Part shown: positions 1 through 64,000 of the stretch, piece by piece
Layout: every line of letters begins with the position of its first letter
Position numbering within the stretch: the stretch's first letter is position 1
From: an uncultured Sphingomonadaceae bacterium
GTDB taxonomy: Bacteria > Pseudomonadota > Alphaproteobacteria > Sphingomonadales > Sphingomonadaceae
Length of the DNA stretch: 64,000 nucleotides
Reading direction: 5' to 3'
NCBI GenBank assembly: GCA_947493215.1
Contig: CANLQE010000001.1
Location: forward strand, 372,001 to 436,000
Notes under the pieces: model-generated
What the model was told of the DNA's origin: nothing
Seen by the model: only the letters and a program-made list of their open reading frames with translations
Database searches by the model: none
Program-made: the position numbers and the translations under genes

Positions 1-179
1 GTTGTAACCACCCGGTCCAGCTCGACAATCCGAACCTGAGCAGATTGCAACCCTCGGGTCTCACTAGGGTCGCTAACCGTTCCGACAATCGTTCCCGCCG
101 ATGCTGTTACAGGCATGGCTGCTGTCGCCAAAAGCACGGAGTAGATTGCAAAGCGGCGCATATTTTTTGAAACTGACAT
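1..179 (-). CDS. TonB-dependent receptor, N-terminal fragment (cut by window edge)
   Basis: Only the first 59 codons are inside the window; the rest lies to the left. The start ATG at 179-177 follows a GAGGGAG ribosome site about 10 nt upstream. The protein opens with a charged stretch, a hydrophobic segment and a cleavage-like ASA-G site near residue 30, so it is exported. The mature part begins GTIVGTVSDP and continues with a Q/A-V-R-I pattern, which fits the carboxypeptidase-regulatory-like beta-sandwich found at the N-terminus of many sphingomonad and Caulobacter TonB-dependent receptors. The plug and barrel cannot be seen, so the receptor call is inference. Another exported protein with such a domain is possible. 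Confidence 0.5.
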   Translation of the reverse strand, partial: MSVSKNMRRFAIYSVLLATAAMPVTASAGTIVGTVSDPSETRGLQSAQVRIVELDRVVT

Positions 180-191
180 ATTTGTAAGGCT

Positions 192-205
192 CCCTCGTTT
201 GAGGG
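192..205 (-). promoter_or_regulatory. Leader hairpin covering the ribosome site of the left-edge receptor gene
   Basis: CCCTC and GAGGG face each other across a 4-nt loop. On the mRNA (minus strand) the right arm contains the GAGGGAG Shine-Dalgarno of the gene starting at 179. Folding would hide the ribosome site. Five base pairs is short, so this may be chance. Confidence 0.25.
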
Positions 206-338
206 TCCCCTACGGATCGCATGTTCCAAAAATATGTGTTGTCTGTGACTAACGCATGACCAGTTTATTGCAGTTTTAATTGCGGGCGATAAATCGTCCG
301 TCACCAATGTCCGGTGATATTAAAATTACTGCTGGTTT

Positions 339-980
339 TTAGCTGTTTTGCGCGGGTGCAAAATTATAGACACCGCCTTTTTCCAAACCGCGTTGATATG
401 CCGGGCGGGCTTGCAACCATGTAACAAATTTCGCTAATTTCGGATGCGTGTCGGCACGGCCTTGGGCAATCGCCACTTCGGCGGGAAAGCTAAGCATAAA
501 ATCGGCAGCACTCAGGCTATCACCGATGAAATGGCCAGAAGACGAAAGTTCGCTTTCCATAAAGTCAAAATGACTGGTGAGCTGCTCGTTGATCCGCGGC
601 ATTAACGGCGCGCCGGCTTCTTCCAGCCGGCCAACGTAGAGGTTCAACAAAATCGGCGTCATTGCTGACCCCTCGGCAAAATGTATCAATTCGAGATGCC
701 GGATATAATCATCCGTCCCACGCGCCGGCACATATTCGCTGCCGCCATGATGCGCGCAAATATGTTCTACAATAGCGCCGGATTCGATGATCATGCGCCC
801 GTCATCTTCAATCATCGGCGACTTGCCGAGGTGATGCAGTGCCGTCAAACTTGGCGGCGCCTGATTGGTCACGGCATCGCGTTGATGATGACGAATTTCA
901 TAAGGCCTGCCAATTTCCTCCAGCAGCCATAATATGCGTTGAGACCGGCTATTATTGAGATGGTGTACGATCAATGTCAT
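339..980 (-). CDS. Glutathione S-transferase family protein
   Basis: At 213 residues this has the usual length of a cytosolic glutathione S-transferase. The N-terminal thioredoxin-like half (about 1-80) begins with a beta strand, then NNSRSQR with a possible catalytic Ser near residue 11, a cis-Pro-like GKSP near 52-55, and the IIESGAI glutathione-site motif near 64-70. An all-helical C-terminal half follows, containing the usual SAADFML motif. Such proteins conjugate or remove glutathione from electrophiles; the substrate cannot be told here. ATG at 980 has GGAGAG upstream. It is divergent from the phosphoribosyltransferase gene across 136 nt and appears to be a single-gene unit. Confidence 0.85.
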   Translation of the reverse strand: MTLIVHHLNNSRSQRILWLLEEIGRPYEIRHHQRDAVTNQAPPSLTALHHLGKSPMIEDDGRMIIESGAIVEHICAHHGGSEYVPARGTDDYIRHLELIHFAEGSAMTPILLNLYVGRLEEAGAPLMPRINEQLTSHFDFMESELSSSGHFIGDSLSAADFMLSFPAEVAIAQGRADTHPKLAKFVTWLQARPAYQRGLEKGGVYNFAPAQNS

Positions 981-1116
981 TTTGGCTCTCCAGGAAATAT
1001 CGGTTTAACATGTTTGAAACAGCGGCTACCTATCTCCTGCATAATGCTAACGCGATAATATCCTAGGACTTTATGCATGAAGACATTTCTTTTAGCGGCC
1101 AGAGAGTGTGATCCCC

Positions 1117-1713
1117 ATGACGATTGAGAAAATCTACATTAGCGCTGACACATTATTGTCGGACTCCTTTCGCCTCGGCATGCAAATTCTCAAAAGTGAC
1201 TTTTCACCGACCCATATTGTCGGCATCTGGAGAGGCGGCGCGCCGGTTGGCATTGCCGTGCAGGAAATTCTGGAATTTCATGGCGTATCGACAGATCATA
1301 TCGCGATCAGAACCTCCTCTTATTCGGGTATTGATAAGCAGGAACGGTCCGTCCGGGTATTTGCGCTGGGCTATCTCGTCGACACGCTCAATCCCGATGA
1401 TAACCTGCTAATCGTCGACGATGTGTTTGACAGTGGCCGCAGTATCGAAGCGTTTCTAAAGGAACTCAGCGATCGGTGCCGCCATAATATGCCGAAAGAT
1501 GTTCGCGTTGCGACCGTTTACAGTAAGCCCGCGCGGAACAAGACGGATTTGCGACCCGATTACTTCATTCACGAAACCGAAGACTGGTTGATCTTTCCCC
1601 ACGAACTGGACGGCCTCACCAAAGAAGAAATTTTCAACAACAAAACGGATGCGGCGATTATCTTCGGTGAAGAAGATGTGCTTAACCCCATCATGACAAA
1701 GAGTGAGACATGA
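1117..1713 (+). CDS. Purine phosphoribosyltransferase (hypoxanthine-type likely)
   Basis: The type I phosphoribosyltransferase signature LLIVDDVFDSGRS at about 97-109 binds the PRPP ribose-phosphate, and WRGG at 38-41 fits the pyrophosphate loop. The family moves a ribose-phosphate from PRPP to a purine base. The ATG at 1117 is preferred over an in-frame GTG at 1108 because AGAGAG sits before it. Its stop overlaps the start of the adenine deaminase gene by four bases (ATGA), so the two are co-translated. That coupling suggests adenine is first deaminated to hypoxanthine and then rescued to IMP here. Hypoxanthine specificity is inferred from the partner only; xanthine or guanine remain possible. 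Confidence 0.8.
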   Translation: MTIEKIYISADTLLSDSFRLGMQILKSDFSPTHIVGIWRGGAPVGIAVQEILEFHGVSTDHIAIRTSSYSGIDKQERSVRVFALGYLVDTLNPDDNLLIVDDVFDSGRSIEAFLKELSDRCRHNMPKDVRVATVYSKPARNKTDLRPDYFIHETEDWLIFPHELDGLTKEEIFNNKTDAAIIFGEEDVLNPIMTKSET

Positions 1714-2747
1714 GCTTTACATCTCCCGAACAACGCCAGGCGTTTATCGCTGCCATTCCGAAAGCCGAACTGCATCTGCATATTGAAGGCTCGCTCGAGC
1801 CGGAAATGATGTTTGCGCTGGCCCAACGCAACGGGATCGATATTCCTTTTGCTTCGGCGGACGAGGTCCGCAAAGCCTATGCCTTTTCCAATCTTCAGGA
1901 TTTTCTGGATATCTATTATCAGGGAATGAATGTCCTGCGCACCGAGCAGGATTTCTATGATCTGACCATGGCCTATTTTAAGCGCATCCACGCCGACAAT
2001 GCTATTCATGCAGAGATATTTTTTGATCCGCAGGGGCATACCGAGCGCGGGATCGCCTTTTCAACCACCATTGATGGCATATTGCGGGCCATGGGTGATG
2101 CACAGTCGCATCTAGGCATAACATCCAAGCTGATCATGTGCTTCCTTCGCCACCTGAGCCAAGAAGAGGCCTTTGCGACACTCGAAGAAGCCCTGCCCTA
2201 TCTCGATAGGATAGTCGGCGTTGGCCTTGATTCCTCGGAATTGGGTCACCCGCCGTCCAAATTTGCGAAAGTCTTTGCCAAAGCAAAGACGCTGGGCCTC
2301 AAAACCGTCGCACACGCTGGGGAAGAAGGGCCACCGGAATATATATGGGAAGCACTTGATCTGCTGAGGATCGATCGCATGGACCATGGAAACCGGTCAC
2401 TCGAAGACGACGGGTTGATCGCAAAACTGCGCGATAATCAAATGGCGCTTACCGTCTGTCCTTTGTCCAACCTATCGCTATGCGTCATCGACAAGCTGGA
2501 AGACCATCCATTAAAGAAAATGCTCGCCCTTGGCCTCTGCGCGACTATGAATTCAGATGATCCCTCTTACTTCGGGGGCTATCTCAATGATAATTATGAG
2601 GCAACCGCTGCCGCTTTAGACCTTGATAAAGACGATATTGTCACATTGGCAAAAAACGGTTTTCGGGGATCATTTCTGGGCGAAGACGCCATTGCACAAT
2701 CACTTCACCGTATTGACGATTATGTTTCGGAGTTTGACCGAAAATAG
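1710..2747 (+). CDS. Adenine deaminase (adenosine deaminase superfamily, Aah1-like)
   Basis: This 345-residue amidohydrolase has the metal and catalytic set of the adenosine/adenine deaminase family: HLH at 22-24, HAGEEG with His202 and Glu205, DHGNRS with His226, and SDDP with Asp283-Asp284. The stretch FFDPQGHTERG at about 104-114 matches the adenine deaminase branch (yeast Aah1 type) better than classical adenosine deaminase. It would convert adenine to hypoxanthine and ammonia using Zn2+ in the cytoplasm. It is translationally coupled to the upstream phosphoribosyltransferase, making a two-step salvage unit. Adenosine as substrate cannot be excluded by sequence alone. Confidence 0.85.
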   Translation: MSFTSPEQRQAFIAAIPKAELHLHIEGSLEPEMMFALAQRNGIDIPFASADEVRKAYAFSNLQDFLDIYYQGMNVLRTEQDFYDLTMAYFKRIHADNAIHAEIFFDPQGHTERGIAFSTTIDGILRAMGDAQSHLGITSKLIMCFLRHLSQEEAFATLEEALPYLDRIVGVGLDSSELGHPPSKFAKVFAKAKTLGLKTVAHAGEEGPPEYIWEALDLLRIDRMDHGNRSLEDDGLIAKLRDNQMALTVCPLSNLSLCVIDKLEDHPLKKMLALGLCATMNSDDPSYFGGYLNDNYEATAAALDLDKDDIVTLAKNGFRGSFLGEDAIAQSLHRIDDYVSEFDRK

Positions 2748-2834
2748 GCTGAGCCGAGATCAGCTGATTGGAAGTTTTCAATTTTTGCTGTTACCGCATT
2801 GGGCCATGATATCCAATGACAGAGGAATGAATTG

Positions 2835-3851
2835 ATGAACCAAATGGATGATGGTGGTATGAATTCAAAAACCATATTGGTTACAGGTGCTGCAGGTTTC
2901 ATCGGCCACGCGGTGTCCCAAAAGCTGATCGGACGCGGAGAGCGCGTGATCGGTATCGACAATCTGAATGACTATTATGACCCGAAGCTAAAAGCCGCAC
3001 GCCTCGCAAATTTACAAGCACTGGAAGGGTTTGAATTTGCGGAATTGGATGTTTCAGACGCTGAAGGTGTCAGTAAATTGGTGCAAGACCATGGCGTGAA
3101 GCGTATTATCCATCTCGCCGCTCAGGCCGGTGTGCGTTATAGCATCGACAATCCCTTCGCTTATCAAAAGTCCAATCTGGAAGGCCATTTAAGCTTGCTG
3201 GAAGCCAGCCGTCATGCCCCGGATTTCGAGCATCTCGTCTATGCCTCATCCAGCTCTGTCTATGGCGACAAGCCGATGGGCGGGGAAGGTTTTACAGAAG
3301 AGGAGCCCGCAGTTGACCCGGTATCGCTTTATGCCGCAACCAAACGCTCCTGCGAATTGATGAGCGCATCTTACGCAAAGCTCTATGGCTTTCCTCAGAC
3401 AGGCCTGCGGTTCTTCACTGTCTATGGCCCCTGGGGCCGTCCGGATATGGCCTATTTCGGCTTTACCAAAAAGATGCTCGCGGGCGAGGCGATCGAGGTT
3501 TACGGCGAAGGCAAAATGGCTCGGGACTTCACCTATATCGACGATATTGTTGACGGCATATTGGGATCGCTCGACAATCCCCCAGCCTCCGGTGACCATC
3601 GCGTTCTGAACATCGGAGACAGCCGGCCCGTTGGCCTTATGGAAATGATCAAAGCGCTCGAGCAAGCATTGGGCATGGAAGCAGAAAAGATCATGCGCCC
3701 GATGCAGCCCGGCGATGTCACCGCCACCTATGCCGATGTCTCCAAACTCCATGCTCTGACCGGTTATGAACCAAAGGTCATGCTGGAAGACGGGTTGAAG
3801 CGTTTTGTCAGTTGGTATCGTGAATTTTACGGTAATCTGCCGCCGGACTAG
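2835..3851 (+). CDS. UDP-glucuronate 4-epimerase-like NAD-dependent epimerase
   Basis: This is an extended short-chain dehydrogenase of 338 residues. The NAD fingerprint GAAGFIG lies at about 18-24, SSSS near 138-141, and the catalytic Tyr166-xxx-Lys170 pair in YAATK. The stretches VYGPWGRPDMAYFGFTKK and DFTYIDDIVDG are typical of UDP-glucuronate 4-epimerases (CapI/LspL type), which make UDP-galacturonate for surface polysaccharides. Three starts are possible: TTG 2832, ATG 2835 and ATG 2859. ATG 2835 has AGAGGA about 9 nt upstream and is used here. It stands alone after an 87-nt gap and converges on the FMN reductase gene. Confidence 0.85.
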   Translation: MNQMDDGGMNSKTILVTGAAGFIGHAVSQKLIGRGERVIGIDNLNDYYDPKLKAARLANLQALEGFEFAELDVSDAEGVSKLVQDHGVKRIIHLAAQAGVRYSIDNPFAYQKSNLEGHLSLLEASRHAPDFEHLVYASSSSVYGDKPMGGEGFTEEEPAVDPVSLYAATKRSCELMSASYAKLYGFPQTGLRFFTVYGPWGRPDMAYFGFTKKMLAGEAIEVYGEGKMARDFTYIDDIVDGILGSLDNPPASGDHRVLNIGDSRPVGLMEMIKALEQALGMEAEKIMRPMQPGDVTATYADVSKLHALTGYEPKVMLEDGLKRFVSWYREFYGNLPPD

Positions 3852-3866
3852 CTGCCCAACGAGACG

Positions 3867-4436
3867 CTACCGGCGATGGGAACCCTTCATGACCTGCTGC
3901 GCGACGAGGTGCAATTGTTCGTTCACCCCTTCATCTGCACAAACACCATTTTTGAAAATACCGCCCGAGGCATTGATGCCGACACCTAGCGGGGTTGGCC
4001 AACCGCGCAGCGCGTGAACGATCGAGCGCATGGCCGCCAATGTGGAACCCGTCGCCTGCCATCCGTAGGCCGTAACGATCAATCCGACCGGCAAGCCATC
4101 GAGGTAGACGCGCTCGTCGCCCGATGTTTCTTCAATATAATCAACCGCATTTTTGACCAGGCCAGAAATGGTGCCATGATAGCCGGGGCTCGCCAATATA
4201 ATGCCATCGGCACGCCGAACCGCTTCGACCAACAATTTTCCGGTTTCGTTTAATCCTGCAGGGTCGGACCGGTAATGCGGCAAGGCGCATAGCTTGGCCG
4301 ATCCGAATAATTCGGTTTCCGCGCCCGCATCCGACGCTGTCTTCAGCGCGATCGCCAAAGCCTGTTCAGTCGAGCTATGCGGATTGGTCGTGCCGCCAAG
4401 GCCCAATATGAAAGGTTTATCGTCATTTTTCACCAT
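3867..4436 (-). CDS. NAD(P)H-dependent FMN reductase family protein
   Basis: The protein (189 residues from ATG 4436) has a flavodoxin-like fold. GGTTNPHSST near the N-terminus takes the place of the FMN-phosphate loop, and ASPGYHGTISGLVKNAVDYI is the classic flavin-contact segment of NADPH-dependent FMN reductases. Members reduce FMN, azo dyes, quinones or chromate; the physiological acceptor here is unknown. A TTG 15 nt upstream is in frame but less likely. The gene is alone, divergent from the acyl-CoA dehydrogenase across 183 nt, so the two may share a regulatory region. Confidence 0.8.
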   Translation of the reverse strand: MVKNDDKPFILGLGGTTNPHSSTEQALAIALKTASDAGAETELFGSAKLCALPHYRSDPAGLNETGKLLVEAVRRADGIILASPGYHGTISGLVKNAVDYIEETSGDERVYLDGLPVGLIVTAYGWQATGSTLAAMRSIVHALRGWPTPLGVGINASGGIFKNGVCADEGVNEQLHLVAQQVMKGSHRR

Positions 4437-4539
4437 GGCCACTCTTAGCAAGCCTTTTCAAACAATTGCAACGATCAACAACGATCGGGGAGCATGACAA
4501 AAAGAACAGGTTGCGGCTTTGGTGCGCAAGATGTTTTAA

Positions 4540-4568
4540 TTGACCAGTTAAAGTCGATTCGTTATCGC
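4540..4568 (+). promoter_or_regulatory. Possible promoter of the acyl-CoA dehydrogenase gene
   Basis: TTGACC at 4540-4545 and TATCGC at 4563-4568 are separated by 17 nt, which fits a housekeeping sigma factor promoter with a weak -10. It lies about 50 nt before the ATG, which has its own AAGGA site. Seen by eye only. Confidence 0.3.
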
Positions 4569-4619
4569 CCCATAAAGCAAAAATGCCGCTGAACTGCCAA
4601 ATATTGAAGGATTTCTCCC

Positions 4620-5780
4620 ATGCGTAAATTTACCGAAGAACAGCATATGTTCCGCGACGCCTATCGCCGCTTTCTGGCCGATGACGTGGCTCCGCGCATG
4701 AATGAATTTCGCGAAGCTGGGATTGTCGATCGCGAAATTTTCAAGAAAGCGGGCGATCAGGGCTTTTTGATGATCTGGCCGGATGAAAAATATGGCGGGA
4801 TGGGCGATAATGATTTCCGCTATGAGCAGATTATCATCGAGGAAACCACCCGGGCGGGCTGCGCCGAATGGTATAACACGCTGCACAGCCGTCTGGTTGG
4901 CCCCTATTTCAAGAATATCGGCAATGAGGAACAGCGCGAACGGTTCCTGCCCAAATGTGTCAGCGGTGAAACCATCTTGGCGGTCGCCATGACCGAGCCT
5001 GGCGCGGGTAGCGATCTTTCGGGCATGAAATCCACGGCCACCGATATGGGCGATCATTGGGTGCTGAACGGCTCCAAAACCTATATTTCCAATGGCATCA
5101 ACGCGGATGTGGTCATTGTCGCTGCAAAAATGGCGGGTGTGGATGACAAGCATGCCATGGTCTTGCTGATTGTCGAACGCGGTATGGAAGGTTTTGAGCG
5201 TGGTCAGAATCTGGAGAAAATCGGTCTGCATGCGCAAGATACGGCCGAGCTGTTTTTCAACAACGTCAAGATCCCCAAGGAAAACCAGCTCGGCACGCCG
5301 GGCAAAGGCTTTATCCATCTGATGGAAGGTCTGGCCGAAGAACGGCTGATTGCGATGGTCGGCTATGCCGCCTCAGCCCGCCGCGCCTTTGATGTCACAC
5401 GCGAATTTGTGATGGAGCGCGATGTATTTGGCAAAAAGCTGTCCGACATGCAGAATACCCAGTTCAAAATGGCCGAAATGGATTCCAAAATTGACATGCT
5501 GCAGGTCTATGTCGACCATTGTGTCGAAGTGCATAACCAGGGCGGACTCAATGCCAATATCGCGGCCAAGGGCAAGATGCTCGGCAGTGAAATCGAATGG
5601 GAAATGGCCGATCTTGGGCTGCAGCTGCATGGCGGTGCGGGCTATATGAAAGAATATGAGATCAGCCGGATATTCACCGACGCACGGATGAGCCGGATCT
5701 ACGCCGGCAGCAGTGAAATCATGCGTTACATTGTTGGGCGGGATGTCTTCAGCCAGAAATATCAAAGCATTCTCGAATAG
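4620..5780 (+). CDS. Acyl-CoA dehydrogenase
   Basis: At 386 residues it has the full three-part acyl-CoA dehydrogenase fold: helical N-terminal domain, central beta domain with the AMTEPGAGSD signature near 124-133, and helical C-terminal domain. The catalytic Glu is expected at residue 366 in YAGSSEIMR. It makes a trans-2,3 double bond in an acyl-CoA and passes electrons to ETF. The following thiolase and FadB-like genes on the same strand supply the later beta-oxidation steps. Chain length and branching of the substrate cannot be read from the sequence. A separate regulatory block lies between it and the thiolase, so transcription may not be fully joined. Confidence 0.9.
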   Translation: MRKFTEEQHMFRDAYRRFLADDVAPRMNEFREAGIVDREIFKKAGDQGFLMIWPDEKYGGMGDNDFRYEQIIIEETTRAGCAEWYNTLHSRLVGPYFKNIGNEEQRERFLPKCVSGETILAVAMTEPGAGSDLSGMKSTATDMGDHWVLNGSKTYISNGINADVVIVAAKMAGVDDKHAMVLLIVERGMEGFERGQNLEKIGLHAQDTAELFFNNVKIPKENQLGTPGKGFIHLMEGLAEERLIAMVGYAASARRAFDVTREFVMERDVFGKKLSDMQNTQFKMAEMDSKIDMLQVYVDHCVEVHNQGGLNANIAAKGKMLGSEIEWEMADLGLQLHGGAGYMKEYEISRIFTDARMSRIYAGSSEIMRYIVGRDVFSQKYQSILE

Positions 5781-5835
5781 GCTATAGCGGAAGCACAAGA
5801 AGGATAAGGCGAGTCGCCTATCTTTCGCGATTGAC

Positions 5836-5847
5836 GTTTACGTAAAC
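5836..5847. promoter_or_regulatory. Perfect 12-bp palindrome GTTTACGTAAAC, likely operator
   Basis: GTTTACGTAAAC reads the same on both strands. It is flanked by TTGAC on the left (5831-5835) and another TTGAC at 5851-5855, which starts a good -35 element. The position just upstream of -35 suits an activator, or a repressor that blocks RNA polymerase. Its look recalls operators described for MerR-family regulators of branched-chain acyl-CoA catabolism (LiuR), but that likeness is from memory and no MerR gene is in the window. Confidence 0.5.
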
Positions 5848-5850
5848 TGC

Positions 5851-5879
5851 TTGACTGTGCTGCAGCGCAACATTAACTA
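5851..5879 (+). promoter_or_regulatory. Putative promoter of thiolase-fadB
   Basis: TTGACT at 5851-5856, a 17-nt spacer and TAACTA at 5874-5879 make a plausible housekeeping promoter with a good -35 and a weak -10. The thiolase ATG follows at 5923 with AAGGA at 5911. The palindrome at 5836-5847 abuts it upstream. Confidence 0.4.
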
Positions 5880-5922
5880 TGCACTTAATAGTTCAAGACT
5901 TAATCAAAATAAGGAATATCGC

Positions 5923-7137
5923 ATGACCGAAGCCTATATTTATGATGCTGTGCGCAGCCCGCGTGGCAAAGGCCGCAGCGACGGCAGCCTGCATGAAATC
6001 ACTGCTCTCGATCTGGCCGCTCAGGTGCTGGGCTCGGTCAATGACCGCAATGGTCTTGAGGGTCATGAAGTGGAAGACGTCGCCTTTGGTTGCGTTTCCC
6101 CGGTTGGAGAGCAAGGCGCAGTCATCAGTCGTTCAGCGGTTTTGAAAGCTGGCTACTCGGAAACAACCTCTGCCATTCAGGTGAACCGTTTCTGTGGTTC
6201 TGGCCTAGAAGCTGTCAACATCGCAGCGGCAAAGGTAAAGGCCGGCGAAACCGATCTGGCTGTTGGCGGCGGTATCGAATCCATGTCTCGCGTTCCCATG
6301 GGCAGCGACGGCATGGGCGGCATGGCCGATCCAACTTTGGTCTTTCAGGAATATTTCATTCCACAGGGCATTTCCGCCGATCTGATCGCCACCAAATATG
6401 GTTATAGCCGCGATGATGTCGACGCTTATGCCGTCGAAAGCCAAAAACGCGCAGCCAAGGCCTGGGATGAAAAACGATTTGCCAAATCCATCTTGCCAAT
6501 CCGCGATGTGATTGGCGAAGTTTTGCTAGACCATGATGAACTGATGCGTCCTGAAACCGATATGCAGTCTCTCGGTGCGCTGAACCCCGCCTTTCAAGGC
6601 ATGGGCGAGCAAATGCCGGGGTTCAACGATGTCGCAATACTGAAGCACCCCGATGTTGAGAAAATGAACCACGTTCATCACGCCGGTAACAGCTCGGGTA
6701 TTGTTGATGGTTCTGCTGCGGTATTGCTCGGCAATGAATTGGCCGGCGAAAAATATGGCTTGAAGCCACGCGCTCGCATCGTGTCGATGGCAGCTATTGG
6801 TAGCGAACCAACGATCATGCTGACCGGCCCGGAGTTTGCCGCAAAGAAAGCGCTTGAGCGCGCAGGTATGGATAAATCCGACATTGATGTTTGGGAGCTC
6901 AACGAAGCTTTCGCAGCAGTCGTCCTGCGTTTCATGGAAGCCATGGATGTTGATCATAGCGACATGAACGTCAATGGCGGCGCGATTGCCATGGGCCATC
7001 CTTTGGGAGCAACCGGCGCGATGATCCTTGGTACCGTGCTTGACGAACTGGAACGCTCGAACAAGCAGACGGCCTTGGCGACGCTTTGCATCGGCGGCGG
7101 CATGGGCATTGCCACCATCATTGAGCGGGTGAACTAG
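5923..7137 (+). CDS. Acetyl-CoA C-acyltransferase (thiolase)
   Basis: This is a complete thiolase of 404 residues. Active-site residues are visible: Cys91 in [10 protein letters not shown] (acyl carrier), His359 in GHPLGATGA and Cys389 in CIGGGMG. It cleaves 3-ketoacyl-CoA to acetyl-CoA and a shortened acyl-CoA. The reading frame is open 24 codons further upstream, but the ATG at 5923 has AAGGA 7 nt before it and begins the conserved [14 protein letters not shown] block. A FadB-like gene follows after 54 nt on the same strand, so the pair likely forms the trifunctional beta-oxidation unit in the order fadA-fadB. Confidence 0.92.
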
Positions 7138-7191
7138 AGCGCTGCAAAAGCCTCCAATCACTCCAATCCCATATTTAGCAGGACAAAATTC

Positions 7192-9381
7192 ATGACTTAC
7201 GAAACTCTCACCGTCGACATTGACAGCGACGGCATTGCCCTTGTCACCATCGACGTTCCCGGCAAACCCATGAACGTCTGGGATGATGCGTTGATGGCGG
7301 AATTCCCAAAATTCGTCGACGAATTGAACAGCAATGATGACATTAAAGGTGCCGTCATCGCATCTGGTAAGAAATCCGGTTTTCTAGCCGGAGCCGACTT
7401 AAACATGCTTGGTTCTTCAGAAGCGCAGACCATAAAAGAAGCGTTCGAAATGGCCTGGGGCCTCAACGCAACTTTGCGCCGGATGGAAACAGGCGGGCAT
7501 AGTGCGAAAGATTTGATCAAAGGCAAAGCACACGCAAAACCGGTTGCCTGTGCATTGGAAGGACTGGCGCTCGGTGGCGGTCTGGAGCTTGCGCTGGCGT
7601 GCCACTATCGCGTTTGCGCTGACAATTCGAAAATCCAGCTCGGTTGTCCGGAAGTACAGGTTGGTTTGCTTCCTGGCGGTGGCGGAACGCAAAGAATTCC
7701 CCGACTAACCGGGTTGCAGGCTGGCGGTATGATGGTGATGACCGGACAGCCAACCAACCCACAAGGAGCGCTGGCACAAGGTCTTGTCAATGAAGTTGTT
7801 CCGGCCGGAACAACAATCGAAAAAGCCAAACTATGGGTTAAAGCCAATCCAAAAACAGCCGCACCCTGGGATAAGAAAGGCTTCAAATTCCCTGGAGGTG
7901 CTGGCTCAATGGATCCACGCGCCGTGCCACTCTATATGGGTTCGTCAGCCATCGCGCTGAAACAATCCAAGGGTAATTATGAAGCGGTCAAGGCGATCCT
8001 GTCTTGCCTCTACGAAGGCTCCATGTTGCCGATGGACACAGCGCTGCGCGTCGAATCGAAATATTTCACCAAGCTGCTAAGCGGTCCACAATCCAAAAAT
8101 ATGATCCGCACACTCTTCATCAACAAGCAGGCCGCCGAAAAAGGCGCCGCACGTCCCAAGGATGTTCCGGCCTCTGACCTTAAAACCGTTGGCGTGCTCG
8201 GTGCTGGCCTGATGGGTTCGGGTATCACGCATGTGACGGCCAAGGGCGGCATGAATGTCATCGTCCTCGACCGCAATATGGAAGAGGCGCAGAAAGCGAT
8301 CGACTATAGTCAGAAGATTGTCGACAAAGGCGTGAAGCGCGGCAAAATGAGCCAAGAAAAAGCCGATGCTTTCATGGCGCGGATCACCCCGACCGACAAT
8401 TATGATGATTTGAAAGATGTCGACCTGATCATCGAAGCGGTATTTGAACGTCCCGACGTCAAAGCCGATGTGATCAAGAAGACCGAAGCGGTCATCGGCA
8501 AGGATATCGTTTTCGCATCCAACACCTCAACGCTTCCGATCACTGGTTTGGCGAAAAACAGCGAACGTCCCGATCAATTTATCGGCATGCACTTTTTCTC
8601 ACCGGTCGAAAAAATGCCGCTCTTGGAAATTATTCCGGGCGACGAAACCGGCGACAAGGCACTGGCTGTTGCACTCGATTATAACGCCAAGATCCGCAAA
8701 ACGCCGATCGTCGTCAAGGATGTCCGCGGTTTCTATACCAACCGCGTGTTCCCGCCTTATGCCAATGAAGCGATGCTGATGGTTGCCGAAGGCGTCAAAC
8801 CCGCCTTGATCGAAAATGCGGCCGTTGCCATGGGCATGCCCATTGGACCGCTGGCGATTGTTGATGAGACCACCCTGCAACTGGGTTACGACATCATGAC
8901 GTCAACCAAGGAAGAAATGGGCGACGCCTATGTTTCCAGCGGGACAGAGGACTTGATGGAATTGATGGTCAAAAAGATCGATCGTCGCGGACGCCGCTTT
9001 GGTGGTGGTTTCTATGAATATAGCGATGATGGTTCCAAGAAATTATGGCCGGACCTCAGCGAGCATTTCCCGCTCGCAGAGGAACAGCCCGATGTTGAGG
9101 AAGTCAAACAGCGGTTAATGTACATTCAGCTGATCGCAACGGCCCAATGTTTCCATGAAGGCGTCGTGTCCGATCCGCAATCTGCTGATCTCGGCGCCAT
9201 CTTTGGTTGGGGCTTTGCGCCATGGACCGGCGGCCCGATGAGCCATATCGATACGATCGGCGTCGACAATTTTGTCCGCACATCCGACAATATGGCCCAG
9301 AAATATGGCGAACGGTTCAAACCGCCCATGAGCTTCCGTGAAAAAGCGGATGCCGGTGAGAGCTTTTACAAAGCGGCTTAA
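7192..9381 (+). CDS. Fused enoyl-CoA hydratase / 3-hydroxyacyl-CoA dehydrogenase (FadB/FadJ-like)
   Basis: The 729-residue protein joins two enzymes. Residues 1 to about 200 form an enoyl-CoA hydratase of crotonase fold with oxyanion-hole ALGGGLELAL and catalytic Glu132 and Glu154 (GCPEVQVGLLPGGGG). From about 330 comes an NAD-binding 3-hydroxyacyl-CoA dehydrogenase with GAGLMG at 336-341, the catalytic His in GMHFFSPVEKMPLLEI, and the two C-terminal dimer domains. It turns trans-2-enoyl-CoA into 3-ketoacyl-CoA, which the upstream thiolase splits. AGCAGGACA precedes the ATG. A strong terminator follows 22 nt after the stop, so this closes the operon. Confidence 0.93.
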   Translation: MTYETLTVDIDSDGIALVTIDVPGKPMNVWDDALMAEFPKFVDELNSNDDIKGAVIASGKKSGFLAGADLNMLGSSEAQTIKEAFEMAWGLNATLRRMETGGHSAKDLIKGKAHAKPVACALEGLALGGGLELALACHYRVCADNSKIQLGCPEVQVGLLPGGGGTQRIPRLTGLQAGGMMVMTGQPTNPQGALAQGLVNEVVPAGTTIEKAKLWVKANPKTAAPWDKKGFKFPGGAGSMDPRAVPLYMGSSAIALKQSKGNYEAVKAILSCLYEGSMLPMDTALRVESKYFTKLLSGPQSKNMIRTLFINKQAAEKGAARPKDVPASDLKTVGVLGAGLMGSGITHVTAKGGMNVIVLDRNMEEAQKAIDYSQKIVDKGVKRGKMSQEKADAFMARITPTDNYDDLKDVDLIIEAVFERPDVKADVIKKTEAVIGKDIVFASNTSTLPITGLAKNSERPDQFIGMHFFSPVEKMPLLEIIPGDETGDKALAVALDYNAKIRKTPIVVKDVRGFYTNRVFPPYANEAMLMVAEGVKPALIENAAVAMGMPIGPLAIVDETTLQLGYDIMTSTKEEMGDAYVSSGTEDLMELMVKKIDRRGRRFGGGFYEYSDDGSKKLWPDLSEHFPLAEEQPDVEEVKQRLMYIQLIATAQCFHEGVVSDPQSADLGAIFGWGFAPWTGGPMSHIDTIGVDNFVRTSDNMAQKYGERFKPPMSFREKADAGESFYKAA

Positions 9382-9403
9382 ACCAAAGAAAAATGAAAAG
9401 AAA

Positions 9404-9430
9404 AGAGCGCCTTCGGGTGCTCTTTTTTTT
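9404..9430. terminator. Bidirectional rho-independent terminator
   Basis: An 8-bp stem AGAGCGCC / GGTGCTCT (one G-U pair) with a TTCG tetraloop is followed by eight T on the plus strand. Read on the minus strand it is followed by an interrupted T-rich run (TTTTCTTTTCATTTTT). It ends both the fadB transcript and the converging TetR gene, whose stop is at 9433. Confidence 0.9.
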
Positions 9431-9432
9431 GC

Positions 9433-10164
9433 CTATCGTGAAAGCCGTTTATCGAGACTATCAAATTTTTCAGAGAGCTGATCCAATTTCGATGACAGGC
9501 GGTCCAGGGCCGAGTTGTCGGGTTCGGGCGCTTGATGCTGCGCGCCATAATGTGCTTGAAACAGAGAAATCATCTGATCAACAACCGGTTTTTGCTGCCG
9601 CAGATGGCGGTTCACATCCATAGTCATCTCGATCGACCGCGCACTATATTCCAGCGCGCCATAAAATACATCACGTGCCTGCCAGAGAACTGCGTCCTTC
9701 CTCAGTTCACCGCGATCTTGACCGCGCCGAAACAGTTGGTCAAATACCGCAACATAATGACGCAAATGGTCCCGGGACACGCTGACTTCGCTATTGTTGC
9801 GGCGCAGGGCGAAGGTCAGGTTGATGAAATCCGCATTCACAATGACCGTGTTCAGATGATATTGTGCAAGCGCTTGTAATCTTTCGAAAAATCCTTCGGC
9901 CTTGATTGAAGCCATGACGGCTTCTGCCTCCAGAGTCAGGCCATCCCAGAATTGCTGCAGCACCGCGAGCATCAACTCCGCCTTTGATTCATAATAGCTA
10001 TAGATGGTGCCTTCACCGATACTCGCCCGACGGGCGATTTCCGAGACGCGCGCGCCGTCAAAGCCATGCTCGATGAAAACAGCACGGGCCGCATCCAAAA
10101 TAGCCCGTTCCTTGCGCTCCAGTTTCGCGCGCTGGGTTTCCAAATTGACCGCTTTGGTCGCCAA
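9433..10164 (-). CDS. TetR/AcrR-family transcriptional regulator with C-terminal coiled coil
   Basis: The N-terminal 65 residues form a TetR DNA-binding domain: the first helix ILDAARAVFIEHGFDG and then VSEIARRASIGEGTIYSYYESKAEL as helix-turn-helix. A ligand-binding helical domain follows. The last 28 residues (LDRLSSKLDQLSEKFDSLDKRL) show heptads with Leu/Phe at a and d, a coiled coil not usual in this family. The start is TTG at 10164, backed by AAGGA 7 nt upstream; no ATG is near. It diverges from atuA across 69 nt, the same layout as AtuR-atuA in Pseudomonas aeruginosa, so it is the likely repressor of the neighbouring catabolic operon, with an acyl-CoA as probable inducer. Confidence 0.85.
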   Translation of the reverse strand: MATKAVNLETQRAKLERKERAILDAARAVFIEHGFDGARVSEIARRASIGEGTIYSYYESKAELMLAVLQQFWDGLTLEAEAVMASIKAEGFFERLQALAQYHLNTVIVNADFINLTFALRRNNSEVSVSRDHLRHYVAVFDQLFRRGQDRGELRKDAVLWQARDVFYGALEYSARSIEMTMDVNRHLRQQKPVVDQMISLFQAHYGAQHQAPEPDNSALDRLSSKLDQLSEKFDSLDKRLSR

Positions 10165-10168
10165 AATC

Positions 10169-10211
10169 CAATCCTTTATTGAGCTTGACTCGAAAATACC
10201 GAATGCTATTC
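10169..10211. promoter_or_regulatory. TetR/atuA divergent control region with two short inverted repeats
   Basis: CAAT-N5-ATTG at 10169-10181 overlaps the TetR ribosome site, and GAAT-N3-ATTC at 10201-10211 overlaps the -10 of a putative atuA promoter (TTGACT 10185-10190, 16-nt spacer, TATTCA 10207-10212). Both repeats have only 4-bp arms. Known fact: AtuR of P. aeruginosa binds two inverted repeats in the equivalent spot. Inference: one or both repeats here are operators of the local TetR protein. Confidence 0.35.
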
Positions 10212-10233
10212 AAATAACCATAGGAGACTCGAT

Positions 10234-12054
10234 GTGTCAAATGACAAGATCATTCGGATTGGCGGGGCCAGCGGATTTTGGGGCGAGTCTGACATGGCGG
10301 TGCCGCAGCTTTTGAAAGTGGCCGAGAGCGGCAGCGGTCTCGACTATATTGTTTTCGACTATCTTGCCGAAATTACCATGTCGATCATGGCGCGGGCGCG
10401 GGCGAAAAATCCTGACCTTGGCTATGCAACCGATTTCGTCTCTGCAGTGATCAAGCCGCATATTGGCGCTATCGCAAAACAGGGCATCAAGCTGATCTCT
10501 AACGCCGGCGGGACCAATCCCATCGCTTGTGCAGCGGCCGTACGCGCCGTGATTGCCGAGGCCGGGCTCGACCTGAAAGTCGCTGTCATAACCGGCGATG
10601 ACCTGACATCCCGCGCGGCTGATTTTGCCGATCGTCGCGAAATGTTCTCAGGTGAGGCTTTCCCAGACCCGGAAAATATTGCCAGCATCAATGCCTATCT
10701 TGGTGCTTTCCCGATAGCGGCCGCGCTTGATCAGGGCGCGGATATCGTGATTACCGGCCGCTGTGTCGATAGCGCGGTCACCTTGGGTGCCTGTATCCAT
10801 GAATTTGGCTGGAACGCGAATAATATCGACCAGCTTTCCGGCGCTAGCCTGGCCGGTCACATATTGGAATGCGGACCGCAAGCGACAGGCGGCAATTTCA
10901 CCGACTGGGAAAGCATAGCCGACAGCATGGACAATGCCGGTTATCCGATTGCGGAAATCGCGGCGGATGGCAGCTTCATCGCAACCAAGCCGGATGGCAC
11001 GGGTGGCATCGTCAATGTCGGCACAATCGGCGAGCAGATGCTCTATGAAATTGGCGATCCGCAAGCCTATATGTTGCCGGACGTTGTCTGTGATTTTAGC
11101 GGCGTGGCACTGGAACAGGTCGGCAAGGACCGCGTTTCGGTTTCTGGTGCCCTCGGCCATGCGGCACCTGATACATATAAGACCTGTGCCACTTATTCGG
11201 ATGGCTGGAAGCTGGTTGCACCATTTTTTTTCATCGGAATGGATGTGAAACGGAAAGCCGAGAGCTTTGCCGCCAATGCCCTCAAGCGCGCGCGCGCCAA
11301 ATTGCGTGCTTCCAATGCCGGTGATTTCGACGACGTGCTGATCGAGACACTCGGCGATGATAGCCACTATGGAGCGTTTGCAAGGGGGACTGGCACGCGC
11401 GAGGTCGTCCTGAAAATTGGCGTCAAGCATCGCGATCCCAAAGCAACCATGCTGATGCTCAAGGAAGCGACTGGCATGGGACTGGCTACGCCGCCGGGAC
11501 TGGCGCTGTTTGCCGGAGGGCGGCCCAAGCCCTCTCCGGTGGTGCGGTTGTTTTCGTTACTGGTGCCGAAATCCGAAGTTTCGGTTTCAGTCACTATGGG
11601 TGATGAAGTACAAGAATTTTCCCAAGCCAGCGGCACCGCTTTTGACACGGCAATGATCCAGCGTCCCGACACGCCCAGCCTTCCGAGCACTGATGAACCG
11701 ATGGTGGAAGTATCGTTGGTTCAACTTGCTTGGGGCCGATCGGGGGACAAAGGCGACAAATCCAATATCGGCATCTTGCCCCGCGACACGGTCTTTGCGC
11801 CATGGATTTGGGCCGCGCTCGGCGAAGACACCGTGCGGGAGCGCTTTGCCCATTTCCTTGCGCAACCGGATGATCCAACCAGCGTCGAGCGTTTCTATAT
11901 GCCGGGCACCGGCGCGATCAACTTCCTACTCCATGACATTCTCGGCGGCGGCGGGGTTGCATCGATGCGCAATGATCCGCAGGGTAAAAGCTATGCCCAG
12001 ATCCTGCTCGCCACTCCCGTTTCCATACCGCAATCTCTTGCAGAGGCGCTTTGA
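10234..12054 (+). CDS. AtuA-family protein (DUF1446 plus C-terminal AtuA domain)
   Basis: The 606-residue protein has the long DUF1446 domain (about 1-450; early motifs GGASGFWGE and SNAGGTNP) and a C-terminal small domain starting near 485 with ARSGDKGD-like WGRSGDKGDKSNIGI. AtuA is required for acyclic terpene use in Pseudomonas, but its biochemical role is not settled. The start is GTG at 10234 with AGGAG 7 nt upstream. It is first in an operon, ending two bases before the ATG of the carboxylase beta gene. The order atuA, carboxylase beta, hydratase, carboxylase alpha follows the Pseudomonas atuA-C-E-F order, with atuB and atuD absent. Confidence 0.85.
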   Translation: MSNDKIIRIGGASGFWGESDMAVPQLLKVAESGSGLDYIVFDYLAEITMSIMARARAKNPDLGYATDFVSAVIKPHIGAIAKQGIKLISNAGGTNPIACAAAVRAVIAEAGLDLKVAVITGDDLTSRAADFADRREMFSGEAFPDPENIASINAYLGAFPIAAALDQGADIVITGRCVDSAVTLGACIHEFGWNANNIDQLSGASLAGHILECGPQATGGNFTDWESIADSMDNAGYPIAEIAADGSFIATKPDGTGGIVNVGTIGEQMLYEIGDPQAYMLPDVVCDFSGVALEQVGKDRVSVSGALGHAAPDTYKTCATYSDGWKLVAPFFFIGMDVKRKAESFAANALKRARAKLRASNAGDFDDVLIETLGDDSHYGAFARGTGTREVVLKIGVKHRDPKATMLMLKEATGMGLATPPGLALFAGGRPKPSPVVRLFSLLVPKSEVSVSVTMGDEVQEFSQASGTAFDTAMIQRPDTPSLPSTDEPMVEVSLVQLAWGRSGDKGDKSNIGILPRDTVFAPWIWAALGEDTVRERFAHFLAQPDDPTSVERFYMPGTGAINFLLHDILGGGGVASMRNDPQGKSYAQILLATPVSIPQSLAEAL

Positions 12055-12056
12055 CT

Positions 12057-13679
12057 ATGCCCCAGTTTAAATCGAAAATATCCACCAGCTCTGACAGCTT
12101 TGCCCAAAACCGCAAGGATATGCTGACGCTGATCGACCATCTGCGCAGCTTGGAGCAACGCGCGGTTGCGGCATCAGAAAAACGCCGCCCGACTTTTGAA
12201 AAACGCGGCCAACTGACCCCGCATGAGCGACTGACCCGGCTACTCGACCCCGGTATGCCGTTTTTGCGGCTGTATAATATGGCCAATTATCTGCTGGAGG
12301 ATAGCAATCCGAACACCAGCATTCCCGGCGGCAGTGTCATTCTCGGCATTGGCTTTGTCAAAGGCGTGCGCTGCATGATCTGGGTCGATGACAGCGGCAT
12401 AAGGGCTGGAGCGGCGACGGCTGGCGGCTGGGACGCTAGCAAAGGCGCGCAAAAAATGGCGCAGGATCTGAAACTCCCCTTCATCCATCTGGTCGAAAGC
12501 GCAGGCGCGAACCTGATGGAATATAAGGTGGAGCTATGGGCGCATGGCGGGATGCTGTTCCGCAATCTCGCCTGGCTGAGCGCAGCGGGCATTCCGACAA
12601 TGGTCGTGCTGCACGGCCCCTCAACCGCCGGCGGCGCCTATATGCCGGGCATGTCGGACTATGTGATCGGCGTGCGCGACAATGGCATGGCAGCGCTCGG
12701 CGGTGCGGCCTTAGTTCATGCGGCGACCGGTGAGGTGGCCGATGACCGCGAGCTCGGCGGTACCGAAATGCATGCGAGCACCACCGGTACGGTCGAATAT
12801 CTGGCTGATGACGATGCGCATGGCATTGAAATCGCCCGCGACACCATGGCACGGATAGACTGGAACAAGAATACCGCACCGATCCGGCAGAATGACTACG
12901 AAGAACCCATATATGATATTGATGAAATCGCCGGTATTGTGCCAACCGACTATACTATTCCCTATGATGTCCGGGAAGTGGCTGCACGCATTGTTGATGG
13001 ATCCGATTTCGAGGAATTTAAAAGCCGCTATGGTCCCGGTACCGTCTGTATGCAGGCGAGCATCATGGGCCATGCGGTCGGACTGATCGGCAATAATGGC
13101 CCCTTTGATCCGGAAGCGGCCGCCAAGGCGACCCATTTCTTCCAGCTTTGCGACCAGTCAGAGCTGCCGATCATCTTCTTGAACAATACCACCGGCTATA
13201 TTGTCGGCACGGAGTCCGAACATAAGGGCATGATCAAGCTGGGCAGCAAGATGATCCAGGCGGTGTCTAATGTGCGCGTGCCAAAATTGTCGCTCTATAT
13301 CGGTGCAAGCTTTGGTGCGGGCAATTACGGGATGAGCGGCGTCGCCTTTGAACCCGATTTTCTGTTTAGCTGGCCCAATGCGAAAACCGGTGTGATGGCA
13401 GGCGCCTCGGCAGCGAATACCATGAGCCATGTCGCAAAAGTGCAGGCCCAGCGCAAAGGCGTCGCGCCAGACGAAGAAGCCATTGCCAAACAAAATCAAC
13501 GCATCAGGGATATTTTCGAAGCGCAGGAAAGCGCCTTCTTCACCTCGGGCCGCGTGCTCGATAATGGTGTGATCGACCCGCGCGACACGCGCAAGGTGCT
13601 CGGCTTTGCCCTCGAAACAATTTTTGAAGCACAAAACCGCATTCTCCATCCCAATGCTTTTGGAGTAGCGCGCATATGA
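12057..13679 (+). CDS. Acyl-CoA carboxylase beta subunit (carboxyltransferase; AtuC/geranyl-CoA carboxylase-like)
   Basis: This is a 540-residue carboxyltransferase with the paired N and C crotonase-type domains, including SAGANLMEY, the CoA-binding PSTAGGAYMPGMSDYV and GASFGAGNYGM in the C half. It transfers carboxyl from biotin on the alpha subunit to a 3-methyl-enoyl-CoA-type substrate. STAGGAY-x2-G-SDY looks nearer to geranyl-CoA carboxylase (AtuC) than to methylcrotonyl-CoA carboxylase, but this is judged by eye. An in-frame TTG at 12051 overlaps the atuA stop; ATG 12057 is preferred. Its stop overlaps the hydratase ATG (ATGA). The exact substrate is open. Confidence 0.82.
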   Translation: MPQFKSKISTSSDSFAQNRKDMLTLIDHLRSLEQRAVAASEKRRPTFEKRGQLTPHERLTRLLDPGMPFLRLYNMANYLLEDSNPNTSIPGGSVILGIGFVKGVRCMIWVDDSGIRAGAATAGGWDASKGAQKMAQDLKLPFIHLVESAGANLMEYKVELWAHGGMLFRNLAWLSAAGIPTMVVLHGPSTAGGAYMPGMSDYVIGVRDNGMAALGGAALVHAATGEVADDRELGGTEMHASTTGTVEYLADDDAHGIEIARDTMARIDWNKNTAPIRQNDYEEPIYDIDEIAGIVPTDYTIPYDVREVAARIVDGSDFEEFKSRYGPGTVCMQASIMGHAVGLIGNNGPFDPEAAAKATHFFQLCDQSELPIIFLNNTTGYIVGTESEHKGMIKLGSKMIQAVSNVRVPKLSLYIGASFGAGNYGMSGVAFEPDFLFSWPNAKTGVMAGASAANTMSHVAKVQAQRKGVAPDEEAIAKQNQRIRDIFEAQESAFFTSGRVLDNGVIDPRDTRKVLGFALETIFEAQNRILHPNAFGVARI

Positions 13680-14488
13680 CCGATCTTCCCAAAACCGAGA
13701 CTCTGGAACTCGAGCTCAAGCAAGGCTGGCTTACCATCTGGTTCAACCAGCCCGATAATCGCAATGCGTTGAGTGACGCCTTGGTGGCAGAGTTAGCCGC
13801 TGTTTTAAAAGGCATTCGTGATGACAGAACGGTCCGGGGCATCACCTTGCGCGGACGCGGCGGGGTCTTTTGCGCCGGCGCTGATCTGAAGAATTTCAAA
13901 GAGAATTTTCAGGCAAGCGGTGACCGGGAAGCCACCATCACCATGTCGATGGGAGCCGCTGAAATATTCGACCTGGTCAACACCGCACCGCAAGTGGTGA
14001 TCGTCCTAATTGAGGGCGCAGCCATGGCCGGCGGCTTTGGCCTGTCCTGCTGCGCCGATGTCGTGATCTGTGAATCCGGTGCACGGTTCGCGATGACCGA
14101 AACCGCCATCGGTGTGACCCCGGCGCAGATATCGCCGTTTGTGATTCAAAAGCTTGGCTATGCCGCCGGCCGACGGCTGATGCTGACCGCTGCGCGCTTT
14201 GACGGCACGCAAGCCCATGAACTGGGCTTTGCCGATTTTATCGCGGATGATGTTCCAGGCCTCGAAGCCATCGAGATGCAGCTGCGCAAACAAGTGCTCG
14301 GCGCAGCGCCGGGCGCCGTGGCGGCTACCAAGGAACTGCTTGGCCAGATTGCCGGCCAGCCGCGCGAAGAAGTGATCCGCCTCGCTGCCGAAAATTTTGC
14401 CGACCGCATGGTCAGTGACGAAGCCAAAGAAGGCGTTGCCTCCTTTTTTGAAAAGCGCCGACCCAATTGGGCCGTGAAGCCGGAATAA
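13676..14488 (+). CDS. Enoyl-CoA hydratase/isomerase family (AtuE-like)
   Basis: This is a crotonase-fold protein of 270 residues. FNQPDNRNALS, GRGGVFCAGADLK and EGAAMAGGFGLSC mark the CoA-binding and oxyanion-hole segments. The position usually holding the second catalytic acid lies in FAMTETAIGVTPAQI, where a Glu is present. Sitting between the two carboxylase subunit genes, it most likely hydrates the glutaconyl-CoA-type product, as AtuE (isohexenylglutaconyl-CoA) or LiuC (methylglutaconyl-CoA) do. Start ATG overlaps the previous stop by four bases. Substrate assignment rests on context only. Confidence 0.82.
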   Translation: MTDLPKTETLELELKQGWLTIWFNQPDNRNALSDALVAELAAVLKGIRDDRTVRGITLRGRGGVFCAGADLKNFKENFQASGDREATITMSMGAAEIFDLVNTAPQVVIVLIEGAAMAGGFGLSCCADVVICESGARFAMTETAIGVTPAQISPFVIQKLGYAAGRRLMLTAARFDGTQAHELGFADFIADDVPGLEAIEMQLRKQVLGAAPGAVAATKELLGQIAGQPREEVIRLAAENFADRMVSDEAKEGVASFFEKRRPNWAVKPE

Positions 14489-14498
14489 GGAACCAGAG

Positions 14499-16511
14499 AT
14501 GACACAAATATCCACCCTCCTTGTTGCCAATCGCGGCGAGATCGCTTGCCGTATCATGCGCACGGCCAAGGCGCAGGGCATAAGAACCGTCGCGGTCTAT
14601 TCAGACGCCGATGCCGATGCACCCCATGTTCATATGGCGGATGATGCGGTCCATATCGGGCCTGCACCGGTCAATGAATCCTATCTGCTGATCGACACAA
14701 TCATTCAGGCCGCCAAGGATAGCGGCGCGGACGCCATCCATCCCGGCTATGGCTTCCTGTCCGAAAATGCCGCTTTCTCCCAAGCTTGTGCTGATGCCAA
14801 TATCATCTTTGTCGGACCGCCGGAAAAAGCCATTGATGTGATGGGTGACAAGGCACGGTCCAAGCGCGCAATGATTGCGGCCGGTGTGCCTTGCGTCCCT
14901 GGTTATCAGGATGACGATCAATCCGATGCAACATTGGTTGCCGAAGCCGAGAAAATCGGTGTGCCGCTTATGGTCAAGGCGGCCGCGGGCGGTGGCGGCC
15001 GTGGCATGCGGCTGGTTCACGACCAGGCAGACGTGCCCAATGCGATCAAGCTTGCGCGATCGGAAGCGGAAAATGCTTTTGGCAATGGCGAACTGATTCT
15101 AGAAAAAGCGATCATCAAACCCCGTCATGTCGAAATTCAGGTTTTTGCCGACAGCCATGGCAACACCATCCATCTGGGTGAACGTGATTGTTCGGTACAG
15201 CGCCGTCACCAGAAAGTCATCGAGGAAGCACCTTGCCCGGTCATGACCGAAGAGCTGCGCGCTGAAATGGGCGCCGCGGCCGTAGAAGCGGCCCGTGCGG
15301 TTGATTATCGCGGCGCGGGAACTGTGGAATTTCTGCTGGATCAATCCGGCAGTTTCTACTTTCTCGAAATGAACACGCGGCTGCAAGTTGAGCATCCTGT
15401 TACAGAGGAAATAACCGGCCTCGATCTGGTTGCGTTGCAATTAAAGGTCGCACAAGGCGAGCCGCTGGGGATTGCGCAGGATGATGTCACCCTTACCGGC
15501 CATGCCATGGAAGTGCGGCTCTATGCCGAAGATCCCGCCGATGATTTTCTGCCCAGCACAGGCCATATCGACTTGTGGCTTCCATCGGATACGGCCCGTG
15601 TCGACAGCGGCATAGCCACTGGCGTTGAGGTTTCTCCTTTTTACGACAGCATGGTCGCGAAGATCATTACCCATGGGGCAACCCGCGAGGATGCGCGGCG
15701 ACAAATGGTCAAGGCCTTGTCCCAGACCGCCCTGTTCGGTCCAAAGACCAATCGCGACTTTCTGATTGATGCGCTGGACAAGGAAGATTTTGTGGCAGGC
15801 CAGGCGACCACTGCGTTTATTGCTGAAAATTATGGCGAGGACGGCGTTGATCTGGGTGCGCATGACTTTGCCACCTTCGCGATTGCGGCAGTGCTACAGC
15901 ATAAGTTGCGCCAACAGGTAGCGCACAAACTGGCGCTCAACGTCAATCCGGAAATGCTGGATTGGTCGAGCACAGCCAATCTGCAAACCGTAACTCAATA
16001 TGCAAAATTGGGAGAAGCGACCGAGACGGATGGCACTATCCATGTCCATGTTGGCCAGCCCGGCCATTATCATGTGGAAGGCGCGCGTCAGGAAGCACAG
16101 ATAGAGTTGCTCTCGATTGCAGATGATACAGCAAAACTGCGCGTCAATGGTCGGACGGTTGAAACCATTTATCATGCCCATGGCCGCCATCTGCATCTTG
16201 CGCTTCCAACACGGTCAATATCCGTCACCGACATGACGGGCCTCAGCGCCATGGAAGATATGGCTGGCGGCGGTACCGTCGTTGCACCGATGCATGGCCT
16301 ATTACTTGAGATACTCGTCGAACAAGGCGCGGCCGTGGCAAGGGGCGACAAGCTGGCGGTGCTGGAGGCAATGAAAATGCAACATGAGATTTTGGCGGAG
16401 ATTGACGGGACGGTTGAAACAGTTGCGGCCGCAGCCGGCAAGCAGATTGCAGCCGATGATTTGATTATGGAAATTGTGGCCGATGAAACAGCCGAAGAGG
16501 ATGACGCGTGA
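14499..16511 (+). CDS. Acyl-CoA carboxylase alpha subunit: biotin carboxylase + biotin carrier (AtuF-like)
   Basis: The 670-residue protein has the biotin carboxylase N-terminal domain (VANRGEIACRIMRTA), an ATP-grasp domain with the glycine-rich KAAAGGGGRGM loop, and the EMNTRLQVEHPVTE signature near 285-300. A linker of about 150 residues leads to a C-terminal biotinyl domain whose biotin-accepting Lys626 lies in VLEAMKMQH. It carboxylates biotin using bicarbonate and ATP and swings it to the beta subunit encoded two genes upstream. The hydratase gene ends 10 nt before. Length and layout match AtuF and LiuD equally. Confidence 0.88.
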   Translation: MTQISTLLVANRGEIACRIMRTAKAQGIRTVAVYSDADADAPHVHMADDAVHIGPAPVNESYLLIDTIIQAAKDSGADAIHPGYGFLSENAAFSQACADANIIFVGPPEKAIDVMGDKARSKRAMIAAGVPCVPGYQDDDQSDATLVAEAEKIGVPLMVKAAAGGGGRGMRLVHDQADVPNAIKLARSEAENAFGNGELILEKAIIKPRHVEIQVFADSHGNTIHLGERDCSVQRRHQKVIEEAPCPVMTEELRAEMGAAAVEAARAVDYRGAGTVEFLLDQSGSFYFLEMNTRLQVEHPVTEEITGLDLVALQLKVAQGEPLGIAQDDVTLTGHAMEVRLYAEDPADDFLPSTGHIDLWLPSDTARVDSGIATGVEVSPFYDSMVAKIITHGATREDARRQMVKALSQTALFGPKTNRDFLIDALDKEDFVAGQATTAFIAENYGEDGVDLGAHDFATFAIAAVLQHKLRQQVAHKLALNVNPEMLDWSSTANLQTVTQYAKLGEATETDGTIHVHVGQPGHYHVEGARQEAQIELLSIADDTAKLRVNGRTVETIYHAHGRHLHLALPTRSISVTDMTGLSAMEDMAGGGTVVAPMHGLLLEILVEQGAAVARGDKLAVLEAMKMQHEILAEIDGTVETVAAAAGKQIAADDLIMEIVADETAEEDDA

Positions 16512-17653
16512 TGAAAAACCCGATTTGCGACATGTTGGGCATCGAGTTTCCTTTGGTCGCCTTCAGCCATTGCCGCGATGTTGTTGCTGCTGTTTCGAAA
16601 GCAGGCGGCATGGGCGTTTTTGGCGGCGTCAACTGTACACCCGAAACATTGGAAGAAGAGCTCAGCTGGATTGATGACCATGTCGACGGCAAGCCTTATG
16701 GCCTTGATATCATTGTCCCGAACAAGGTCGAGGGCAAAGGCGAGCAGATTGATGTCGAGCGCACACTGGCTATGGTCCCGGAGGAACATAAGCAATTTTC
16801 CAGAGACATAATGGCGCGTCATGGCGTCGACCCCGGCGACCTGACCGACCTGCGCCGCGAACATGCCGTGGGCGCAGATAACCTGCGCGGAGGAAATGCC
16901 GGAGCTTTGCTTGAAGTCGCTTTTCGCCATCCGATCAAGCTGATCGCTAATGCGCTGGGTATTCCGCCGCAGGTCATGACCGATATGGGCCGGGAGCATG
17001 GCGTACCCGTCGCCGCCCTGATCGGCACCAAGGAACATGCAATGAGTCAGGTCGCCGCTGGCGTTGATATCCTGATCGCAGTTGGCGGAGAAGCCGGCGG
17101 TCATACCGGTGATGTCGCAACGATGGTCTTAATCCCGGAAGTTTGTAACGCCTTGCACGACATGGGTGACAATACCCCGGTACTCGCAGCAGGCGGTATC
17201 GCCACTGGTTCACAAATGGCCGCCGCCATGGCTATGGGCGCGAGCGGCGTATGGTGCGGATCGGTTTGGCTGACCACCGCAGAGGCAGAAACCAATCCGG
17301 TAGTGAAAGAGAAAATGCTGAACGCCACCTCCCGCGATACGGTTCGGGCGCGCTCGCGCACCGGCAAGCCATCGCGGCAATTGCGGTCACCTTGGACGGA
17401 TGCGTGGGAAGCGGAAGATGCTCCGCAACCACTAGCCATGCCGTTACAGTCTTTGGTGGCCGAACCGCCGCTGCGCTCTATCGACAAATTGAGTCAGGGC
17501 GATAATCAGGGTGCAAAGGATCTCGCAACTTATTGGGTCGGCCAAGGCGTTGGCCTGATGAATCAGCCGATGTCCACTGCGCAGGTTGTGCAAGGCTTCA
17601 AGGAAGATTTTATCACCGCCTATGAAAGACTCGCCGCCAATTTAGAGGACTAG
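16511..17653 (+). CDS. Nitronate monooxygenase / 2-nitropropane dioxygenase family flavoprotein
   Basis: The 380-residue TIM-barrel flavoprotein begins MLGIEFPLVAFSH and contains GTKEHAMSQVAAGVDILIAVGGEAGGHTG and AAGGIATGSQMAAAMAMGASGVWCGS, the FMN-binding segments of the family. The family covers nitronate oxidation, FabK-type enoyl reduction and NAD(P)H:quinone reduction, so the name does not fix the reaction. Inside this acyl-CoA operon, reduction or oxidation of an unsaturated acyl-CoA is a reasonable guess. Its ATG shares the A of the upstream TGA stop; an in-frame GTG lies one codon earlier. Confidence 0.8.
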   Translation: MKNPICDMLGIEFPLVAFSHCRDVVAAVSKAGGMGVFGGVNCTPETLEEELSWIDDHVDGKPYGLDIIVPNKVEGKGEQIDVERTLAMVPEEHKQFSRDIMARHGVDPGDLTDLRREHAVGADNLRGGNAGALLEVAFRHPIKLIANALGIPPQVMTDMGREHGVPVAALIGTKEHAMSQVAAGVDILIAVGGEAGGHTGDVATMVLIPEVCNALHDMGDNTPVLAAGGIATGSQMAAAMAMGASGVWCGSVWLTTAEAETNPVVKEKMLNATSRDTVRARSRTGKPSRQLRSPWTDAWEAEDAPQPLAMPLQSLVAEPPLRSIDKLSQGDNQGAKDLATYWVGQGVGLMNQPMSTAQVVQGFKEDFITAYERLAANLED

Positions 17654-17661
17654 GGGATATT

Positions 17662-18819
17662 ATGACAGAGGTGACAGCACGGCAGCCACTGGCCGGCATA
17701 AAGGTTGTTGAATTTTCAACGATGATCACCGCGTCTCTCGCTACCATGATGTTTGCGCAGCAAGGCGCGGACGTCGTCAAGGTCGAACCACCTGGCATTG
17801 GCGATCCCATGCGCTGGCTTGGCAGCCGGAAGGAAAGCATTTCCGGTCTGTTCAACAATTGCAATCGCGCCAAACGCTCAATCACACTGGACTTGAAATC
17901 CCAAGAGGGTATTGCCGCGGCCCGCAAGCTGTGCCTTGATGCTGATATTGTCATCCACAATTATCGCCCTGGCGTGATGCAGCGATTGGGCCTCGATAGC
18001 AAAAGCCTGCGGGCGGAGAAGCCAGCGCTCATCTATTGCGCGATTACCGGTTTCGGGCGCGAGGGTCCAATGGCTGATCGCCCCGCCTATGATCATGTGA
18101 TGCAGGCCATGGCCGGTTTCATGGGTACCCAAGGCCATCCCAATGGCTTTGCCTATGTGAAGACTTTGCTGTGCGACAAGCTGACCGCCTATACCGCTGC
18201 GCAAGCGATCACGGCTGCCCTATTTGCCCGCGAACACACCGGTGAAGGGCAGCATATTGACCTGTCGATGCTAGCGAGTTGTATCGCCTTTCTCTGGCCA
18301 GACGGCGGCATGCATCTGACCTTGATGGACGATGACGCGATCCACGCAGCGCCCTTTGCCGATTATTATCAGATGCCGCTGCGCACCACCGACGGCGCGA
18401 TTGCCTATGCCGCGATGAGCGACGAGCATTGGCAGGTTGTTTTCGAAATGGTTGGCCGCGAAGATTTGAAGACTGAAGAAAAATATCAGGGCCTGGAAAA
18501 TCGCAGCATGCACATGGCGGAACTCGCGCAGATTGTTTCCAGTGAACCGCCCCACCATGATACCGATACCATGATCGCTGGCCTGACCAAAGGCGATGTG
18601 CCAGCCGCGCCGTGCCTGACACTGGCCGATGTGAAAGATCATGCCCAAATCGTTGCGATCGAGGCGTTCGAGGAACAGGACCATCCCTTGCTCGGCACAA
18701 TTCACAATGTCGCATCACCGGTGCATATCAATGGACAGAAACTGCCGACCACAAGCCCAAGCCCGGCGCTTGGCGAACATACGCAAGAAATATTGCAGGA
18801 AATGGGAATTGAGAAATGA
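17662..18819 (+). CDS. CaiB/BaiF-family (class III) CoA-transferase
   Basis: At 385 residues it matches family III CoA-transferases. The opening LAGIKVVEFSTMITASLATMMFAQQGADVVKVEPP is the standard N-terminal Rossmann segment, and the catalytic Asp is expected in AYDHVMQAMAGFMG near residue 142. These enzymes move CoA between carboxylic acids in a ping-pong mechanism. AGGGGA lies before the ATG. Within the operon it could activate the acid substrate or recycle CoA from a product acid; the presence of a separate acyl-CoA synthetase in the same operon suggests two different acids are handled. Confidence 0.87.
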   Translation: MTEVTARQPLAGIKVVEFSTMITASLATMMFAQQGADVVKVEPPGIGDPMRWLGSRKESISGLFNNCNRAKRSITLDLKSQEGIAAARKLCLDADIVIHNYRPGVMQRLGLDSKSLRAEKPALIYCAITGFGREGPMADRPAYDHVMQAMAGFMGTQGHPNGFAYVKTLLCDKLTAYTAAQAITAALFAREHTGEGQHIDLSMLASCIAFLWPDGGMHLTLMDDDAIHAAPFADYYQMPLRTTDGAIAYAAMSDEHWQVVFEMVGREDLKTEEKYQGLENRSMHMAELAQIVSSEPPHHDTDTMIAGLTKGDVPAAPCLTLADVKDHAQIVAIEAFEEQDHPLLGTIHNVASPVHINGQKLPTTSPSPALGEHTQEILQEMGIEK

Positions 18820-19619
18820 TGGAGCAGGCACAGGATTTTCTCGATGAAAGCGAAGCGATACATGCGCTCGTCAAAAATCTTTCCGATGAGCAGATGGAGC
18901 AGGAAACCGGTTTCAAGAGCTGGACGATCAATGCGATATTGCGACACCTCCATATCTGGAACATAGCGGCTTATTGGTCGCTGACTGAGCCTGAAAAATT
19001 CCATGGGTTTTTCAAGGAAGCCATGGCCGGGATGAAGGGTCAGACATCGATGCGGTTTTTCGAAGCGGATTATCTTGATGGTCTCTCCGGTGCGCAGCTC
19101 GTGAAAACCTGGCGCGACTTTTATCAGAAAATGGCACCGGAATTTGGCGCTGCTGATCCGGCGATGCGAGTCGAATGGGCCGGTCCATCGATGAGTGTAC
19201 GGTCGTCGATCACCGCGCGGTTGATGGAAAACTGGTCGCATGCGCAGGCCATTTATGATGTGCTCGGACTCAAGCGCGAGAATGCAGATCGCATCCGCAA
19301 TATCGTGATGATCGGTCTCAACACCTATGGCTGGACATTCAAGGTCAATGGCGAAGAAGCGCCGCAGCCTGTGCCTTATCTGAAACTCACCGCTCCCTCC
19401 GGCGCGGTCTGGGACTATGGCGATGAGAGCAAAGAAGAGCGGATTGAGGGTCTGGCAGAGGAATTTTGTCAGGTCGTGACTCAGACCCGAAACATCGCCG
19501 ATACTGGCTTGCAAGTAACCGGTCCAAACGCAAACCGGTGGATGGCAATTGCCCAATGCTTTGCTGGCGGTGCGGAAACTCCGCCAGCGCCAGGGATCCG
19601 TTCTATCAAAACCGGGTGA
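18816..19619 (+). CDS. TIGR03084-family protein (DinB-like, maleylpyruvate isomerase N-terminal type fold)
   Basis: This 267-residue protein looks like the TIGR03084 family. The N-terminal four-helix DinB-like part holds possible metal ligands in LRHLHIWN (His near 45-48) and in ENWSHAQAIYD (His near 140). A C-terminal part follows with LKLTAPSGAVWDYG. The family is often found beside acyl-CoA metabolism genes in Alphaproteobacteria and actinobacteria, but the reaction is unknown to me. Two ATGs are in tandem (18816 and 18819); the first overlaps the CoA-transferase stop, so the gene is co-translated with it. Confidence 0.75.
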   Translation: MMEQAQDFLDESEAIHALVKNLSDEQMEQETGFKSWTINAILRHLHIWNIAAYWSLTEPEKFHGFFKEAMAGMKGQTSMRFFEADYLDGLSGAQLVKTWRDFYQKMAPEFGAADPAMRVEWAGPSMSVRSSITARLMENWSHAQAIYDVLGLKRENADRIRNIVMIGLNTYGWTFKVNGEEAPQPVPYLKLTAPSGAVWDYGDESKEERIEGLAEEFCQVVTQTRNIADTGLQVTGPNANRWMAIAQCFAGGAETPPAPGIRSIKTG

Positions 19620-19691
19620 ATAAATCTATCGGGTCTATCTATTGTGCATTGGCTTTTTCCGGCTATGTTCAAAAGAAAAAGGAGAGATTCG

Positions 19692-21332
19692 ATGAGCTGG
19701 CAAATGGCAGATATCTGGGAGAATATTGCTCAGGCGATTCCCGATAAACCCGCGATTATCGAAGGTGACAAGCGCTATAGCTGGTCGGAATATGAACAGC
19801 GTGCCGCGCGGCTAGCGCAAGTTTATACCGATCACGGACTGAAGCCCGGTGCAAAGCTCTCCATCTATGCCTATAATTGCGCCGAATATATGGAGGCGCA
19901 ATTTGCCGCCTTCAAATCGCGTATCTGTCCGGTCAATGTCAATTACCGCTATCTCGAAGCGGAACTGACGCATGTGATCAATAACAGCGATAGCGAGGCC
20001 TTGGTCTTTCACGCCCAATTCGCCCCGCGCGTGGCCGCCATCCGCGACCAGTTGGAGCAAGTGAAGCTCTTTCTAGAAATTGACGACGGCTCCGGCGAAC
20101 ATCTCGAAGGCGCAGTGGATTATGAAACAGCTTTGCAAGCCGCCGATCCGATGCCGCTCATCAAACGCTCCGACGATGACCTTTACATGCTCTACACGGG
20201 CGGAACGACCGGCATGCCCAAAGGCGTGATGTACGATCACAAAACCTTCTCCAGCGCCTTGTTCACCAAGGGCTTTGAAATGCGGGAAATGACACTACCG
20301 GAAGGAGCAGACGGCTTCGGCCCATTAGCCCAAGCCCTGCACGCGGCAGGTGCAGCTAACCGATCAATCCCGGCTTGCCCAATCATGCACGGCACCGGCA
20401 TGTGGATTGGCGCCATGATTCCGCATTCTCTGGGCGGCTGTGTTGTGCTGTTCAACAACAAGCATTTCGACCCGCATGCGCTATGGCAGCTATCAGATGA
20501 CGAGAAGGCCACGGATATCACCATTGTCGGAGATGTATTTGCCAAACCGATGCTCGCGGCACTGGATGAAGCCAAAGCAGCGGGCAAGCCTTATGACCTA
20601 ACATCGGTGCAGATGATGGGATCATCCGGCGTAATGTGGTCTGCCGAAGTCAAACAAGGTCTGCTAGAACATAGCGAAATGATGATAGTTGATAGCATGG
20701 GCTCTACCGAAGGCAGCATGGGCGCATCGGTCACCACACGCGAAAACGCCGCCATCGACAAAACCGCCAGCTTTGAAATGGCCGAAACTACGAAAATCCT
20801 GACCGAGGATGGCCGCGAAGTGAAACCGGGATCTGGCGAAATGGGGATGATCTGTAATGGCGGGATGGTCCCGCTCGGCTATTATAAAGATGAGGAAAAA
20901 AGCGCGGCAACGTTCAAGACATTTAACGGCGTGCGCTATTCGATCCCTGGCGACTTCGCGCTGGTTGAAGCCGATGGGACGGTAACCTTGCTCGGCCGCG
21001 GTTCGGTTTGCATTAACAGCGGCGGCGAAAAGATTTTCCCTGAGGAAGTCGAGGAAGCGCTCAAGACTCATGACAGTGTGTATGACTGTCTCGTGGTCGG
21101 TGTGCCTGATGACCGTTTCGGTGAGAAAGTGACAGCTGTGCTGTCCGTGACCGACGGCCACTCGCTGGATGAAGCCGCCTTACATGATCATGTTCGTGGC
21201 AAGCTGGCCGACTATAAAACCCCAAGGGCATTTCTGGTGGTGGACGATGTACCTCGGGCCGCAAATGGCAAACCGGGTTACAAGGATGCCAAGGATATCG
21301 CGCTTAAAATGCTGGAACCGGTCGTCGCTTAA
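19692..21332 (+). CDS. Acyl-CoA synthetase (AMP-forming, ANL superfamily)
   Basis: This 546-residue enzyme activates a carboxylic acid with ATP and CoA. The ATP loop YTGGTTGMPKGVMYDH is at about 175-190, SMGSTEGSMG is the A5-like motif, GDFALVEADGTVTLLGR the hinge, and the catalytic Lys is in AANGKPGYKD near the C-terminus. The frame opens 16 codons earlier, but ATG 19692 has AAGGAGAG 6-7 nt upstream and starts the conserved domain. It is the last gene of the operon and meets the flavoprotein gene tail-to-tail with a 4-bp overlap. The substrate is unknown; a branched or terpenoid acid would fit its neighbours. Confidence 0.88.
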   Translation: MSWQMADIWENIAQAIPDKPAIIEGDKRYSWSEYEQRAARLAQVYTDHGLKPGAKLSIYAYNCAEYMEAQFAAFKSRICPVNVNYRYLEAELTHVINNSDSEALVFHAQFAPRVAAIRDQLEQVKLFLEIDDGSGEHLEGAVDYETALQAADPMPLIKRSDDDLYMLYTGGTTGMPKGVMYDHKTFSSALFTKGFEMREMTLPEGADGFGPLAQALHAAGAANRSIPACPIMHGTGMWIGAMIPHSLGGCVVLFNNKHFDPHALWQLSDDEKATDITIVGDVFAKPMLAALDEAKAAGKPYDLTSVQMMGSSGVMWSAEVKQGLLEHSEMMIVDSMGSTEGSMGASVTTRENAAIDKTASFEMAETTKILTEDGREVKPGSGEMGMICNGGMVPLGYYKDEEKSAATFKTFNGVRYSIPGDFALVEADGTVTLLGRGSVCINSGGEKIFPEEVEEALKTHDSVYDCLVVGVPDDRFGEKVTAVLSVTDGHSLDEAALHDHVRGKLADYKTPRAFLVVDDVPRAANGKPGYKDAKDIALKMLEPVVA

Positions 21333-22420
21333 GGCGTCCAGTTAAATTCCCGATGATAGCGGGGGATGAACAGTTTTTTCCCTTTAATCGCCGACGTTAA
21401 CAGCGGCCCGGCCACACCAAAGGGCAAAGCACTTGCGCCCTTATCTGGTCCCAAAGGCAGTAATATCAGTGGTTTAGACCATGGCTTATAGGGCTTGACC
21501 TCTGTCATGGCTTTACCGCGCAAATGCGCTTTTATGGCCTTTTTCAACCAGTTTACCTGCCGGGTCAGGCCGACAATCGTCATCGTATCACCGGTGCTCG
21601 CAATGTCGCCAATGACGAACAAATCGGGATTATCCGTCGGCCGTAACCGGTCATCGACGCTAGCCCGGCCGTGATCATCAAACACAACGCCATCCACCGT
21701 CTGCAACAAACTAGTCTGCGGTTTTGCGCCAATGGCCGGGATCACCAAATCGGCATCAATCGGAAACCCGTCCGACAGCTTGATCTTATTCTTCAGTGGC
21801 ACAAACGGCTCGTCGGTTCGTTTCAATTTTTTGATCCGCTCGCCCAAGCGCAGCTTCACGCCCAATTCACCCAATTGCCGTTGCATGTTCCGACCTAGCT
21901 TCGCCGGATAATCCGGGAATAGAGTCTCGGCTGCAGAGATCAGCGTGATCCGCTTTTCCGGCCGTGCAAAAGCCAGTTCGCCAGCGAGCTCGCTGCCGAC
22001 GGCACCAGCACCGACGATCGCGATATTATTCGCCTTGCCAATCTGCGTCATCACCCGTTTGGCTTTGGTAACAAAGGCTGCGCTATCATCACCTTGCATT
22101 TTAAACGGTGCTGCATAGTTCGATCCCGTGGCGATGATGGTCATATCGCTGGAAATTTTGTTTCCATCTTCCAGTATCGCGGTGGTGCCATCCATCGAAG
22201 CCACCCTGCCGCGCACGACCCGGCCCTTTTTCAGCAAGCCGTCATAGGACATTATAATGTCATCGAGCAGTTCCGGCCGCGCAAGTGCCCGTATCATCGC
22301 GACATTATGAACCCATTTTTCGCGCGGTTCGATCAGGCTGATATCGGCATGGGAATCCAACTCCCTCGCCAGCATTGTTCCAGCGTAACCGCCGCCAATA
22401 ATTGTGATTTTTTTGCTCAT
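21329..22420 (-). CDS. FAD-dependent pyridine nucleotide-disulphide-type oxidoreductase (NDH-2/AIF-like)
   Basis: The 363-residue flavoprotein has two Rossmann units: KKITIIGGGYAGTMLA at the N-terminus for FAD and IVGAGAVGSELAGELAF near 145-160 for NAD(P)H. DLFVIGDIAST near 275 is the second FAD contact. No CxxxxC redox pair is present, so it is of the NADH:quinone or AIF type and not a disulphide reductase. ATG 22420 is preferred over an in-frame upstream start because the FAD motif then begins at residue 3. It lacks an obvious membrane anchor. Its electron acceptor is unknown. Divergent from the lipid kinase gene by 90 nt. Confidence 0.8.
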   Translation of the reverse strand: MSKKITIIGGGYAGTMLARELDSHADISLIEPREKWVHNVAMIRALARPELLDDIIMSYDGLLKKGRVVRGRVASMDGTTAILEDGNKISSDMTIIATGSNYAAPFKMQGDDSAAFVTKAKRVMTQIGKANNIAIVGAGAVGSELAGELAFARPEKRITLISAAETLFPDYPAKLGRNMQRQLGELGVKLRLGERIKKLKRTDEPFVPLKNKIKLSDGFPIDADLVIPAIGAKPQTSLLQTVDGVVFDDHGRASVDDRLRPTDNPDLFVIGDIASTGDTMTIVGLTRQVNWLKKAIKAHLRGKAMTEVKPYKPWSKPLILLPLGPDKGASALPFGVAGPLLTSAIKGKKLFIPRYHREFNWTP

Positions 22421-22510
22421 ACCCCCCAATAAGATGGAATGCGCTTGGGGAACAATAGTAATCACTCTTCACCATTGACGTAGGCAGCAATATATCGCCA
22501 TGTCGGACCA

Positions 22511-23419
22511 ATGCTTGTTCAACTGTTCCACAATCCGGCATCGGGTACCCATGACGAATTGCGCCTCGGCCTGCTCTCGCAGGCCTTTGAAGCTTGCGGG
22601 GCAAAGGTGATCATGGGAACGACGGAAATTGATGGCAATATGCGCCTTGCCAAGCATAGCGATCTGATTTGCATATCCGGCGGCGATGGCACCTTGCGGT
22701 TGGTTATCGCAGCGATGCAGAAAAGCGGCTCAAAAACCCCGCTTTGTATTTTTCCAGCCGGCACGGTCAATCTGGTCGCCCGAGAATTGGGCTATGCAAC
22801 CGAACCGGAGCAATTTGCCAGCGAGGTGATGCGCGGATATCTTGCAGGAGCAACCGCTCGATTGAGAGAGCCGATCGCTACCAGCGACCATGGCCCGTTT
22901 GCAGCTTGCCTGAGTGCCGGTCCCGATGGTGTTGCCGTCGCGAGACATTCGCCGCCGCTCAAAAAGAAAATCGGCCGCACCGCCTATGTCTGGTCTTTTG
23001 CCAAACTATTTTTTCGTTGGCCGCGGCAGCAATTTTTGTTGGATGTTGCGACAGCCGACGGATCACAAAATAGCCTGCCGTGCGAGGCCTTTTATATTGC
23101 CAAGGGTCGTTATTTTGCTGGCCCATGGGCTCTGACGCCAGAAGCCGGTCTGGGCGAAAACTATTTTCACCTGATCGCTTTGTCCAAAGCCAGTCGCTGG
23201 CATTTTATCCGCTTCATATCGTCGGTCGCACGCGGGAAAGACCCGCAAAACCTGTCTTTCGCACATCTTTGTCGCGCCCAGTCGCTGACGATTGCAAGTC
23301 AGGGGGAAACGGAAAATATTCATTTTTTTCAAGAGGATGGAGACAGTATGCTGCTGGCTCCTACTCAGATAATGATGACGAACCATGTCGTAGAATATTG
23401 CCTGCCGCGAGACAGTTAA
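22511..23419 (+). CDS. Diacylglycerol kinase-family lipid kinase
   Basis: The 302-residue protein has the DAGK catalytic domain: HNPASGT at 7-13 and SGGDGTLRLVIAAM near 57-70, the ATP-binding glycine motif of this fold, then PLCIFPAGTVNLVAREL as the following loop. Bacterial members phosphorylate diacylglycerol or other lipids, or act on related long-chain alcohols or sphingoid bases. The last is attractive in a sphingolipid-making group but is pure inference. The ribosome site before ATG 22511 is poor. It converges on the hydrolase gene with a 28-nt gap. Confidence 0.8.
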   Translation: MLVQLFHNPASGTHDELRLGLLSQAFEACGAKVIMGTTEIDGNMRLAKHSDLICISGGDGTLRLVIAAMQKSGSKTPLCIFPAGTVNLVARELGYATEPEQFASEVMRGYLAGATARLREPIATSDHGPFAACLSAGPDGVAVARHSPPLKKKIGRTAYVWSFAKLFFRWPRQQFLLDVATADGSQNSLPCEAFYIAKGRYFAGPWALTPEAGLGENYFHLIALSKASRWHFIRFISSVARGKDPQNLSFAHLCRAQSLTIASQGETENIHFFQEDGDSMLLAPTQIMMTNHVVEYCLPRDS

Positions 23420-23447
23420 AACGACAGATAATAGTAGAAAATAGGAC

Positions 23448-24338
23448 TTAAGCGGCGCGGCAATGCTGCGCGATCATCTCTACCATCACCGGTAATTTGC
23501 TCGGCGGCAAGTCATGGCCCATGCCATCGACGAGCTCTAGGCGCGCGTTATTTACGTTGGCGGCGATATCTTCACCGCACGGATGGGGAATCAGCGGGTC
23601 GGCTGTTCCATGAATAACCATAGTGGGAACCGCAATGGCCTTGGCTTTTGGCCGCAAGTTACCTGTTTCAATGATAGCGGCCATCTGCCTCTGACGACCG
23701 GCTGGATAAAAACTGCGTTCCAGCGCCATTTTCATCATCGCTTTACGCTCTTCTTTTCTTGCCCGTCCTTCTTCCGAGGCAATAATCGATGAAAAAGCCA
23801 TGCCGGCGATCAGTGCCTCGTCGATCGTCGTTGCTTTTGCTCGCGCCGATTGAATCAGTCCCTTGCGGACAAGAGGGTCAGCGCCGGGCAGACCGGGCGC
23901 ATTGGTGGAGGACATGATTGGGGTGAGAGACAAAACACGATCCGCGTGATCAGCAGCGACCAATTGCCCGATCATCCCGCCCATGGAGGCTCCGACGATA
24001 TGCGCTTTTTCAATTTCAAGGGCATCCAATACGCCGATTGCGTCCCTGGCCATATCACTGAGGTTATAAGGCGCCAAATTTTGGCTCGGGAAAAATCGTT
24101 TCGTGAACAACTGCCGGATCGGACCGGGGGCCGAAACTCCGTCACATTTATAGGAAAGTCCGACATCCCGATTGTCAAAAGTGACGACCCGAAAGCCCGA
24201 TGAAACCAGGCCATTCACAAAATCCATTGGCCAGGCAGTAAGCTGCGTCCCATATCCCATAATCAGCAAGATGGCCTGATCGGCGACCTCGCCATGGTCT
24301 TCCACTTCAATATTGATACCGTTGGCGGTGACTTGCAT
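23448..24338 (-). CDS. Alpha/beta-fold hydrolase
   Basis: The 296-residue hydrolase has an oxyanion loop LIMGYGTQLTAWP, the nucleophile elbow GASMGGMIG (Ser near 119), an acid Asp in HGTADPLIP and His in DGMGHDLPP. It resembles esterases and lyases of the aclacinomycin methylesterase/RdmC-like type; the substrate is not known. ATG at 24338. A 16-bp palindrome lies 22 nt upstream and could control it. The preceding usher gene on the same strand ends 94 nt away, so this is probably transcribed on its own. Confidence 0.82.
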   Translation of the reverse strand: MQVTANGINIEVEDHGEVADQAILLIMGYGTQLTAWPMDFVNGLVSSGFRVVTFDNRDVGLSYKCDGVSAPGPIRQLFTKRFFPSQNLAPYNLSDMARDAIGVLDALEIEKAHIVGASMGGMIGQLVAADHADRVLSLTPIMSSTNAPGLPGADPLVRKGLIQSARAKATTIDEALIAGMAFSSIIASEEGRARKEERKAMMKMALERSFYPAGRQRQMAAIIETGNLRPKAKAIAVPTMVIHGTADPLIPHPCGEDIAANVNNARLELVDGMGHDLPPSKLPVMVEMIAQHCRAA

Positions 24339-24360
24339 ATTCTGATCCTGATTCCATAGT

Positions 24361-24376
24361 GGCTGTTTAAACAGCC
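24361..24376. promoter_or_regulatory. Perfect 16-bp palindrome GGCTGTTTAAACAGCC
   Basis: All eight half-positions match. It lies between the usher stop (24433) and the hydrolase start (24338), both on the minus strand. As RNA the loop would be only the central TTAA and no T-run follows on either strand, so an operator is more likely than a terminator. The binding protein is unknown. Confidence 0.4.
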
Positions 24377-24432
24377 CAAAAGCTTAGCAGAACCGCGAAG
24401 CCACACAAGATATGATCAGGGGAGTTCTACCA

Positions 24433-27192
24433 TCAAGGGTCCGGGAATCCCGCCGGCGCGCCGGTGGGCACTCCGGCAACGCTGGCCATCACCGCATCGG
24501 ATGCAGCCACCACCGCACCAAGCTTAGCAATTTGATTGTCATCATCCACAACCGCGCGAATGTTGAGCAGCGGCGTGACCCCAATGGCCTGCGCTGACAA
24601 GGTCTGAATTCGCAACAGATAGGCACCATAAGGCACGCCTTCAAACAAGAAGAAGCCGTCAAATTCGCTTTGAGTCTGATGGGTCACGCGCCCTTCAACA
24701 TCCAGAAGTTCCAGACCAACACCCGCCAGTGGCGCGCCGCCTTTGCGCATCAACGTGCCTTCGACCTCGCCTGCACTCACCAGCGGCAGCTCTACCGTGG
24801 CGGCAATGCCCGGCCGCGGCGTTATCACAACACCGGGCAACGCGGGTTGCATATAGGGATCAGGTAAGCTGCTGGTATCAATACCGATCAGCACCGGACG
24901 GAAAGGTTCAAGATTGTCGATAATCGAACGCCCATTCGTATCTGTCGGGGTTAGCGCAGTTGACTGTCCGGCCGTCAATTCAACATTTTCGACCAGTTCT
25001 TCGTTCTCCTGCCGTTTGCCATCTCGATTATTATCCCGATAGACAATCGCCAGTGCTTGGCCACTATTTGCAAGCTTATTGCTCGAGAATCGCAGTTTTC
25101 CGTTACGCGGATCGGGACCGAGACTGAAAGCGAGGTTTAATCCTGCCGCAACAGAACCGTCCGTCGCTGCTTCGGCGCTAGCCGTCAGTGAGAATTTGTC
25201 AAAGCGGCGGATGATTCCAATCGCTGCGCGGCCACGATCAATCCCAACGTCATAACCAAGCTCCGCACGCCAGTCCGCGCGATCTCCGGCACGCCATTCG
25301 CCGGTAAAATTAACCCTTTCGAAACGTTTCTCAGGCGCCAATCGATAGGTCGCTTCCCCGCGCAAGCGCACACCGGCAACCCGCCCGTTGGCGAGCAGCC
25401 GCGCTTCGATCCGGTCCACCGAACCGCCGCCATCGATAAATTGTTTTTCCCAGTTTAACTCGCCCGTTAACGAGAAACGCCGCAAATTCAACGAAGTTCG
25501 GCCCGTCAGGTCCAATGAAGATCGGCCATCGGTGCACGTTTCATATTGCGCATCGATATGGAAGGGCACAATCTTGCTGCCCAGCTTGAAACCATGGTCC
25601 AACGACAGGCGATGCCTGCCGTTCACGTTTTGTTCAATACGGTCTGACCGGAAGCCTCCTCTCGCCCAGATGGTCTCGGCTGTAATCAGGGTGCTGCCTA
25701 GTTCGCCAAGCAATTGGCCACGAAAAGCTGCGCCATTATCGAGGTCTGACGAAGCCGCCAGCTCCACTAAGGCCGGTCCAACCGCACGGCGGACCGATCC
25801 TTCAATATAATTGTGCCGTATCCCGTCAATCTGGAGGCTGAACAGCGAGGCAGCAACCGATGTTTTCGCATTAAGCCCTCGCTCGACGCCAAATCCGCCG
25901 CGCCAACCTGCCTGTCGCAGATTTTCACGCCTGTTAAAGCTGATCAGGTCTTTGCCGGCCTCCTGCCCGCCGGCCCAATAATAGGTTTTCCGTGGCGGAA
26001 TGGAATCAACGCCAACCGGGACCGATTTATTGTCACGGCGTATTTGGCCTTGAGGGCCATAGAGCACCACTTCAAAACGGTTTTGCCCGTAAAGCAGCGG
26101 CACATCGAGAAATTCATAGCGCCCATCGGACCGGTTTTCGGCAAAAGCGAGTAGTTGGCCGTTGCGATACAGTTCCGCGTCCCAGCCCGCAGGCAATTCA
26201 CCACGAAAGCTGGTCCGATCGAAATTGTCCGGACGGTCAACCGGCCGATTGGTAATGATAGCGCCCCGCCCTGCCGTGCTCTGGGACACAAGCGACGTTG
26301 CAAAGGTAGAAACGTCGCCAATGGCCGCATGCGTGGCTTTCAACGGCCCCAAAAGCTCTCCTTTGGGATCCGTGCGATAGGCCCGTAGCCGCAGACTTTC
26401 AGGCACACCCTCGTCGTCAGACGATAGGCGCGCATCAAAGGAGGCCTTTCCGACCTCACCTGAGGCAAAAAGTTCATAACGCACATCAAATTCCTGGCCC
26501 GACCGCTTATCGCGTAATCCGCCAGCGGAAACGACGGCATCTACCGACGGCGTTCGCCAGAATTTATAGGGCTCAGTTGATTGCGGGAGGCTAGAGAGAT
26601 CAAAATTCCGTCGTGGCCGGATTTTTGCGGCCCGCTCCTTGCGCTCCAATGCCCTTTGAAATGGCAATTTGCGCTCTGTTTCGATCACCAACAGCGCATT
26701 GGACAGATCTGGCTTTAGATTAATATCGAGCCAACCCGACAGCGTTTTAGCATCCACGCACCAGCCCTCCGGCGTGTCGTAAATCTCGCCAGATGCCAGC
26801 TTTTTCTGATTGTTCACCTTTTGTACTGTGCTACTGTCGCGCTCGACAGTCAGTGTTTCGCGTTCCGCAAACACCCAACCAGTTGCGCGGCGCGACTTTT
26901 TATCCAACCTAATTGGTAAGTCCAACGCAATGATCATGTCGGCAAAGTCCACGCAAACGCCGCGGTCGGTTTGATAGCCTCTAATGCCATCACCCAGGCG
27001 ATATTTGCCCGAACGCAGGTCAAATAGCAGCGCGTCATCGTCACTGGCGGTCCATCCGCCTTCGGCCCTTGTATCTTGCGCCTGGGCGGCCGGCTCCATA
27101 AACGGCGAAACCGCCGAGATCATGGTGATCCCCGCGGCTAGTGCCAGCGATTTTAGCCGCTGGCGGAATATGGTGCGTTGTTTTTTCATCAT
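24433..27192 (-). CDS. Usher-like outer-membrane protein of a DUF4402 fimbrial locus
   Basis: The protein has 919 residues with a signal peptide (cleavage near AQAQ, residue 38). A unique N-terminal region (about 45-165) holds two weak repeats with Cys in GVCVDFAD and GWCVDAKT. The centre contains ELPAGWDAELYRNGQLL and LLYGQNRFEVVLYGPQG, which match the plug/N-terminal barrel language of fimbrial ushers, followed by alternating amphipathic strands to about 700. The C-terminus has DNNRDGKRQENEE, like an EF-hand or SdrD-type loop, and a carboxypeptidase-regulatory-like repeat (EGTLMRKGGAPLAGVGLELLD). It lies 56 nt after the chaperone gene. Function as secretion pore for the pilin is inferred from context and those motifs. 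Confidence 0.65.
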   Translation of the reverse strand: MMKKQRTIFRQRLKSLALAAGITMISAVSPFMEPAAQAQDTRAEGGWTASDDDALLFDLRSGKYRLGDGIRGYQTDRGVCVDFADMIIALDLPIRLDKKSRRATGWVFAERETLTVERDSSTVQKVNNQKKLASGEIYDTPEGWCVDAKTLSGWLDINLKPDLSNALLVIETERKLPFQRALERKERAAKIRPRRNFDLSSLPQSTEPYKFWRTPSVDAVVSAGGLRDKRSGQEFDVRYELFASGEVGKASFDARLSSDDEGVPESLRLRAYRTDPKGELLGPLKATHAAIGDVSTFATSLVSQSTAGRGAIITNRPVDRPDNFDRTSFRGELPAGWDAELYRNGQLLAFAENRSDGRYEFLDVPLLYGQNRFEVVLYGPQGQIRRDNKSVPVGVDSIPPRKTYYWAGGQEAGKDLISFNRRENLRQAGWRGGFGVERGLNAKTSVAASLFSLQIDGIRHNYIEGSVRRAVGPALVELAASSDLDNGAAFRGQLLGELGSTLITAETIWARGGFRSDRIEQNVNGRHRLSLDHGFKLGSKIVPFHIDAQYETCTDGRSSLDLTGRTSLNLRRFSLTGELNWEKQFIDGGGSVDRIEARLLANGRVAGVRLRGEATYRLAPEKRFERVNFTGEWRAGDRADWRAELGYDVGIDRGRAAIGIIRRFDKFSLTASAEAATDGSVAAGLNLAFSLGPDPRNGKLRFSSNKLANSGQALAIVYRDNNRDGKRQENEELVENVELTAGQSTALTPTDTNGRSIIDNLEPFRPVLIGIDTSSLPDPYMQPALPGVVITPRPGIAATVELPLVSAGEVEGTLMRKGGAPLAGVGLELLDVEGRVTHQTQSEFDGFFLFEGVPYGAYLLRIQTLSAQAIGVTPLLNIRAVVDDDNQIAKLGAVVAASDAVMASVAGVPTGAPAGFPDP

Positions 27193-27248
27193 CGTAATTT
27201 TAGACTGCTTAACGGCGTGACGTCAGTCTAAACGGTTGATATAAAAGC

Positions 27249-28091
27249 TTATCTAAGAACCAAATCGGTTTTGGTTATTAATCCGCCGCCGACATTACGG
27301 GGCTCATAATATTCGATCGAGAGCGGCCCTTTAAGTTGGGCTGCAACTTCAGGGGGGATTGGCAATGATACTGTTCTGCTGGCGATTTCGGGATAGACGG
27401 CAATGCCGCGAACTAGCAGCAGTGGCTCATCCACGCCCTGTTTAACGACGCGAATCTCGCCATAAGTGGAGCGGTCGCCCGTGCGACTCAGATCAAAGGC
27501 AAAAGCTTGTCCCTCGTCTCCCTGCTCGATACGAGCATTTGCAATAGCGGCTGTTGCCGTCAATTTTCCATGCCGGATAATAACCGGAATGGTTACCCCA
27601 TATATAGGGGTCAACGCGATAGAGAATCCTTCAGTCTGCTCTGTTGGGGCCGTAACCGATGTCGCTTTGGGAACAGCGCGAAACAGAAGATGAACGCGAT
27701 ACTCTCCGTCCGCCAGATTTTTTGGTGCTCTGACGCCAAGACGGATAGCTTGTGGTTGGTTGGGCGGCAGGGTTACACGGCGCGGCGCATAGCGGATCAT
27801 ATCCTTCGCGGCCTGCTCCAGCTCGTTGACTTCTTCGGGACTGACATCCGTCAGTTTGCCCTCGGCGGTCATTCGGCGAAGCTCCAAGGAGATTCGATAA
27901 GTTGCTGTTTCCGAACCAATATTATTCAAAATAACTTCGGTACCGCGCTGACCATCAAGAATGATCCGGGTCGGAGCGACGAGAAGATCACCCGCTGCCT
28001 GTGCTGTTTGTACAGGGAGCGTGAGAGCCGCTGCCATCATTCCCAAGCCAACACATATATTGTTCAGTCGTTTCAGACTCCTGGTCGCCAT
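27249..28091 (-). CDS. Fimbrial periplasmic chaperone-like protein
   Basis: This is a 280-residue exported protein. A signal peptide ends near AQAAG (about residue 34). The mature part begins LLVAPTRIILDGQRGTEVILNNIGSETATYRISLE, the Ig-like first domain of PapD-type chaperones, and RYAPRRVTLPPNQPQAIRLGVR matches the family's edge strand region. It probably caps and delivers the DUF4402 pilin encoded upstream to the usher-like protein encoded downstream. ATG 28091 has GGAGATAA before it; an in-frame TTG at 28109 is less likely. The gene is third-closest in size to typical chaperones (about 240), slightly long. Confidence 0.75.
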   Translation of the reverse strand: MATRSLKRLNNICVGLGMMAAALTLPVQTAQAAGDLLVAPTRIILDGQRGTEVILNNIGSETATYRISLELRRMTAEGKLTDVSPEEVNELEQAAKDMIRYAPRRVTLPPNQPQAIRLGVRAPKNLADGEYRVHLLFRAVPKATSVTAPTEQTEGFSIALTPIYGVTIPVIIRHGKLTATAAIANARIEQGDEGQAFAFDLSRTGDRSTYGEIRVVKQGVDEPLLLVRGIAVYPEIASRTVSLPIPPEVAAQLKGPLSIEYYEPRNVGGGLITKTDLVLR

Positions 28092-28261
28092 CTTTATCTC
28101 CGGTTTCAATACTGGTCATCCGGACAGGCGGTCTCCCGCACATATCCCCACGCCTTGACTATGGCAAAAGAGGGTTACCAAAGCGCTAACCACGCCATCT
28201 ATTTATCGACTGCGGGCCGCCAATCGGTAAAATCAGCAGGTCAAACAGCAAGAACCCGCCC

Positions 28262-28291
28262 ACAACATATGTCGCGGACGGGCTTCTAACT
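28262..28291 (-). other. Second intercistronic hairpin between pilin and chaperone genes
   Basis: On the minus strand CCCGTCC pairs with GGGCGGG (one G-U pair), with the inner ACATATGT able to pair as well. No T-run follows. Together with the adjacent hairpin at 28304-28323 it could slow RNA decay from the 3' side or cause partial termination. The outer boundaries are approximate. Confidence 0.35.
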
Positions 28292-28303
28292 TGTTGAACA
28301 TCA

Positions 28304-28323
28304 CTATCCTGCGAACAGGATAG
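28304..28323 (-). terminator. Hairpin directly after the pilin gene
   Basis: CTATCCTG and CAGGATAG form a perfect 8-bp stem; on the mRNA the loop is TTCG. It starts 10 nt after the pilin stop codon. No T-run follows, so it is a weak terminator or an RNA stabiliser. In fimbrial operons such a structure commonly lets pilin mRNA outnumber chaperone and usher mRNA. Confidence 0.6.
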
Positions 28324-28332
28324 CTAAATTGT

Positions 28333-28833
28333 TCAAGGATATTCGACAGTTACCGTGAAGGTACCAAGATAGGCGCCATCGGTCTGGTTGGCTGCAACGT
28401 CAAGCGCGCCGCCTACAGAGAAACCGCCATTACCAGAACCATCCAACGCGGTCAGCGCGGTGTTGCTCAAGTTGGCATTCATGATCGCGCCGCTTGGGCC
28501 GTTCAATGTAACGGACGTAGGTACGGTCAATGTAACAGCTTCTGAAGCCGAACCGGTAACGCTGAAGTCAGCAGCATCGGATGCACCGGTACAAACAACG
28601 TTCGTACAAGCAGCACGCGTACCGTCATTGCCGACAACTACGGTTTCAGCTGTGCCGGTTGTAATGATTGTGCCGAAATCAAGATCTGTGCCGGCATCTT
28701 TAGTAACGGTCAGTTCTTCAAGGATGTTTGCACGTGCATCTGCAGTTGCAGTGGCGGCGTGAGCAGCATTTGCACCCATTACAGAAGCGGCAAGCACGGA
28801 AGAAGCCACAACGGCTTTGATAAATTTAGACAT
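28333..28833 (-). CDS. DUF4402 pilin-like protein (probable major fibre subunit)
   Basis: The 166-residue protein has a clear signal peptide with cleavage after AAHA (about residue 27). The mature chain starts ATATADARANILEELTV and goes on to LDFGTII, the DUF4402 pattern. It is rich in Thr, Ala, Val and Gly, has a single Cys pair in AACTNVVC that may form a disulphide, and ends in TVTVEYP, like a terminal beta strand. AGGGA precedes ATG 28833. It is first in an operon with chaperone and usher-like genes, so it is the likely fibre subunit. It has a paralogue at 53.5 kb. Confidence 0.78.
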   Translation of the reverse strand: MSKFIKAVVASSVLAASVMGANAAHAATATADARANILEELTVTKDAGTDLDFGTIITTGTAETVVVGNDGTRAACTNVVCTGASDAADFSVTGSASEAVTLTVPTSVTLNGPSGAIMNANLSNTALTALDGSGNGGFSVGGALDVAANQTDGAYLGTFTVTVEYP

Positions 28834-28887
28834 ATTTTCTGGTCCCTATATTTTACTACTATACGAAAGGGCGCCTACGGTGCGTCC

Positions 28888-28908
28888 GGCCAAACCCACT
28901 GGCCAAAC
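28888..28908. repeat. Direct repeat GGCCAAAC, 13-bp period, upstream of the pilin gene
   Basis: GGCCAAAC occurs at 28888-28895 and again at 28901-28908. It lies 55-75 nt before the pilin start, inside the likely leader or promoter. A spacing of 13 bp is a little over one helical turn. It may bind a regulator; chance cannot be excluded. Confidence 0.35.
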
Positions 28909-29004
28909 GTCGCTCTACGCCAACATTCGAGATTGCTTATCGGGGAAAAAGGATAAGGCTTTGCTGCCAGCCATGGTTAAAAAATTGTAAACTAGATAAC
29001 CATC

Positions 29005-29037
29005 TGTAATATAATGATTATATAGGATTATATTACA
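29005..29037. repeat. 11-bp perfect AT-rich inverted repeat between parB and the pilin gene
   Basis: TGTAATATAAT and ATTATATTACA are exact reverse complements separated by 11 nt, giving a centre-to-centre distance of about two helical turns. It sits 172 nt upstream of the pilin start and 61 nt after the parB stop. An operator for a dimeric regulator of the pilin operon, or a weak parB 3' structure, are the two readings. Confidence 0.5.
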
Positions 29038-29097
29038 AAATTTTAGAATTCAGAATCGGCAATATGCCGTGAAATCCGTGTTAAAAAGGGATCAAAT

Positions 29098-30057
29098 CTA
29101 AATATGTTCGCCCGTTAACCGCTGACAAATAAGGTCCAGCTGATCGAGATTGCTATAATCTATGGTCATCGATCCGGCGCCGGTCTGTCCGTTGGACTGG
29201 ATCGTTACTTTCAAACCAAGCAGGTCACCCAAATGGCTTTCAACGGCTCGTATATCAGCATCATTTTCACTGACCCCAGCTGACGGCAGTTTGTTTTTGC
29301 GCCGCGTTCCGCCCAAGGCTTTACGCACGAGCTTCTCTGTGTCCCGAACTGACAGTCCCTGTTTCACGACCTGCTTAGACAGTTCCACCGCATCAGGAGC
29401 ATTAATGAGCGCCCGCGCATGCCCCATCGTCAGCTTGTCTTCTCCCACCAAATTGCGAACAGATTCAGGCAAATCCAATAATCGCATGAGATTCGCGATA
29501 TGGCTCCGGGATTTACCGACCAATTCCGCCAATTTTGCTTGACTATGGCCAAAATCATCTTTCAGCTTCACATAGGCTTCGGCTTCTTCAACAGCGTTGA
29601 GATCACGACGCTGCACATTTTCAACAATCGCAATCTCCAGTGTTTCAGCGTCATTAAGACTGCGAACAATCGCTGGAACACGGTGAAGCCGGGCACGTTG
29701 CGCCGCGCGCCAGCGGCGTTCGCCGGCAACAATCTGAAAATTTTTACCATGGGGCCGCACGACGATAGGTTGAATCACCCCACGCAGCTTCATGCTATCG
29801 GCCAGTTCATCCAGCGCCTCATTGTCAAAAGTCTGACGCGGCTGATCTGGGTTCGGACGGATATCAGATATTGCGATAGACCGTAGGCCGTCTGTACGGG
29901 CCTCTGGACTATTTTCATCAATCTGTGCTTCTGTTGCCTGAATCAAAGGTTCTTCGCGCTGAATCTCACCAAAAAGGGAGTTTAGCCCCCTTCCCAGTCC
30001 AGTAGCTTTTTTAATCGCAGCCTTTTTCGGCAATGGAGCTTCCTCTTCTTTCGCCAT
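29098..30057 (-). CDS. parB: Chromosome partitioning protein ParB
   Basis: The 319-residue protein has the ParB/Spo0J layout. A basic N-terminal stretch with GLGRGLNSLF is the ParA-contact motif. The CTP-binding domain contains PNPDQPRQTFD, QPIVVRP and GERRWRAAQRA. A helix-turn-helix (SQAKLAELVGKSRSHIANLMRLL) binds parS, and a C-terminal dimer domain ends the protein. It loads at parS sites and spreads to organise the origin region. ATG 30057 shares one base with the parA stop (TGATG). Four parS sites lie 0.9-12.5 kb away. Confidence 0.95.
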   Translation of the reverse strand: MAKEEEAPLPKKAAIKKATGLGRGLNSLFGEIQREEPLIQATEAQIDENSPEARTDGLRSIAISDIRPNPDQPRQTFDNEALDELADSMKLRGVIQPIVVRPHGKNFQIVAGERRWRAAQRARLHRVPAIVRSLNDAETLEIAIVENVQRRDLNAVEEAEAYVKLKDDFGHSQAKLAELVGKSRSHIANLMRLLDLPESVRNLVGEDKLTMGHARALINAPDAVELSKQVVKQGLSVRDTEKLVRKALGGTRRKNKLPSAGVSENDADIRAVESHLGDLLGLKVTIQSNGQTGAGSMTIDYSNLDQLDLICQRLTGEHI

Positions 30058-30839
30058 CACGCAGCCACCTTCCGTTCTGGCAGACGCGTAATCAATTCCC
30101 GCGCCAGATTGATATAGGCTTCCGATCCGCTACACCGGTGATCATAGATCAAAGCCGGCAAGCCATGGCTTGGAGCCTCTGAAAGCCTCACATTTCTGGG
30201 GATTACCGTATCAAATACAACATTTCCAAGACAGGCTCGAACATCGTCGGAAACCTGTTCGGTCAGCTTGTTGCGGCGATCATACATGGTCAGCACGACA
30301 CCCATGACCGACAATGCACGATTAAAACGCGCTCTTATACGTTCAACAGTCTGCAGCAACTGGCTCAGCCCCTCCAATGCAAAAAATTCGCATTGCAGCG
30401 GCACCAACAACGATTCAACAGCGACCATTGCGTTGAGGGTCAACAAGCCAAGCGACGGCGGGCAATCGATCAGACAGATGTCCCACCGACCATCATCACC
30501 CGCGTCCAGGGCTTTCTTGAGACGATGAGTCCGCTCTTCAAACTCGACCAACTCAATTTCCGCGCCAGACAGATCCACAACCGCCGGCACAATATCAAGT
30601 CCAGGTACCCGCGTTTGGATCGCACATTCAGCCAACGGGATATCGGAAATCAGCAGATCATAGCTGCTATGCGTGCGCTCTGCCTGGTTCAGGCCAAGCC
30701 CTGTCGATGCGTTACCCTGTGGATCTAGGTCAATCAGCAAGACTTTCCAACCACTCGCAGCAAGAGCGGTTGCCATATTAATGGCTGTGGTCGTTTTACC
30801 AACACCGCCTTTTTGATTTGCTATCGCTATCCGGACCAT
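30057..30839 (-). CDS. parA: Chromosome partitioning ATPase ParA
   Basis: The 260-residue Walker-type ATPase has the deviant Walker A KGGVGKTTT near 10-18, LLIDLDPQGNAS as Walker A' and CLIDCPPSLGLLT as Walker B. It binds DNA non-specifically as an ATP dimer and drives ParB-parS complexes toward the cell pole. It is located between rsmG and parB in the common alphaproteobacterial order mnmG-rsmG-parA-parB. Start ATG at 30839; 43 nt separate it from the rsmG stop. Confidence 0.96.
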   Translation of the reverse strand: MVRIAIANQKGGVGKTTTAINMATALAASGWKVLLIDLDPQGNASTGLGLNQAERTHSSYDLLISDIPLAECAIQTRVPGLDIVPAVVDLSGAEIELVEFEERTHRLKKALDAGDDGRWDICLIDCPPSLGLLTLNAMVAVESLLVPLQCEFFALEGLSQLLQTVERIRARFNRALSVMGVVLTMYDRRNKLTEQVSDDVRACLGNVVFDTVIPRNVRLSEAPSHGLPALIYDHRCSGSEAYINLARELITRLPERKVAA

Positions 30840-30882
30840 TTTACGCAGAACCCTTTGCTAAGCTAAGATAAAATAATGCTTT

Positions 30883-31500
30883 TCAGCCTATCCCAACCAA
30901 TATTCCCGCTTCCGGGTCGGTCAAACTATGTTCCACGTGGAACATTTTTTGTCGTTTTGGCGATAGGCCTTTTAACTCCCTTACCGCATTTTTGCCTTTA
31001 GGTAAGAGCCAAACAGTATTATCTGTGGAAAACCGGTGTGAAAGTGACAATAGTTTCTGTAATGGCGCAAAAGCTCTGGCACTAATAACGTCCACAGGAT
31101 GGCTTTCGACATTCTCCAAACGCTCTCCAAAAACCAAGGCGTTTTCGGTCAATCCCAGCTTCTGCACGACAGTTTCAAGGAAGGCGCTCCGGCGAGAGCG
31201 TGATTCCACCATCTGCACTTTATAGTCGCTCAATATCGCAATGATGATCCCGGGGAAACCTGCACCGGTCCCAAGGTCCATCCAAATCTTACCGTTCCCG
31301 TCCTTGGGCGCGTGCATCAGCAACTGAGCACTATCGACAACATGGCGGTCCCAAATATGATCGGCGCTTGATTTGGAAATGAGATTCTGGAGCAACATTT
31401 CTTCAGCTAGCAAGGCCAGAAAAGCCTCAAGCTTTTCCCATGTTTCACGTGGAACATCAAAATTCTTGCGCAGCCAATCCTGCGCCTCTTGTTCCGTCAT
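30883..31500 (-). CDS. rsmG: 16S rRNA (guanine527-N7)-methyltransferase RsmG
   Basis: RsmG methylates G527 of 16S rRNA using S-adenosylmethionine. The SAM loop MDLGTGAGFPGI lies near residue 70 and VISARAFAPL is the following RsmG motif. ATG 31500 (205 residues) gives the family's usual length; the frame is open further upstream into mnmG but that would be 30 residues too long. Two parS sites are embedded in the coding sequence: one encodes VPRETW near the N-terminus, the other MFHVEH near the C-terminus. The gene starts 8 nt after the mnmG stop. Confidence 0.94.
   Translation of the reverse strand: MTEQEAQDWLRKNFDVPRETWEKLEAFLALLAEEMLLQNLISKSSADHIWDRHVVDSAQLLMHAPKDGNGKIWMDLGTGAGFPGIIIAILSDYKVQMVESRSRRSAFLETVVQKLGLTENALVFGERLENVESHPVDVISARAFAPLQKLLSLSHRFSTDNTVWLLPKGKNAVRELKGLSPKRQKMFHVEHSLTDPEAGILVGIG
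30929..30944. other. parS: parS site 1 (within rsmG, 3' part)
   Basis: TGTTCCACGTGGAACA is a perfect 16-bp palindrome and fits the ParB-binding consensus TGTTNCACGTGNAACA. It is read through as rsmG codons for M-F-H-V-E-H. Confidence 0.93.
31441..31456. other. parS: parS site 2 (within rsmG, 5' part)
   Basis: TGTTTCACGTGGAACA matches the ParB consensus with one non-palindromic position. It encodes VPRET of RsmG on the minus strand. Confidence 0.9.
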
Positions 31501-31507
31501 ATCTTGA

Positions 31508-33373
31508 TCATGCCGCCAAGGTCTTGGCTTCGCGCCGGCGAGCGTGCACCAAAATGGCCGCGAGGGCCGCTGGTGTAATGCCCCGAACACGGGACGCAGC
31601 AGCCAGCGTTTGGGGCCTTGCGCCTTTCAAACGCTCAACCATTTCATTCGACAGTCCAGCTATCGCAGCATAGTCGAGATCGTCGCCCAGTCGTATCTGT
31701 TCATTCGCCCGCAAGTCTCTGAGCTCCGATTCCTGACGCTGCAGATACGGCGCGTAGCGCGCGTCTTCCTCTACCTCTGCCAACAGTCCCTCATGGGTAT
31801 TTGCGACAGATATTCCCAAACCGCCTAAGGCATTAATCGAAATATTGGGGAAGCGCAGCCAGTCAAACAAAGGCTGTTTGGTTCCATCCCGACGCACTTC
31901 AATCCCTTGGTCCGCAATCGCTTCGCAACTATAAACGGCCTCAAGCTCATTCATGATTGCCATACGCTGTGTCTGACGCTGGTTAAACCAAGCGCGTCTT
32001 TCTGAACCCAGACAACCAATGGCTTCGGCAACAGGGCTCAAGCGCGTGGTCGCATTATCTGCCCGCAACCGCAGACGATATTCCGCGCGCGCCGTCAGCA
32101 TGCGATAAGGTTCAGTGACCCCTTGCAGCACAAGATCATCAATCATCACCGCCATATAGCTCGTACCGCGATCAAGCTGCGGGGCATCTTTCCCCTGAAT
32201 GGCGCAAGCCGCGCCGATACCGGCAACCAGGCCCTGGGCTGCCGCTTCTTCATATCCGGTGGTGCCATTAATCTGGCCAGCACAATATAGCCCATCCAGA
32301 TCGCGGACCTTTAAAGAGCGGTCCAGCGCACGGGGATCGATATGATCATATTCCACCGCATAGCCCGGTACGATAATTTCCGCCTTGGCAAGCCCGTCCA
32401 TGGTCCGAACAAAAGCCTCTTGAACATCGACAGGCAAAGATGTGCTGATCCCATTTGGATAGACTAAATGGGTGTCGAGCCCTTCCGGTTCCAGGAACAC
32501 CTGATGGGAATCGCGATCCGCGAAGCGGTGAATCTTATCCTCGATTGATGGACAATATCGCGGCCCCTGCGCATCAATCGCACCGCTGAACAATGGCGAG
32601 CGGTCGAGATTATCACGGATGATATCATGGGTTGCGGCACTGGTCCGGCTGACCGCACAAAATGTCTGAGGCACTTCGCGCCGGGATGACATTGGCGACA
32701 TGGTCCAAGCATCATCATCAGACGGTTGCTCTGGAAGCGCTGCCCAATCGATAGTTCGACCATCTATCCGCGGCGGTGTTCCGGTTTTCAGACGCGCTAT
32801 GGGCAGATCCGCATTGCGAATCTGTTGGCCAAGAGACACAGCGCTGGCCTCTCCTGTCCGGCCACCGGCAAATGTTTCTTCGCCGCGAAAGAGCTTCCCG
32901 TTCAAGAAAGTGCCGGTCGCCAATATAACCGCCGATGCCGTAATCTGACGCTCGTCAGCAAAATTAATTCCGCTCACGGTCTGTCCATCAAAGATCAACG
33001 ACGCGACTTCGCCTTCAACAATTGACAGATTGTCTTGCGCATCCAACATCCGTTGAATGGCCGCTTTATAGAGCTTGCGATCCGCCTGAACACGGGGGCC
33101 CTGCACGGCGGCGCCTTTGGACAGATTGAGCATGCGATAGTGGATGGCGGCGGCATCGGCTGCCCTTCCGATCAGGCCATCAAACGCATCGACTTCGCGC
33201 ACCAGATGCCCTTTACCCAAGCCGCCAATGGCTGGATTGCAAGACATGGCGCCAATGCTGTCTTTGGTAAAACTGACCAACGCCGTCCGCACGCCAATGC
33301 GCGCCGCGACAGCCGCGGCTTCACAGCCAGCATGTCCACCCCCTACGACAATCAGATCAAAATCACAGTTCAT
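31508..33373 (-). CDS. mnmG: tRNA uridine-5-carboxymethylaminomethyl modification enzyme MnmG (GidA)
   Basis: The 621-residue FAD protein begins [16 protein letters not shown] (FAD fingerprint) and has the family signatures [11 protein letters not shown] and [17 protein letters not shown] near 355-370. With MnmE it builds the carboxymethylaminomethyl group at uridine-34 of several tRNAs. The start at ATG 33373 places the FAD motif at once; the upstream extension of 16 residues is not conserved. Order mnmE-mnmG-rsmG-parA-parB on one strand is the classical origin-side cluster. Confidence 0.96.
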
Positions 33374-33442
33374 GCTGCGCCCATAGCGGAACCTAGGTTT
33401 CAGGTCAAAATGATCTCGCAACCCGGCTCAGTCTCCAAGCAA

Positions 33443-33458
33443 TGTTCCACGTGGAACA
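33443..33458. other. parS: parS site 3 (mnmE-mnmG intergenic)
   Basis: TGTTCCACGTGGAACA, a perfect palindrome identical to site 1, lies in the 89-nt gap between mnmE and mnmG, 5 nt from the mnmE stop codon. Confidence 0.94.
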
Positions 33459-33462
33459 GCTT

Positions 33463-34755
33463 TTATTTTCCGATGCAGAATTTTCCGAACAGGCTATCGA
33501 GCATATCTTCAGTGCTGGCCCTGCCTGTCAATGCATCTAGTGCACCGCGTGCCAGCCGTAATTGTTCTGCGATAATCAGATAGTCTTGCAGATCCAATAT
33601 GCCGCTCAGATTTCTTTGCGCCTCCAACAGATGATCAGCTTGGCGTTTGTTGACGCTAATCTCGTCACCGCGCGGAACGATCTCTTTTGCGCGATCCACA
33701 AGCAATGTGACAAGCGCATCCATACCGTCACCGGTTAGCGGAGACACGGAAAGCGTTTCTGAAGATTTCGGCAGATAGTCAGGATGATCCTGACGCGAAG
33801 CGATTTCAACCATATTGGTATTTTGCGGACCCCTCCCCTCTGGGCCGAGCCACAAAATCAAATCCGCCAAATCAAATTGCTGACGCGCCCGGTCGATCCC
33901 AATGCGCTCAATTTCTTCAGCACCTTCATCGCGAACACCGGCCGTGTCGATAAACAGAAACGGTATGCCCTTTATCGCGATCGGCACTTCAATCACGTCC
34001 CGCGTCGTTCCCGCAATGGAAGACACGATGGCCGCTTCCCGTTCCACCAGCGCATTGAGCAGTGTGGACTTGCCGCTATTGGGAGGACCGCCCAACACCA
34101 CCCGAACGCCCTCGCGCAATTTTTCCGCGCGCGGCCGATCGAGCATGTTTTTCATTTCCGTGGCCAGCTCTGCAGCCGTAGACTGTACAACGGACAATTG
34201 CGCCGGCGTAACATCATCTTCATCGGAAAAATCGAGTTCCGCTTCCACCATCGCTGACAATTGCAGAATCGCGCTCTGCCAATCTTCGACTTTCCGCGAC
34301 AACGCGCCGCCCGCTGCTTGTATGGCAGAACGACGTTGCAGCTCTGTCTCCGCGAAAAGTAAGTCGGACAATCCTTCCGCTTCGGCTAAATCCATCCGGC
34401 CATGTGTGAAGGACCGGCGCGTAAACTCTCCGGGCTCCGCTGGACGTAAGCCGTCCATATTTTCAAGAGCGCTTTCCAATATGCGCACAACCGCGCGGCC
34501 ACCATGGCAATGGATTTCAGCCAGATCTTCTCCGCTCGCGCTATTCGGACCGGGAAACCAAAGGATCAACGCAGTATCGAGCAGCGCGCCGCTCGCAGGA
34601 TCATTGAGCTTTGCGAGACTAGCTCGCCGTTCATCCGGAACAGACCCGCTTAGAGCTTCCAAAGCATATGATGCTTTGGGCCCGCTAATCCGGATAATAG
34701 CAATGGCCGCCGGCGGTTGCCCGCTCGACAATGCGAAGATTGTATCGGCGGCCAT
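33463..34755 (-). CDS. mnmE: tRNA modification GTPase MnmE (TrmE)
   Basis: The 430-residue protein has the formyl-THF binding N-terminal domain (AIAIIRISGPKA; EIHCHGG), a helical domain, an inserted G domain with G1 GGPPNSGKST at 222-231, G2 in AGTTRD and G3 DTAG at 270-273, and the C-terminal FCIGK with the catalytic Cys. It partners MnmG in wobble-uridine modification. GGPPNSGKS is slightly different from the common GRPNAGKS but keeps all required residues. It lies 18 nt after the DUF6489 gene. Confidence 0.96.
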   Translation of the reverse strand: MAADTIFALSSGQPPAAIAIIRISGPKASYALEALSGSVPDERRASLAKLNDPASGALLDTALILWFPGPNSASGEDLAEIHCHGGRAVVRILESALENMDGLRPAEPGEFTRRSFTHGRMDLAEAEGLSDLLFAETELQRRSAIQAAGGALSRKVEDWQSAILQLSAMVEAELDFSDEDDVTPAQLSVVQSTAAELATEMKNMLDRPRAEKLREGVRVVLGGPPNSGKSTLLNALVEREAAIVSSIAGTTRDVIEVPIAIKGIPFLFIDTAGVRDEGAEEIERIGIDRARQQFDLADLILWLGPEGRGPQNTNMVEIASRQDHPDYLPKSSETLSVSPLTGDGMDALVTLLVDRAKEIVPRGDEISVNKRQADHLLEAQRNLSGILDLQDYLIIAEQLRLARGALDALTGRASTEDMLDSLFGKFCIGK

Positions 34756-34773
34756 GATCTATCTATCTGATAT

Positions 34774-35037
34774 CTAGTCTTTTTTCTTGGTGGAAGATGA
34801 TTTTGAACTACCGCCGCCCATAGCCCCACCGAGAAAGGAGGAGAACATTTTGATGCCGGCCTCACCCATTGGCGCGATAATTTTGGTGAAATTCTGCAAC
34901 TGCTCAACCGAGCTCGCGCCTTGGAGGAATTTGGACAATTCTTTCACGTAGGTTTCATTGAGTTTTGCCACATCCGGCAGCCCCATCATACGGCGCGCTT
35001 CTTCGGGTGTACAATCCAGCTCTACGGTTACTTTCAT
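34774..35037 (-). CDS. DUF6489-like small protein
   Basis: This 87-residue protein is conserved, as far as I recall, in sphingomonads next to mnmE (DUF6489). It starts MKVTVELDCTPEEARRMMGLPDV, has helical middle parts, and ends in a Gly/Ser/Lys-rich tail. No catalytic motif is visible and the function is unknown. A good AAGAGGAAG site lies before the ATG. It leads the mnmE cluster on the minus strand and is divergent from the dienelactone hydrolase gene by 135 nt. Confidence 0.7.
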   Translation of the reverse strand: MKVTVELDCTPEEARRMMGLPDVAKLNETYVKELSKFLQGASSVEQLQNFTKIIAPMGEAGIKMFSSFLGGAMGGGSSKSSSTKKKD

Positions 35038-35172
35038 ATTGGCTTCCTCTTATATTTATCGTTGAAGCGAAGTTCCCCCCTCACCACAACAGATGATGTT
35101 CCACCTTGCCTCAACAGGATATGGGGATAATGTGCACCATTAATCAAGTCATGATGCAAAGGAGCTGAGAAA

Positions 35173-35871
35173 ATGGGTGAAATGAAACCGATTAAGACGC
35201 TGAGCGGAGGCGAAGAATTTCCCTGCTATGTAGCCAGTCCAGACGGTGAGGCCAAAGCAGCAATCATCGTGATACAGGAAATTTTTGGCGTGAATCCAGG
35301 CATCAAAGCCAAATGCGATCATTGGGCCAAAGCAGGATATCTCGCCATTGCCCCAGATTTGTTCTGGCGAATCAATGAGGGCACCAATCTGGATGCCGAT
35401 GTTCAGGAAGAATTTCAGATCGCCCTCGACCTGATGGGCAAATTTGATCAGGATCAGGGCATAAGAGATATTGAAGCCGCGATTCATTTTGCCCGTGCAG
35501 GTGTAAATGGCGGAAAAGTGGGCTGTGTCGGCTATTGTCTGGGCGGCAGACTGGCTTTCATGACAGCGGCGAGAACCGATATTAATGCCTCTGTCGGCTA
35601 TTATGGCGTGGGTATTGATGGCTTACTGCGCGAGAGTCACGCCATTGCCCATGAAGTCATGCTGCATATCCCCACCGCTGATGGCTTTGTACCCGCCGAT
35701 GCGCAGGCAGCGATGCATGAAGGGCTGGATGACCATCCCAAGGTCACCTTGCACGATTATGACGGCCTCGATCATGGTTTTGCCGCCGAATTTGGCGCTC
35801 GCCGTGACGAAGCAGCGGCAACATTGGCGGACAGCCGCACCATAGAATTTTTCAAGGGACATTTGGCATGA
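35173..35871 (+). CDS. Dienelactone hydrolase family protein
   Basis: The 232-residue alpha/beta hydrolase uses a Cys nucleophile in GYCLGGRLAF (near 117-126), the hallmark of dienelactone hydrolases, with Glu in IQEIFGVNPGI, Asp near TADGFVP and His in GLDHGFA. The family hydrolyses lactones such as 4-carboxymethylenebutenolide in chloroaromatic breakdown, but many members have other roles, and no aromatic genes are next to it. Its stop overlaps the next start by four bases, so the NTF2-like protein is made with it. Confidence 0.85.
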   Translation: MGEMKPIKTLSGGEEFPCYVASPDGEAKAAIIVIQEIFGVNPGIKAKCDHWAKAGYLAIAPDLFWRINEGTNLDADVQEEFQIALDLMGKFDQDQGIRDIEAAIHFARAGVNGGKVGCVGYCLGGRLAFMTAARTDINASVGYYGVGIDGLLRESHAIAHEVMLHIPTADGFVPADAQAAMHEGLDDHPKVTLHDYDGLDHGFAAEFGARRDEAAATLADSRTIEFFKGHLA

Positions 35872-36269
35872 ATACAAGCGAAAATCTGAAGGTCTGGCAC
35901 GCACGCATGGCGGATAAGAGCGAAGCAGCGCTCAGCGCGCAACTCGCCGATGATGCGGTGTTCCATTCCCCTGTCGTTCATACGCCGCAGGCCGGAAAGC
36001 CCATTGTCATGGCCTATCTGTTGGCGGCTGATAATGTCCTGGGTAATGACAGCTTTCGCTATGTGCGCGAGATTGTCGACGATGGTGCCAATATGGCGAT
36101 GCTGGAATTTGAGCTGCAACTGGATGACATAAAAGTAAATGGCGTCGATATCATCAGCTGGAATGATGACGGCAAGATTCAGGATTTCAAGGTCATGGTC
36201 CGCCCGTTAAAGGCGATCAACAAAGTCTGGGATGAAATGGGTAAAATGTTGGAGACAATGAAGGGTTAG
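35868..36269 (+). CDS. NTF2/SnoaL-like fold protein
   Basis: The 133-residue protein has the length and pattern of a nuclear-transport-factor-2-like cone: N-terminal helices, DDAVFHSPVVHTPQAGKPIVMAYL, and C-terminal strands ISWNDDGKIQDFKVMVRPLKAI. Such proteins are isomerases, hydrolases or ligand carriers; nothing fixes its role. It is coupled to the dienelactone hydrolase gene by an ATGA overlap and meets the ATPase gene tail-to-tail with a 4-bp overlap. Confidence 0.75.
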   Translation: MNTSENLKVWHARMADKSEAALSAQLADDAVFHSPVVHTPQAGKPIVMAYLLAADNVLGNDSFRYVREIVDDGANMAMLEFELQLDDIKVNGVDIISWNDDGKIQDFKVMVRPLKAINKVWDEMGKMLETMKG

Positions 36270-36784
36270 TTCAATTTTTCCAAAATGAAATCCACTCGTT
36301 TTTCGACGGTTGTAAGCGGCAGACTGATGAGCTCATAGCCATAGCTTATCCAAGCATTAGTCACAGCATCATATGTTGTGCGAGCCGTGTCAAAATCCTG
36401 CGTTCGCTCCGTATCATTTTCAAAAATTTTCAGCCAAGGTGGTGCGGCAAATATTGGTCCAGAATATCGCTTTTGCTTACAAATTAGACCCAATTGTTGC
36501 GGAATAGTTATGCTCATCAGGTTCAAATAGCCTGCGATATCCGGAAAACCGCGATCGAATACGTACTTATTGTTAGTCTTTTGGGCCCGATCAAAATTTT
36601 CTTGGTCGCGTTTCAACATAGCAATGGCATAGGCAGAGGGGTCACGCGCACGCAATTTCATTCCACCAGCGGACTGCAAAATTGCCCGTCCTGATTCTGC
36701 AATTGTACAAAAGTCATGATGAGCCAAAGCTTCAATTAATGTCGTTTTTCCAGCACCCGGGCCACCGGTTATCACCAATATCAT
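36266..36784 (-). CDS. Small AAA-type ATP-binding protein (AAA_28-like)
   Basis: This 172-residue stand-alone P-loop protein has Walker A GGPGAGKTT at 7-15. FDRGFPDIAGYL takes the place of the lid or base contact region, and APPWLKIFENDTERTQDFD resembles the conserved middle segment of AAA_28 ATPases/kinases. That family includes predicted nucleoside or small-molecule kinases. No partner domain is fused. Base use looks a little AT-richer than its neighbours, which may suggest transfer. It is the last gene of the run rho-ABM-TerC-ATPase. Confidence 0.7.
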   Translation of the reverse strand: MILVITGGPGAGKTTLIEALAHHDFCTIAESGRAILQSAGGMKLRARDPSAYAIAMLKRDQENFDRAQKTNNKYVFDRGFPDIAGYLNLMSITIPQQLGLICKQKRYSGPIFAAPPWLKIFENDTERTQDFDTARTTYDAVTNAWISYGYELISLPLTTVEKRVDFILEKLN

Positions 36785-36800
36785 AGGCTTGGCCTCAATA

Positions 36801-37529
36801 TCAAAAAAGCGTCATCAGACCAATTGTCTGCGCGTCCCCTACCCAGCCGGTGTAAATCATCTTGCCAGCGACATAGATGATCACCGCCAGACCCAGATAA
36901 GCGATCCACTTATAGCGCTCGATATATTTGGCGATCACATTGGCTGCCAGACCCATGAGAGCCACCGACAAGAGCAATCCCACAATCAATATGCCGGGAT
37001 GCTCGCGCGCGGCTCCGGCAACGCCCAAGACATTGTCGAGGCTCATCGAGACGTCGGCCGCGGTAACGGCCCAAACAGCGCCCCAGAAGGTTTTTGTGGG
37101 CTTTACACCACTATGTTCATCGCCTTCTATCTCAGGTGAACCGGGAGACTCACCTTGATGAAAGATTTCTCGATAGAAATTCCACGCCACCCATAACAAC
37201 AATAGGCCACCAGCCAGAACCAGCCCAACAATCTGCAACAATTGCACCACAATTAACGCAAAGACTATGCGCAGCACCAAAGCGGCACCTATGCCAATCA
37301 GAATGACTTTGCGGCGCTGATCAGCAGGTAAACCACCTGCTAGAGCGCCCACAACAATGGCATTGTCGGCTGCAAAAACCAGATCAATCAGGATGACTTG
37401 CCCAAAAGCGGCTAAAGCCTCTGGGGTTCCGATATTGGAGAAATCATGAACGATGGCCGCCCACATTTCTGAAAGGCTGCCAAGTCCAGCCGGAGCTGCT
37501 GCGGATAAAATAGAAAGAAGGTCAATCAT
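36801..37529 (-). CDS. TerC-family integral membrane protein (YjbE type)
   Basis: The 242-residue protein has about seven membrane segments and the TerC signature: DLVFAADNAIVVGALAGGLP near 50-70 and a second copy AADVSMSLDNVLGVAGAA near 155-172, with paired acidic residues in the membrane. Members of this type export manganese or other metals and help load exoenzymes. A soluble loop of about 35 residues lies in the middle. Its ATG overlaps the stop of the small monooxygenase gene by 4 nt. I see no yybP-ykoY Mn riboswitch upstream. Confidence 0.85.
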   Translation of the reverse strand: MIDLLSILSAAAPAGLGSLSEMWAAIVHDFSNIGTPEALAAFGQVILIDLVFAADNAIVVGALAGGLPADQRRKVILIGIGAALVLRIVFALIVVQLLQIVGLVLAGGLLLLWVAWNFYREIFHQGESPGSPEIEGDEHSGVKPTKTFWGAVWAVTAADVSMSLDNVLGVAGAAREHPGILIVGLLLSVALMGLAANVIAKYIERYKWIAYLGLAVIIYVAGKMIYTGWVGDAQTIGLMTLF

Positions 37530-37822
37530 GAAAAAATCGAAGGTCCAAAATAACTTACGGTCGGCATAGGGTCATAGAAATCATGAAGCAAGGCGCGCCA
37601 TTGCTCATATTCAGGTGATTTACGGAAACCATCACGATGGGATTCGACATTGTCCCATGTGACCAGCAGAAGATACTGATCAGGACGGTCGACACAGGGA
37701 CGAACCTCTATCGATTGAAAACCAGACTGCGCCGCAATTAGCGATTTCGCCCGATACATTGCCGCGACAAACTGATCAGATTGACCCGGTTTAACCTGCA
37801 GCAATGCCTGTTCCACAATCAT
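37526..37822 (-). CDS. Antibiotic biosynthesis monooxygenase (ABM) domain protein
   Basis: This is a 98-residue dimeric alpha+beta barrel protein. IVEQALLQVKPGQSDQFVAAM, GFQSIEVRP and YLLLVTWDNVESHRDGFRKSPEY follow the ABM pattern. The family has cofactor-free oxygenases, haem-degrading enzymes and proteins with no known activity; haem ligands cannot be judged. It is co-translated with TerC and follows rho by 18 nt. Confidence 0.78.
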   Translation of the reverse strand: MIVEQALLQVKPGQSDQFVAAMYRAKSLIAAQSGFQSIEVRPCVDRPDQYLLLVTWDNVESHRDGFRKSPEYEQWRALLHDFYDPMPTVSYFGPSIFS

Positions 37823-37840
37823 TGCGGTCGTCCCGCAGGC

Positions 37841-39097
37841 TTATTGATTCATGCTGTCGAAGAAATCGTCGTTCGCTTTGGAGTCCTTCATCTTGTCGAG
37901 CAGGAACTCCATCGCGTCGATCGTACCCATTTGCATGAGGATACGGCGCAGCACCCACATTTTCTTGAGCTTGTCATCATCGACCAGCAATTCTTCCTTA
38001 CGCGTACCGGATTTTCCAACATCCAGCGCTGGGAAGATCCGTTTATCGGCAACTTTGCGATCCAAGACAATTTCGGAGTTACCGGTGCCTTTAAATTCTT
38101 CAAAGATAACCTCGTCCATACGGCTACCGGTATCGATTAGCGCGGTCGCGATAATGGAAAGCGAACCGCCTTCCTCAATATTACGCGCGGCACCGAAAAA
38201 GCGTTTCGGACGTTGCAGAGCATTGGCATCCACACCGCCGGTAAGAACCTTACCAGAGCTTGGCACGACCGTATTATAGGCACGGCCAAGACGCGTGATA
38301 GAGTCGAGCAGGATAACAACATCATGCTTGTGCTCAACTAGACGTTTGGCTTTTTCAATAACCATTTCAGCAACTTGCACGTGGCGTGTTGCGGGTTCGT
38401 CAAAGGTTGAACTGATCACTTCGCCCTTCACGGAGCGCTGCATATCGGTCACTTCTTCCGGACGCTCATCGATGAGCAACACCAGCAGATAGACTTCCGG
38501 ATGATTGTCGGTAATCGCTTTGGCAATATTTTGCAGCAGCACGGTTTTACCGGTCCGCGGCGGTGCCACGATCAAGGCACGCTGACCTTTACCCTGCGGC
38601 GAAATAATGTCGATAACGCGGGCTGACTTGTCTTTGACCGTGGGGTCAAGACTATCCAGAGTCAGTTTTGAATCGGGATAAAGCGGAGTCAGATTGTCGA
38701 AATTAACGCGGTGGCGGACAGCATCGGGCTCGTCAAAGTTAATCGCGGTCAGCTTGGTCAGCGCAAAATAACGTTCGCCATCACGCGGCGCACGAATTTC
38801 ACCTTCGACTGTATCACCGGTACGCAGGCCGAATTTCCGAACCTGGTTGGGCGAAACGTAGATATCGTCGGGACCGGCCAGATAATTGGCTTCTGGCGAA
38901 CGCAAAAAGCCAAATCCGTCGGGCAGCACTTCAATCGTGCCAAGACCCATGATCAGTTCGTCCTGATCCGCGAGTTCTTTCAGAATCGCGAACATCAGAT
39001 CCTGTTTGCGCAGGGTTGATGCGCTTTCAACGCCCAGTTCTTCCGCCATAGAGACGAGACCAGCGGGCGATTTTTCTTTTAATTCTTTTAAATGCAT
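37841..39097 (-). CDS. rho: Transcription termination factor Rho
   Basis: The 418-residue protein has the Rho N-terminal helix-hairpin domain, the cold-shock-like RNA-binding domain ([23 protein letters not shown] near 60-82), Walker [10 protein letters not shown] at 178-186, Walker [16 protein letters not shown], and the Q/R loops. It forms a hexamer that moves along RNA and ends transcription. Few of this window's genes have intrinsic terminators, in keeping with active Rho. The 166-nt leader may hold its own attenuation site. Rho lies between hemJ and mnmE in many alphaproteobacterial origin clusters. Confidence 0.97.
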
Positions 39098-39183
39098 GGA
39101 GGTTTATCCAAAAATAATAGGAAGTTATGTTTGTTTTGCATGTGTGCAGCGTGTGCGCCGTCAAATTTTCACATGAAAGGTCG

Positions 39184-39198
39184 CCCGGACGGGCTTTA
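39184..39198 (-). promoter_or_regulatory. GC hairpin in the rho leader
   Basis: GCCC-GGAC-GGGC can fold into a short stem about 90 nt upstream of the rho start codon. Rho genes are commonly autoregulated in a long leader, so the 166-nt region 39098-39263 deserves notice. The hairpin itself is small and could be chance. Confidence 0.2.
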
Positions 39199-39263
39199 GC
39201 GGTCAATTACGCCTTTGCTCTGAAGCTGTCAACAAAAGCCGAATCCAAATCGGATAAAGCCGA

Positions 39264-39707
39264 TTAAAACGGTTTCACAATCACCAAAATCACGGTTATG
39301 GCCGCCGCAATTCCGGGCACTTCGTTCACCAAACGCAATTTCTTGTCCGTCATCGTCCGCTCACCGCGCGCCAGCTTTTTGACATAGCCCATCATCCAGC
39401 CATGATAGCCTGACAGCAGCAAAACCACGAGCAATTTGGCGTGAAACCAGCCCTGGCTGAATGCGCCGATATTATACGCAAGTACCAATCCCAAAACCCA
39501 GACAATGATCAGCGAGGGATTGAGAATGATCTTGCGCAGCTTGGCTTCGCGTTCAATCCATTTGCCATCTTCTTGCGATCCAACAGCTGATTCCTGATGA
39601 TAGACGAAGAAACGCGGCATCATGAAAAGACCCGCCATCCAGAAAATGACAAAGATAAGATGTGCCGATTTTAACCAGAGATAGAGCATGGATATTATTT
39701 CATTCAT
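39264..39707 (-). CDS. hemJ: Protoporphyrinogen IX oxidase HemJ
   Basis: The 147-residue membrane protein has four predicted helices. The HLIFVIFWMAGLFMMPRFFVYH stretch near 16-37 contains a conserved His and the MPR-FVYH motif of HemJ. A second set of conserved residues lies in WFHAKLLVVLLLSGYHGWM. HemJ oxidises protoporphyrinogen IX to protoporphyrin IX with b-haem. Its start overlaps the hemE stop by 4 nt, so two haem biosynthesis steps are translated together. Confidence 0.88.
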   Translation of the reverse strand: MNEIISMLYLWLKSAHLIFVIFWMAGLFMMPRFFVYHQESAVGSQEDGKWIEREAKLRKIILNPSLIIVWVLGLVLAYNIGAFSQGWFHAKLLVVLLLSGYHGWMMGYVKKLARGERTMTDKKLRLVNEVPGIAAAITVILVIVKPF

Positions 39708-40738
39708 TGCCGGACGAGTGTAAGCAGCTTTTCAACATGTTCAATGGGCGTGTCCGGTAATATCCCATGACCCAAATTGAAAATATGCGGCCGATCTTCA
39801 AAGACTTGCAAGATATGGCGCACCGATTTTTCCAGCGCGTCGCCGCCAGCGATCAGGGCCAAAGGATCAAGATTCCCTTGCAGTGGCAGGTCCGCTGGCA
39901 GGTTTTTATGAGCCCAGACCGGATCGACTGTCTCATCCAGACCAATGGCATCAGCCCCTGTTTCTTGGGCGTAAGCAACCAGTTTGGCGCCCGCGCCTTT
40001 GGGGAAACCGATAATCGGCAGATCGGGATGAACGGCCTTTATCCGCGCTATAATTTCCGCATTGGGTGCAATCACCCATTTTTCAAATTGTGCAGGAGAT
40101 AGCGTCCCTGCCCAGCTGTCGAACAATTGTATCGCATCCACCCCGGCATCAATCTGACCGAGCAGATAGGTCACGGTATTGTGGATGATCGCACGGATCA
40201 ATTCTGAAAAAGCCGCTTCATCTTTATAGGCATAGCGCCGGGTTACAGCCTGATCCTTGCTGCCTTGCCCATGAGTCATATAGGTTGCGATGGTCCAGGG
40301 ACTTCCGGCAAAGCCCATGAAGGTGGTTTTATCATCCAGCTGCGCAGCGACATGCCGAACCGTATTATAAATAGCCTCAAAATGCTCTGGAGCCGCCTCT
40401 AGAGACGATAAAGCGGCATCGACCAGTCTTGGTGACAGCCGGGGTCCTTCTCCTGCCTCAAACCACAGTTTCTGACCCATGGCATGTGGCACGATCAAAA
40501 TATCTGAAAACAGGATCGCGCCGTCAAAACCGAAACGCTTGATCGGTTGCACCGTAACCTCGGCCGCGGCCTCTGCATCATAGCAAAGCTCCAGAAATCC
40601 GCCTTTTTGTGCGCGTAACTCTCGATATTCCGGTAAATAGCGGCCCGCTTGGCGCATAAGCCAGACCGGAGTCTGAGATGTTTTTCTGCCATGCAAGGTT
40701 TCGAGCAAAATTTTCTGGGAGTCGGTAGCGTCAGGCAT
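39704..40738 (-). CDS. hemE: Uroporphyrinogen decarboxylase HemE
   Basis: The 344-residue enzyme contains WLMRQAGRYLPEYR near 25-38, the substrate-binding signature, then GFAGSPWTIATYM and the C-terminal FNLGHGILPDTP. It removes four carboxyl groups from uroporphyrinogen III in haem synthesis. ATG 40738 is preferred; an in-frame TTG at 40756 would add six residues and run into the AT-rich origin segment. hemE beside the origin is also the situation in Caulobacter crescentus, where hemE transcription starts inside oriC. Confidence 0.95.
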   Translation of the reverse strand: MPDATDSQKILLETLHGRKTSQTPVWLMRQAGRYLPEYRELRAQKGGFLELCYDAEAAAEVTVQPIKRFGFDGAILFSDILIVPHAMGQKLWFEAGEGPRLSPRLVDAALSSLEAAPEHFEAIYNTVRHVAAQLDDKTTFMGFAGSPWTIATYMTHGQGSKDQAVTRRYAYKDEAAFSELIRAIIHNTVTYLLGQIDAGVDAIQLFDSWAGTLSPAQFEKWVIAPNAEIIARIKAVHPDLPIIGFPKGAGAKLVAYAQETGADAIGLDETVDPVWAHKNLPADLPLQGNLDPLALIAGGDALEKSVRHILQVFEDRPHIFNLGHGILPDTPIEHVEKLLTLVRQ

Positions 40739-41040
40739 AAGATAAGGGTCACCCAATATAATAATATAGTATATTTAAAGAATCTTGTTGATGATGATAG
40801 AGCGTGGATAGGAGAGGTAAAACGGGTCTACCGTGATTACAAACAGATTGACAGACGGCTGTTAACGAAAAATTTACCGATTCCCAAATTTCATCCCCAC
40901 TATCCACAATCTGTGGATGAAAGTTTCAAAACTTGGCCGGCTGTGGATAGAAATCGGGATGATGGGGATCAAAAATCAGATGCCAAATATCCCGCATTCA
41001 TCCCTTGCTTTATCCACAATGAAATCACAGGGTTGCGGGC
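40739..41040. other. oriC: Chromosomal replication origin (oriC), predicted
   Basis: This 302-nt gap has no gene. It holds an AT-only-like segment (about 40755-40783) suited to DNA unwinding, four DnaA boxes between 40900 and 41018, two GANTC methylation sites (40780-40784 and 40879-40883) and a CtrA-like TTAA-N7-TTTA at 40862-40876. Flanking genes are hemE on the left and ppsR-maf-aroE-coaE-dnaQ on the right, the order seen at the C. crescentus origin. Genes diverge from this point, and parS sites are close by. No experiment supports it; a GC-skew plot of the genome would be the first test. Confidence 0.88.
40900..41018. promoter_or_regulatory. Cluster of four DnaA boxes
   Basis: Boxes relative to TTATCCACA: CTATCCACA at 40900-40908 (+), TCATCCACA at 40912-40920 (-), CTATCCACA at 40942-40950 (-) and the exact TTATCCACA at 41010-41018 (+). 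The first two face each other only 3 nt apart. Weaker candidates with two mismatches lie at 40803-40811 (-) and 40891-40899 (+). Confidence 0.88.
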
Positions 41041-41874
41041 ATGAATCGTTTGCATCTTCATATGTTATCGGACTCCACTGGTGAGACGCTGGAGAATATC
41101 GCAAAAGCCGCGCTGGCGCAATTTGATGGCGTGGAAATTATCAAACATTTCTGGCCGATGGTACGCTCTGAAACCCATTTGAACCGGATATTGGTTGAGG
41201 TAGCGGATAACCCCGGTCTCGTCATTTTCACATTGGTCAATAGCGATATCCGCGCGCGGCTGGAAAGGGAATGCCGCCATCTCGGCTTGCCGGTTGTGCC
41301 AGCCTTAGACACGGTAACAGACGCGCTGTCCAATATGTTGGGACAGGAAGCCAAGGCGCGGCCGGGCCGCCAACATATATTGGATGCCGCTTATTTTGAA
41401 CGGGTTGAGGCGATCCAGTTCACCATTGCCCATGATGATGGCATCGGTTGGGAAAACTGGGAGGAGGCGGATATTGTTTTGGCCGGCGTTTCGCGGACTT
41501 CGAAAACGCCGACTTCGATATATTTGGCCAATCGCGGGTATAAAACTGCGAACATTCCGATTGTTCCAGAATCCCCGCCACCCGATGCGCTTTATCGTTT
41601 GAAAAACCCCCTGGTCGTCGGTCTGATCGCAGGGGCGAGCCGGTTGGTACAGGTGCGGCGTAATCGGTTGTTGTCGCTTAATCAGGCTCCGGAAACCGAC
41701 TATGTCGACGAAGAAAAGGTCAAAGCTGAAATTCAATATGCACGGCGCATGTTTGCAGATAATGGATGGTCGACAATCGACGTGACGCGGCGCTCCATTG
41801 AGGAATCGGCCGCCGCGATCATCAATTTTTATAACGAACGTCACACGGAACAAAAGAGCTCAACCGATGAGTGA
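41041..41874 (+). CDS. ppsR: Pyruvate, water dikinase regulatory protein (PpsR/DUF299)
   Basis: The 277-residue protein opens HLHMLSDSTGETLENIAKAAL, the DUF299 N-terminal motif, and has GVSRTSKTPTSIYLANRG near 151-168, the nucleotide-binding loop of the family. Members are both kinase (ADP-using) and phosphorylase, switching PEP synthetase or pyruvate phosphate dikinase off and on. Start ATG comes directly after the origin gap. It overlaps maf by 8 nt. The homologous gene in C. crescentus is the first gene on the dnaQ side of the origin. Confidence 0.92.
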   Translation: MNRLHLHMLSDSTGETLENIAKAALAQFDGVEIIKHFWPMVRSETHLNRILVEVADNPGLVIFTLVNSDIRARLERECRHLGLPVVPALDTVTDALSNMLGQEAKARPGRQHILDAAYFERVEAIQFTIAHDDGIGWENWEEADIVLAGVSRTSKTPTSIYLANRGYKTANIPIVPESPPPDALYRLKNPLVVGLIAGASRLVQVRRNRLLSLNQAPETDYVDEEKVKAEIQYARRMFADNGWSTIDVTRRSIEESAAAIINFYNERHTEQKSSTDE

Positions 41875-42484
41875 TGGTCTGCCCGAACCGATGTTGATCT
41901 TGGCCTCAAAGAGCAAAGCGCGGCGCGCGATGCTGGAGGCAGCTGGCGTCGTAATTGAATCGCTGGCGCCCAATGTTGATGAAGACGCTTTGAAAGAAGG
42001 GCTGCGGGCCGATGGTGTGACGGCGCGCAACTTGGCTGACGCGCTGGCTGAAGCGAAAGCGGTGCGATTGTCCCGGCGCATAGGGGTGGCATTGGTACTG
42101 GGCGGTGATCAGCTTCTCGCCTTGGAAGACGGGTCCATGCTCGACAAGCCGGTTGATCGCGATGATGCCAAAGCCCATTTGCGACTGCTCTCTGGCAAGA
42201 AACATAAGCTCTTCAGCGCGGCAGTGATCGCGGATCAGGGGTCGCCCTTGTGGCGGCACGTAGATATCGCCACTTTGACGATGCGGCCGTTAAGCGATGC
42301 GTTTATCGATAGCTATGTCGATGCCGAATGGGACAATATCCGCCACTGTGTGGGATGCTACGAGATTGAAGGGCGCGGCGCGCAGCTTTTTTCAGATATT
42401 AAAGGGAGTCAATTTACGATCATGGGTTTGCCACTGCTGCATTTGCTTGACTATTTGCGCGTCAGAGGCGTGATGCCGTCATGA
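41867..42484 (+). CDS. maf: Maf-family nucleotide pyrophosphatase
   Basis: From ATG 41867 the protein has 205 residues. MLILASKSKARRAMLEAAG is the Maf nucleotide-binding start (SKSKARR in place of the common SxSPRR), and GDQLLALEDG holds the catalytic acidic residues. Maf proteins hydrolyse non-canonical or modified NTPs to guard the nucleotide pool. The longer frame from 41798 is rejected since it overlaps ppsR by 77 nt. The stop overlaps aroE by four bases. Confidence 0.92.
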   Translation: MSDGLPEPMLILASKSKARRAMLEAAGVVIESLAPNVDEDALKEGLRADGVTARNLADALAEAKAVRLSRRIGVALVLGGDQLLALEDGSMLDKPVDRDDAKAHLRLLSGKKHKLFSAAVIADQGSPLWRHVDIATLTMRPLSDAFIDSYVDAEWDNIRHCVGCYEIEGRGAQLFSDIKGSQFTIMGLPLLHLLDYLRVRGVMPS

Positions 42485-43299
42485 CCCAAACACTGCCCTA
42501 TGCGGAAGTGATCGGCGATCCGATTGCGCACAGCAAATCACCGATAATCCATAATTTCTGGCTTCAAAAGCTCGGGATTAAAGCCGATTATCGGATGTTC
42601 CACGTGAAACCGGAAGAATTGGGCGATTATATTGCCACCCGCCGTGATGACCCGAATTGGCAGGGCTGCAATGTTACGCTTCCCCATAAATTGGCCGTGA
42701 TGGATCATGTGTCTGATCCGGGAGAAGTGCGTTCCTCTATCGGCGCAATGAACACCATTGCCCGGACGGAAAACGGCGATCTTTTTGGCACAAACACCGA
42801 CGCTGGCGGCTTTTTCGCGCCTATTGCCGATGTTCCGTTGAGCGGTCAGGATGTCATTGTTGTTGGCGCTGGTGGCGCTGCCCAAGCGGTTTTATTCGCT
42901 TTATCCCGCATTGATGTGGGTTCTGTCACCATGATCAATCGCAATGTTCTTAAAGCTTCGGCCTTGTTGCTCCGCTTTGGGCTCAAGGGGCAGGCATTGG
43001 AACATGGCTCTGCCCTTCCCCAAGCCCGCCTACTGATCAATTCCAGCGCGCTTGGCATGAAGGGGCAGGATGAGCTGAAGATTGATTTGGAAGGGTTGCC
43101 CGATGACGCGATTGTCTATGATCTGGTCTATACGCCGATCAAAACGAAATTGCTTAAGGCTGCCAAGGCGCGAGGCCTTGATACGATTGATGGCTTGTCG
43201 ATGCTAATTGGACAAGCGGCGGTGGCTTTTGAAATTTTCTTTGGCCAGGCTCCGCCACTAGAGCATGACGAAGAGCTGAGAAAGCTGCTCCTGGCATGA
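42481..43299 (+). CDS. aroE: Shikimate dehydrogenase
   Basis: The 272-residue enzyme has GDPIAHSKSPIIHN (shikimate-binding Ser pair), catalytic Lys in NVTLPHK near 63-69, Asp in NTDAGGF near 102, and the NADP loop VVGAGGAAQAVLFAL. It reduces 3-dehydroshikimate to shikimate in aromatic amino acid synthesis. A parS site is embedded at codons for M-F-H-V-K-P. Both ends overlap neighbours by four bases, so maf-aroE-coaE are co-translated. Confidence 0.95.
   Translation: MTQTLPYAEVIGDPIAHSKSPIIHNFWLQKLGIKADYRMFHVKPEELGDYIATRRDDPNWQGCNVTLPHKLAVMDHVSDPGEVRSSIGAMNTIARTENGDLFGTNTDAGGFFAPIADVPLSGQDVIVVGAGGAAQAVLFALSRIDVGSVTMINRNVLKASALLLRFGLKGQALEHGSALPQARLLINSSALGMKGQDELKIDLEGLPDDAIVYDLVYTPIKTKLLKAAKARGLDTIDGLSMLIGQAAVAFEIFFGQAPPLEHDEELRKLLLA
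42596..42611. other. parS: parS site 4 (within aroE)
   Basis: TGTTCCACGTGAAACC differs from the consensus TGTTNCACGTGNAACA only in its last base. It lies 1.6 kb right of the origin, the only one on that side in this window, and is read as part of aroE. Confidence 0.75.
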
Positions 43300-43895
43300 C
43301 AAAACCGATGATCATCGGCCTGACCGGTTCTATCGGCATGGGCAAATCGACGGTCGCGCAGATGTTTGCGGACGAAGGCGTCCCTATTTTTGACGCCGAT
43401 GCTGCCGTGCACGTCTTGCAGGGGCCGGGCGGCGCGTTGGTGTCGCAAATCGAAGCTTTGTTTCCTGGGACTACCAATGAAATGGGCGTCGATCGTCAGA
43501 AGTTGGGCCCTGCCGTGCTAGGCAATCCAGATGCGCTGGCCAAATTGGAAGCTCTGATTCATCCGGCAGTCGGGGCGATGCGGCTTGAATTTCTCGACCA
43601 GAATAAAACCGCTCCGATGATATTGTTCGACATTCCATTATTGTTCGAAAAAAGCGGCGCTGCCGGTATCGATCACGTCATCGTGGTGTCCGCATCGGCC
43701 GAAGATCAGCGGGAGCGCGTGCTGCGCCGCCCCGGGATGACGCCGGAAAAATTTGCAAAGATAAACGCCCTGCAAATGCCGGATGAAGAAAAGCGCAAAC
43801 GGGCTGATTTTGTAATCGACACATCGCAGTCTCTGGAAGAAACACGGCAGCAGGTGCAAAATACCATAGAAAAATTGAAAGCTTCTCTTGCCTAA
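43296..43895 (+). CDS. coaE: Dephospho-CoA kinase
   Basis: The 199-residue P-loop kinase has GLTGSIGMGKSTVAQMF at the N-terminus, FDADAAVHVL as the dephospho-CoA contact and DIPLLFEKSG as the CoaE motif. It phosphorylates the 3'-OH of dephospho-CoA, the last step of CoA synthesis. Start overlaps aroE stop (ATGA); dnaQ follows after 27 nt. Confidence 0.95.
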   Translation: MTKPMIIGLTGSIGMGKSTVAQMFADEGVPIFDADAAVHVLQGPGGALVSQIEALFPGTTNEMGVDRQKLGPAVLGNPDALAKLEALIHPAVGAMRLEFLDQNKTAPMILFDIPLLFEKSGAAGIDHVIVVSASAEDQRERVLRRPGMTPEKFAKINALQMPDEEKRKRADFVIDTSQSLEETRQQVQNTIEKLKASLA

Positions 43896-43922
43896 CCGGA
43901 AATTGAGTCCGATATTGTCCTT

Positions 43923-44621
43923 ATGCGTGAGATAATTTTCGACACTGAAACCACCGGATTCGACCCTCAAAGTGGCGACCGGATGGTCGAAATAGGCTGC
44001 ATTGAAATGGTCGACCGGATTGAAACCGGTAATAGCTTTCATTGCTATTATAATCCGCAGCGTCCGATGCCGAAATCAGCAGAAGAAGTACACGGACTTT
44101 CGGACATATTCCTGTCCGACAAAAAGCTGTTCGCGCACGGCGCAGACGAACTGCTCGAATTTCTTGGTGACGCTAATCTGGTCGCGCACAATGCGCAGTT
44201 TGATTTTAATTTCCTGAATGCTGAGCTGATCTTGTGCGGTAAGACAGCGATCTCGCAATTTCGTATGGTCGATACGCTGGCAATCGCAAAGGTGAAACAC
44301 CCCGGCGCGAAATTGTCTTTGGACGCGCTGTGTAGCCGCTACGGCATTGATCGCAGCCATCGCGTGAAACATGGCGCTTTGCTTGATGCAGAATTGCTGA
44401 CACAGCTTTATATCGAGCTTACCGGTGGCCGGCAGATTGGCCTTGGGTTGGCGGATGATAAAGCGGTTTCCGATGCCAATGAGCGCCAACCGACGCAAAA
44501 GGAAGCAGCGTTGCGGCGGCAGTTTATCGCGCCGCGACCGCATAGCGCCAGCGCCGAAGAACTCACGCGTCATGCGGCGTTTATGGAAGGCATAAAAGAC
44601 CCACTCTGGGCCAAAAGCTGA
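43923..44621 (+). CDS. dnaQ: DNA polymerase III epsilon subunit (3'-5' exonuclease)
   Basis: The 232-residue DEDDh exonuclease has Exo I IFDTETTGFD near 5-14, Exo II VAHNAQFDFNFL and Exo III HGALLDAELLTQLY with the catalytic His. A C-terminal tail binds the polymerase core. It proofreads during replication. Its place next to the origin follows the alphaproteobacterial order maf-aroE-coaE-dnaQ; the secB gene that usually follows is missing here and hpf comes instead. Confidence 0.95.
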   Translation: MREIIFDTETTGFDPQSGDRMVEIGCIEMVDRIETGNSFHCYYNPQRPMPKSAEEVHGLSDIFLSDKKLFAHGADELLEFLGDANLVAHNAQFDFNFLNAELILCGKTAISQFRMVDTLAIAKVKHPGAKLSLDALCSRYGIDRSHRVKHGALLDAELLTQLYIELTGGRQIGLGLADDKAVSDANERQPTQKEAALRRQFIAPRPHSASAEELTRHAAFMEGIKDPLWAKS

Positions 44622-44687
44622 CAGACGAAATTGGTTTTATTTCTGAATGATTACAAAGATATTGCGCAACCATAATGGAGAAAAAAT

Positions 44688-45260
44688 ATGGAAATTCGTG
44701 TTTCAGGACATCAAGTGGATACCGGCGACGCGCTCCAAGGCCATGTTGACGATCGAATGAATGCGGTAGCCGCCAAATATTTCCCCAAGGCCATTTCCAG
44801 TCATGCGACATTTAGCAAAGCGCCGCACAATCACTTTCAATGCGACATTGTCTCCCACATTATGACGGGCCTGATGCTGAAATCAGAGGCCCGTGCTGGC
44901 GATGCGCATCAGGCGTTTGAACAAGCCGCCGACAAGATTGAAAAACAGCTGCGCCGTTACATGCGTCGTTTGAATGATCACCATGTTCAGGCGCAATATG
45001 CCGCCAAGCAAGAAGAAGCCGCTTATCGGGTTTTTGATTCAGGCGATGATGAAGAAGAACAGGATGCTGCGTCTGATTCTCCACCTATTATCGCTGAAAC
45101 AAGTACCGATATTCCCGAAGCGAGCGTGTCCAACGCGGTGATGATGATGGATTTGCGTAATACCAGCGCGCTATTGTTCAAAAATGCTGGAACTGGATCG
45201 CATAATATGGTTTACCGCCGCCCGGATGGTACTATTGGCTGGGTCGAACCTCAAAAGTAG
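44688..45260 (+). CDS. hpf: Long-form ribosome hibernation promoting factor
   Basis: The 190-residue protein has the S30AE/YfiA domain (about 1-105; EIRVSGHQVDTGDALQGHV, RRYMRRLNDHH) and a C-terminal dimerisation domain (VMMMDLRNTSALLFKNAGTGSHNMVYRRPDGTIGWVEP) joined by an acidic linker. Long HPF pairs ribosomes into 100S particles at rest. It starts a new unit after a 66-nt gap with GGAGAAAAAAT before the ATG. It neighbours ptsN, as in many Proteobacteria, but without rpoN. Confidence 0.92.
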   Translation: MEIRVSGHQVDTGDALQGHVDDRMNAVAAKYFPKAISSHATFSKAPHNHFQCDIVSHIMTGLMLKSEARAGDAHQAFEQAADKIEKQLRRYMRRLNDHHVQAQYAAKQEEAAYRVFDSGDDEEEQDAASDSPPIIAETSTDIPEASVSNAVMMMDLRNTSALLFKNAGTGSHNMVYRRPDGTIGWVEPQK

Positions 45261-45283
45261 CTTTTTTTGCTTTTAAGCCCCCC

Positions 45284-45308
45284 AGTTCGTCATCAATATT
45301 GGCGAACT
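45284..45308 (+). other. Hairpin after hpf
   Basis: AGTTCGTCA and TGGCGAACT form a 9-bp stem with one G-U pair and a 7-nt loop, 24 nt after the hpf stop. No T-run follows, so it is either a weak or Rho-assisted terminator or an mRNA 3' stabiliser. Confidence 0.45.
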
Positions 45309-45402
45309 CATGTTTGTGATCAGCTGCATCTCGTGATGGCGTTTCGCCTGTGAGGATGTATTGCGTAGTAAAAATTCAGGCCAGCGAGTCTGAGAGGATA
45401 AA

Positions 45403-45870
45403 ATGGAATATTTATCAGTTCATATCGATTCCGCCGCTATAATGGCGAGTGCGACAGTCCTATCAAAGCAACAGATTTTCGCCACATTAGCGAAAAAAGC
45501 GGCTCAGTCTTATGGGTTGGACGCAGACGTGGTGCTGGAGCGCCTCAACGATCGCGAAACTCTCGGTTCCACCGGTTTTGGTGGATCGGTCGCTATTCCC
45601 CACGCCAGAATCAAAGAGTTGGACCAATGTGTCGGCTTGTTCATTCGCCTCGAATCCTCGGTCGACTTTGATGCTCATGATGGCCAGGATGTGGACATGA
45701 TCTTTGGTCTATTGTCACCCGAGCAAGGTAGCGCGGAACATCTTAAAGCCTTGGCAGAAGTTTCACGGTTTCTGCGCGATGAGACTGTTGTCGCAAAATT
45801 ACGCGGTGCCGCTTCGGAAGATGCGCTCTATGTCTTGCTGACCGGGCAACAGGATCAGCAAGCAGCCTAA
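45403..45870 (+). CDS. ptsN: PTS IIA-like nitrogen-regulatory protein PtsN
   Basis: The 155-residue EIIA-type domain has the phosphorylated His in GGSVAIPHARI near 64-74. It takes phosphate from the nitrogen PTS and controls potassium, nitrogen and carbon responses by protein contact. GAGAGGATAA precedes the ATG. It shares one base with the thioesterase gene (TAATG). Confidence 0.92.
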   Translation: MEYLSVHIDSAAIMASATVLSKQQIFATLAKKAAQSYGLDADVVLERLNDRETLGSTGFGGSVAIPHARIKELDQCVGLFIRLESSVDFDAHDGQDVDMIFGLLSPEQGSAEHLKALAEVSRFLRDETVVAKLRGAASEDALYVLLTGQQDQQAA

Positions 45871-46364
45871 TGGCTCAAGAGAATGACTCCGTAGAGAATG
45901 ACTCAGCGGAAGAGCCGAACGGCTCCCATGAACATTTTCGCGGCCTAGAGCGACTCTACAAAGAAGCGCCGATCAACCAATTGTTTCAATCGGATCTCGA
46001 CATTATCGAACGCGGTTTTGCAAGAATCACCTTTGCGGTTGATGAGCGTCACTATCATGCAGCCGGTGCCGTTCACGGGACCAGCTATTTCAAGATGCTC
46101 GATGATGCGGCCTTTTATGCTGCCAATAGTCTGGTGTCTGACCGATTTTTACTGACAACCGCCTTCAACCTGCTGTTCACCCGGCCGCTGAAATCGAGCA
46201 CCGTGACCGCAGAAGGTCGCTGGGTCAGCGGAAAAAGGCGCGTTTTTGTGGCTGATTCTCGGCTTATTGACGAGGAGGGTGAAGAAATTGCCCGCGGAAC
46301 CGGAACATTCATGCGTTCTCACATCCCGCTGGCGTCGCTCCCTGGCTATAAGCAGGATCTATGA
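45870..46364 (+). CDS. PaaI-family thioesterase
   Basis: The 164-residue hotdog-fold protein begins with an acidic, non-conserved 25-residue tail. AAGAVHGTSYFKMLDDAAFYAANSL is the hotdog helix with the HGxxxxxxDxA pattern typical of PaaI-like thioesterases, followed by RPLKSSTVTAEGRWVSGKR. It would hydrolyse an acyl- or aryl-CoA. Its start shares a base with the ptsN stop, and its stop overlaps the DUF1491 start. Confidence 0.82.
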   Translation: MAQENDSVENDSAEEPNGSHEHFRGLERLYKEAPINQLFQSDLDIIERGFARITFAVDERHYHAAGAVHGTSYFKMLDDAAFYAANSLVSDRFLLTTAFNLLFTRPLKSSTVTAEGRWVSGKRRVFVADSRLIDEEGEEIARGTGTFMRSHIPLASLPGYKQDL

Positions 46365-46696
46365 TCGAACCACGACTGTCTGCCGAGATGATCGTGCAGT
46401 CCTTGTTGCGCAAAGTGAATCAGGAAGGCGGTTTTGGAGCGGTCCTTCGTAAAGGCGACCGAATCTCTGGCGCGATCCTGATAATATGCGTCGAAAAGGG
46501 TAAAGATCCGCGGCTTCTGGAGAAAATGCCGAGCCTGGACGGTCCATCGACTTGGCAGGTGATTTGGCCGCAAGATACTGAAAAACAACAAAATTTAGAC
46601 GAATATTTGAAGCGCCGAAGTGGATTTGATCCCGATCTATGGTTAATTGAACTGGACATCCCAGATGCGGAACGGCTCATCGCTCAAATGACCTGA
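46361..46696 (+). CDS. DUF1491 family protein
   Basis: This 111-residue protein, starting IEPRLSAEMIVQSLLRKV and containing GAVLRKGDRISGAILI, fits DUF1491, a family confined mostly to Alphaproteobacteria. No function is known to me. It is translationally coupled to the thioesterase (ATGA) and ends the hpf-side gene group. A later stretch DPDLWLIELDIPDAERLI is the family's usual C-terminus. Confidence 0.8.
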   Translation: MIEPRLSAEMIVQSLLRKVNQEGGFGAVLRKGDRISGAILIICVEKGKDPRLLEKMPSLDGPSTWQVIWPQDTEKQQNLDEYLKRRSGFDPDLWLIELDIPDAERLIAQMT

Positions 46697-46889
46697 TTTC
46701 TTGACTTTGTTGCACTGCACCCTATTTCGCGAGCAACTTTGAAGCAAAGGTTGTTCCGAGGGATTGTCCATATGGACGCGGAATAAACATGCAGACGGAG
46801 GGAACAGGGATAAGCTGTTGGTTGGTTTTTAAGCTTATTTTACGCAGGTTTTGGCTTGCACTGGACTCGCCGCATAAAATAACAGGTTT

Positions 46890-47591
46890 ATGAGCAAAAT
46901 TTTTAAAGCTGCGAGCGTATTCTCGCTCGCATTATCTACGGTCGCGGCTCTGGCTGTGACCGATGCGTCATTCGCATTGGAAGCTAATGATGATACGCCA
47001 GAAACCGAGATCGTTATTGATCCGGATATGCTGGATTCCGCAAATGAAGCCGCTCCCGTAATTTTCGGAGAACCAAAGGCCGTTATTGCCGAAATTCCTC
47101 AGGATATTATCGAAGCAGACCGGCTTGCCAATGAAGAGCAGGCGTCCACAGAGACCGTTGGTTTCAACAATGATGGTGCTAGCTCGCTGCGTCAGCTTGT
47201 CGGTCAGCAATCGCTTGAAGGTTCGTTGAGCAAGGAAATGCAGTGTCTTGCCGGGACTGTCTATTTTGAATCAAAAGGCGAAACATTGGCTGGCCAGCTT
47301 GCGGTTGCCCGGGTCGTGATGGCCCGGACTGCTTCTTCGCGTTTCCCCAACACCATGTGCGGCGTTGTTTATCAGCGCAAACAATTCTCTTTTATTCGCG
47401 GCGGCAAGATGCCACGCATCAATAAAGGGCACCGCCATTGGCGCAACGCCGTTGCAATTGCAAAAATTGCGATGAATGATGGTTGGAAAAGCCCGGTTGA
47501 AGGCGCTTTATTCTTTCATGCCCGTTATGTATCGCCCGGCTGGCGGTTGAAGCGGATGGCGACGATCGATAATCATATTTTCTATCGGTAA
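46890..47591 (+). CDS. Cell wall hydrolase, SleB-like (Hydrolase_2)
   Basis: The 233-residue protein has a signal peptide (cleavage near SFALEA, residue 30), an acidic Pro-rich middle part, and a C-terminal SleB domain: LAGTVYFESKGETLAGQLAVARVVMAR with the catalytic Glu near 134, then QFSFIRGGK and ALFFHARYVSPGW. It cleaves peptidoglycan glycan strands as a lytic transglycosylase-type enzyme in the periplasm. A 193-nt gap with TCCATATGGA (46768-46777) precedes it. A terminator follows. Confidence 0.87.
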   Translation: MSKIFKAASVFSLALSTVAALAVTDASFALEANDDTPETEIVIDPDMLDSANEAAPVIFGEPKAVIAEIPQDIIEADRLANEEQASTETVGFNNDGASSLRQLVGQQSLEGSLSKEMQCLAGTVYFESKGETLAGQLAVARVVMARTASSRFPNTMCGVVYQRKQFSFIRGGKMPRINKGHRHWRNAVAIAKIAMNDGWKSPVEGALFFHARYVSPGWRLKRMATIDNHIFYR

Positions 47592-47616
47592 ATCCGACGA
47601 CATGCTGATTTTATAG

Positions 47617-47645
47617 AGGCTCCCAATTGGGGGCCTTTATTTTGT
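47617..47645 (+). terminator. Rho-independent terminator after the cell wall hydrolase
   Basis: AGGCTCCC and GGGGGCCT form an 8-bp stem (one G-U pair) around AATT, followed by TTTATTTTG. Its U-tract runs into the SOS box at 47644. Confidence 0.85.
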
Positions 47646-47658
47646 TCTGTTTATGTTC
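47644..47658. promoter_or_regulatory. SOS box (LexA site) of mmcB
   Basis: GTTC-N7-GTTC is the LexA-binding direct repeat of Alphaproteobacteria. Here both halves are exact with a 7-nt spacer, 12 nt before the mmcB start codon. In Caulobacter, mmcB belongs to the SOS regulon, which matches. Confidence 0.88.
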
Positions 47659-47670
47659 TAATCTTTCGTC

Positions 47671-48225
47671 ATGATGATAGAACAAAGCGATTCGCCCCTA
47701 ACTGCCGCTGTGCTAGTGCCCAATCCTGAATCGACGCCCGGCGGAATGAAAGATCATCTTTCTCCTTTAACCGGTGCTGCAGCAGTGGCTCGCGGTGTTG
47801 CACGGCTATTCTCGCGGCACGATATCATGGTTCTGTCAGAAGTTAGCCTGCCCAACAAACGGCGCGCGGACTTGATGGGAGTCGATGCCAAGGGACAGAT
47901 TGTGATCGTTGAAATAAAGGTCGCGCGCGGCGATTTGCTGGGCGATAATAAATGGACCGAATATCTCGATTATTGTGACCGCTTTTACTGGGCCTTGCCA
48001 AGCGGCTTTGATGCCTCACCATTGGATAGGCCAGAGTTCATGCCGGACCGCGCTGGATTGATTGTTGCGGACGCTTATGATGCCGAGATGGTTCGCTCTG
48101 CTGCCACCCATGCCCTCGCGCCAGCGCGGCGGAAGACAGAGACTATGCGCCTAGCGCGACGGTCTATGCAGCGATTATCTGCGGTAAATGGCTGGATTGA
48201 TCCTGAAGCACGGGAATTTTACTGA
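47671..48225 (+). CDS. mmcB: MmcB family DNA repair protein
   Basis: This is a 184-residue PD-(D/E)xK-like nuclease. RADLMGVDAKGQIVIVEIKVARGDLLGDNKW near 64-95 supplies Asp, and Glu-x-Lys in VEIKV. In Caulobacter MmcB is SOS-induced and protects against mitomycin C damage. Two tandem ATGs start the gene. The LexA box lies directly upstream, so DNA damage should induce it. It converges on the ankyrin gene with a 15-nt gap. Confidence 0.88.
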   Translation: MMIEQSDSPLTAAVLVPNPESTPGGMKDHLSPLTGAAAVARGVARLFSRHDIMVLSEVSLPNKRRADLMGVDAKGQIVIVEIKVARGDLLGDNKWTEYLDYCDRFYWALPSGFDASPLDRPEFMPDRAGLIVADAYDAEMVRSAATHALAPARRKTETMRLARRSMQRLSAVNGWIDPEAREFY

Positions 48226-48240
48226 ACAGTGTTGTAACGC

Positions 48241-48897
48241 TTAGCCTTCGGGACCAAAAAACCGTTCTTTAGATTCCGGCTTTTTTTCTTGATCCGCTTT
48301 TTCGATTTCCGCCAATATGGCAGAAGCGCGACGATCCCGCGTCGCATAATCGCGCGCTGAGAGGCCGGCTAGAGTATCGGTACGATCGGGATCGGCGCCG
48401 TTTTTCAGCAAGATTCGTGTCATTTCAGAATCGCGCAGCTGAACGGCTCTTATCAAGGCTGTTTCACCCTGATTATTGGTCTGATTGACGTTGGCTTTTT
48501 TGCTCAACAACACTCTTGCGCCTTCGATAAAGCGCAATTGGGTTGCTAGCATCAGCGGCGTTGTGCCGTTTTTATCTTGAAGATTAGGATTGGCGCCTTT
48601 CTGCAAGAGAAACCCGGTCCATGTGGAATCCCGGCGGGCTACAACAATGTGCAGCGCCGTTTCGCCAGTGGAACTGTCCCTGGTGTTCACGATAACGGTT
48701 CCAGGCTTATTCAGAAATTTGGTTGCTTCGGTGCCGTCACGATCTTTGACTGCCTTCAGGAAATTATAGCTAGCCGAAAATTGCGCAGTGGCGGTGCTTG
48801 GGATTGCGAGAGAAAAGATGACCAATATGGCTGCAAAGGCCTGCATAATAGCGGTTGGTCTGTTGATCCGTGAAAATGTGATGCTGCCCCGAAGCAT
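48241..48897 (-). CDS. Exported ankyrin-repeat protein
   Basis: The protein has 218 residues with a hydrophobic export signal (AFAAILVIFSLAIPSTATAQ), then about four ankyrin repeats from residue 75: TGETALHIVVARRD, NGTTPLMLATQLRF, QGETALIRAVQLRD and LAGLSARDYATRD. The charged tail ends KPESKERFFGPEG. It is likely a periplasmic scaffold for protein contacts. Start is uncertain: ATG 48897 or an internal ATG at 48846, which would put the signal at the very N-terminus. Confidence 0.82.
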   Translation of the reverse strand: MLRGSITFSRINRPTAIMQAFAAILVIFSLAIPSTATAQFSASYNFLKAVKDRDGTEATKFLNKPGTVIVNTRDSSTGETALHIVVARRDSTWTGFLLQKGANPNLQDKNGTTPLMLATQLRFIEGARVLLSKKANVNQTNNQGETALIRAVQLRDSEMTRILLKNGADPDRTDTLAGLSARDYATRDRRASAILAEIEKADQEKKPESKERFFGPEG

Positions 48898-48987
48898 AAT
48901 ATGCTGCCCTATATAAAATTGAAAATCTATCGCTCGTTGACGATAGAAGTCGTCAATTATTAGTTGAATAATCTACCATAGCAGACC

Positions 48988-49605
48988 ATGTCTGGCCGCA
49001 TGATGAACAAATTTCTATCTGTCCTTTCGACTGTGCTTCTACTGTCGCTTCTATCAGGCTGCAACCCGGCTTCTTCCGGCAATGAACAAACCGAGCCACC
49101 ACTGGCCGGGGCAACAATTGGCGGCAGCTTTACGCTCACCAATCAGGATGGCGGCAAAAGTTCCGATACAGACTTCACTGGCCAATATCGGATCATCTAT
49201 TTTGGCTATAGCTATTGCCCTGATGTGTGTCCTGTTGATCTGCAAAGATTGATGCAGGGGCTGGCATTGGCGGAGAAAAATGATCCGACTCTGGCAGAGA
49301 AAGTCCAGCCGATTTTCATCACCATAGACCCTGAACGCGACCGGCCAGAGCAGCTAAAGCAATATGTAGAGGCTTTTCATCCGCGTCTTATCGGTCTGAC
49401 CGGCAGCGTGGAAGAGATTGCCGAGGTCGCGAAAAAATATGTCATAATCTATGGTAAGCGAGAGGATGAAGGCGCGAGCGAATATCTTGTGGACCATAGC
49501 CGGCAAGGTTATCTTTTCGGACCCAATGGTGAACCGGTTGCACTGCTTCCCTATGACGGCACCCCGCAGGAAATTGCGGATGAAATCACCCGGTGGATGC
49601 GATAA
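48988..49605 (+). CDS. SCO1/SenC family copper chaperone lipoprotein
   Basis: The 205-residue protein has a lipobox LLSGC with Cys25 and a thioredoxin-like SCO domain with SYCPDVCP (Cys77, Cys81) and the copper-binding His in VDHSRQGYLFG. SCO proteins deliver copper to the CuA site of cytochrome c oxidase or reduce its cysteines. ATG 48988 is used; tandem ATGs at 49000 and 49003 are also possible. It overlaps the next gene by 13 nt. Confidence 0.88.
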   Translation: MSGRMMNKFLSVLSTVLLLSLLSGCNPASSGNEQTEPPLAGATIGGSFTLTNQDGGKSSDTDFTGQYRIIYFGYSYCPDVCPVDLQRLMQGLALAEKNDPTLAEKVQPIFITIDPERDRPEQLKQYVEAFHPRLIGLTGSVEEIAEVAKKYVIIYGKREDEGASEYLVDHSRQGYLFGPNGEPVALLPYDGTPQEIADEITRWMR

Positions 49606-50039
49606 ATAAGGAAGCTCCTTTTTGGGAACAGCCGCTTGATACGCTGGACCGCGCGCAATGGGAGGCTTTGTGCGATGGCTGCGGTAAATGTTGTTTGCTG
49701 AAGGCCGAAGATGAAGATGATGGCAATATCTATATGACCAATATTGCCTGCAAGCTTCTCGACACGCAAAGCGCACAGTGCAGCGATTATCGCCGCCGCC
49801 GCTATTATGTGCCCGATTGTGTCCGCCTGACACGGGGCAAACTGGAACAATTTACCTGGCTTCCCGACAGCTGCGCCTATAAAATGCGGGCGCGCGATCT
49901 GCCGCTGCCAGAATGGCACTATCTGGTCTCGGGCGACCGGGAAACGATTCACAAAACCGGGAATTCGATCCGCGGCAAAGTGATAACGGAGGTGGAAGCT
50001 GGGCCGATTGAACAGCATATCCTCGATAGACCGCTCTAA
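49593..50039 (+). CDS. YcgN/YkgJ-type cysteine cluster protein (UPF0260)
   Basis: The 148-residue protein has CDGCGKCC at 27-34 and further conserved Cys in NIACKLLD, QCSDY and PDCVRL, the YcgN arrangement thought to bind Zn2+ or an Fe-S cluster. The final part (WHYLVSGDRETIH) is also conserved. Function is unknown. Start ATG lies in the last codons of the SCO gene, so translation is coupled. Confidence 0.85.
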   Translation: MDAINKEAPFWEQPLDTLDRAQWEALCDGCGKCCLLKAEDEDDGNIYMTNIACKLLDTQSAQCSDYRRRRYYVPDCVRLTRGKLEQFTWLPDSCAYKMRARDLPLPEWHYLVSGDRETIHKTGNSIRGKVITEVEAGPIEQHILDRPL

Positions 50040-50769
50040 GTCGCGATCCGTCCCGGTTGATAGGGATGAATTGGAAATCGAACTAGGGGACCAGTTCTAT
50101 CCTTTGCGGGTTCGCAAATTAGCACAGGCGCGCTCTATTGCTGTGTCCGCTGATACAGTGAAGGGTGAGGTCCAGCTGACCATGCCGCGCTATGCCAGTA
50201 TGGCGCAGGCACTGCGTTTCGCCCAATCAAAATCAGATTGGCTGGCAGACCGTTTTGCCGATGCCTTGCCACCGGTTCCGATTGTCGATGGCGCAGAGGT
50301 TGCATTTGCAGGAGAAGGTCATGTCATTCGATGGTCCGCTGAATTCAATCGCAAACCGCTGAAAACAGACGATGAAATTCGTGTTGGTGGGCCAAAGGAC
50401 CGAATTGCAGGTCGGGTTATCAACTGGATGAAAGATGAGGCGCGGGATGTTTATGCCCAAGACCTCGCTTTTTATTGCGAACGAGCAGGTTTAGATGCGC
50501 CAACCCTGTCGGTCGGCGATGCGCGCAGACGCTGGGGCAGTTGTTCCGGCCGCAAAGCAATCCGGCTAAGCTGGCGGTTGATCATGGCTCCGCCGATGGT
50601 TCGGCGTTCGGTGGTGGCGCATGAGGTCGCTCATTTGCGGCATATGAATCATAGTCCGGCCTTTTATGCGTTGCTGGACCAAATTTTCGAGGGCGAACGA
50701 CGGGAAGCTGATCACTGGCTGAAGCAACATGGTGCCGCGCTTCATCTTATTGGTGTGCCAGCCCGATAA
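50008..50769 (+). CDS. YgjP-like metallopeptidase-domain protein (DUF45)
   Basis: The 253-residue protein has the zincin motif VAHEVAHLRHMNHSPAFY near 208-225, with His-Glu-x-x-His and a third His further on, and RRWGSCSGRKAIRLSWRL just before it, as in DUF45 proteins. Protein partners or substrates are not known. The start is a TTG at 50008 that overlaps ycgN by 32 nt; no ATG is available, and a TTG at 50071 is an alternative. Confidence 0.82.
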   Translation: MNSISSIDRSKSRSVPVDRDELEIELGDQFYPLRVRKLAQARSIAVSADTVKGEVQLTMPRYASMAQALRFAQSKSDWLADRFADALPPVPIVDGAEVAFAGEGHVIRWSAEFNRKPLKTDDEIRVGGPKDRIAGRVINWMKDEARDVYAQDLAFYCERAGLDAPTLSVGDARRRWGSCSGRKAIRLSWRLIMAPPMVRRSVVAHEVAHLRHMNHSPAFYALLDQIFEGERREADHWLKQHGAALHLIGVPAR

Positions 50770-50772
50770 GTT

Positions 50773-52872
50773 TCATTCCTCAGCCGGTTTAGGCAAGATA
50801 GAGACCGGCGCATTTGGACTATCCGCTGGCGGATCATTCTTCTCATTCTCTGGCTTTTTGGCTTCTGTTTCATCCCGACCTAGGACGGAATCAATCCAGT
50901 CTTGATCGAGCTGCGGCGGCCCGTCTTCTGCCTGTCCGCCTTCCAGATCATACTCTAGGCCCTGACCAGTTTCGATCGGCATGCCGTTTTCATCGACATA
51001 TATGCCATCTTCTGGTTCGCCGTAAAATTCTTCCTCATCCGGTTCTAGCTGCCAGTCGGGCAAAACCAGTTCGGTATCAAATTTTTCTACTTTCCGTTTG
51101 GCCACTGCGACTTTCATAAAGGAAGCGAAGGCTGCGGCTGGCGCGCGCCCCCCTTGCAAACCACGCACCGGTTTGGCGTCGTCACGACCCATCCATACAC
51201 CGGTGGTGAGGCCACTTGAAAAGCCTAAAAACCAGCCGTCTTTATTGCTGCTTGTGGTCCCGGTCTTACCCGCTACCGGGCGCCCAATTTGGGCGGCTCT
51301 GCCGGTCCCGGCATTGACGGCTGTTTGCAGTAAATCGGTAATACCCGCCGCTACCCAAGGATCAACCAGCACGCGACTGCCGTCAAACTTGCTTTGATAA
51401 AGGACATCGCCTTTCATCGTTGTGACTTTGGTAATGGCATAGGGTGTTATCGCAATGCCGTTGGCATTGACCGAAGCAAAGGCCCGCGTCATATCGAGCA
51501 GCCGGACGTCCGATGTACCCAAAACCATTGAAGGGTTGGTATCAATCGGCGTTGTTACCCCGAACCGGCGAGCCATATTGGCGATGGTGGACGTCCCAAT
51601 ATCATTGCCAATCGCGGCTGCGACCGTATTTTTAGAATAAGCGAAGGCGGTGCGTAAGCTAATGTCACCGGCATAGCGCCCGCCGCTATTACGGGGGGTC
51701 CAATTGCCGATCTGGATCGGCTCATCGGTGACAATATCATTGGGTGTGTAGCCAGCCTCCAAAGCGGCTAAGTAAACAAAAATTTTCCAGGCAGACCCCG
51801 GTTGGCGCACCGCCTGAGTGGCGCGGTTATAATTGGACGTCACATAATCGGTACCGCCAACCATGGCGCGCACTGCGCCGTCCCGGTCAATCGCGACCAA
51901 AGCGCCCTGGGTACCGGCAGGAGCACCGGTCTGGATGGCGTTGGTAGCGGCGCGCTGCATGCCCAGATCAAGCGTTGTCCATACTTCAATCGGTTCTACG
52001 GCTTCATCGATGAGCAGGTCGAGCTGCGGCAGCGCCCAATCGGTAAAATAACGCACACTATTCTGGCGCGGTTCTGGCGCTAGTTCGACGGACGTTGGCT
52101 TGGTTTCTGCTGCCTGGGCTGCTGTGATGGCGCCAGCATCCTGCATGACTTCCAACACAACCGTCGCCCGATCAATCGCTGCTTGGGCATCCGCGGTGGG
52201 CGAATAGCGCGATGGTGCTTTGACCAATCCGGCGATGATCGCGGCTTCGGCAAGCTCCAGTTCCTTAGCGCTATGGGCAAAAAACCGGCGAGAGGCGGCA
52301 TCAATGCCATAGGCACCGCCGCCATAATAAACCTTGTTGAGATAAAGTTCCAAAATTTGTTCTTTGGAGAATTTTCGTTCCATCGCCAGTGCGATTAGCA
52401 TCTCCCTGCCCTTACGGCCGAAGGTACGGTTATTGTTGAGGAAGACGTTGCGTGCCAATTGCTGCGTTATGGTAGAACCGCCCTGGGCCCATCGTCCGCG
52501 TTCCATGCGGACCTTTAAGGAGCGGGCAATGCCGATAGGGTCGACCCCCAAATGACTTTCGTAGCGGCGGTCTTCTACCGCGACCATCGCGTCGATCATG
52601 ACTTGCGGGATCTCTTCATAGTCCAGCCATTGGCCATAGCTGGGCCCCATGGAAAATAATTCCCGGCCACTAACATCCAATACGCGGATCATCTGGCCAT
52701 TGGGGGAAGACTTCAGATCTTCATAGCCAGGAAGGGACGATCGGATGACCAGAACGGCAATGACAAGGGCGATAAAGCCGAAAAGCCCTATGACAAGCCC
52801 GGTTTTTACTATCCGGCCGATCCATTTACGAACCGGTCCTGATTGTTTGCTGCGTTTTTTGCCCCGCGCCAT
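50773..52872 (-). CDS. Penicillin-binding protein 1A (class A, bifunctional)
   Basis: The 699-residue protein has a short basic cytoplasmic tail, a membrane segment (22-43), a GT51 transglycosylase domain with catalytic Glu100 in VEDRRYESH and GGSTITQQLARN, then a transpeptidase domain with Ser360-x-x-Lys363 (GSAWK), SKN at 413-415 and KTG at 536-538. A long acidic Pro/Glu-rich C-terminus follows. It polymerises and cross-links peptidoglycan on the periplasmic side. It converges on the YgjP gene with a 3-nt gap and lacks the OB insertion of larger PBP1A forms. Confidence 0.93.
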   Translation of the reverse strand: MARGKKRSKQSGPVRKWIGRIVKTGLVIGLFGFIALVIAVLVIRSSLPGYEDLKSSPNGQMIRVLDVSGRELFSMGPSYGQWLDYEEIPQVMIDAMVAVEDRRYESHLGVDPIGIARSLKVRMERGRWAQGGSTITQQLARNVFLNNNRTFGRKGREMLIALAMERKFSKEQILELYLNKVYYGGGAYGIDAASRRFFAHSAKELELAEAAIIAGLVKAPSRYSPTADAQAAIDRATVVLEVMQDAGAITAAQAAETKPTSVELAPEPRQNSVRYFTDWALPQLDLLIDEAVEPIEVWTTLDLGMQRAATNAIQTGAPAGTQGALVAIDRDGAVRAMVGGTDYVTSNYNRATQAVRQPGSAWKIFVYLAALEAGYTPNDIVTDEPIQIGNWTPRNSGGRYAGDISLRTAFAYSKNTVAAAIGNDIGTSTIANMARRFGVTTPIDTNPSMVLGTSDVRLLDMTRAFASVNANGIAITPYAITKVTTMKGDVLYQSKFDGSRVLVDPWVAAGITDLLQTAVNAGTGRAAQIGRPVAGKTGTTSSNKDGWFLGFSSGLTTGVWMGRDDAKPVRGLQGGRAPAAAFASFMKVAVAKRKVEKFDTELVLPDWQLEPDEEEFYGEPEDGIYVDENGMPIETGQGLEYDLEGGQAEDGPPQLDQDWIDSVLGRDETEAKKPENEKNDPPADSPNAPVSILPKPAEE

Positions 52873-52959
52873 ATTATTCCATTCACCCTACGCTTACTGT
52901 TCGCTTTTTAGCGTTTTATCGTCTTACTGCAGGCTGAACGGCGGTGGACAGCGAAATCT

Positions 52960-53397
52960 TCAACCGTCCTTCGGTTCAAATTCGAGCGCGGCGCTATTCA
53001 TGCAATAGCGCAGCCCATTTTCAGCAGGACCGTCGGGGAAAACATGACCCAAATGCCCGTCACAACCGGTGCAGCGGACTTCGATCCGCCGCATGCCATG
53101 GGTCAGGTCTTCGATTTCAGTAACCGCTTCGGCTTCCGCTGGCTCGGTAAAGCTGGGCCATCCGCAGCCACTGTCGAATTTTGTCGTTGCATCGAATAAT
53201 TTGGTTCCGCACCCGGCGCAGAAAAACTCACCATCGCGCTTTTCGGCGTTGAGCTTGCCGGTAAAGGCCCGTTCCGTGCCAGCTTCGCGCAACACGTGAT
53301 ATTGCTCGGAGGAGAGTTTGTCGCGCCATTCTTCGGCGCTCAAGATGATTTTTTCCATCATTTTAAGGTGGGGAGGAATGGGTTGGACGTCAAGCAT
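52960..53397 (-). CDS. msrB: Peptide-methionine (R)-S-oxide reductase MsrB
   Basis: The 145-residue protein has zinc-binding CxxC pairs (FCAGCGT and CTGCDGH), the catalytic Cys in LRYCMNSAAL, and FDSGCGWPSF as the resolving Cys region. It reduces the R form of methionine sulfoxide in proteins. ATG 53397 is the longest start; the tandem ATGs at 53361/53358 begin the conserved part MEKIILSAEEW and may be the real start. No signal peptide, so it is cytoplasmic. Confidence 0.92.
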   Translation of the reverse strand: MLDVQPIPPHLKMMEKIILSAEEWRDKLSSEQYHVLREAGTERAFTGKLNAEKRDGEFFCAGCGTKLFDATTKFDSGCGWPSFTEPAEAEAVTEIEDLTHGMRRIEVRCTGCDGHLGHVFPDGPAENGLRYCMNSAALEFEPKDG

Positions 53398-53519
53398 TAC
53401 GGGCTAATTTTACGAAGGGCATAAGCGATATTGAGCCAGATATCCGCAACGGTACCGATCCGCGATCATAAATAATTAACCATTTTTTCAGGGCTTTGCG
53501 ATAAAACCAAAGGGTGGTG

Positions 53520-54068
53520 ATGATTAATGCGACTTTCAGGCTGGCTTTTCCGGCTTTGTTGCTGCTGTCGTGCTGGATGGTAATTCAGCCCGGCAAAGCG
53601 GTTGCACAATGCCGTTTATGCGCTGAGCAGCCGGTAAGTGGGTCGTCCGCGGCCTCCTCTAAGGATGCTGACAAGCCGCTGAATATCGAAATTACCGCCA
53701 ATCTGGATTTTTCACGACTGGCTTTGCTTAATCGTGCTGGCGGAGAGGTCGAACTTGATCCGCAATCGGGACAGCGACGGATTAGCGGCGGTATCACTGA
53801 TTTAGGGGGGGTATCTTTGCACGGCGAAGGCCGTTTAACGGGGGAACCCGGGCGTGTGGTGCGCGTCCATTTGCCGGAACGTATTACATTGAGCGCGCCT
53901 AATGGCTCGACAGCCGACTTGGTCAAGCTCGACACAGATTTGCCGGCGCAGGCAAGGCTTGACCATGATGGGCGGCTGACATTTTCCTTTGGTGGCAAGC
54001 TGAGGGTGACCGGCAATGCGAGCGGTCAATTTCGCGGCCGGATCGCTATTACCGCTGACTATGAATAA
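53520..54068 (+). CDS. Orphan DUF4402 domain protein
   Basis: The 182-residue exported protein has a signal peptide ending near AVAQ, then CRLCAEQ, a short spacer, and the DUF4402 beta-domain: NIEITANLDFSRLAL, RISGGITDLGG, and the end GRIAITADYE. It resembles the fibre subunit at 28.3 kb in pattern but has no chaperone or usher next to it. It may be a minor subunit or tip protein served by that system. ATG 53520 with AAAGG before it is preferred to GTG 53514. Confidence 0.72.
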   Translation: MINATFRLAFPALLLLSCWMVIQPGKAVAQCRLCAEQPVSGSSAASSKDADKPLNIEITANLDFSRLALLNRAGGEVELDPQSGQRRISGGITDLGGVSLHGEGRLTGEPGRVVRVHLPERITLSAPNGSTADLVKLDTDLPAQARLDHDGRLTFSFGGKLRVTGNASGQFRGRIAITADYE

Positions 54069-54074
54069 ACCGTT

Positions 54075-55103
54075 CTAGCGCAGGCGTGCCGCTTTGCGGG
54101 CGATAGTCAGCAATTCTTGCTCGACAAGTACATGCTCTGGCTGGCCGCTGCTCTTTAAGGCAATTTCGAGCGCCAATATCCGTTCGATCAACCGCGCGAT
54201 ATGGCCGGATGACCAGATATTCAGCTGCCGGGCATAATTGTCGCGGTCTTTCCAGAACACGCTGGGATGGTTGACCAGCTTGCCGATATTGGAGCCTTCA
54301 TCGACTTTGGTGCGCAGCTCGGCGAGCTTTGCCAGGTGGCGCAGCATCAAACGAATGAGGCCAACTTCGCTAAAGCCGGTGGTGCTGACTGCCGCCAATT
54401 CCTGCGTGAGTTTTTTGGTGTCGCCGCTGACGGCCGCGTTGATTAACAGGCCCAAATCTTCTTCGTCATTTTCCGCGCCCAGCAGCGTCAGCAGTTCCGC
54501 TTCGGCTTCCTGGGGATGGTCCGGCGTAGCATCCAGATAAAGGGCGATTTTTTCAACTTCAAGCTTTGCCAGCACCAAATCATTGCTGGTGAGCGCGGCG
54601 ATGGCGGTTGCGGTGTCCCGCGACATGCTTACCCCCTCCTCGCGCGCCATGCTGGATATCGCTGCCACCGCGTCGCCTTGCGAGGTTTCATAGCATGTCG
54701 CAATCAGCGCGTCGGGGGCAGCGGTAATTTTTTTGGCCAACGCGGTTTTGTCTGCCATGCCAGCCGCGACGATAAACACCGGATCGCCATTGGTGTCGCT
54801 TTCCAGCAGATTTTCTATAGCCGCTGTTGCCCGCACCGCTTCGCCGCTATTGAGCCGCACCATGATAAACCGCTTATCCCCAAATAAGGATGCGGACGTG
54901 GCCTCATCGTTCAGCCGCGCGGTGCTTTCGGTGAGGTCGGCAATGGTGAGGTCCACGCGCTCGGACGATTTTGCCAGCGGAGCGGCCAGTTCATTGGCCA
55001 AAGCCTGACAGCGGGTCGCATTGGGGCCACATAGAACCGCCAGTCGGATGGCATCCGGCGCGCTGTGAAAGCGGCTTACTATGTCTTTATCTTTGACCTT
55101 CAC
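54075..55103 (-). CDS. holA: DNA polymerase III delta subunit
   Basis: The 342-residue protein has the HolA layout: RLAVLCGPNATRCQALANEL at the N-terminus (degenerate P-loop), a middle AAA-like domain with SLFGDKRFIMVRLNSGE, and the C-terminal collar domain with LRHLAKLAELRTKVDEG. It opens the beta clamp within the clamp loader. The start is GTG at 55103. It lies 51 nt after lptE in the conserved block leuS-lptE-holA. Confidence 0.9.
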   Translation of the reverse strand: MKVKDKDIVSRFHSAPDAIRLAVLCGPNATRCQALANELAAPLAKSSERVDLTIADLTESTARLNDEATSASLFGDKRFIMVRLNSGEAVRATAAIENLLESDTNGDPVFIVAAGMADKTALAKKITAAPDALIATCYETSQGDAVAAISSMAREEGVSMSRDTATAIAALTSNDLVLAKLEVEKIALYLDATPDHPQEAEAELLTLLGAENDEEDLGLLINAAVSGDTKKLTQELAAVSTTGFSEVGLIRLMLRHLAKLAELRTKVDEGSNIGKLVNHPSVFWKDRDNYARQLNIWSSGHIARLIERILALEIALKSSGQPEHVLVEQELLTIARKAARLR

Positions 55104-55154
55104 GAATTTACTTTCACGGCCGGACGCTCACGCCGCAGCCATTAGTTGCTGTCA

Positions 55155-55670
55155 TCAATTTGCATCAGCGCTGGCTTGCTCGCGGGCGAAGAGGGAGAGC
55201 TTTTTGACAATCTGATCCGCAACGCGGGTCGACAGGTTTTCCAGCGCCGTTTCTTCCGCGGCAACAGTTGCATATTCCGACGAAACAACATCAATACCGG
55301 CATCTGAGCCTGCGGTAGCATCGAGCGCGACTTTCCCGTCCGATAGGCGCACCAGTTGATAGCGCGCCCTTAGCGTCCGACGTTCGCGGGTGATGCGGTC
55401 GTTGCTGCGCACGCCAAAGCCGGCAATTTTATCATCCAGTTCGACAATCAGGCGATATTTGGCTTCGCTGCCTTCAAATGTGGCGAGTTGATCGTTGAGC
55501 GCATTGCGCATCAACCAGCCTGCTTTGCCCTGAATCGGTTCCACGGTAACATTGCCCAGTTCGCTCGCTACGACACTGTTGGAGCCACCAGAATAAAGGG
55601 GTTGCAGGCCGCAGGAAGCGAGCATCGCGCTGGCAGCAGCCAGCATATAGATTTTGCGCATCAGCTTCAT
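55155..55670 (-). CDS. lptE: LPS-assembly lipoprotein LptE
   Basis: The 171-residue lipoprotein has the lipobox [13 protein letters not shown] with Cys at 20, then one alpha/beta domain ([40 protein letters not shown]). LptE plugs LptD in the outer membrane and guides LPS export. The start overlaps the leuS stop by four bases. The sequence is poorly conserved in general, so context supports the call strongly. Confidence 0.87.
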
Positions 55671-58222
55671 ATAACGATGTTTACCAGTCGGTCGGGCACG
55701 ACGATCACCTTCTTTATGTCCGCTCCATCAATGGTACGCTGCACTTTCTCAGAGCCAAGTGCAAGTTCCTCCAGCGCGGATTTGTCACTGCCCTTCGCAA
55801 CGGTAATCGTATCGCGCAGCTTGCCGCGGACTTGAATCGCGATGGTAACTTCATCCTCGACCAGCAGGCTTTCGTCCACATCGGGCCACGGCGCATTGGC
55901 GATTAAATCGCTTTTGCCAAATAGCGCCCAGGCTTCTTCGGCGATATGCGGCACCATCGGAGCGACAATCGGGGCGAGCGTGCGAATGGCTTCATGACGG
56001 TCCGCAGATGCCGCTGCCTTCTCAATCATATTGATCAGTTCAAATATTTTCGCGACCGCTTTGTTGAAGGATAAAGCTTCGACATCTTCGGCAACACCGG
56101 CGATAGTTTGATGCAGCTTGCGTTTAATCGCTTTGTCTTCGCCGGCAGGGTTCTGCTGATCCGCTACAGAGATAAATAGGCGCCACAACCGCTGAACAAA
56201 TCGCCAGCTGCCTTCGATTCCTGCCTCTGACCACGGCAAATCGCGCTCGGGCGGGCTGTCGGACAGCATGAAAAAACGCACCGCATCTGCGCCATATTGT
56301 TCGATAATCGGATCAGGGTCGACGACGTTTTTCTTCGATTTCGACATTTTTTCAATGCGGCCGATTTGAATCGGTGCGCCGCCGGAAGATTTAAACACGC
56401 CGCCTTCGCGGTGGTCGACCTCATCCGGGCTGTAATAGACAATCTTGTCCGCGCCGGTATCTTCTGACTGAGTGATTTCGAAATAGGTTTCGTGCGTCAC
56501 CATGCCTTGGGTGAACAGGCTTTCAAATGGTTCGGCAAAATCGAGCTTGCCGATGGACGCCAGCGCCCGCGTCCAGAAACGCGCATAGAGCAGATGCAGG
56601 ATCGCATGTTCGATACCGCCAATATATTGCGATACCGGCATCCATTTTTTGACGGTCTCTGCTTCAAACGGCTGATCATCTGGCTGACTGGCAAAGCGCA
56701 GGAAATACCAGCTGGAATTGGTGAATGTATCAAGCGTATCGGTTTCCCGCCGCGCCGTCTTGCCACATTTCGGGCAAGCGACATTTTTCCAGCTGTCATG
56801 GCGTTCCAGTGGATTGCCCGGAATATCAAAGCTGACATCTTCCGGCAGTGTGACTGGCAATTGATCTTTGGGGACCGGAACTGCGCCGCAATCATCGCAG
56901 TGGATGATTGGGATTGGCGTTCCCCAATAACGTTGCCGTGAAACACCCCAGTCGCGCAGCCGCCATGTGGTCTGGGCTTTGCCCCAACCTTCTGCTTCCG
57001 CTCTATCGATGACGGTTTGCTGTGCGGTCTCAATGTCCATGCCATCGAGCATGCGGCTATTCACCAGCTTACCGGGACCAGTGTAGGATTCGTCATGTAT
57101 CGGCGCGTCTTCTTCGCCTTCAGCAGCAACCACCCGGGTGACCGGTAGGGCATATTTACGCGCGAAATCGAGATCGCGCTGGTCATGGGCGGGCACACCG
57201 AACACGGCGCCGGTGCCATAATCCATCAACACGAAGTTGGCGACAAACACCGGCAATTCCCAAGAAGGGTCCAGCGGATGGGTCGCTTTCAGGCCGGTAT
57301 CAAAGCCCTTTTTTTCCATCGTTTCGAGTTCGGCAGCCGTCGTTCCGGTCTTTTTGCATTCTTCGCAAAAGGCAGCGAGCATGTCATTATCTTGCGCCAA
57401 TTGCTGGGCAAGGGGATGATCGGCGGATAGAGCGACAAAGCTCGCGCCGAAAATCGTATCCGGGCGGGTCGAGAAAACTTCTATCGTTTCAATATTTTGC
57501 TGCTTTTCCGCCAGCGCAAAATGAAATTGCAGGCCCTGTGATTTGCCGATCCAGTTTTCCTGCATCGTCCGGACTTTTTCCGGCCAGCCTTTCAATTCAT
57601 CCAGACCGTCGAGCAATTCATCGGCAAAATCAGTGATCTTCAAAAACCACTGGCTGAGCTTGCGCTTTTCCACCGGCGCGCCTGAGCGCCAGCCCTTGCC
57701 GTCAATGACCTGCTCGTTGGCAAGCACGGTCATATCGACCGGATCCCAGTTGACCGCAGATTCCTTGCGATAAACCAGCCCGCCTTCGAACATATCAATG
57801 AACAGCGCCTGCTCTTGCCCGTAATAATCGGGTTCGCACGTGGCCAGTTCGCGACTCCAGTCGAGCGCAAAGCCCAGCCGCTTTATCTGGTCGCGCATCG
57901 CCACAATATTGGCGCGGGTCCATTCGCCGGGATGGACCTTCTTTTCCATCGCCGCGTTTTCAGCCGGCATCCCAAAGGCGTCCCATCCCATGGGGTGGAG
58001 CACTTCATAACCCTGCATTCTGCGGAACCGGGCGAGCACATCGCCCATCGTATAGTTACGGACATGGCCCATATGAATGCGGCCAGAGGGGTAGGGAAAC
58101 ATTTCCAGCACAAAGCTGCGCGGTTTGGTCGAATTGTCATCGGCTTCGAAAGTGCCGGCCTCAGACCAACGAGTTTGCCAGCGCTTGTCCGCCGATAAAG
58201 GGTTAAAACGCTGATCGGTCAT
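55667..58222 (-). CDS. leuS: Leucyl-tRNA synthetase
   Basis: The 851-residue class I synthetase has the HIGH motif as HMGH in [19 protein letters not shown] near 43-61, the CP1 editing domain, KMSKS in [13 protein letters not shown] near 629, and the C-terminal domain. It charges tRNA-Leu. It leads the leuS-lptE-holA operon. ATG 58222 begins [16 protein letters not shown], the family's normal start. Confidence 0.97.
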
Positions 58223-58270
58223 GCTGGTCCTACAAATATTTGACCGGTTTTACCGGTTCTTATGACGGGA

Positions 58271-58747
58271 TTAGTTGGTTGTCAGAGATCCGCGGCGAAG
58301 GTCGCGCGCTTTGGTCAGGATGATCTGCTCCAGCTTTTGCGTGGTCGCGGCTTTTACCGGGGCATCGACCCACGTCCCACCATTGCGTACTTGCCGAGAG
58401 GCGGCGACGCGAAGGGCATCGGCGCGCAAATCCTGATCAAGGATCGAGATATTGAGCTTCATACGCTCCGAAGGATTTTGCGGATTCACATACCAGTCCG
58501 TCAGGATCACGCCGCCATTGCTGTCGGTCTGGGTCAGTGGCATGAACGACAAGCTGTCGAGTGTCGCGCGCCAAAGATAGCTGTTCACCCCAATGGTTGT
58601 GATCTGCGATGCGGCTAGATCTGCCCTTGGACGCTCTTTGCTGGCGCAGGCGGAAAGGCCAGATACCAATGCCACAGCCGACAGGCCCATGATCAGAGGA
58701 CGCATTTTTGCTTTGGACAAAGAGGCGGAGAAAGAAAGGCGGGACAT
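58271..58747 (-). CDS. DUF3576 lipoprotein
   Basis: From ATG 58747 (158 residues) there is a signal with lipobox LSACASK, and then TIGVNSYLWRATLDSLSFMPLTQTDSNGGVILTDWY, the DUF3576 signature. AGGAG lies 8 nt before this ATG, so the longer frame beginning at 58819 is not used. Function is not known; the family sits beside leuS-lptE-holA in Alphaproteobacteria, hinting at an envelope role. The gap to leuS is 48 nt, so co-transcription is likely. Confidence 0.83.
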   Translation of the reverse strand: MSRLSFSASLSKAKMRPLIMGLSAVALVSGLSACASKERPRADLAASQITTIGVNSYLWRATLDSLSFMPLTQTDSNGGVILTDWYVNPQNPSERMKLNISILDQDLRADALRVAASRQVRNGGTWVDAPVKAATTQKLEQIILTKARDLRRGSLTTN

Positions 58748-59139
58748 GAACACACTCCTCATTGGCAGGTTGGCACCGATATTTTTAGCAGCGCCTTGTG
58801 CCTGTAAATCTGATTTCAACGCTCTCTATAATTGCTTTGCCGCAAGGGGCAAGCCAAAGCGCAACATTTCGCTCATGCGAAGCCGCGCGTGAATAGCAGT
58901 TGAATAAGCTATCCTCGCCACTGTTCAGACCGCCACCACGATGCGGCCGGGATGAGCGACTCGATAATCCTTGGTTCAGCTTGGACTGTGTAACGTTCTT
59001 ATTGTAGAGCGAGAAACCGTAACCGATGTGCAACAGAAAGCGCTTAGATCAAGAAAATCGGACGAAAACAGTAAGTTGACTCGTATCGCGGGCAGAAATT
59101 TGATATAGACCTTAATCAGCAAGGGGAAATTACGTCGTC
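58748..59139. other. Intergenic region (392 nt) with two divergent promoters
   Basis: No gene is seen here. On the minus strand TTGCCC, 16 nt, TATAGA (58825-58852) could drive the DUF3576-leuS group. On the plus strand an extended -10 TGATATAGA at 59101-59109 lies 30 nt before the next gene's ATG, with AAGGGGAAA as ribosome site. The middle (58870-59090) shows no repeat, hairpin or open frame with good coding signs. Confidence 0.4.
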
Positions 59140-59883
59140 ATGAAGAAAAATGGCAATCTTTTAGGTTGGTTAGCAGCGGGACTCGCTGCGTCCGGTCTTG
59201 CCATGACTCCTGCATTGGCACGTGTTTTGTCTGATCAAGGCAACGCTGTTTCGCTGCGTTCGCTCAACACCATCGGTTCTTTTACAACAGCCGGCGCTGA
59301 CCCTGAATTGGCCGCGCGTTTCAAACGCAATGGCTTGGGGGGCAAGACCCAGTTTAAATTTACGCCTGCTGGTGGAAACACAAGCGGCGATCGCGCAATC
59401 ACCGTGGTGGTGCGTCAAGATGCGTCCAGCAAGGCCATTTCCATTCGCGAAAATATCGCTTCGGGATTGGCGGGTAACGGCGTTTTGACACCAGCCAAAA
59501 TTACACAGACATCTTTCAGTCTGGGAACAGCCAAAGGCCTGAAGAGCTTTGCCATTCCGGTTAAGAAACTTGGCGATAACTTGCCTGATCTTTCTGAAAT
59601 CGGTGCTGGAATCGCTTCAAACGATAATAAATCTGGCAAGAAGAGCCGGTTTAACCCGCGCGTATCGATTGATGCAAAAACCCCAATGGGTGCTTCACCA
59701 GGTGCGTTAAGGGCGAGTGAAAAAGATTATTCGCTTGATTTGGGTGGCAGCTATTCAGTCACACGCAATCTTGATGTAACCGCTGGTGTTCGTTTGAACA
59801 ATGAGCGGGACCGGATGGCTCCTTTGACCGATTCGCGTCAGGACAGCCAAGCCGTTTATGTTGGAACACAATTCCGCTTCTGA
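59140..59883 (+). CDS. Exported hypothetical protein, probable small outer-membrane beta-barrel
   Basis: I do not recognise this family. The 247-residue protein has a signal peptide with cleavage near PALA (residue 27). The mature part contains SLRSLNTIGSFTTAGADPELAARFKRNG, a Gly/Ser-rich middle, and a C-terminal half of alternating strands (YSLDLGGSYSVTRNLDVTAGVRLNNERDRM). It ends in VYVGTQFRF; a terminal Phe with alternating aromatic residues is the outer-membrane insertion signal. A sphingomonad lineage protein is likely. Single-gene unit. Confidence 0.6.
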   Translation: MKKNGNLLGWLAAGLAASGLAMTPALARVLSDQGNAVSLRSLNTIGSFTTAGADPELAARFKRNGLGGKTQFKFTPAGGNTSGDRAITVVVRQDASSKAISIRENIASGLAGNGVLTPAKITQTSFSLGTAKGLKSFAIPVKKLGDNLPDLSEIGAGIASNDNKSGKKSRFNPRVSIDAKTPMGASPGALRASEKDYSLDLGGSYSVTRNLDVTAGVRLNNERDRMAPLTDSRQDSQAVYVGTQFRF

Positions 59884-59927
59884 TAACTGGCTTTGAAAAT
59901 AGCCTGGTTCCCAAAAAGCTTATATTT

Positions 59928-60482
59928 TTATCTGCTTAGCCCATCAATGGCGGCCCAACCGTGCGCGCCAAGATGTTGCCGTTGGTGGAATCGCAGCGCG
60001 TTCATGCCGCCAAGCAATATTACCGGCTTTGTACATAGCCCGATAAGAAGTTTGAGCTGCAGCTGTGCCAATGGCTTTTGGCCGGGATGGGAGCGGGTCC
60101 GAAAAGCCGGGGACAGAAAGAACAGGTCCACGCCCGCATGTTTGGCTGCCATAATTTCTGCAGGACCATGAACTGGGGCGCTGTGTAGCAAACCGGACGT
60201 CTGATGTCTTTTCCATTGCCGCCCGTGGACGCCGTCCGCACCCCATTGGCGTGCCAGTTGTGGAGATCCTGCAAGGATCAGGACATGAGCGCCTCGGTGC
60301 GCGCCGCTTTTAATGGCTTGAAACCGCTCATATCTCCGGTCTTCATCGAGATGGTAGTGGCGAAATATAATCCCGCTACCGCGTGGCAAATCTCTTATCG
60401 ATTGTTCCAGCACGGCATCATTGCGCACGTCCGTCATCAACCAGATTTGCGGATAAAGATCGGAAAAGCAGGGGTGGTGCAT
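59928..60482 (-). CDS. Thiamine-phosphate synthase-like protein with altered active site
   Basis: The 184-residue TIM-barrel-like protein resembles ThiE: IWLMTDVRND at the start, GADGVHGRQ in place of GADGVHLGQ, HAGVDLFFLSPAFRTRSHPG in place of the GPxFxTxTK loop, and PVILLGGMNALRF in place of the phosphate loop. The usual Gln-x-Arg-x-Lys segment is FRHYHL and the Lys of the TxTK loop is replaced. Catalysis of thiamine phosphate formation is therefore doubtful. GTG 60491 is an alternative start. Divergent from yggS. Confidence 0.65.
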   Translation of the reverse strand: MHHPCFSDLYPQIWLMTDVRNDAVLEQSIRDLPRGSGIIFRHYHLDEDRRYERFQAIKSGAHRGAHVLILAGSPQLARQWGADGVHGRQWKRHQTSGLLHSAPVHGPAEIMAAKHAGVDLFFLSPAFRTRSHPGQKPLAQLQLKLLIGLCTKPVILLGGMNALRFHQRQHLGAHGWAAIDGLSR

Positions 60483-60528
60483 ATCGGTCACCTGCCATAT
60501 AGGCGGCCAATAGCCAATTGAGAAATTT

Positions 60529-61200
60529 ATGACGCAGAATCTGGAATGTAACGAGCGCCTGAACGGGATTCAGGAGAAAATCGCCAAAGCGGCCAAGTTG
60601 GCGCAGCGCAAAGCGGAAGACGTGCGCCTCATGGCGATCTCCAAAACTCGATCTGCCGACGAGATACGGACATTGTTAGATACGGGCCATAGGCTGTTTG
60701 GCGAAAACCGGGTACAAGAAACTGCCGCAAAATGGCCCGCTCTGCGCGAGGCTTATGATGATGTGGAAGTGCATCTGGTCGGCCAACTGCAATCCAATAA
60801 AGCCGAAGACGCGGTACAGCTATTTGACGCGATCCATTCGCTAGACCGCTCGTCCTTGGTCAAGGCTCTAGCCAAGGCGATGGACAAGCTCGATCGGCGA
60901 ATTCCATGCTATATTCAAGTGAATATAGGCGAGGAATCACAAAAAGGTGGCTGCATGATTGGCAATGTATCGGACCTTCTGGAAACGGCCCGATCGGCCG
61001 GAATAGATGTCGCAGGGTTAATGTGTGTCCCGCCAACCGGTGTTCACCCTGCTCCCTATTTTGCGCTGCTGGCGAAACTCTCGAAAGATAATGGCTTGAT
61101 GGGTCTCAGCATGGGCATGTCCGGTGATTTTGAAAGCGCGATCAAATTGGGCGCGACCTATGTGCGGGTTGGTACAGCTCTCTTTGGCGCGCGACCCTAG
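60529..61200 (+). CDS. YggS-family PLP homeostasis protein
   Basis: The 223-residue single-domain PLP-binding protein of the alanine racemase fold has the PLP Lys in LMAISKTRSADEI near 37-43, FGENRVQE, HLVGQLQSNK, and the C-terminal LSMGMSGDFESAIKLGATYVRVGTALFG, all family hallmarks. It keeps free PLP in balance and has no enzyme activity known. It overlaps the antiporter gene by four bases tail-to-tail. Confidence 0.93.
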   Translation: MTQNLECNERLNGIQEKIAKAAKLAQRKAEDVRLMAISKTRSADEIRTLLDTGHRLFGENRVQETAAKWPALREAYDDVEVHLVGQLQSNKAEDAVQLFDAIHSLDRSSLVKALAKAMDKLDRRIPCYIQVNIGEESQKGGCMIGNVSDLLETARSAGIDVAGLMCVPPTGVHPAPYFALLAKLSKDNGLMGLSMGMSGDFESAIKLGATYVRVGTALFGARP

Positions 61201-63053
61201 CTTTCGCTTTTAGTATCCCCGTTTTTCTCGGCCTCTTTGGCGGCGCGGTCTGCTTTGCGTTCTTCCGGCGTGTCCGGAGCCACAAAACTGATTACAACGT
61301 CGCCATTTTCGATCACGGGCTTCGCGTCAGTGGCAAAGAAAAGCAAGCGGCGATCTTCTTTTAACACTGCCAGCGGCTCTTCGTCTGTTTCCAGATTTTT
61401 GCGATATTCTTCGGCAGAGAAAATCTCGGTAATATTGGTCTTGCTAAACCGCCAGCCATCGCGCTCTCGGTCGAGCAGACTGTTAAAGTCCGTTCCCGAT
61501 TCAAACAATATCCGGCCATGGCCGACCTTGCTTTTGGCTTTCCCGCGGCTGTCATTGGACAGGCGGCTGATCTGGTCAAAGCCCATTTCCGGCCCCAGAT
61601 CAGCGGTGATCAGCTGATTTTGGCTATCATTGTCGGTGGCCACAATCATATGTTGAAATTCGCCCAACTCGATATGATCATTATGGGCCTCGTCCAATAT
61701 ATCGCCCTGATGGACTTTTAAGTCTTCATGCCTAGCACGGCGCAGCGCAAACTGACTGGTGTCCGCCATCAGCACTTCGATATCGAGGGATTTGAGGATT
61801 TTACCCAGGGCTACCGACCATCTTGTAGCGCCAACGATCAATATGCCTTCACCTTTGCCCTCATTAATGCCGAGACGTTCAGCGACCCAGGCAGCGGAAA
61901 AGCCGTGGGCAAAGATTGTCGCGATAACCACGGCAAAGCTCAGCGGTACTAAAGCTTCTGCCCCCGGAAAACCATGATCGACCAAACGGATGGCAAACAG
62001 GCCGGTAATGGCAACGGCGACGATGCCGCGCGGCGCGATCCAGGCGATGAAGAGCCGCTCTCGCCAGGGCAGAGAGCTGAACAGCAGCGCGACCAATACC
62101 GATATCGGCCGGACGACGAACAACAATAGGATCAGGAAGATGACAAATTGTGGCCGGAACTGCTGAACGGTTTCCCAATCCAGCGTAGCAGACAGGATGA
62201 TGAAGACGCCGGAGATCAGCAAGACTGCCAAGTCTTCCTTGAATCGGTGCAGCGCCTGACTGGAATAGATTTGCCGGTTAGCCATGACAACACCCATGAC
62301 GGTGACAGTGATCAATCCGGTTTCATGCATGATGAGATCGGCAAGAACAAAGCCGCCGATGACCGTGATCAGCAAAAATGGCGCTTTCAGATATTCAGGC
62401 ACATGCCCGCGCGGGAACAGCCAAGTGATGGCGTAACCCAAAGCCGCACCGATCAGGCCTGCGAGGAAACTGGCCGCCAGTACGTCCATGCTGATGGCCG
62501 CAATGTTGGCGTTGGGACCTTCATAGGTAATATAGGCGTAAATCCCTACCGCTAGCAGCGCGCCAATTGGGTCATTTACGATACCCTCCCATTTCAGAAC
62601 ATTGCGCACCCGCGATGGTACGCGCAAGGTACGCAGCATTGGGCCAATGACGGTGGGGCCGGTAACAATCATAATGCCGCCAAGCAGCGCGGAAATTTCC
62701 CAAGATAGTCCCGCCCCATAATGGGCAGCACCCGTCCCCAGAACCCAGGCTATCGGTCCAGCGATAAATACCATCATGAATACAGCGCCGCCCGCTTGGC
62801 GAAGTTCCCGGAAGTTGAGGCTCAGCCCGCCTTCAAATAATATGACAGCGACCGCGAGCTTGATAATCGGTTCTTGCAGTGCGCCAAAATCCCGCTCGGG
62901 GTCTATAATCCCTAAAACTGGGCCAGCGAGGATTCCAACAATCAACATCAGGGCAATGGCTGGTCGTCCGGTACGCCAGGCAACCCATTGTGCGCCAATG
63001 CCCAAAAGGCCAATCAACGCAATTTTCACCATCAGCGAATCAACAATAATCAT
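61197..63053 (-). CDS. CPA1-type Na+(K+)/H+ antiporter with TrkA-N domain
   Basis: The 618-residue protein has about 12 membrane helices in residues 1-390 with the ion-site motif EGIVNDPIGALLAVG near 157-171 and WIAPRGIVAVAITGLF near 340. A cytoplasmic Rossmann-like TrkA-N domain follows (ILIVGATRWSVALGKILKSLDIEVLMADTS from about 402), then an acidic-basic C-terminal tail. It likely exchanges Na+ or K+ for protons and may be gated by NAD(H) or nucleotides. The GATRWS loop lacks the full GxGxxG. Lies 62 nt after bioA on the same strand. Confidence 0.88.
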   Translation of the reverse strand: MIIVDSLMVKIALIGLLGIGAQWVAWRTGRPAIALMLIVGILAGPVLGIIDPERDFGALQEPIIKLAVAVILFEGGLSLNFRELRQAGGAVFMMVFIAGPIAWVLGTGAAHYGAGLSWEISALLGGIMIVTGPTVIGPMLRTLRVPSRVRNVLKWEGIVNDPIGALLAVGIYAYITYEGPNANIAAISMDVLAASFLAGLIGAALGYAITWLFPRGHVPEYLKAPFLLITVIGGFVLADLIMHETGLITVTVMGVVMANRQIYSSQALHRFKEDLAVLLISGVFIILSATLDWETVQQFRPQFVIFLILLLFVVRPISVLVALLFSSLPWRERLFIAWIAPRGIVAVAITGLFAIRLVDHGFPGAEALVPLSFAVVIATIFAHGFSAAWVAERLGINEGKGEGILIVGATRWSVALGKILKSLDIEVLMADTSQFALRRARHEDLKVHQGDILDEAHNDHIELGEFQHMIVATDNDSQNQLITADLGPEMGFDQISRLSNDSRGKAKSKVGHGRILFESGTDFNSLLDRERDGWRFSKTNITEIFSAEEYRKNLETDEEPLAVLKEDRRLLFFATDAKPVIENGDVVISFVAPDTPEERKADRAAKEAEKNGDTKSES

Positions 63054-63115
63054 TTGTAATCTATGCCGTTTCTCTAAGGGATATGCAAAATATCATCTGC
63101 ATGCGCTTATGGCCA

Positions 63116-64000
63116 CTACGCAAAATGCTCTACGGCCTCTTCCACAACACTGTAAACCGTAGAGAGCTGAACATCGGTAATACAATAAGGAGGCATCAAG
63201 TAAACCGTATTACCAAGAGGCCGCAGCAGCACGCCTCGGTCGGCGAAAAAGCGAAGCAGCTGTGGTCCAAGCGCAGACATATAGTTGCCGCTAGCCTCGT
63301 CTATTTCAAAGGCGAGGATTGTGCCGCATTGGCGAATCGCGGAGATATTATTGTGCTCGCTAAGCTGCCGGGCAAAATCTTTATGGCGTGTGATGATATC
63401 GTCGATGCGCAGCTGCACGGGCTCGTCGCGCCAGATTTGCAGATTGGCATTAGCAGCGGCGCAGGCAATTGGGTTGGCAGTGAAGCTGCTGGAATGAAAG
63501 AACATTTTGGTACGGTCTTGGGAAAAATGGGCGTCATATATCGGCGCGCTGGCCGCTGTCACAGCAAGCGGGATTACCCCGCCAGTCAGCCCCTTGGCCA
63601 TGCACAATATGTCGGGCGTGATACCAGCTTGCTCGCAAGCGAAGACGGTACCGGTCCGGCCCCAGCCCGTCATGACTTCATCCGCGATGAATAGCACATC
63701 ATGTTGCCGGCAAATGCGGTACATCTCGGCGAGGACCTTGGACGAATAGATCTTCATGCCCCCCGCGCCCAGAATCAGTGGCTCGATAATCAGCGCGGCG
63801 GGAGGATTATCCTGATTGGTGCAAAATGCTGTCAGTGCATCAAGCGTCACCTGCTCCGCACCCTCTGTTGGAAAGGGTATTGAACCCACGTCAAACAGCA
63901 AGGGCGCATAGGCCTGATTAAACACGCCGCGCGCGCCAACGGACATCGCGCCGATGGTGTCGCCGTGATAGCTATGATCCATCACCACTATGCGGTGCCG
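63116..64000 (-). CDS. bioA: Adenosylmethionine-8-amino-7-oxononanoate aminotransferase BioA, C-terminal part (cut by window edge)
   Basis: The 5' end lies beyond the window. The visible 294 residues include DHSYHGDTIGAMSVGA, LIIEPLILGAGGM, DEVMTGWGRTG (PLP aspartate) and CMAKGLTGGVIPL with the PLP-binding Lys, which fit BioA closely. It makes 7,8-diaminononanoate in biotin synthesis using SAM as amino donor. Biotin is the cofactor of the acyl-CoA carboxylase at 12-16.5 kb. The stop is at 63116. Confidence 0.9.
   Translation of the reverse strand, partial: RHRIVVMDHSYHGDTIGAMSVGARGVFNQAYAPLLFDVGSIPFPTEGAEQVTLDALTAFCTNQDNPPAALIIEPLILGAGGMKIYSSKVLAEMYRICRQHDVLFIADEVMTGWGRTGTVFACEQAGITPDILCMAKGLTGGVIPLAVTAASAPIYDAHFSQDRTKMFFHSSSFTANPIACAAANANLQIWRDEPVQLRIDDIITRHKDFARQLSEHNNISAIRQCGTILAFEIDEASGNYMSALGPQLLRFFADRGVLLRPLGNTVYLMPPYCITDVQLSTVYSVVEEAVEHFA

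Follow-up and report, generated by a model that had tools for sequence, protein, structure and literature searches.

A predicted hemE-type chromosome origin in a Parasphingorhabdus-like sphingomonad and its comparative anatomy within the family

The chromosome origin of Caulobacter crescentus (Cori) lies between hemE and a COG1806 gene and, as described in PMC1914354 and PMC4285127, combines an AT-rich stretch, DnaA boxes, weak sites of the TCCCCA type and CtrA-type motifs. hemE and COG1806 are also given as the boundaries of the Rickettsia origin (PMC1914354). The predicted origins of Rickettsia prowazekii and Wolbachia have hemE as a boundary, and DnaA, CtrA and IHF motifs served as criteria for them, the second boundary gene in Wolbachia being COG1253, unlike the ppsR/COG1806 gene found here (PMC1914354). 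Closer to the present genome, DoriC places the predicted origin on the hemE side in most Sphingomonadaceae, and the Ori-Finder/DoriC predictions for Sphingopyxis granuli TFA and other members of the family share this location, a putative DUE and putative DnaA boxes that are conserved (PMC4741004).

The window analysed here is a 64,000-nucleotide stretch (bases 372001–436000 of contig C1) of an uncultured Sphingomonadaceae assembly of 3,685,390 bases in 11 contigs. The 302-bp gap between its divergent hemE and ppsR genes is, with high confidence, predicted to be the chromosome origin (oriC) of a sphingomonad. The earlier note had called the gap a complete candidate oriC, a claim that is now supported by a change in GC skew, a cluster of parS-type sites, a unique DnaA-box cluster, and conserved synteny and spacing. 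The predicted oriC is an ordinary hemE-type alphaproteobacterial origin, standard for the class and no new kind; what is new, as read from sequence comparison, is its anatomy, namely a facing box pair within the family, two conserved blocks and a CtrA-like site largely limited to the genus. With the origin placed in an 11-contig genome, replication strand and the copy-number gradient become readable from the predicted oriC. The gap and its neighbours are as follows.

40739–41040, no strand: predicted oriC, intergenic between divergent hemE and ppsR (motifs, skew, synteny, conservation)
39704–40738, minus strand: hemE, left boundary gene, ATG at 40738 (TIGR01464, above cut-off)
41041–41874, plus strand: ppsR (COG1806/DUF299 type), right boundary gene, ATG at 41041 (NF003742, above cut-off)
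41867–42484, plus strand: maf-like gene (Maf models, below curated cut-offs)
42481–43299, plus strand: aroE (TIGR00507, above cut-off)
43296–43895, plus strand: coaE (TIGR00152, above cut-off)
43923–44621, plus strand: dnaQ (TIGR01406, above cut-off)

A rho gene in the neighbourhood was also confirmed by family model (NCBIfam). PpsR is taken here to be the COG1806 protein. Of the Caulobacter-like flanks proposed for the locus, hemE and the COG1806 gene agree with the boundaries of PMC1914354, and the gap resembles Cori in having an AT-rich stretch, DnaA boxes, weak TCCCCA-type sites and a putative CtrA-type motif. It differs in being shorter (302 bp versus more than 400 bp), in carrying one imperfect CtrA-like site where five CtrA sites are described for Cori, and in its boxes, which read TTATCCACA, CTATCCACA and TCATCCACA where Cori has the TGATCCACA G-box.

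The divergent hemE–gap–ppsR layout was present in 109 of 110 loci, drawn from 30 of 57 PpsR matches plus the best 80 of 561 (sets that overlap in genomes and include the window's own genome, L001), and these yielded 95 distinct gap sequences; the exception, L125, had no HemE match. A further 26 regions, representing 26 of the remaining 27 PpsR matches (G050 was omitted on account of a match starting at residue 88), showed the same layout in 25 cases, with the last (L156) starting at ppsR, and the 25 further gaps comprise four from the same family and 21 from other families of the order. A PpsR match was absent from two of the 59 genomes searched: the same-genus G014, with a completeness rating of 99%, yielded matches to none of ppsR, hemE and gap DNA, and in G052 hemE was found, yet neither gap DNA nor PpsR was matched. 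Among the best 80 of 561 matches, the nearest by PpsR were uncultured Sphingomonadaceae isolates and the nearest named species were Parasphingorhabdus marina and P. flavimaris, which makes the host a Parasphingorhabdus-like sphingomonad. By kinship and PpsR identity, the 95 distinct gaps were split into 28 genus-like sequences (from L001–L024 and L051–L067) and 67 from elsewhere in the family.

The DnaA boxes and weaker DnaA-like sites of the gap are listed below.

40900–40908, plus strand: DnaA box 1, CTATCCACA, left half of the facing pair (one mismatch)
40912–40920, minus strand: DnaA box 2, TCATCCACA, right half of the facing pair (one mismatch)
40942–40950, minus strand: DnaA box 3, CTATCCACA (one mismatch)
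41010–41018, plus strand: DnaA box 4, TTATCCACA (exact consensus)
40786–40794, minus strand: two-mismatch DnaA-like box TCATCAACA, adjoining the AT-rich segment and overlapping the conserved run 40792–40798
40803–40811, minus strand: two-mismatch DnaA-like box CTATCCACG (motif scan)
40891–40899, plus strand: TCATCCCCA, containing TCCCCA, the Caulobacter W-box motif (consensus from PMC4285127)
40963–40971, minus strand: TGATCCCCA, containing the W-box motif TCCCCA (from PMC4285127)

The gap had been credited with one exact box and three variants of one to two bases; the count of one plus three stands, while the range was loose, as each variant differs from the consensus by a single base. Two of these boxes do face each other 3 nt apart, with the spacer exactly at 40909–40911, and this is the sole such pair in the window when up to two mismatches per box are allowed. 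Boxes with at most one mismatch number 18 in the 64 kb, four of them inside 119 bp of the gap. Simulating the window 300 times with a first-order Markov model gave a maximum per 302 bp of one box in 196 runs, two in 103 and three in a single run, but never of four, and a chance origin of the cluster was therefore rejected. Across the 3.69-Mb assembly, three exact YTATCCACA motifs inside 500 bp occur in the gap only, and the runner-up, on contig C3, is two motifs separated by about 500 bp; the motif itself is not rare, with 42 matches genome-wide versus 28 for the reversed control. Counting against the origin reading, the gap holds a single exact-consensus box. The strict form TTATNCACA, the DnaA box of PMC1914354, occurs once in the gap, which is also its one occurrence in the entire window. 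Facing boxes 3 nt apart (up to two mismatches in each) recur in 25/28 genus gaps and 42/67 other family gaps; they are also present in two of the 25 further gaps, but there spacings of 4 nt (three gaps) and 11 nt (four) are at least as common. Nine other spacings were also counted, of which 12 nt appears in 8/28 genus gaps. At least two boxes with no more than one mismatch were present in most gaps (25/28 genus, 63/67 other family and 20/25 further gaps), the remainder having just one (3/28, 4/67 and 5/25, respectively), a further point against the origin reading. Separately, a DnaA-trio (BUS) beside the two-mismatch boxes was considered and rejected, as the GATGATGAT run there has, by eye, the wrong polarity relative to what we take to be the trio consensus.

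GC skew changes sign at the gap locus in sampled stretches of both the window genome and the one-contig relative G024. In 2-kb bins of the window, skew is negative in 10/10 bins from 20 to 40 kb and positive in 7/7 from 40 to 54 kb; outside 20–54 kb it is mixed, with 8/10 bins from 1 to 20 kb positive, opposite to the expected sign. Across contig C1, sampled as 20 stretches of 8 kb (two of them inside the window; together about 6% of C1, the one contig of the 11 that was sampled), skew is negative in five of six stretches left of the gap and positive in 12 of 14 on its right, and the negative sample at 2.5 Mb may already be beyond the terminus. In G024, skew is negative in 11 of the 13 samples to the left of the homologous gap and positive in five of the seven to its right. 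The skew signal is weak and noisy, and some samples disagree in both genomes. The earlier note had named a skew minimum elsewhere as a result that would count against it, and the origin claim survived this check on the samples, with exceptions present.

The second line of positional evidence comes from the pattern GTTNCACGTGNAAC, which we take to represent parS-type sites. Its four matches in the genome all lie within 10 kb of the gap, and the reversed control pattern had no match in the whole genome. Similarly, in five one-contig relatives, 17/17 parS-type sites are no more than about 11 kb from the gap beside ppsR (G003 counted as circular).

30929–30944, no strand: parS-type site (pattern match)
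31441–31456, no strand: parS-type site (pattern match)
33443–33458, no strand: parS-type site (pattern match)
42596–42611, no strand: parS-type site inside aroE (pattern match)
29098–30060, minus strand: parB (TIGR00180, above cut-off)
30057–30839, minus strand: parA family gene, adjoining parB (the ParA-type models listed, below curated cut-off)

The site inside aroE (42596–42611) lies on the opposite side of oriC from the other three. Skew, with a resolution of just a few kb, and parS-type sites cannot separate positions a few kb apart, and as three of the four sites are 7–10 kb left of the gap and a second very AT-rich spot lies near 29.0 kb (28-mers with 3 G/C), the origin might be placed in the nearby rho–mnmE–parAB block and not in the gap. 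However, three YTATCCACA motifs within 500 bp are found at no other place in the genome, and it is the gap that has genus-wide conserved non-coding blocks and the published boundary genes, which leaves an origin in the rho–mnmE–parAB block scarcely credible.

A different objection concerns what the gap is for, as hemE and ppsR are divergent and promoters are expected between them. Three weak sigma-70-like matches were found, all on the hemE strand, but this number is near the shuffled mean (3 versus 1.5, s.d. 1.2). That the gap is a mere divergent promoter region where DnaA works as a transcription factor, and that the true origin lies elsewhere, is very improbable, given that the skew change, the parS-type cluster and the unique box cluster coincide here and that published alphaproteobacterial origins sit in the hemE–COG1806 gap (PMC1914354, PMC4741004).

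The dnaA gene itself is on a contig other than that of the predicted oriC (family match G000:C2:347690–349015), and a dnaA away from the origin region is reported as usual in Sphingomonadales (PMC8116508). An exact DnaA box lies at C2:347231–347239, about 450 bp upstream of the dnaA match, and may serve autoregulation.

Taking the gap as the predicted origin, alignment of the genus sequences shows that its conservation extends beyond the DnaA boxes. In the 28 genus sequences, gap columns average 0.82, versus 0.55 for fourfold sites of ppsR, of which 0/44 are invariant. The longest conserved stretches, one block of 16 bp and another of 19 bp, lie mostly outside the DnaA boxes and exceed the conserved runs at the boxes in length.

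40838–40853, no strand: conserved block TACAAACAGATTGACA, core AACA[GT]NTTGAC, loosely IHF-like, putative functional element (genus alignment)
40997–41015, plus strand: longest conserved run TTCATCCCTTGCTTTATCC, running into DnaA box 4, putative functional element (genus alignment)

Each of the 16 columns of the 40838–40853 block is conserved in at least 27/28 distinct genus gaps, as is each of the 19 consecutive columns of TTCATCCCTTGCTTTATCC. Within the genome, ACAAACAGATTGACA from the first block is unique at up to one mismatch and TCATCCCTTGCTTTATCC from the second at up to two. The AACA[GT]NTTGAC core was present in 28/28 genus and 54/67 other family gaps and in 0/25 further gaps; together with the facing box pair and GANTC sites, it belongs to an anatomy common to many family members. 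The last bases of box 4 vary, and many relatives there read TTATCCCC, which resembles the weak W-box TCCCCA (PMC4285127), suggesting that the region of the 19-bp block may be a low-affinity DnaA array. Two other roles were rejected: the 40838–40853 block as a promoter –35 element, as the promoter scan lists no site there, and an RNA element, with no Rfam match at gathering score in 40600–41200.

The gap is richer in AT than the window average (59.3% versus 46.8% for the whole window). The AT-rich segment attributed to it is present, and the window's two 28-mers with the least GC, each with 2 G/C of 28, begin at 40755 and 40756. The two GANTC sites are likewise present, but their number is not striking, as 145 occur in the 64 kb and about 0.7 would be expected in the gap.

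40753–40780, no strand: AT-rich segment, probable duplex unwinding element (lowest-GC 28-mers)
40780–40784, no strand: GANTC (CcrM-type) site 1 (motif scan)
40879–40883, no strand: GANTC site 2, within the conserved run CGATTC (motif scan, genus alignment)

Each column of the GANTC site at 40879–40883 is kept in at least 27/28 genus gaps. Gaps of the genus mostly contain two to three GANTC sites, compared with mostly three to five in the rest of the family.

By analogy with characterised origins, the likeliest course of opening is one in which DnaA acts first. DnaA-ATP would bind the facing pair at 40900–40920 and box 3, and would then spread in both directions over weaker sites, including the TCCCCA motifs and the two-mismatch boxes. 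Bending, perhaps at the conserved 40838–40853 block, would carry the complex to the AT-rich segment at 40753–40780 beside hemE, which would open to allow helicase loading; forks would depart bidirectionally, and the new origins would be segregated by ParAB together with the parS-type sites found within 10 kb. In this scheme, protein binding, opening and the direction of assembly are predicted from the arrangement of the sites.

Whether CtrA has a part in this process is a further question. Under the relaxed rule of PMC1914354 (TTAA-N7-TTAA with one A-to-T change allowed), three CtrA-like sites occur in the window with both strands counted, and the one in the gap, TTAA-N7-TTTA, bears out the CtrA-like site noticed earlier.

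40862–40876, plus strand: CtrA-like site TTAACGAAAAATTTA (one mismatch to TTAA-N7-TTAA)

A CtrA-like site is found at this same place in 20/28 distinct genus gaps and is perfect in seven, in contrast to any such site in only 2/67 other family gaps (near the hemE end) and 1/25 further gaps. Among the 95 distinct gaps, perfect sites are confined to these seven of the genus, compared with a mean of 0.82 and a maximum of five gaps with a site in 200 local shuffles; the genus sites are related and may reflect a single event. It is possible, if doubtful, that the Parasphingorhabdus lineage gained, in the stretch separating the AT-rich segment from the cluster of DnaA boxes, a CtrA site that would place the origin under CtrA control, with the 19-bp block near ppsR as a second, still unnamed control element. 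This reading became slightly likelier with the finding that seven of the eight half-site columns are well conserved (0.93–0.96, the other being 0.46; spacer average 0.83). CtrA control can nonetheless be proposed only as a hypothesis, because the site as a whole (0.86, with 0/15 columns invariant) is near the gap mean of 0.82, its occurrences are related, and Sphingomonas melonis grows without CtrA (PMC8116508). The comparison offers a clear way to test for an effect of CtrA on sphingomonad replication.

Two IHF-type motifs were also compared across the gaps. The form WATCAANNNNTTR, which we assume to be the IHF consensus, was matched in 0/28 genus, 1/67 other family and 0/25 further gaps. The consensus WATCAN5WTR, used for Rickettsia and Wolbachia in PMC1914354, has a putative match in the gap of the window.

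41023–41035, plus strand: match AATCACAGGGTTG to the IHF consensus WATCAN5WTR, putative (about 0.1 expected in the gap)

This match is present at the same place in just 12/28 distinct genus gaps, and any match occurs in three of the 67 other family gaps and three of the 25 further gaps.

Some gaps depart from the common form. The gaps of the Sphingorhabdus-like L078 and L085 have a GC content of just 30% and carry one or two boxes of up to one mismatch. In L072 (5028–5970), the hemE–ppsR gap is about 950 bp long and contains overlapping open frames of 118 aa (minus strand) and 156 aa (plus strand), and looks as if something had been inserted into the origin region.
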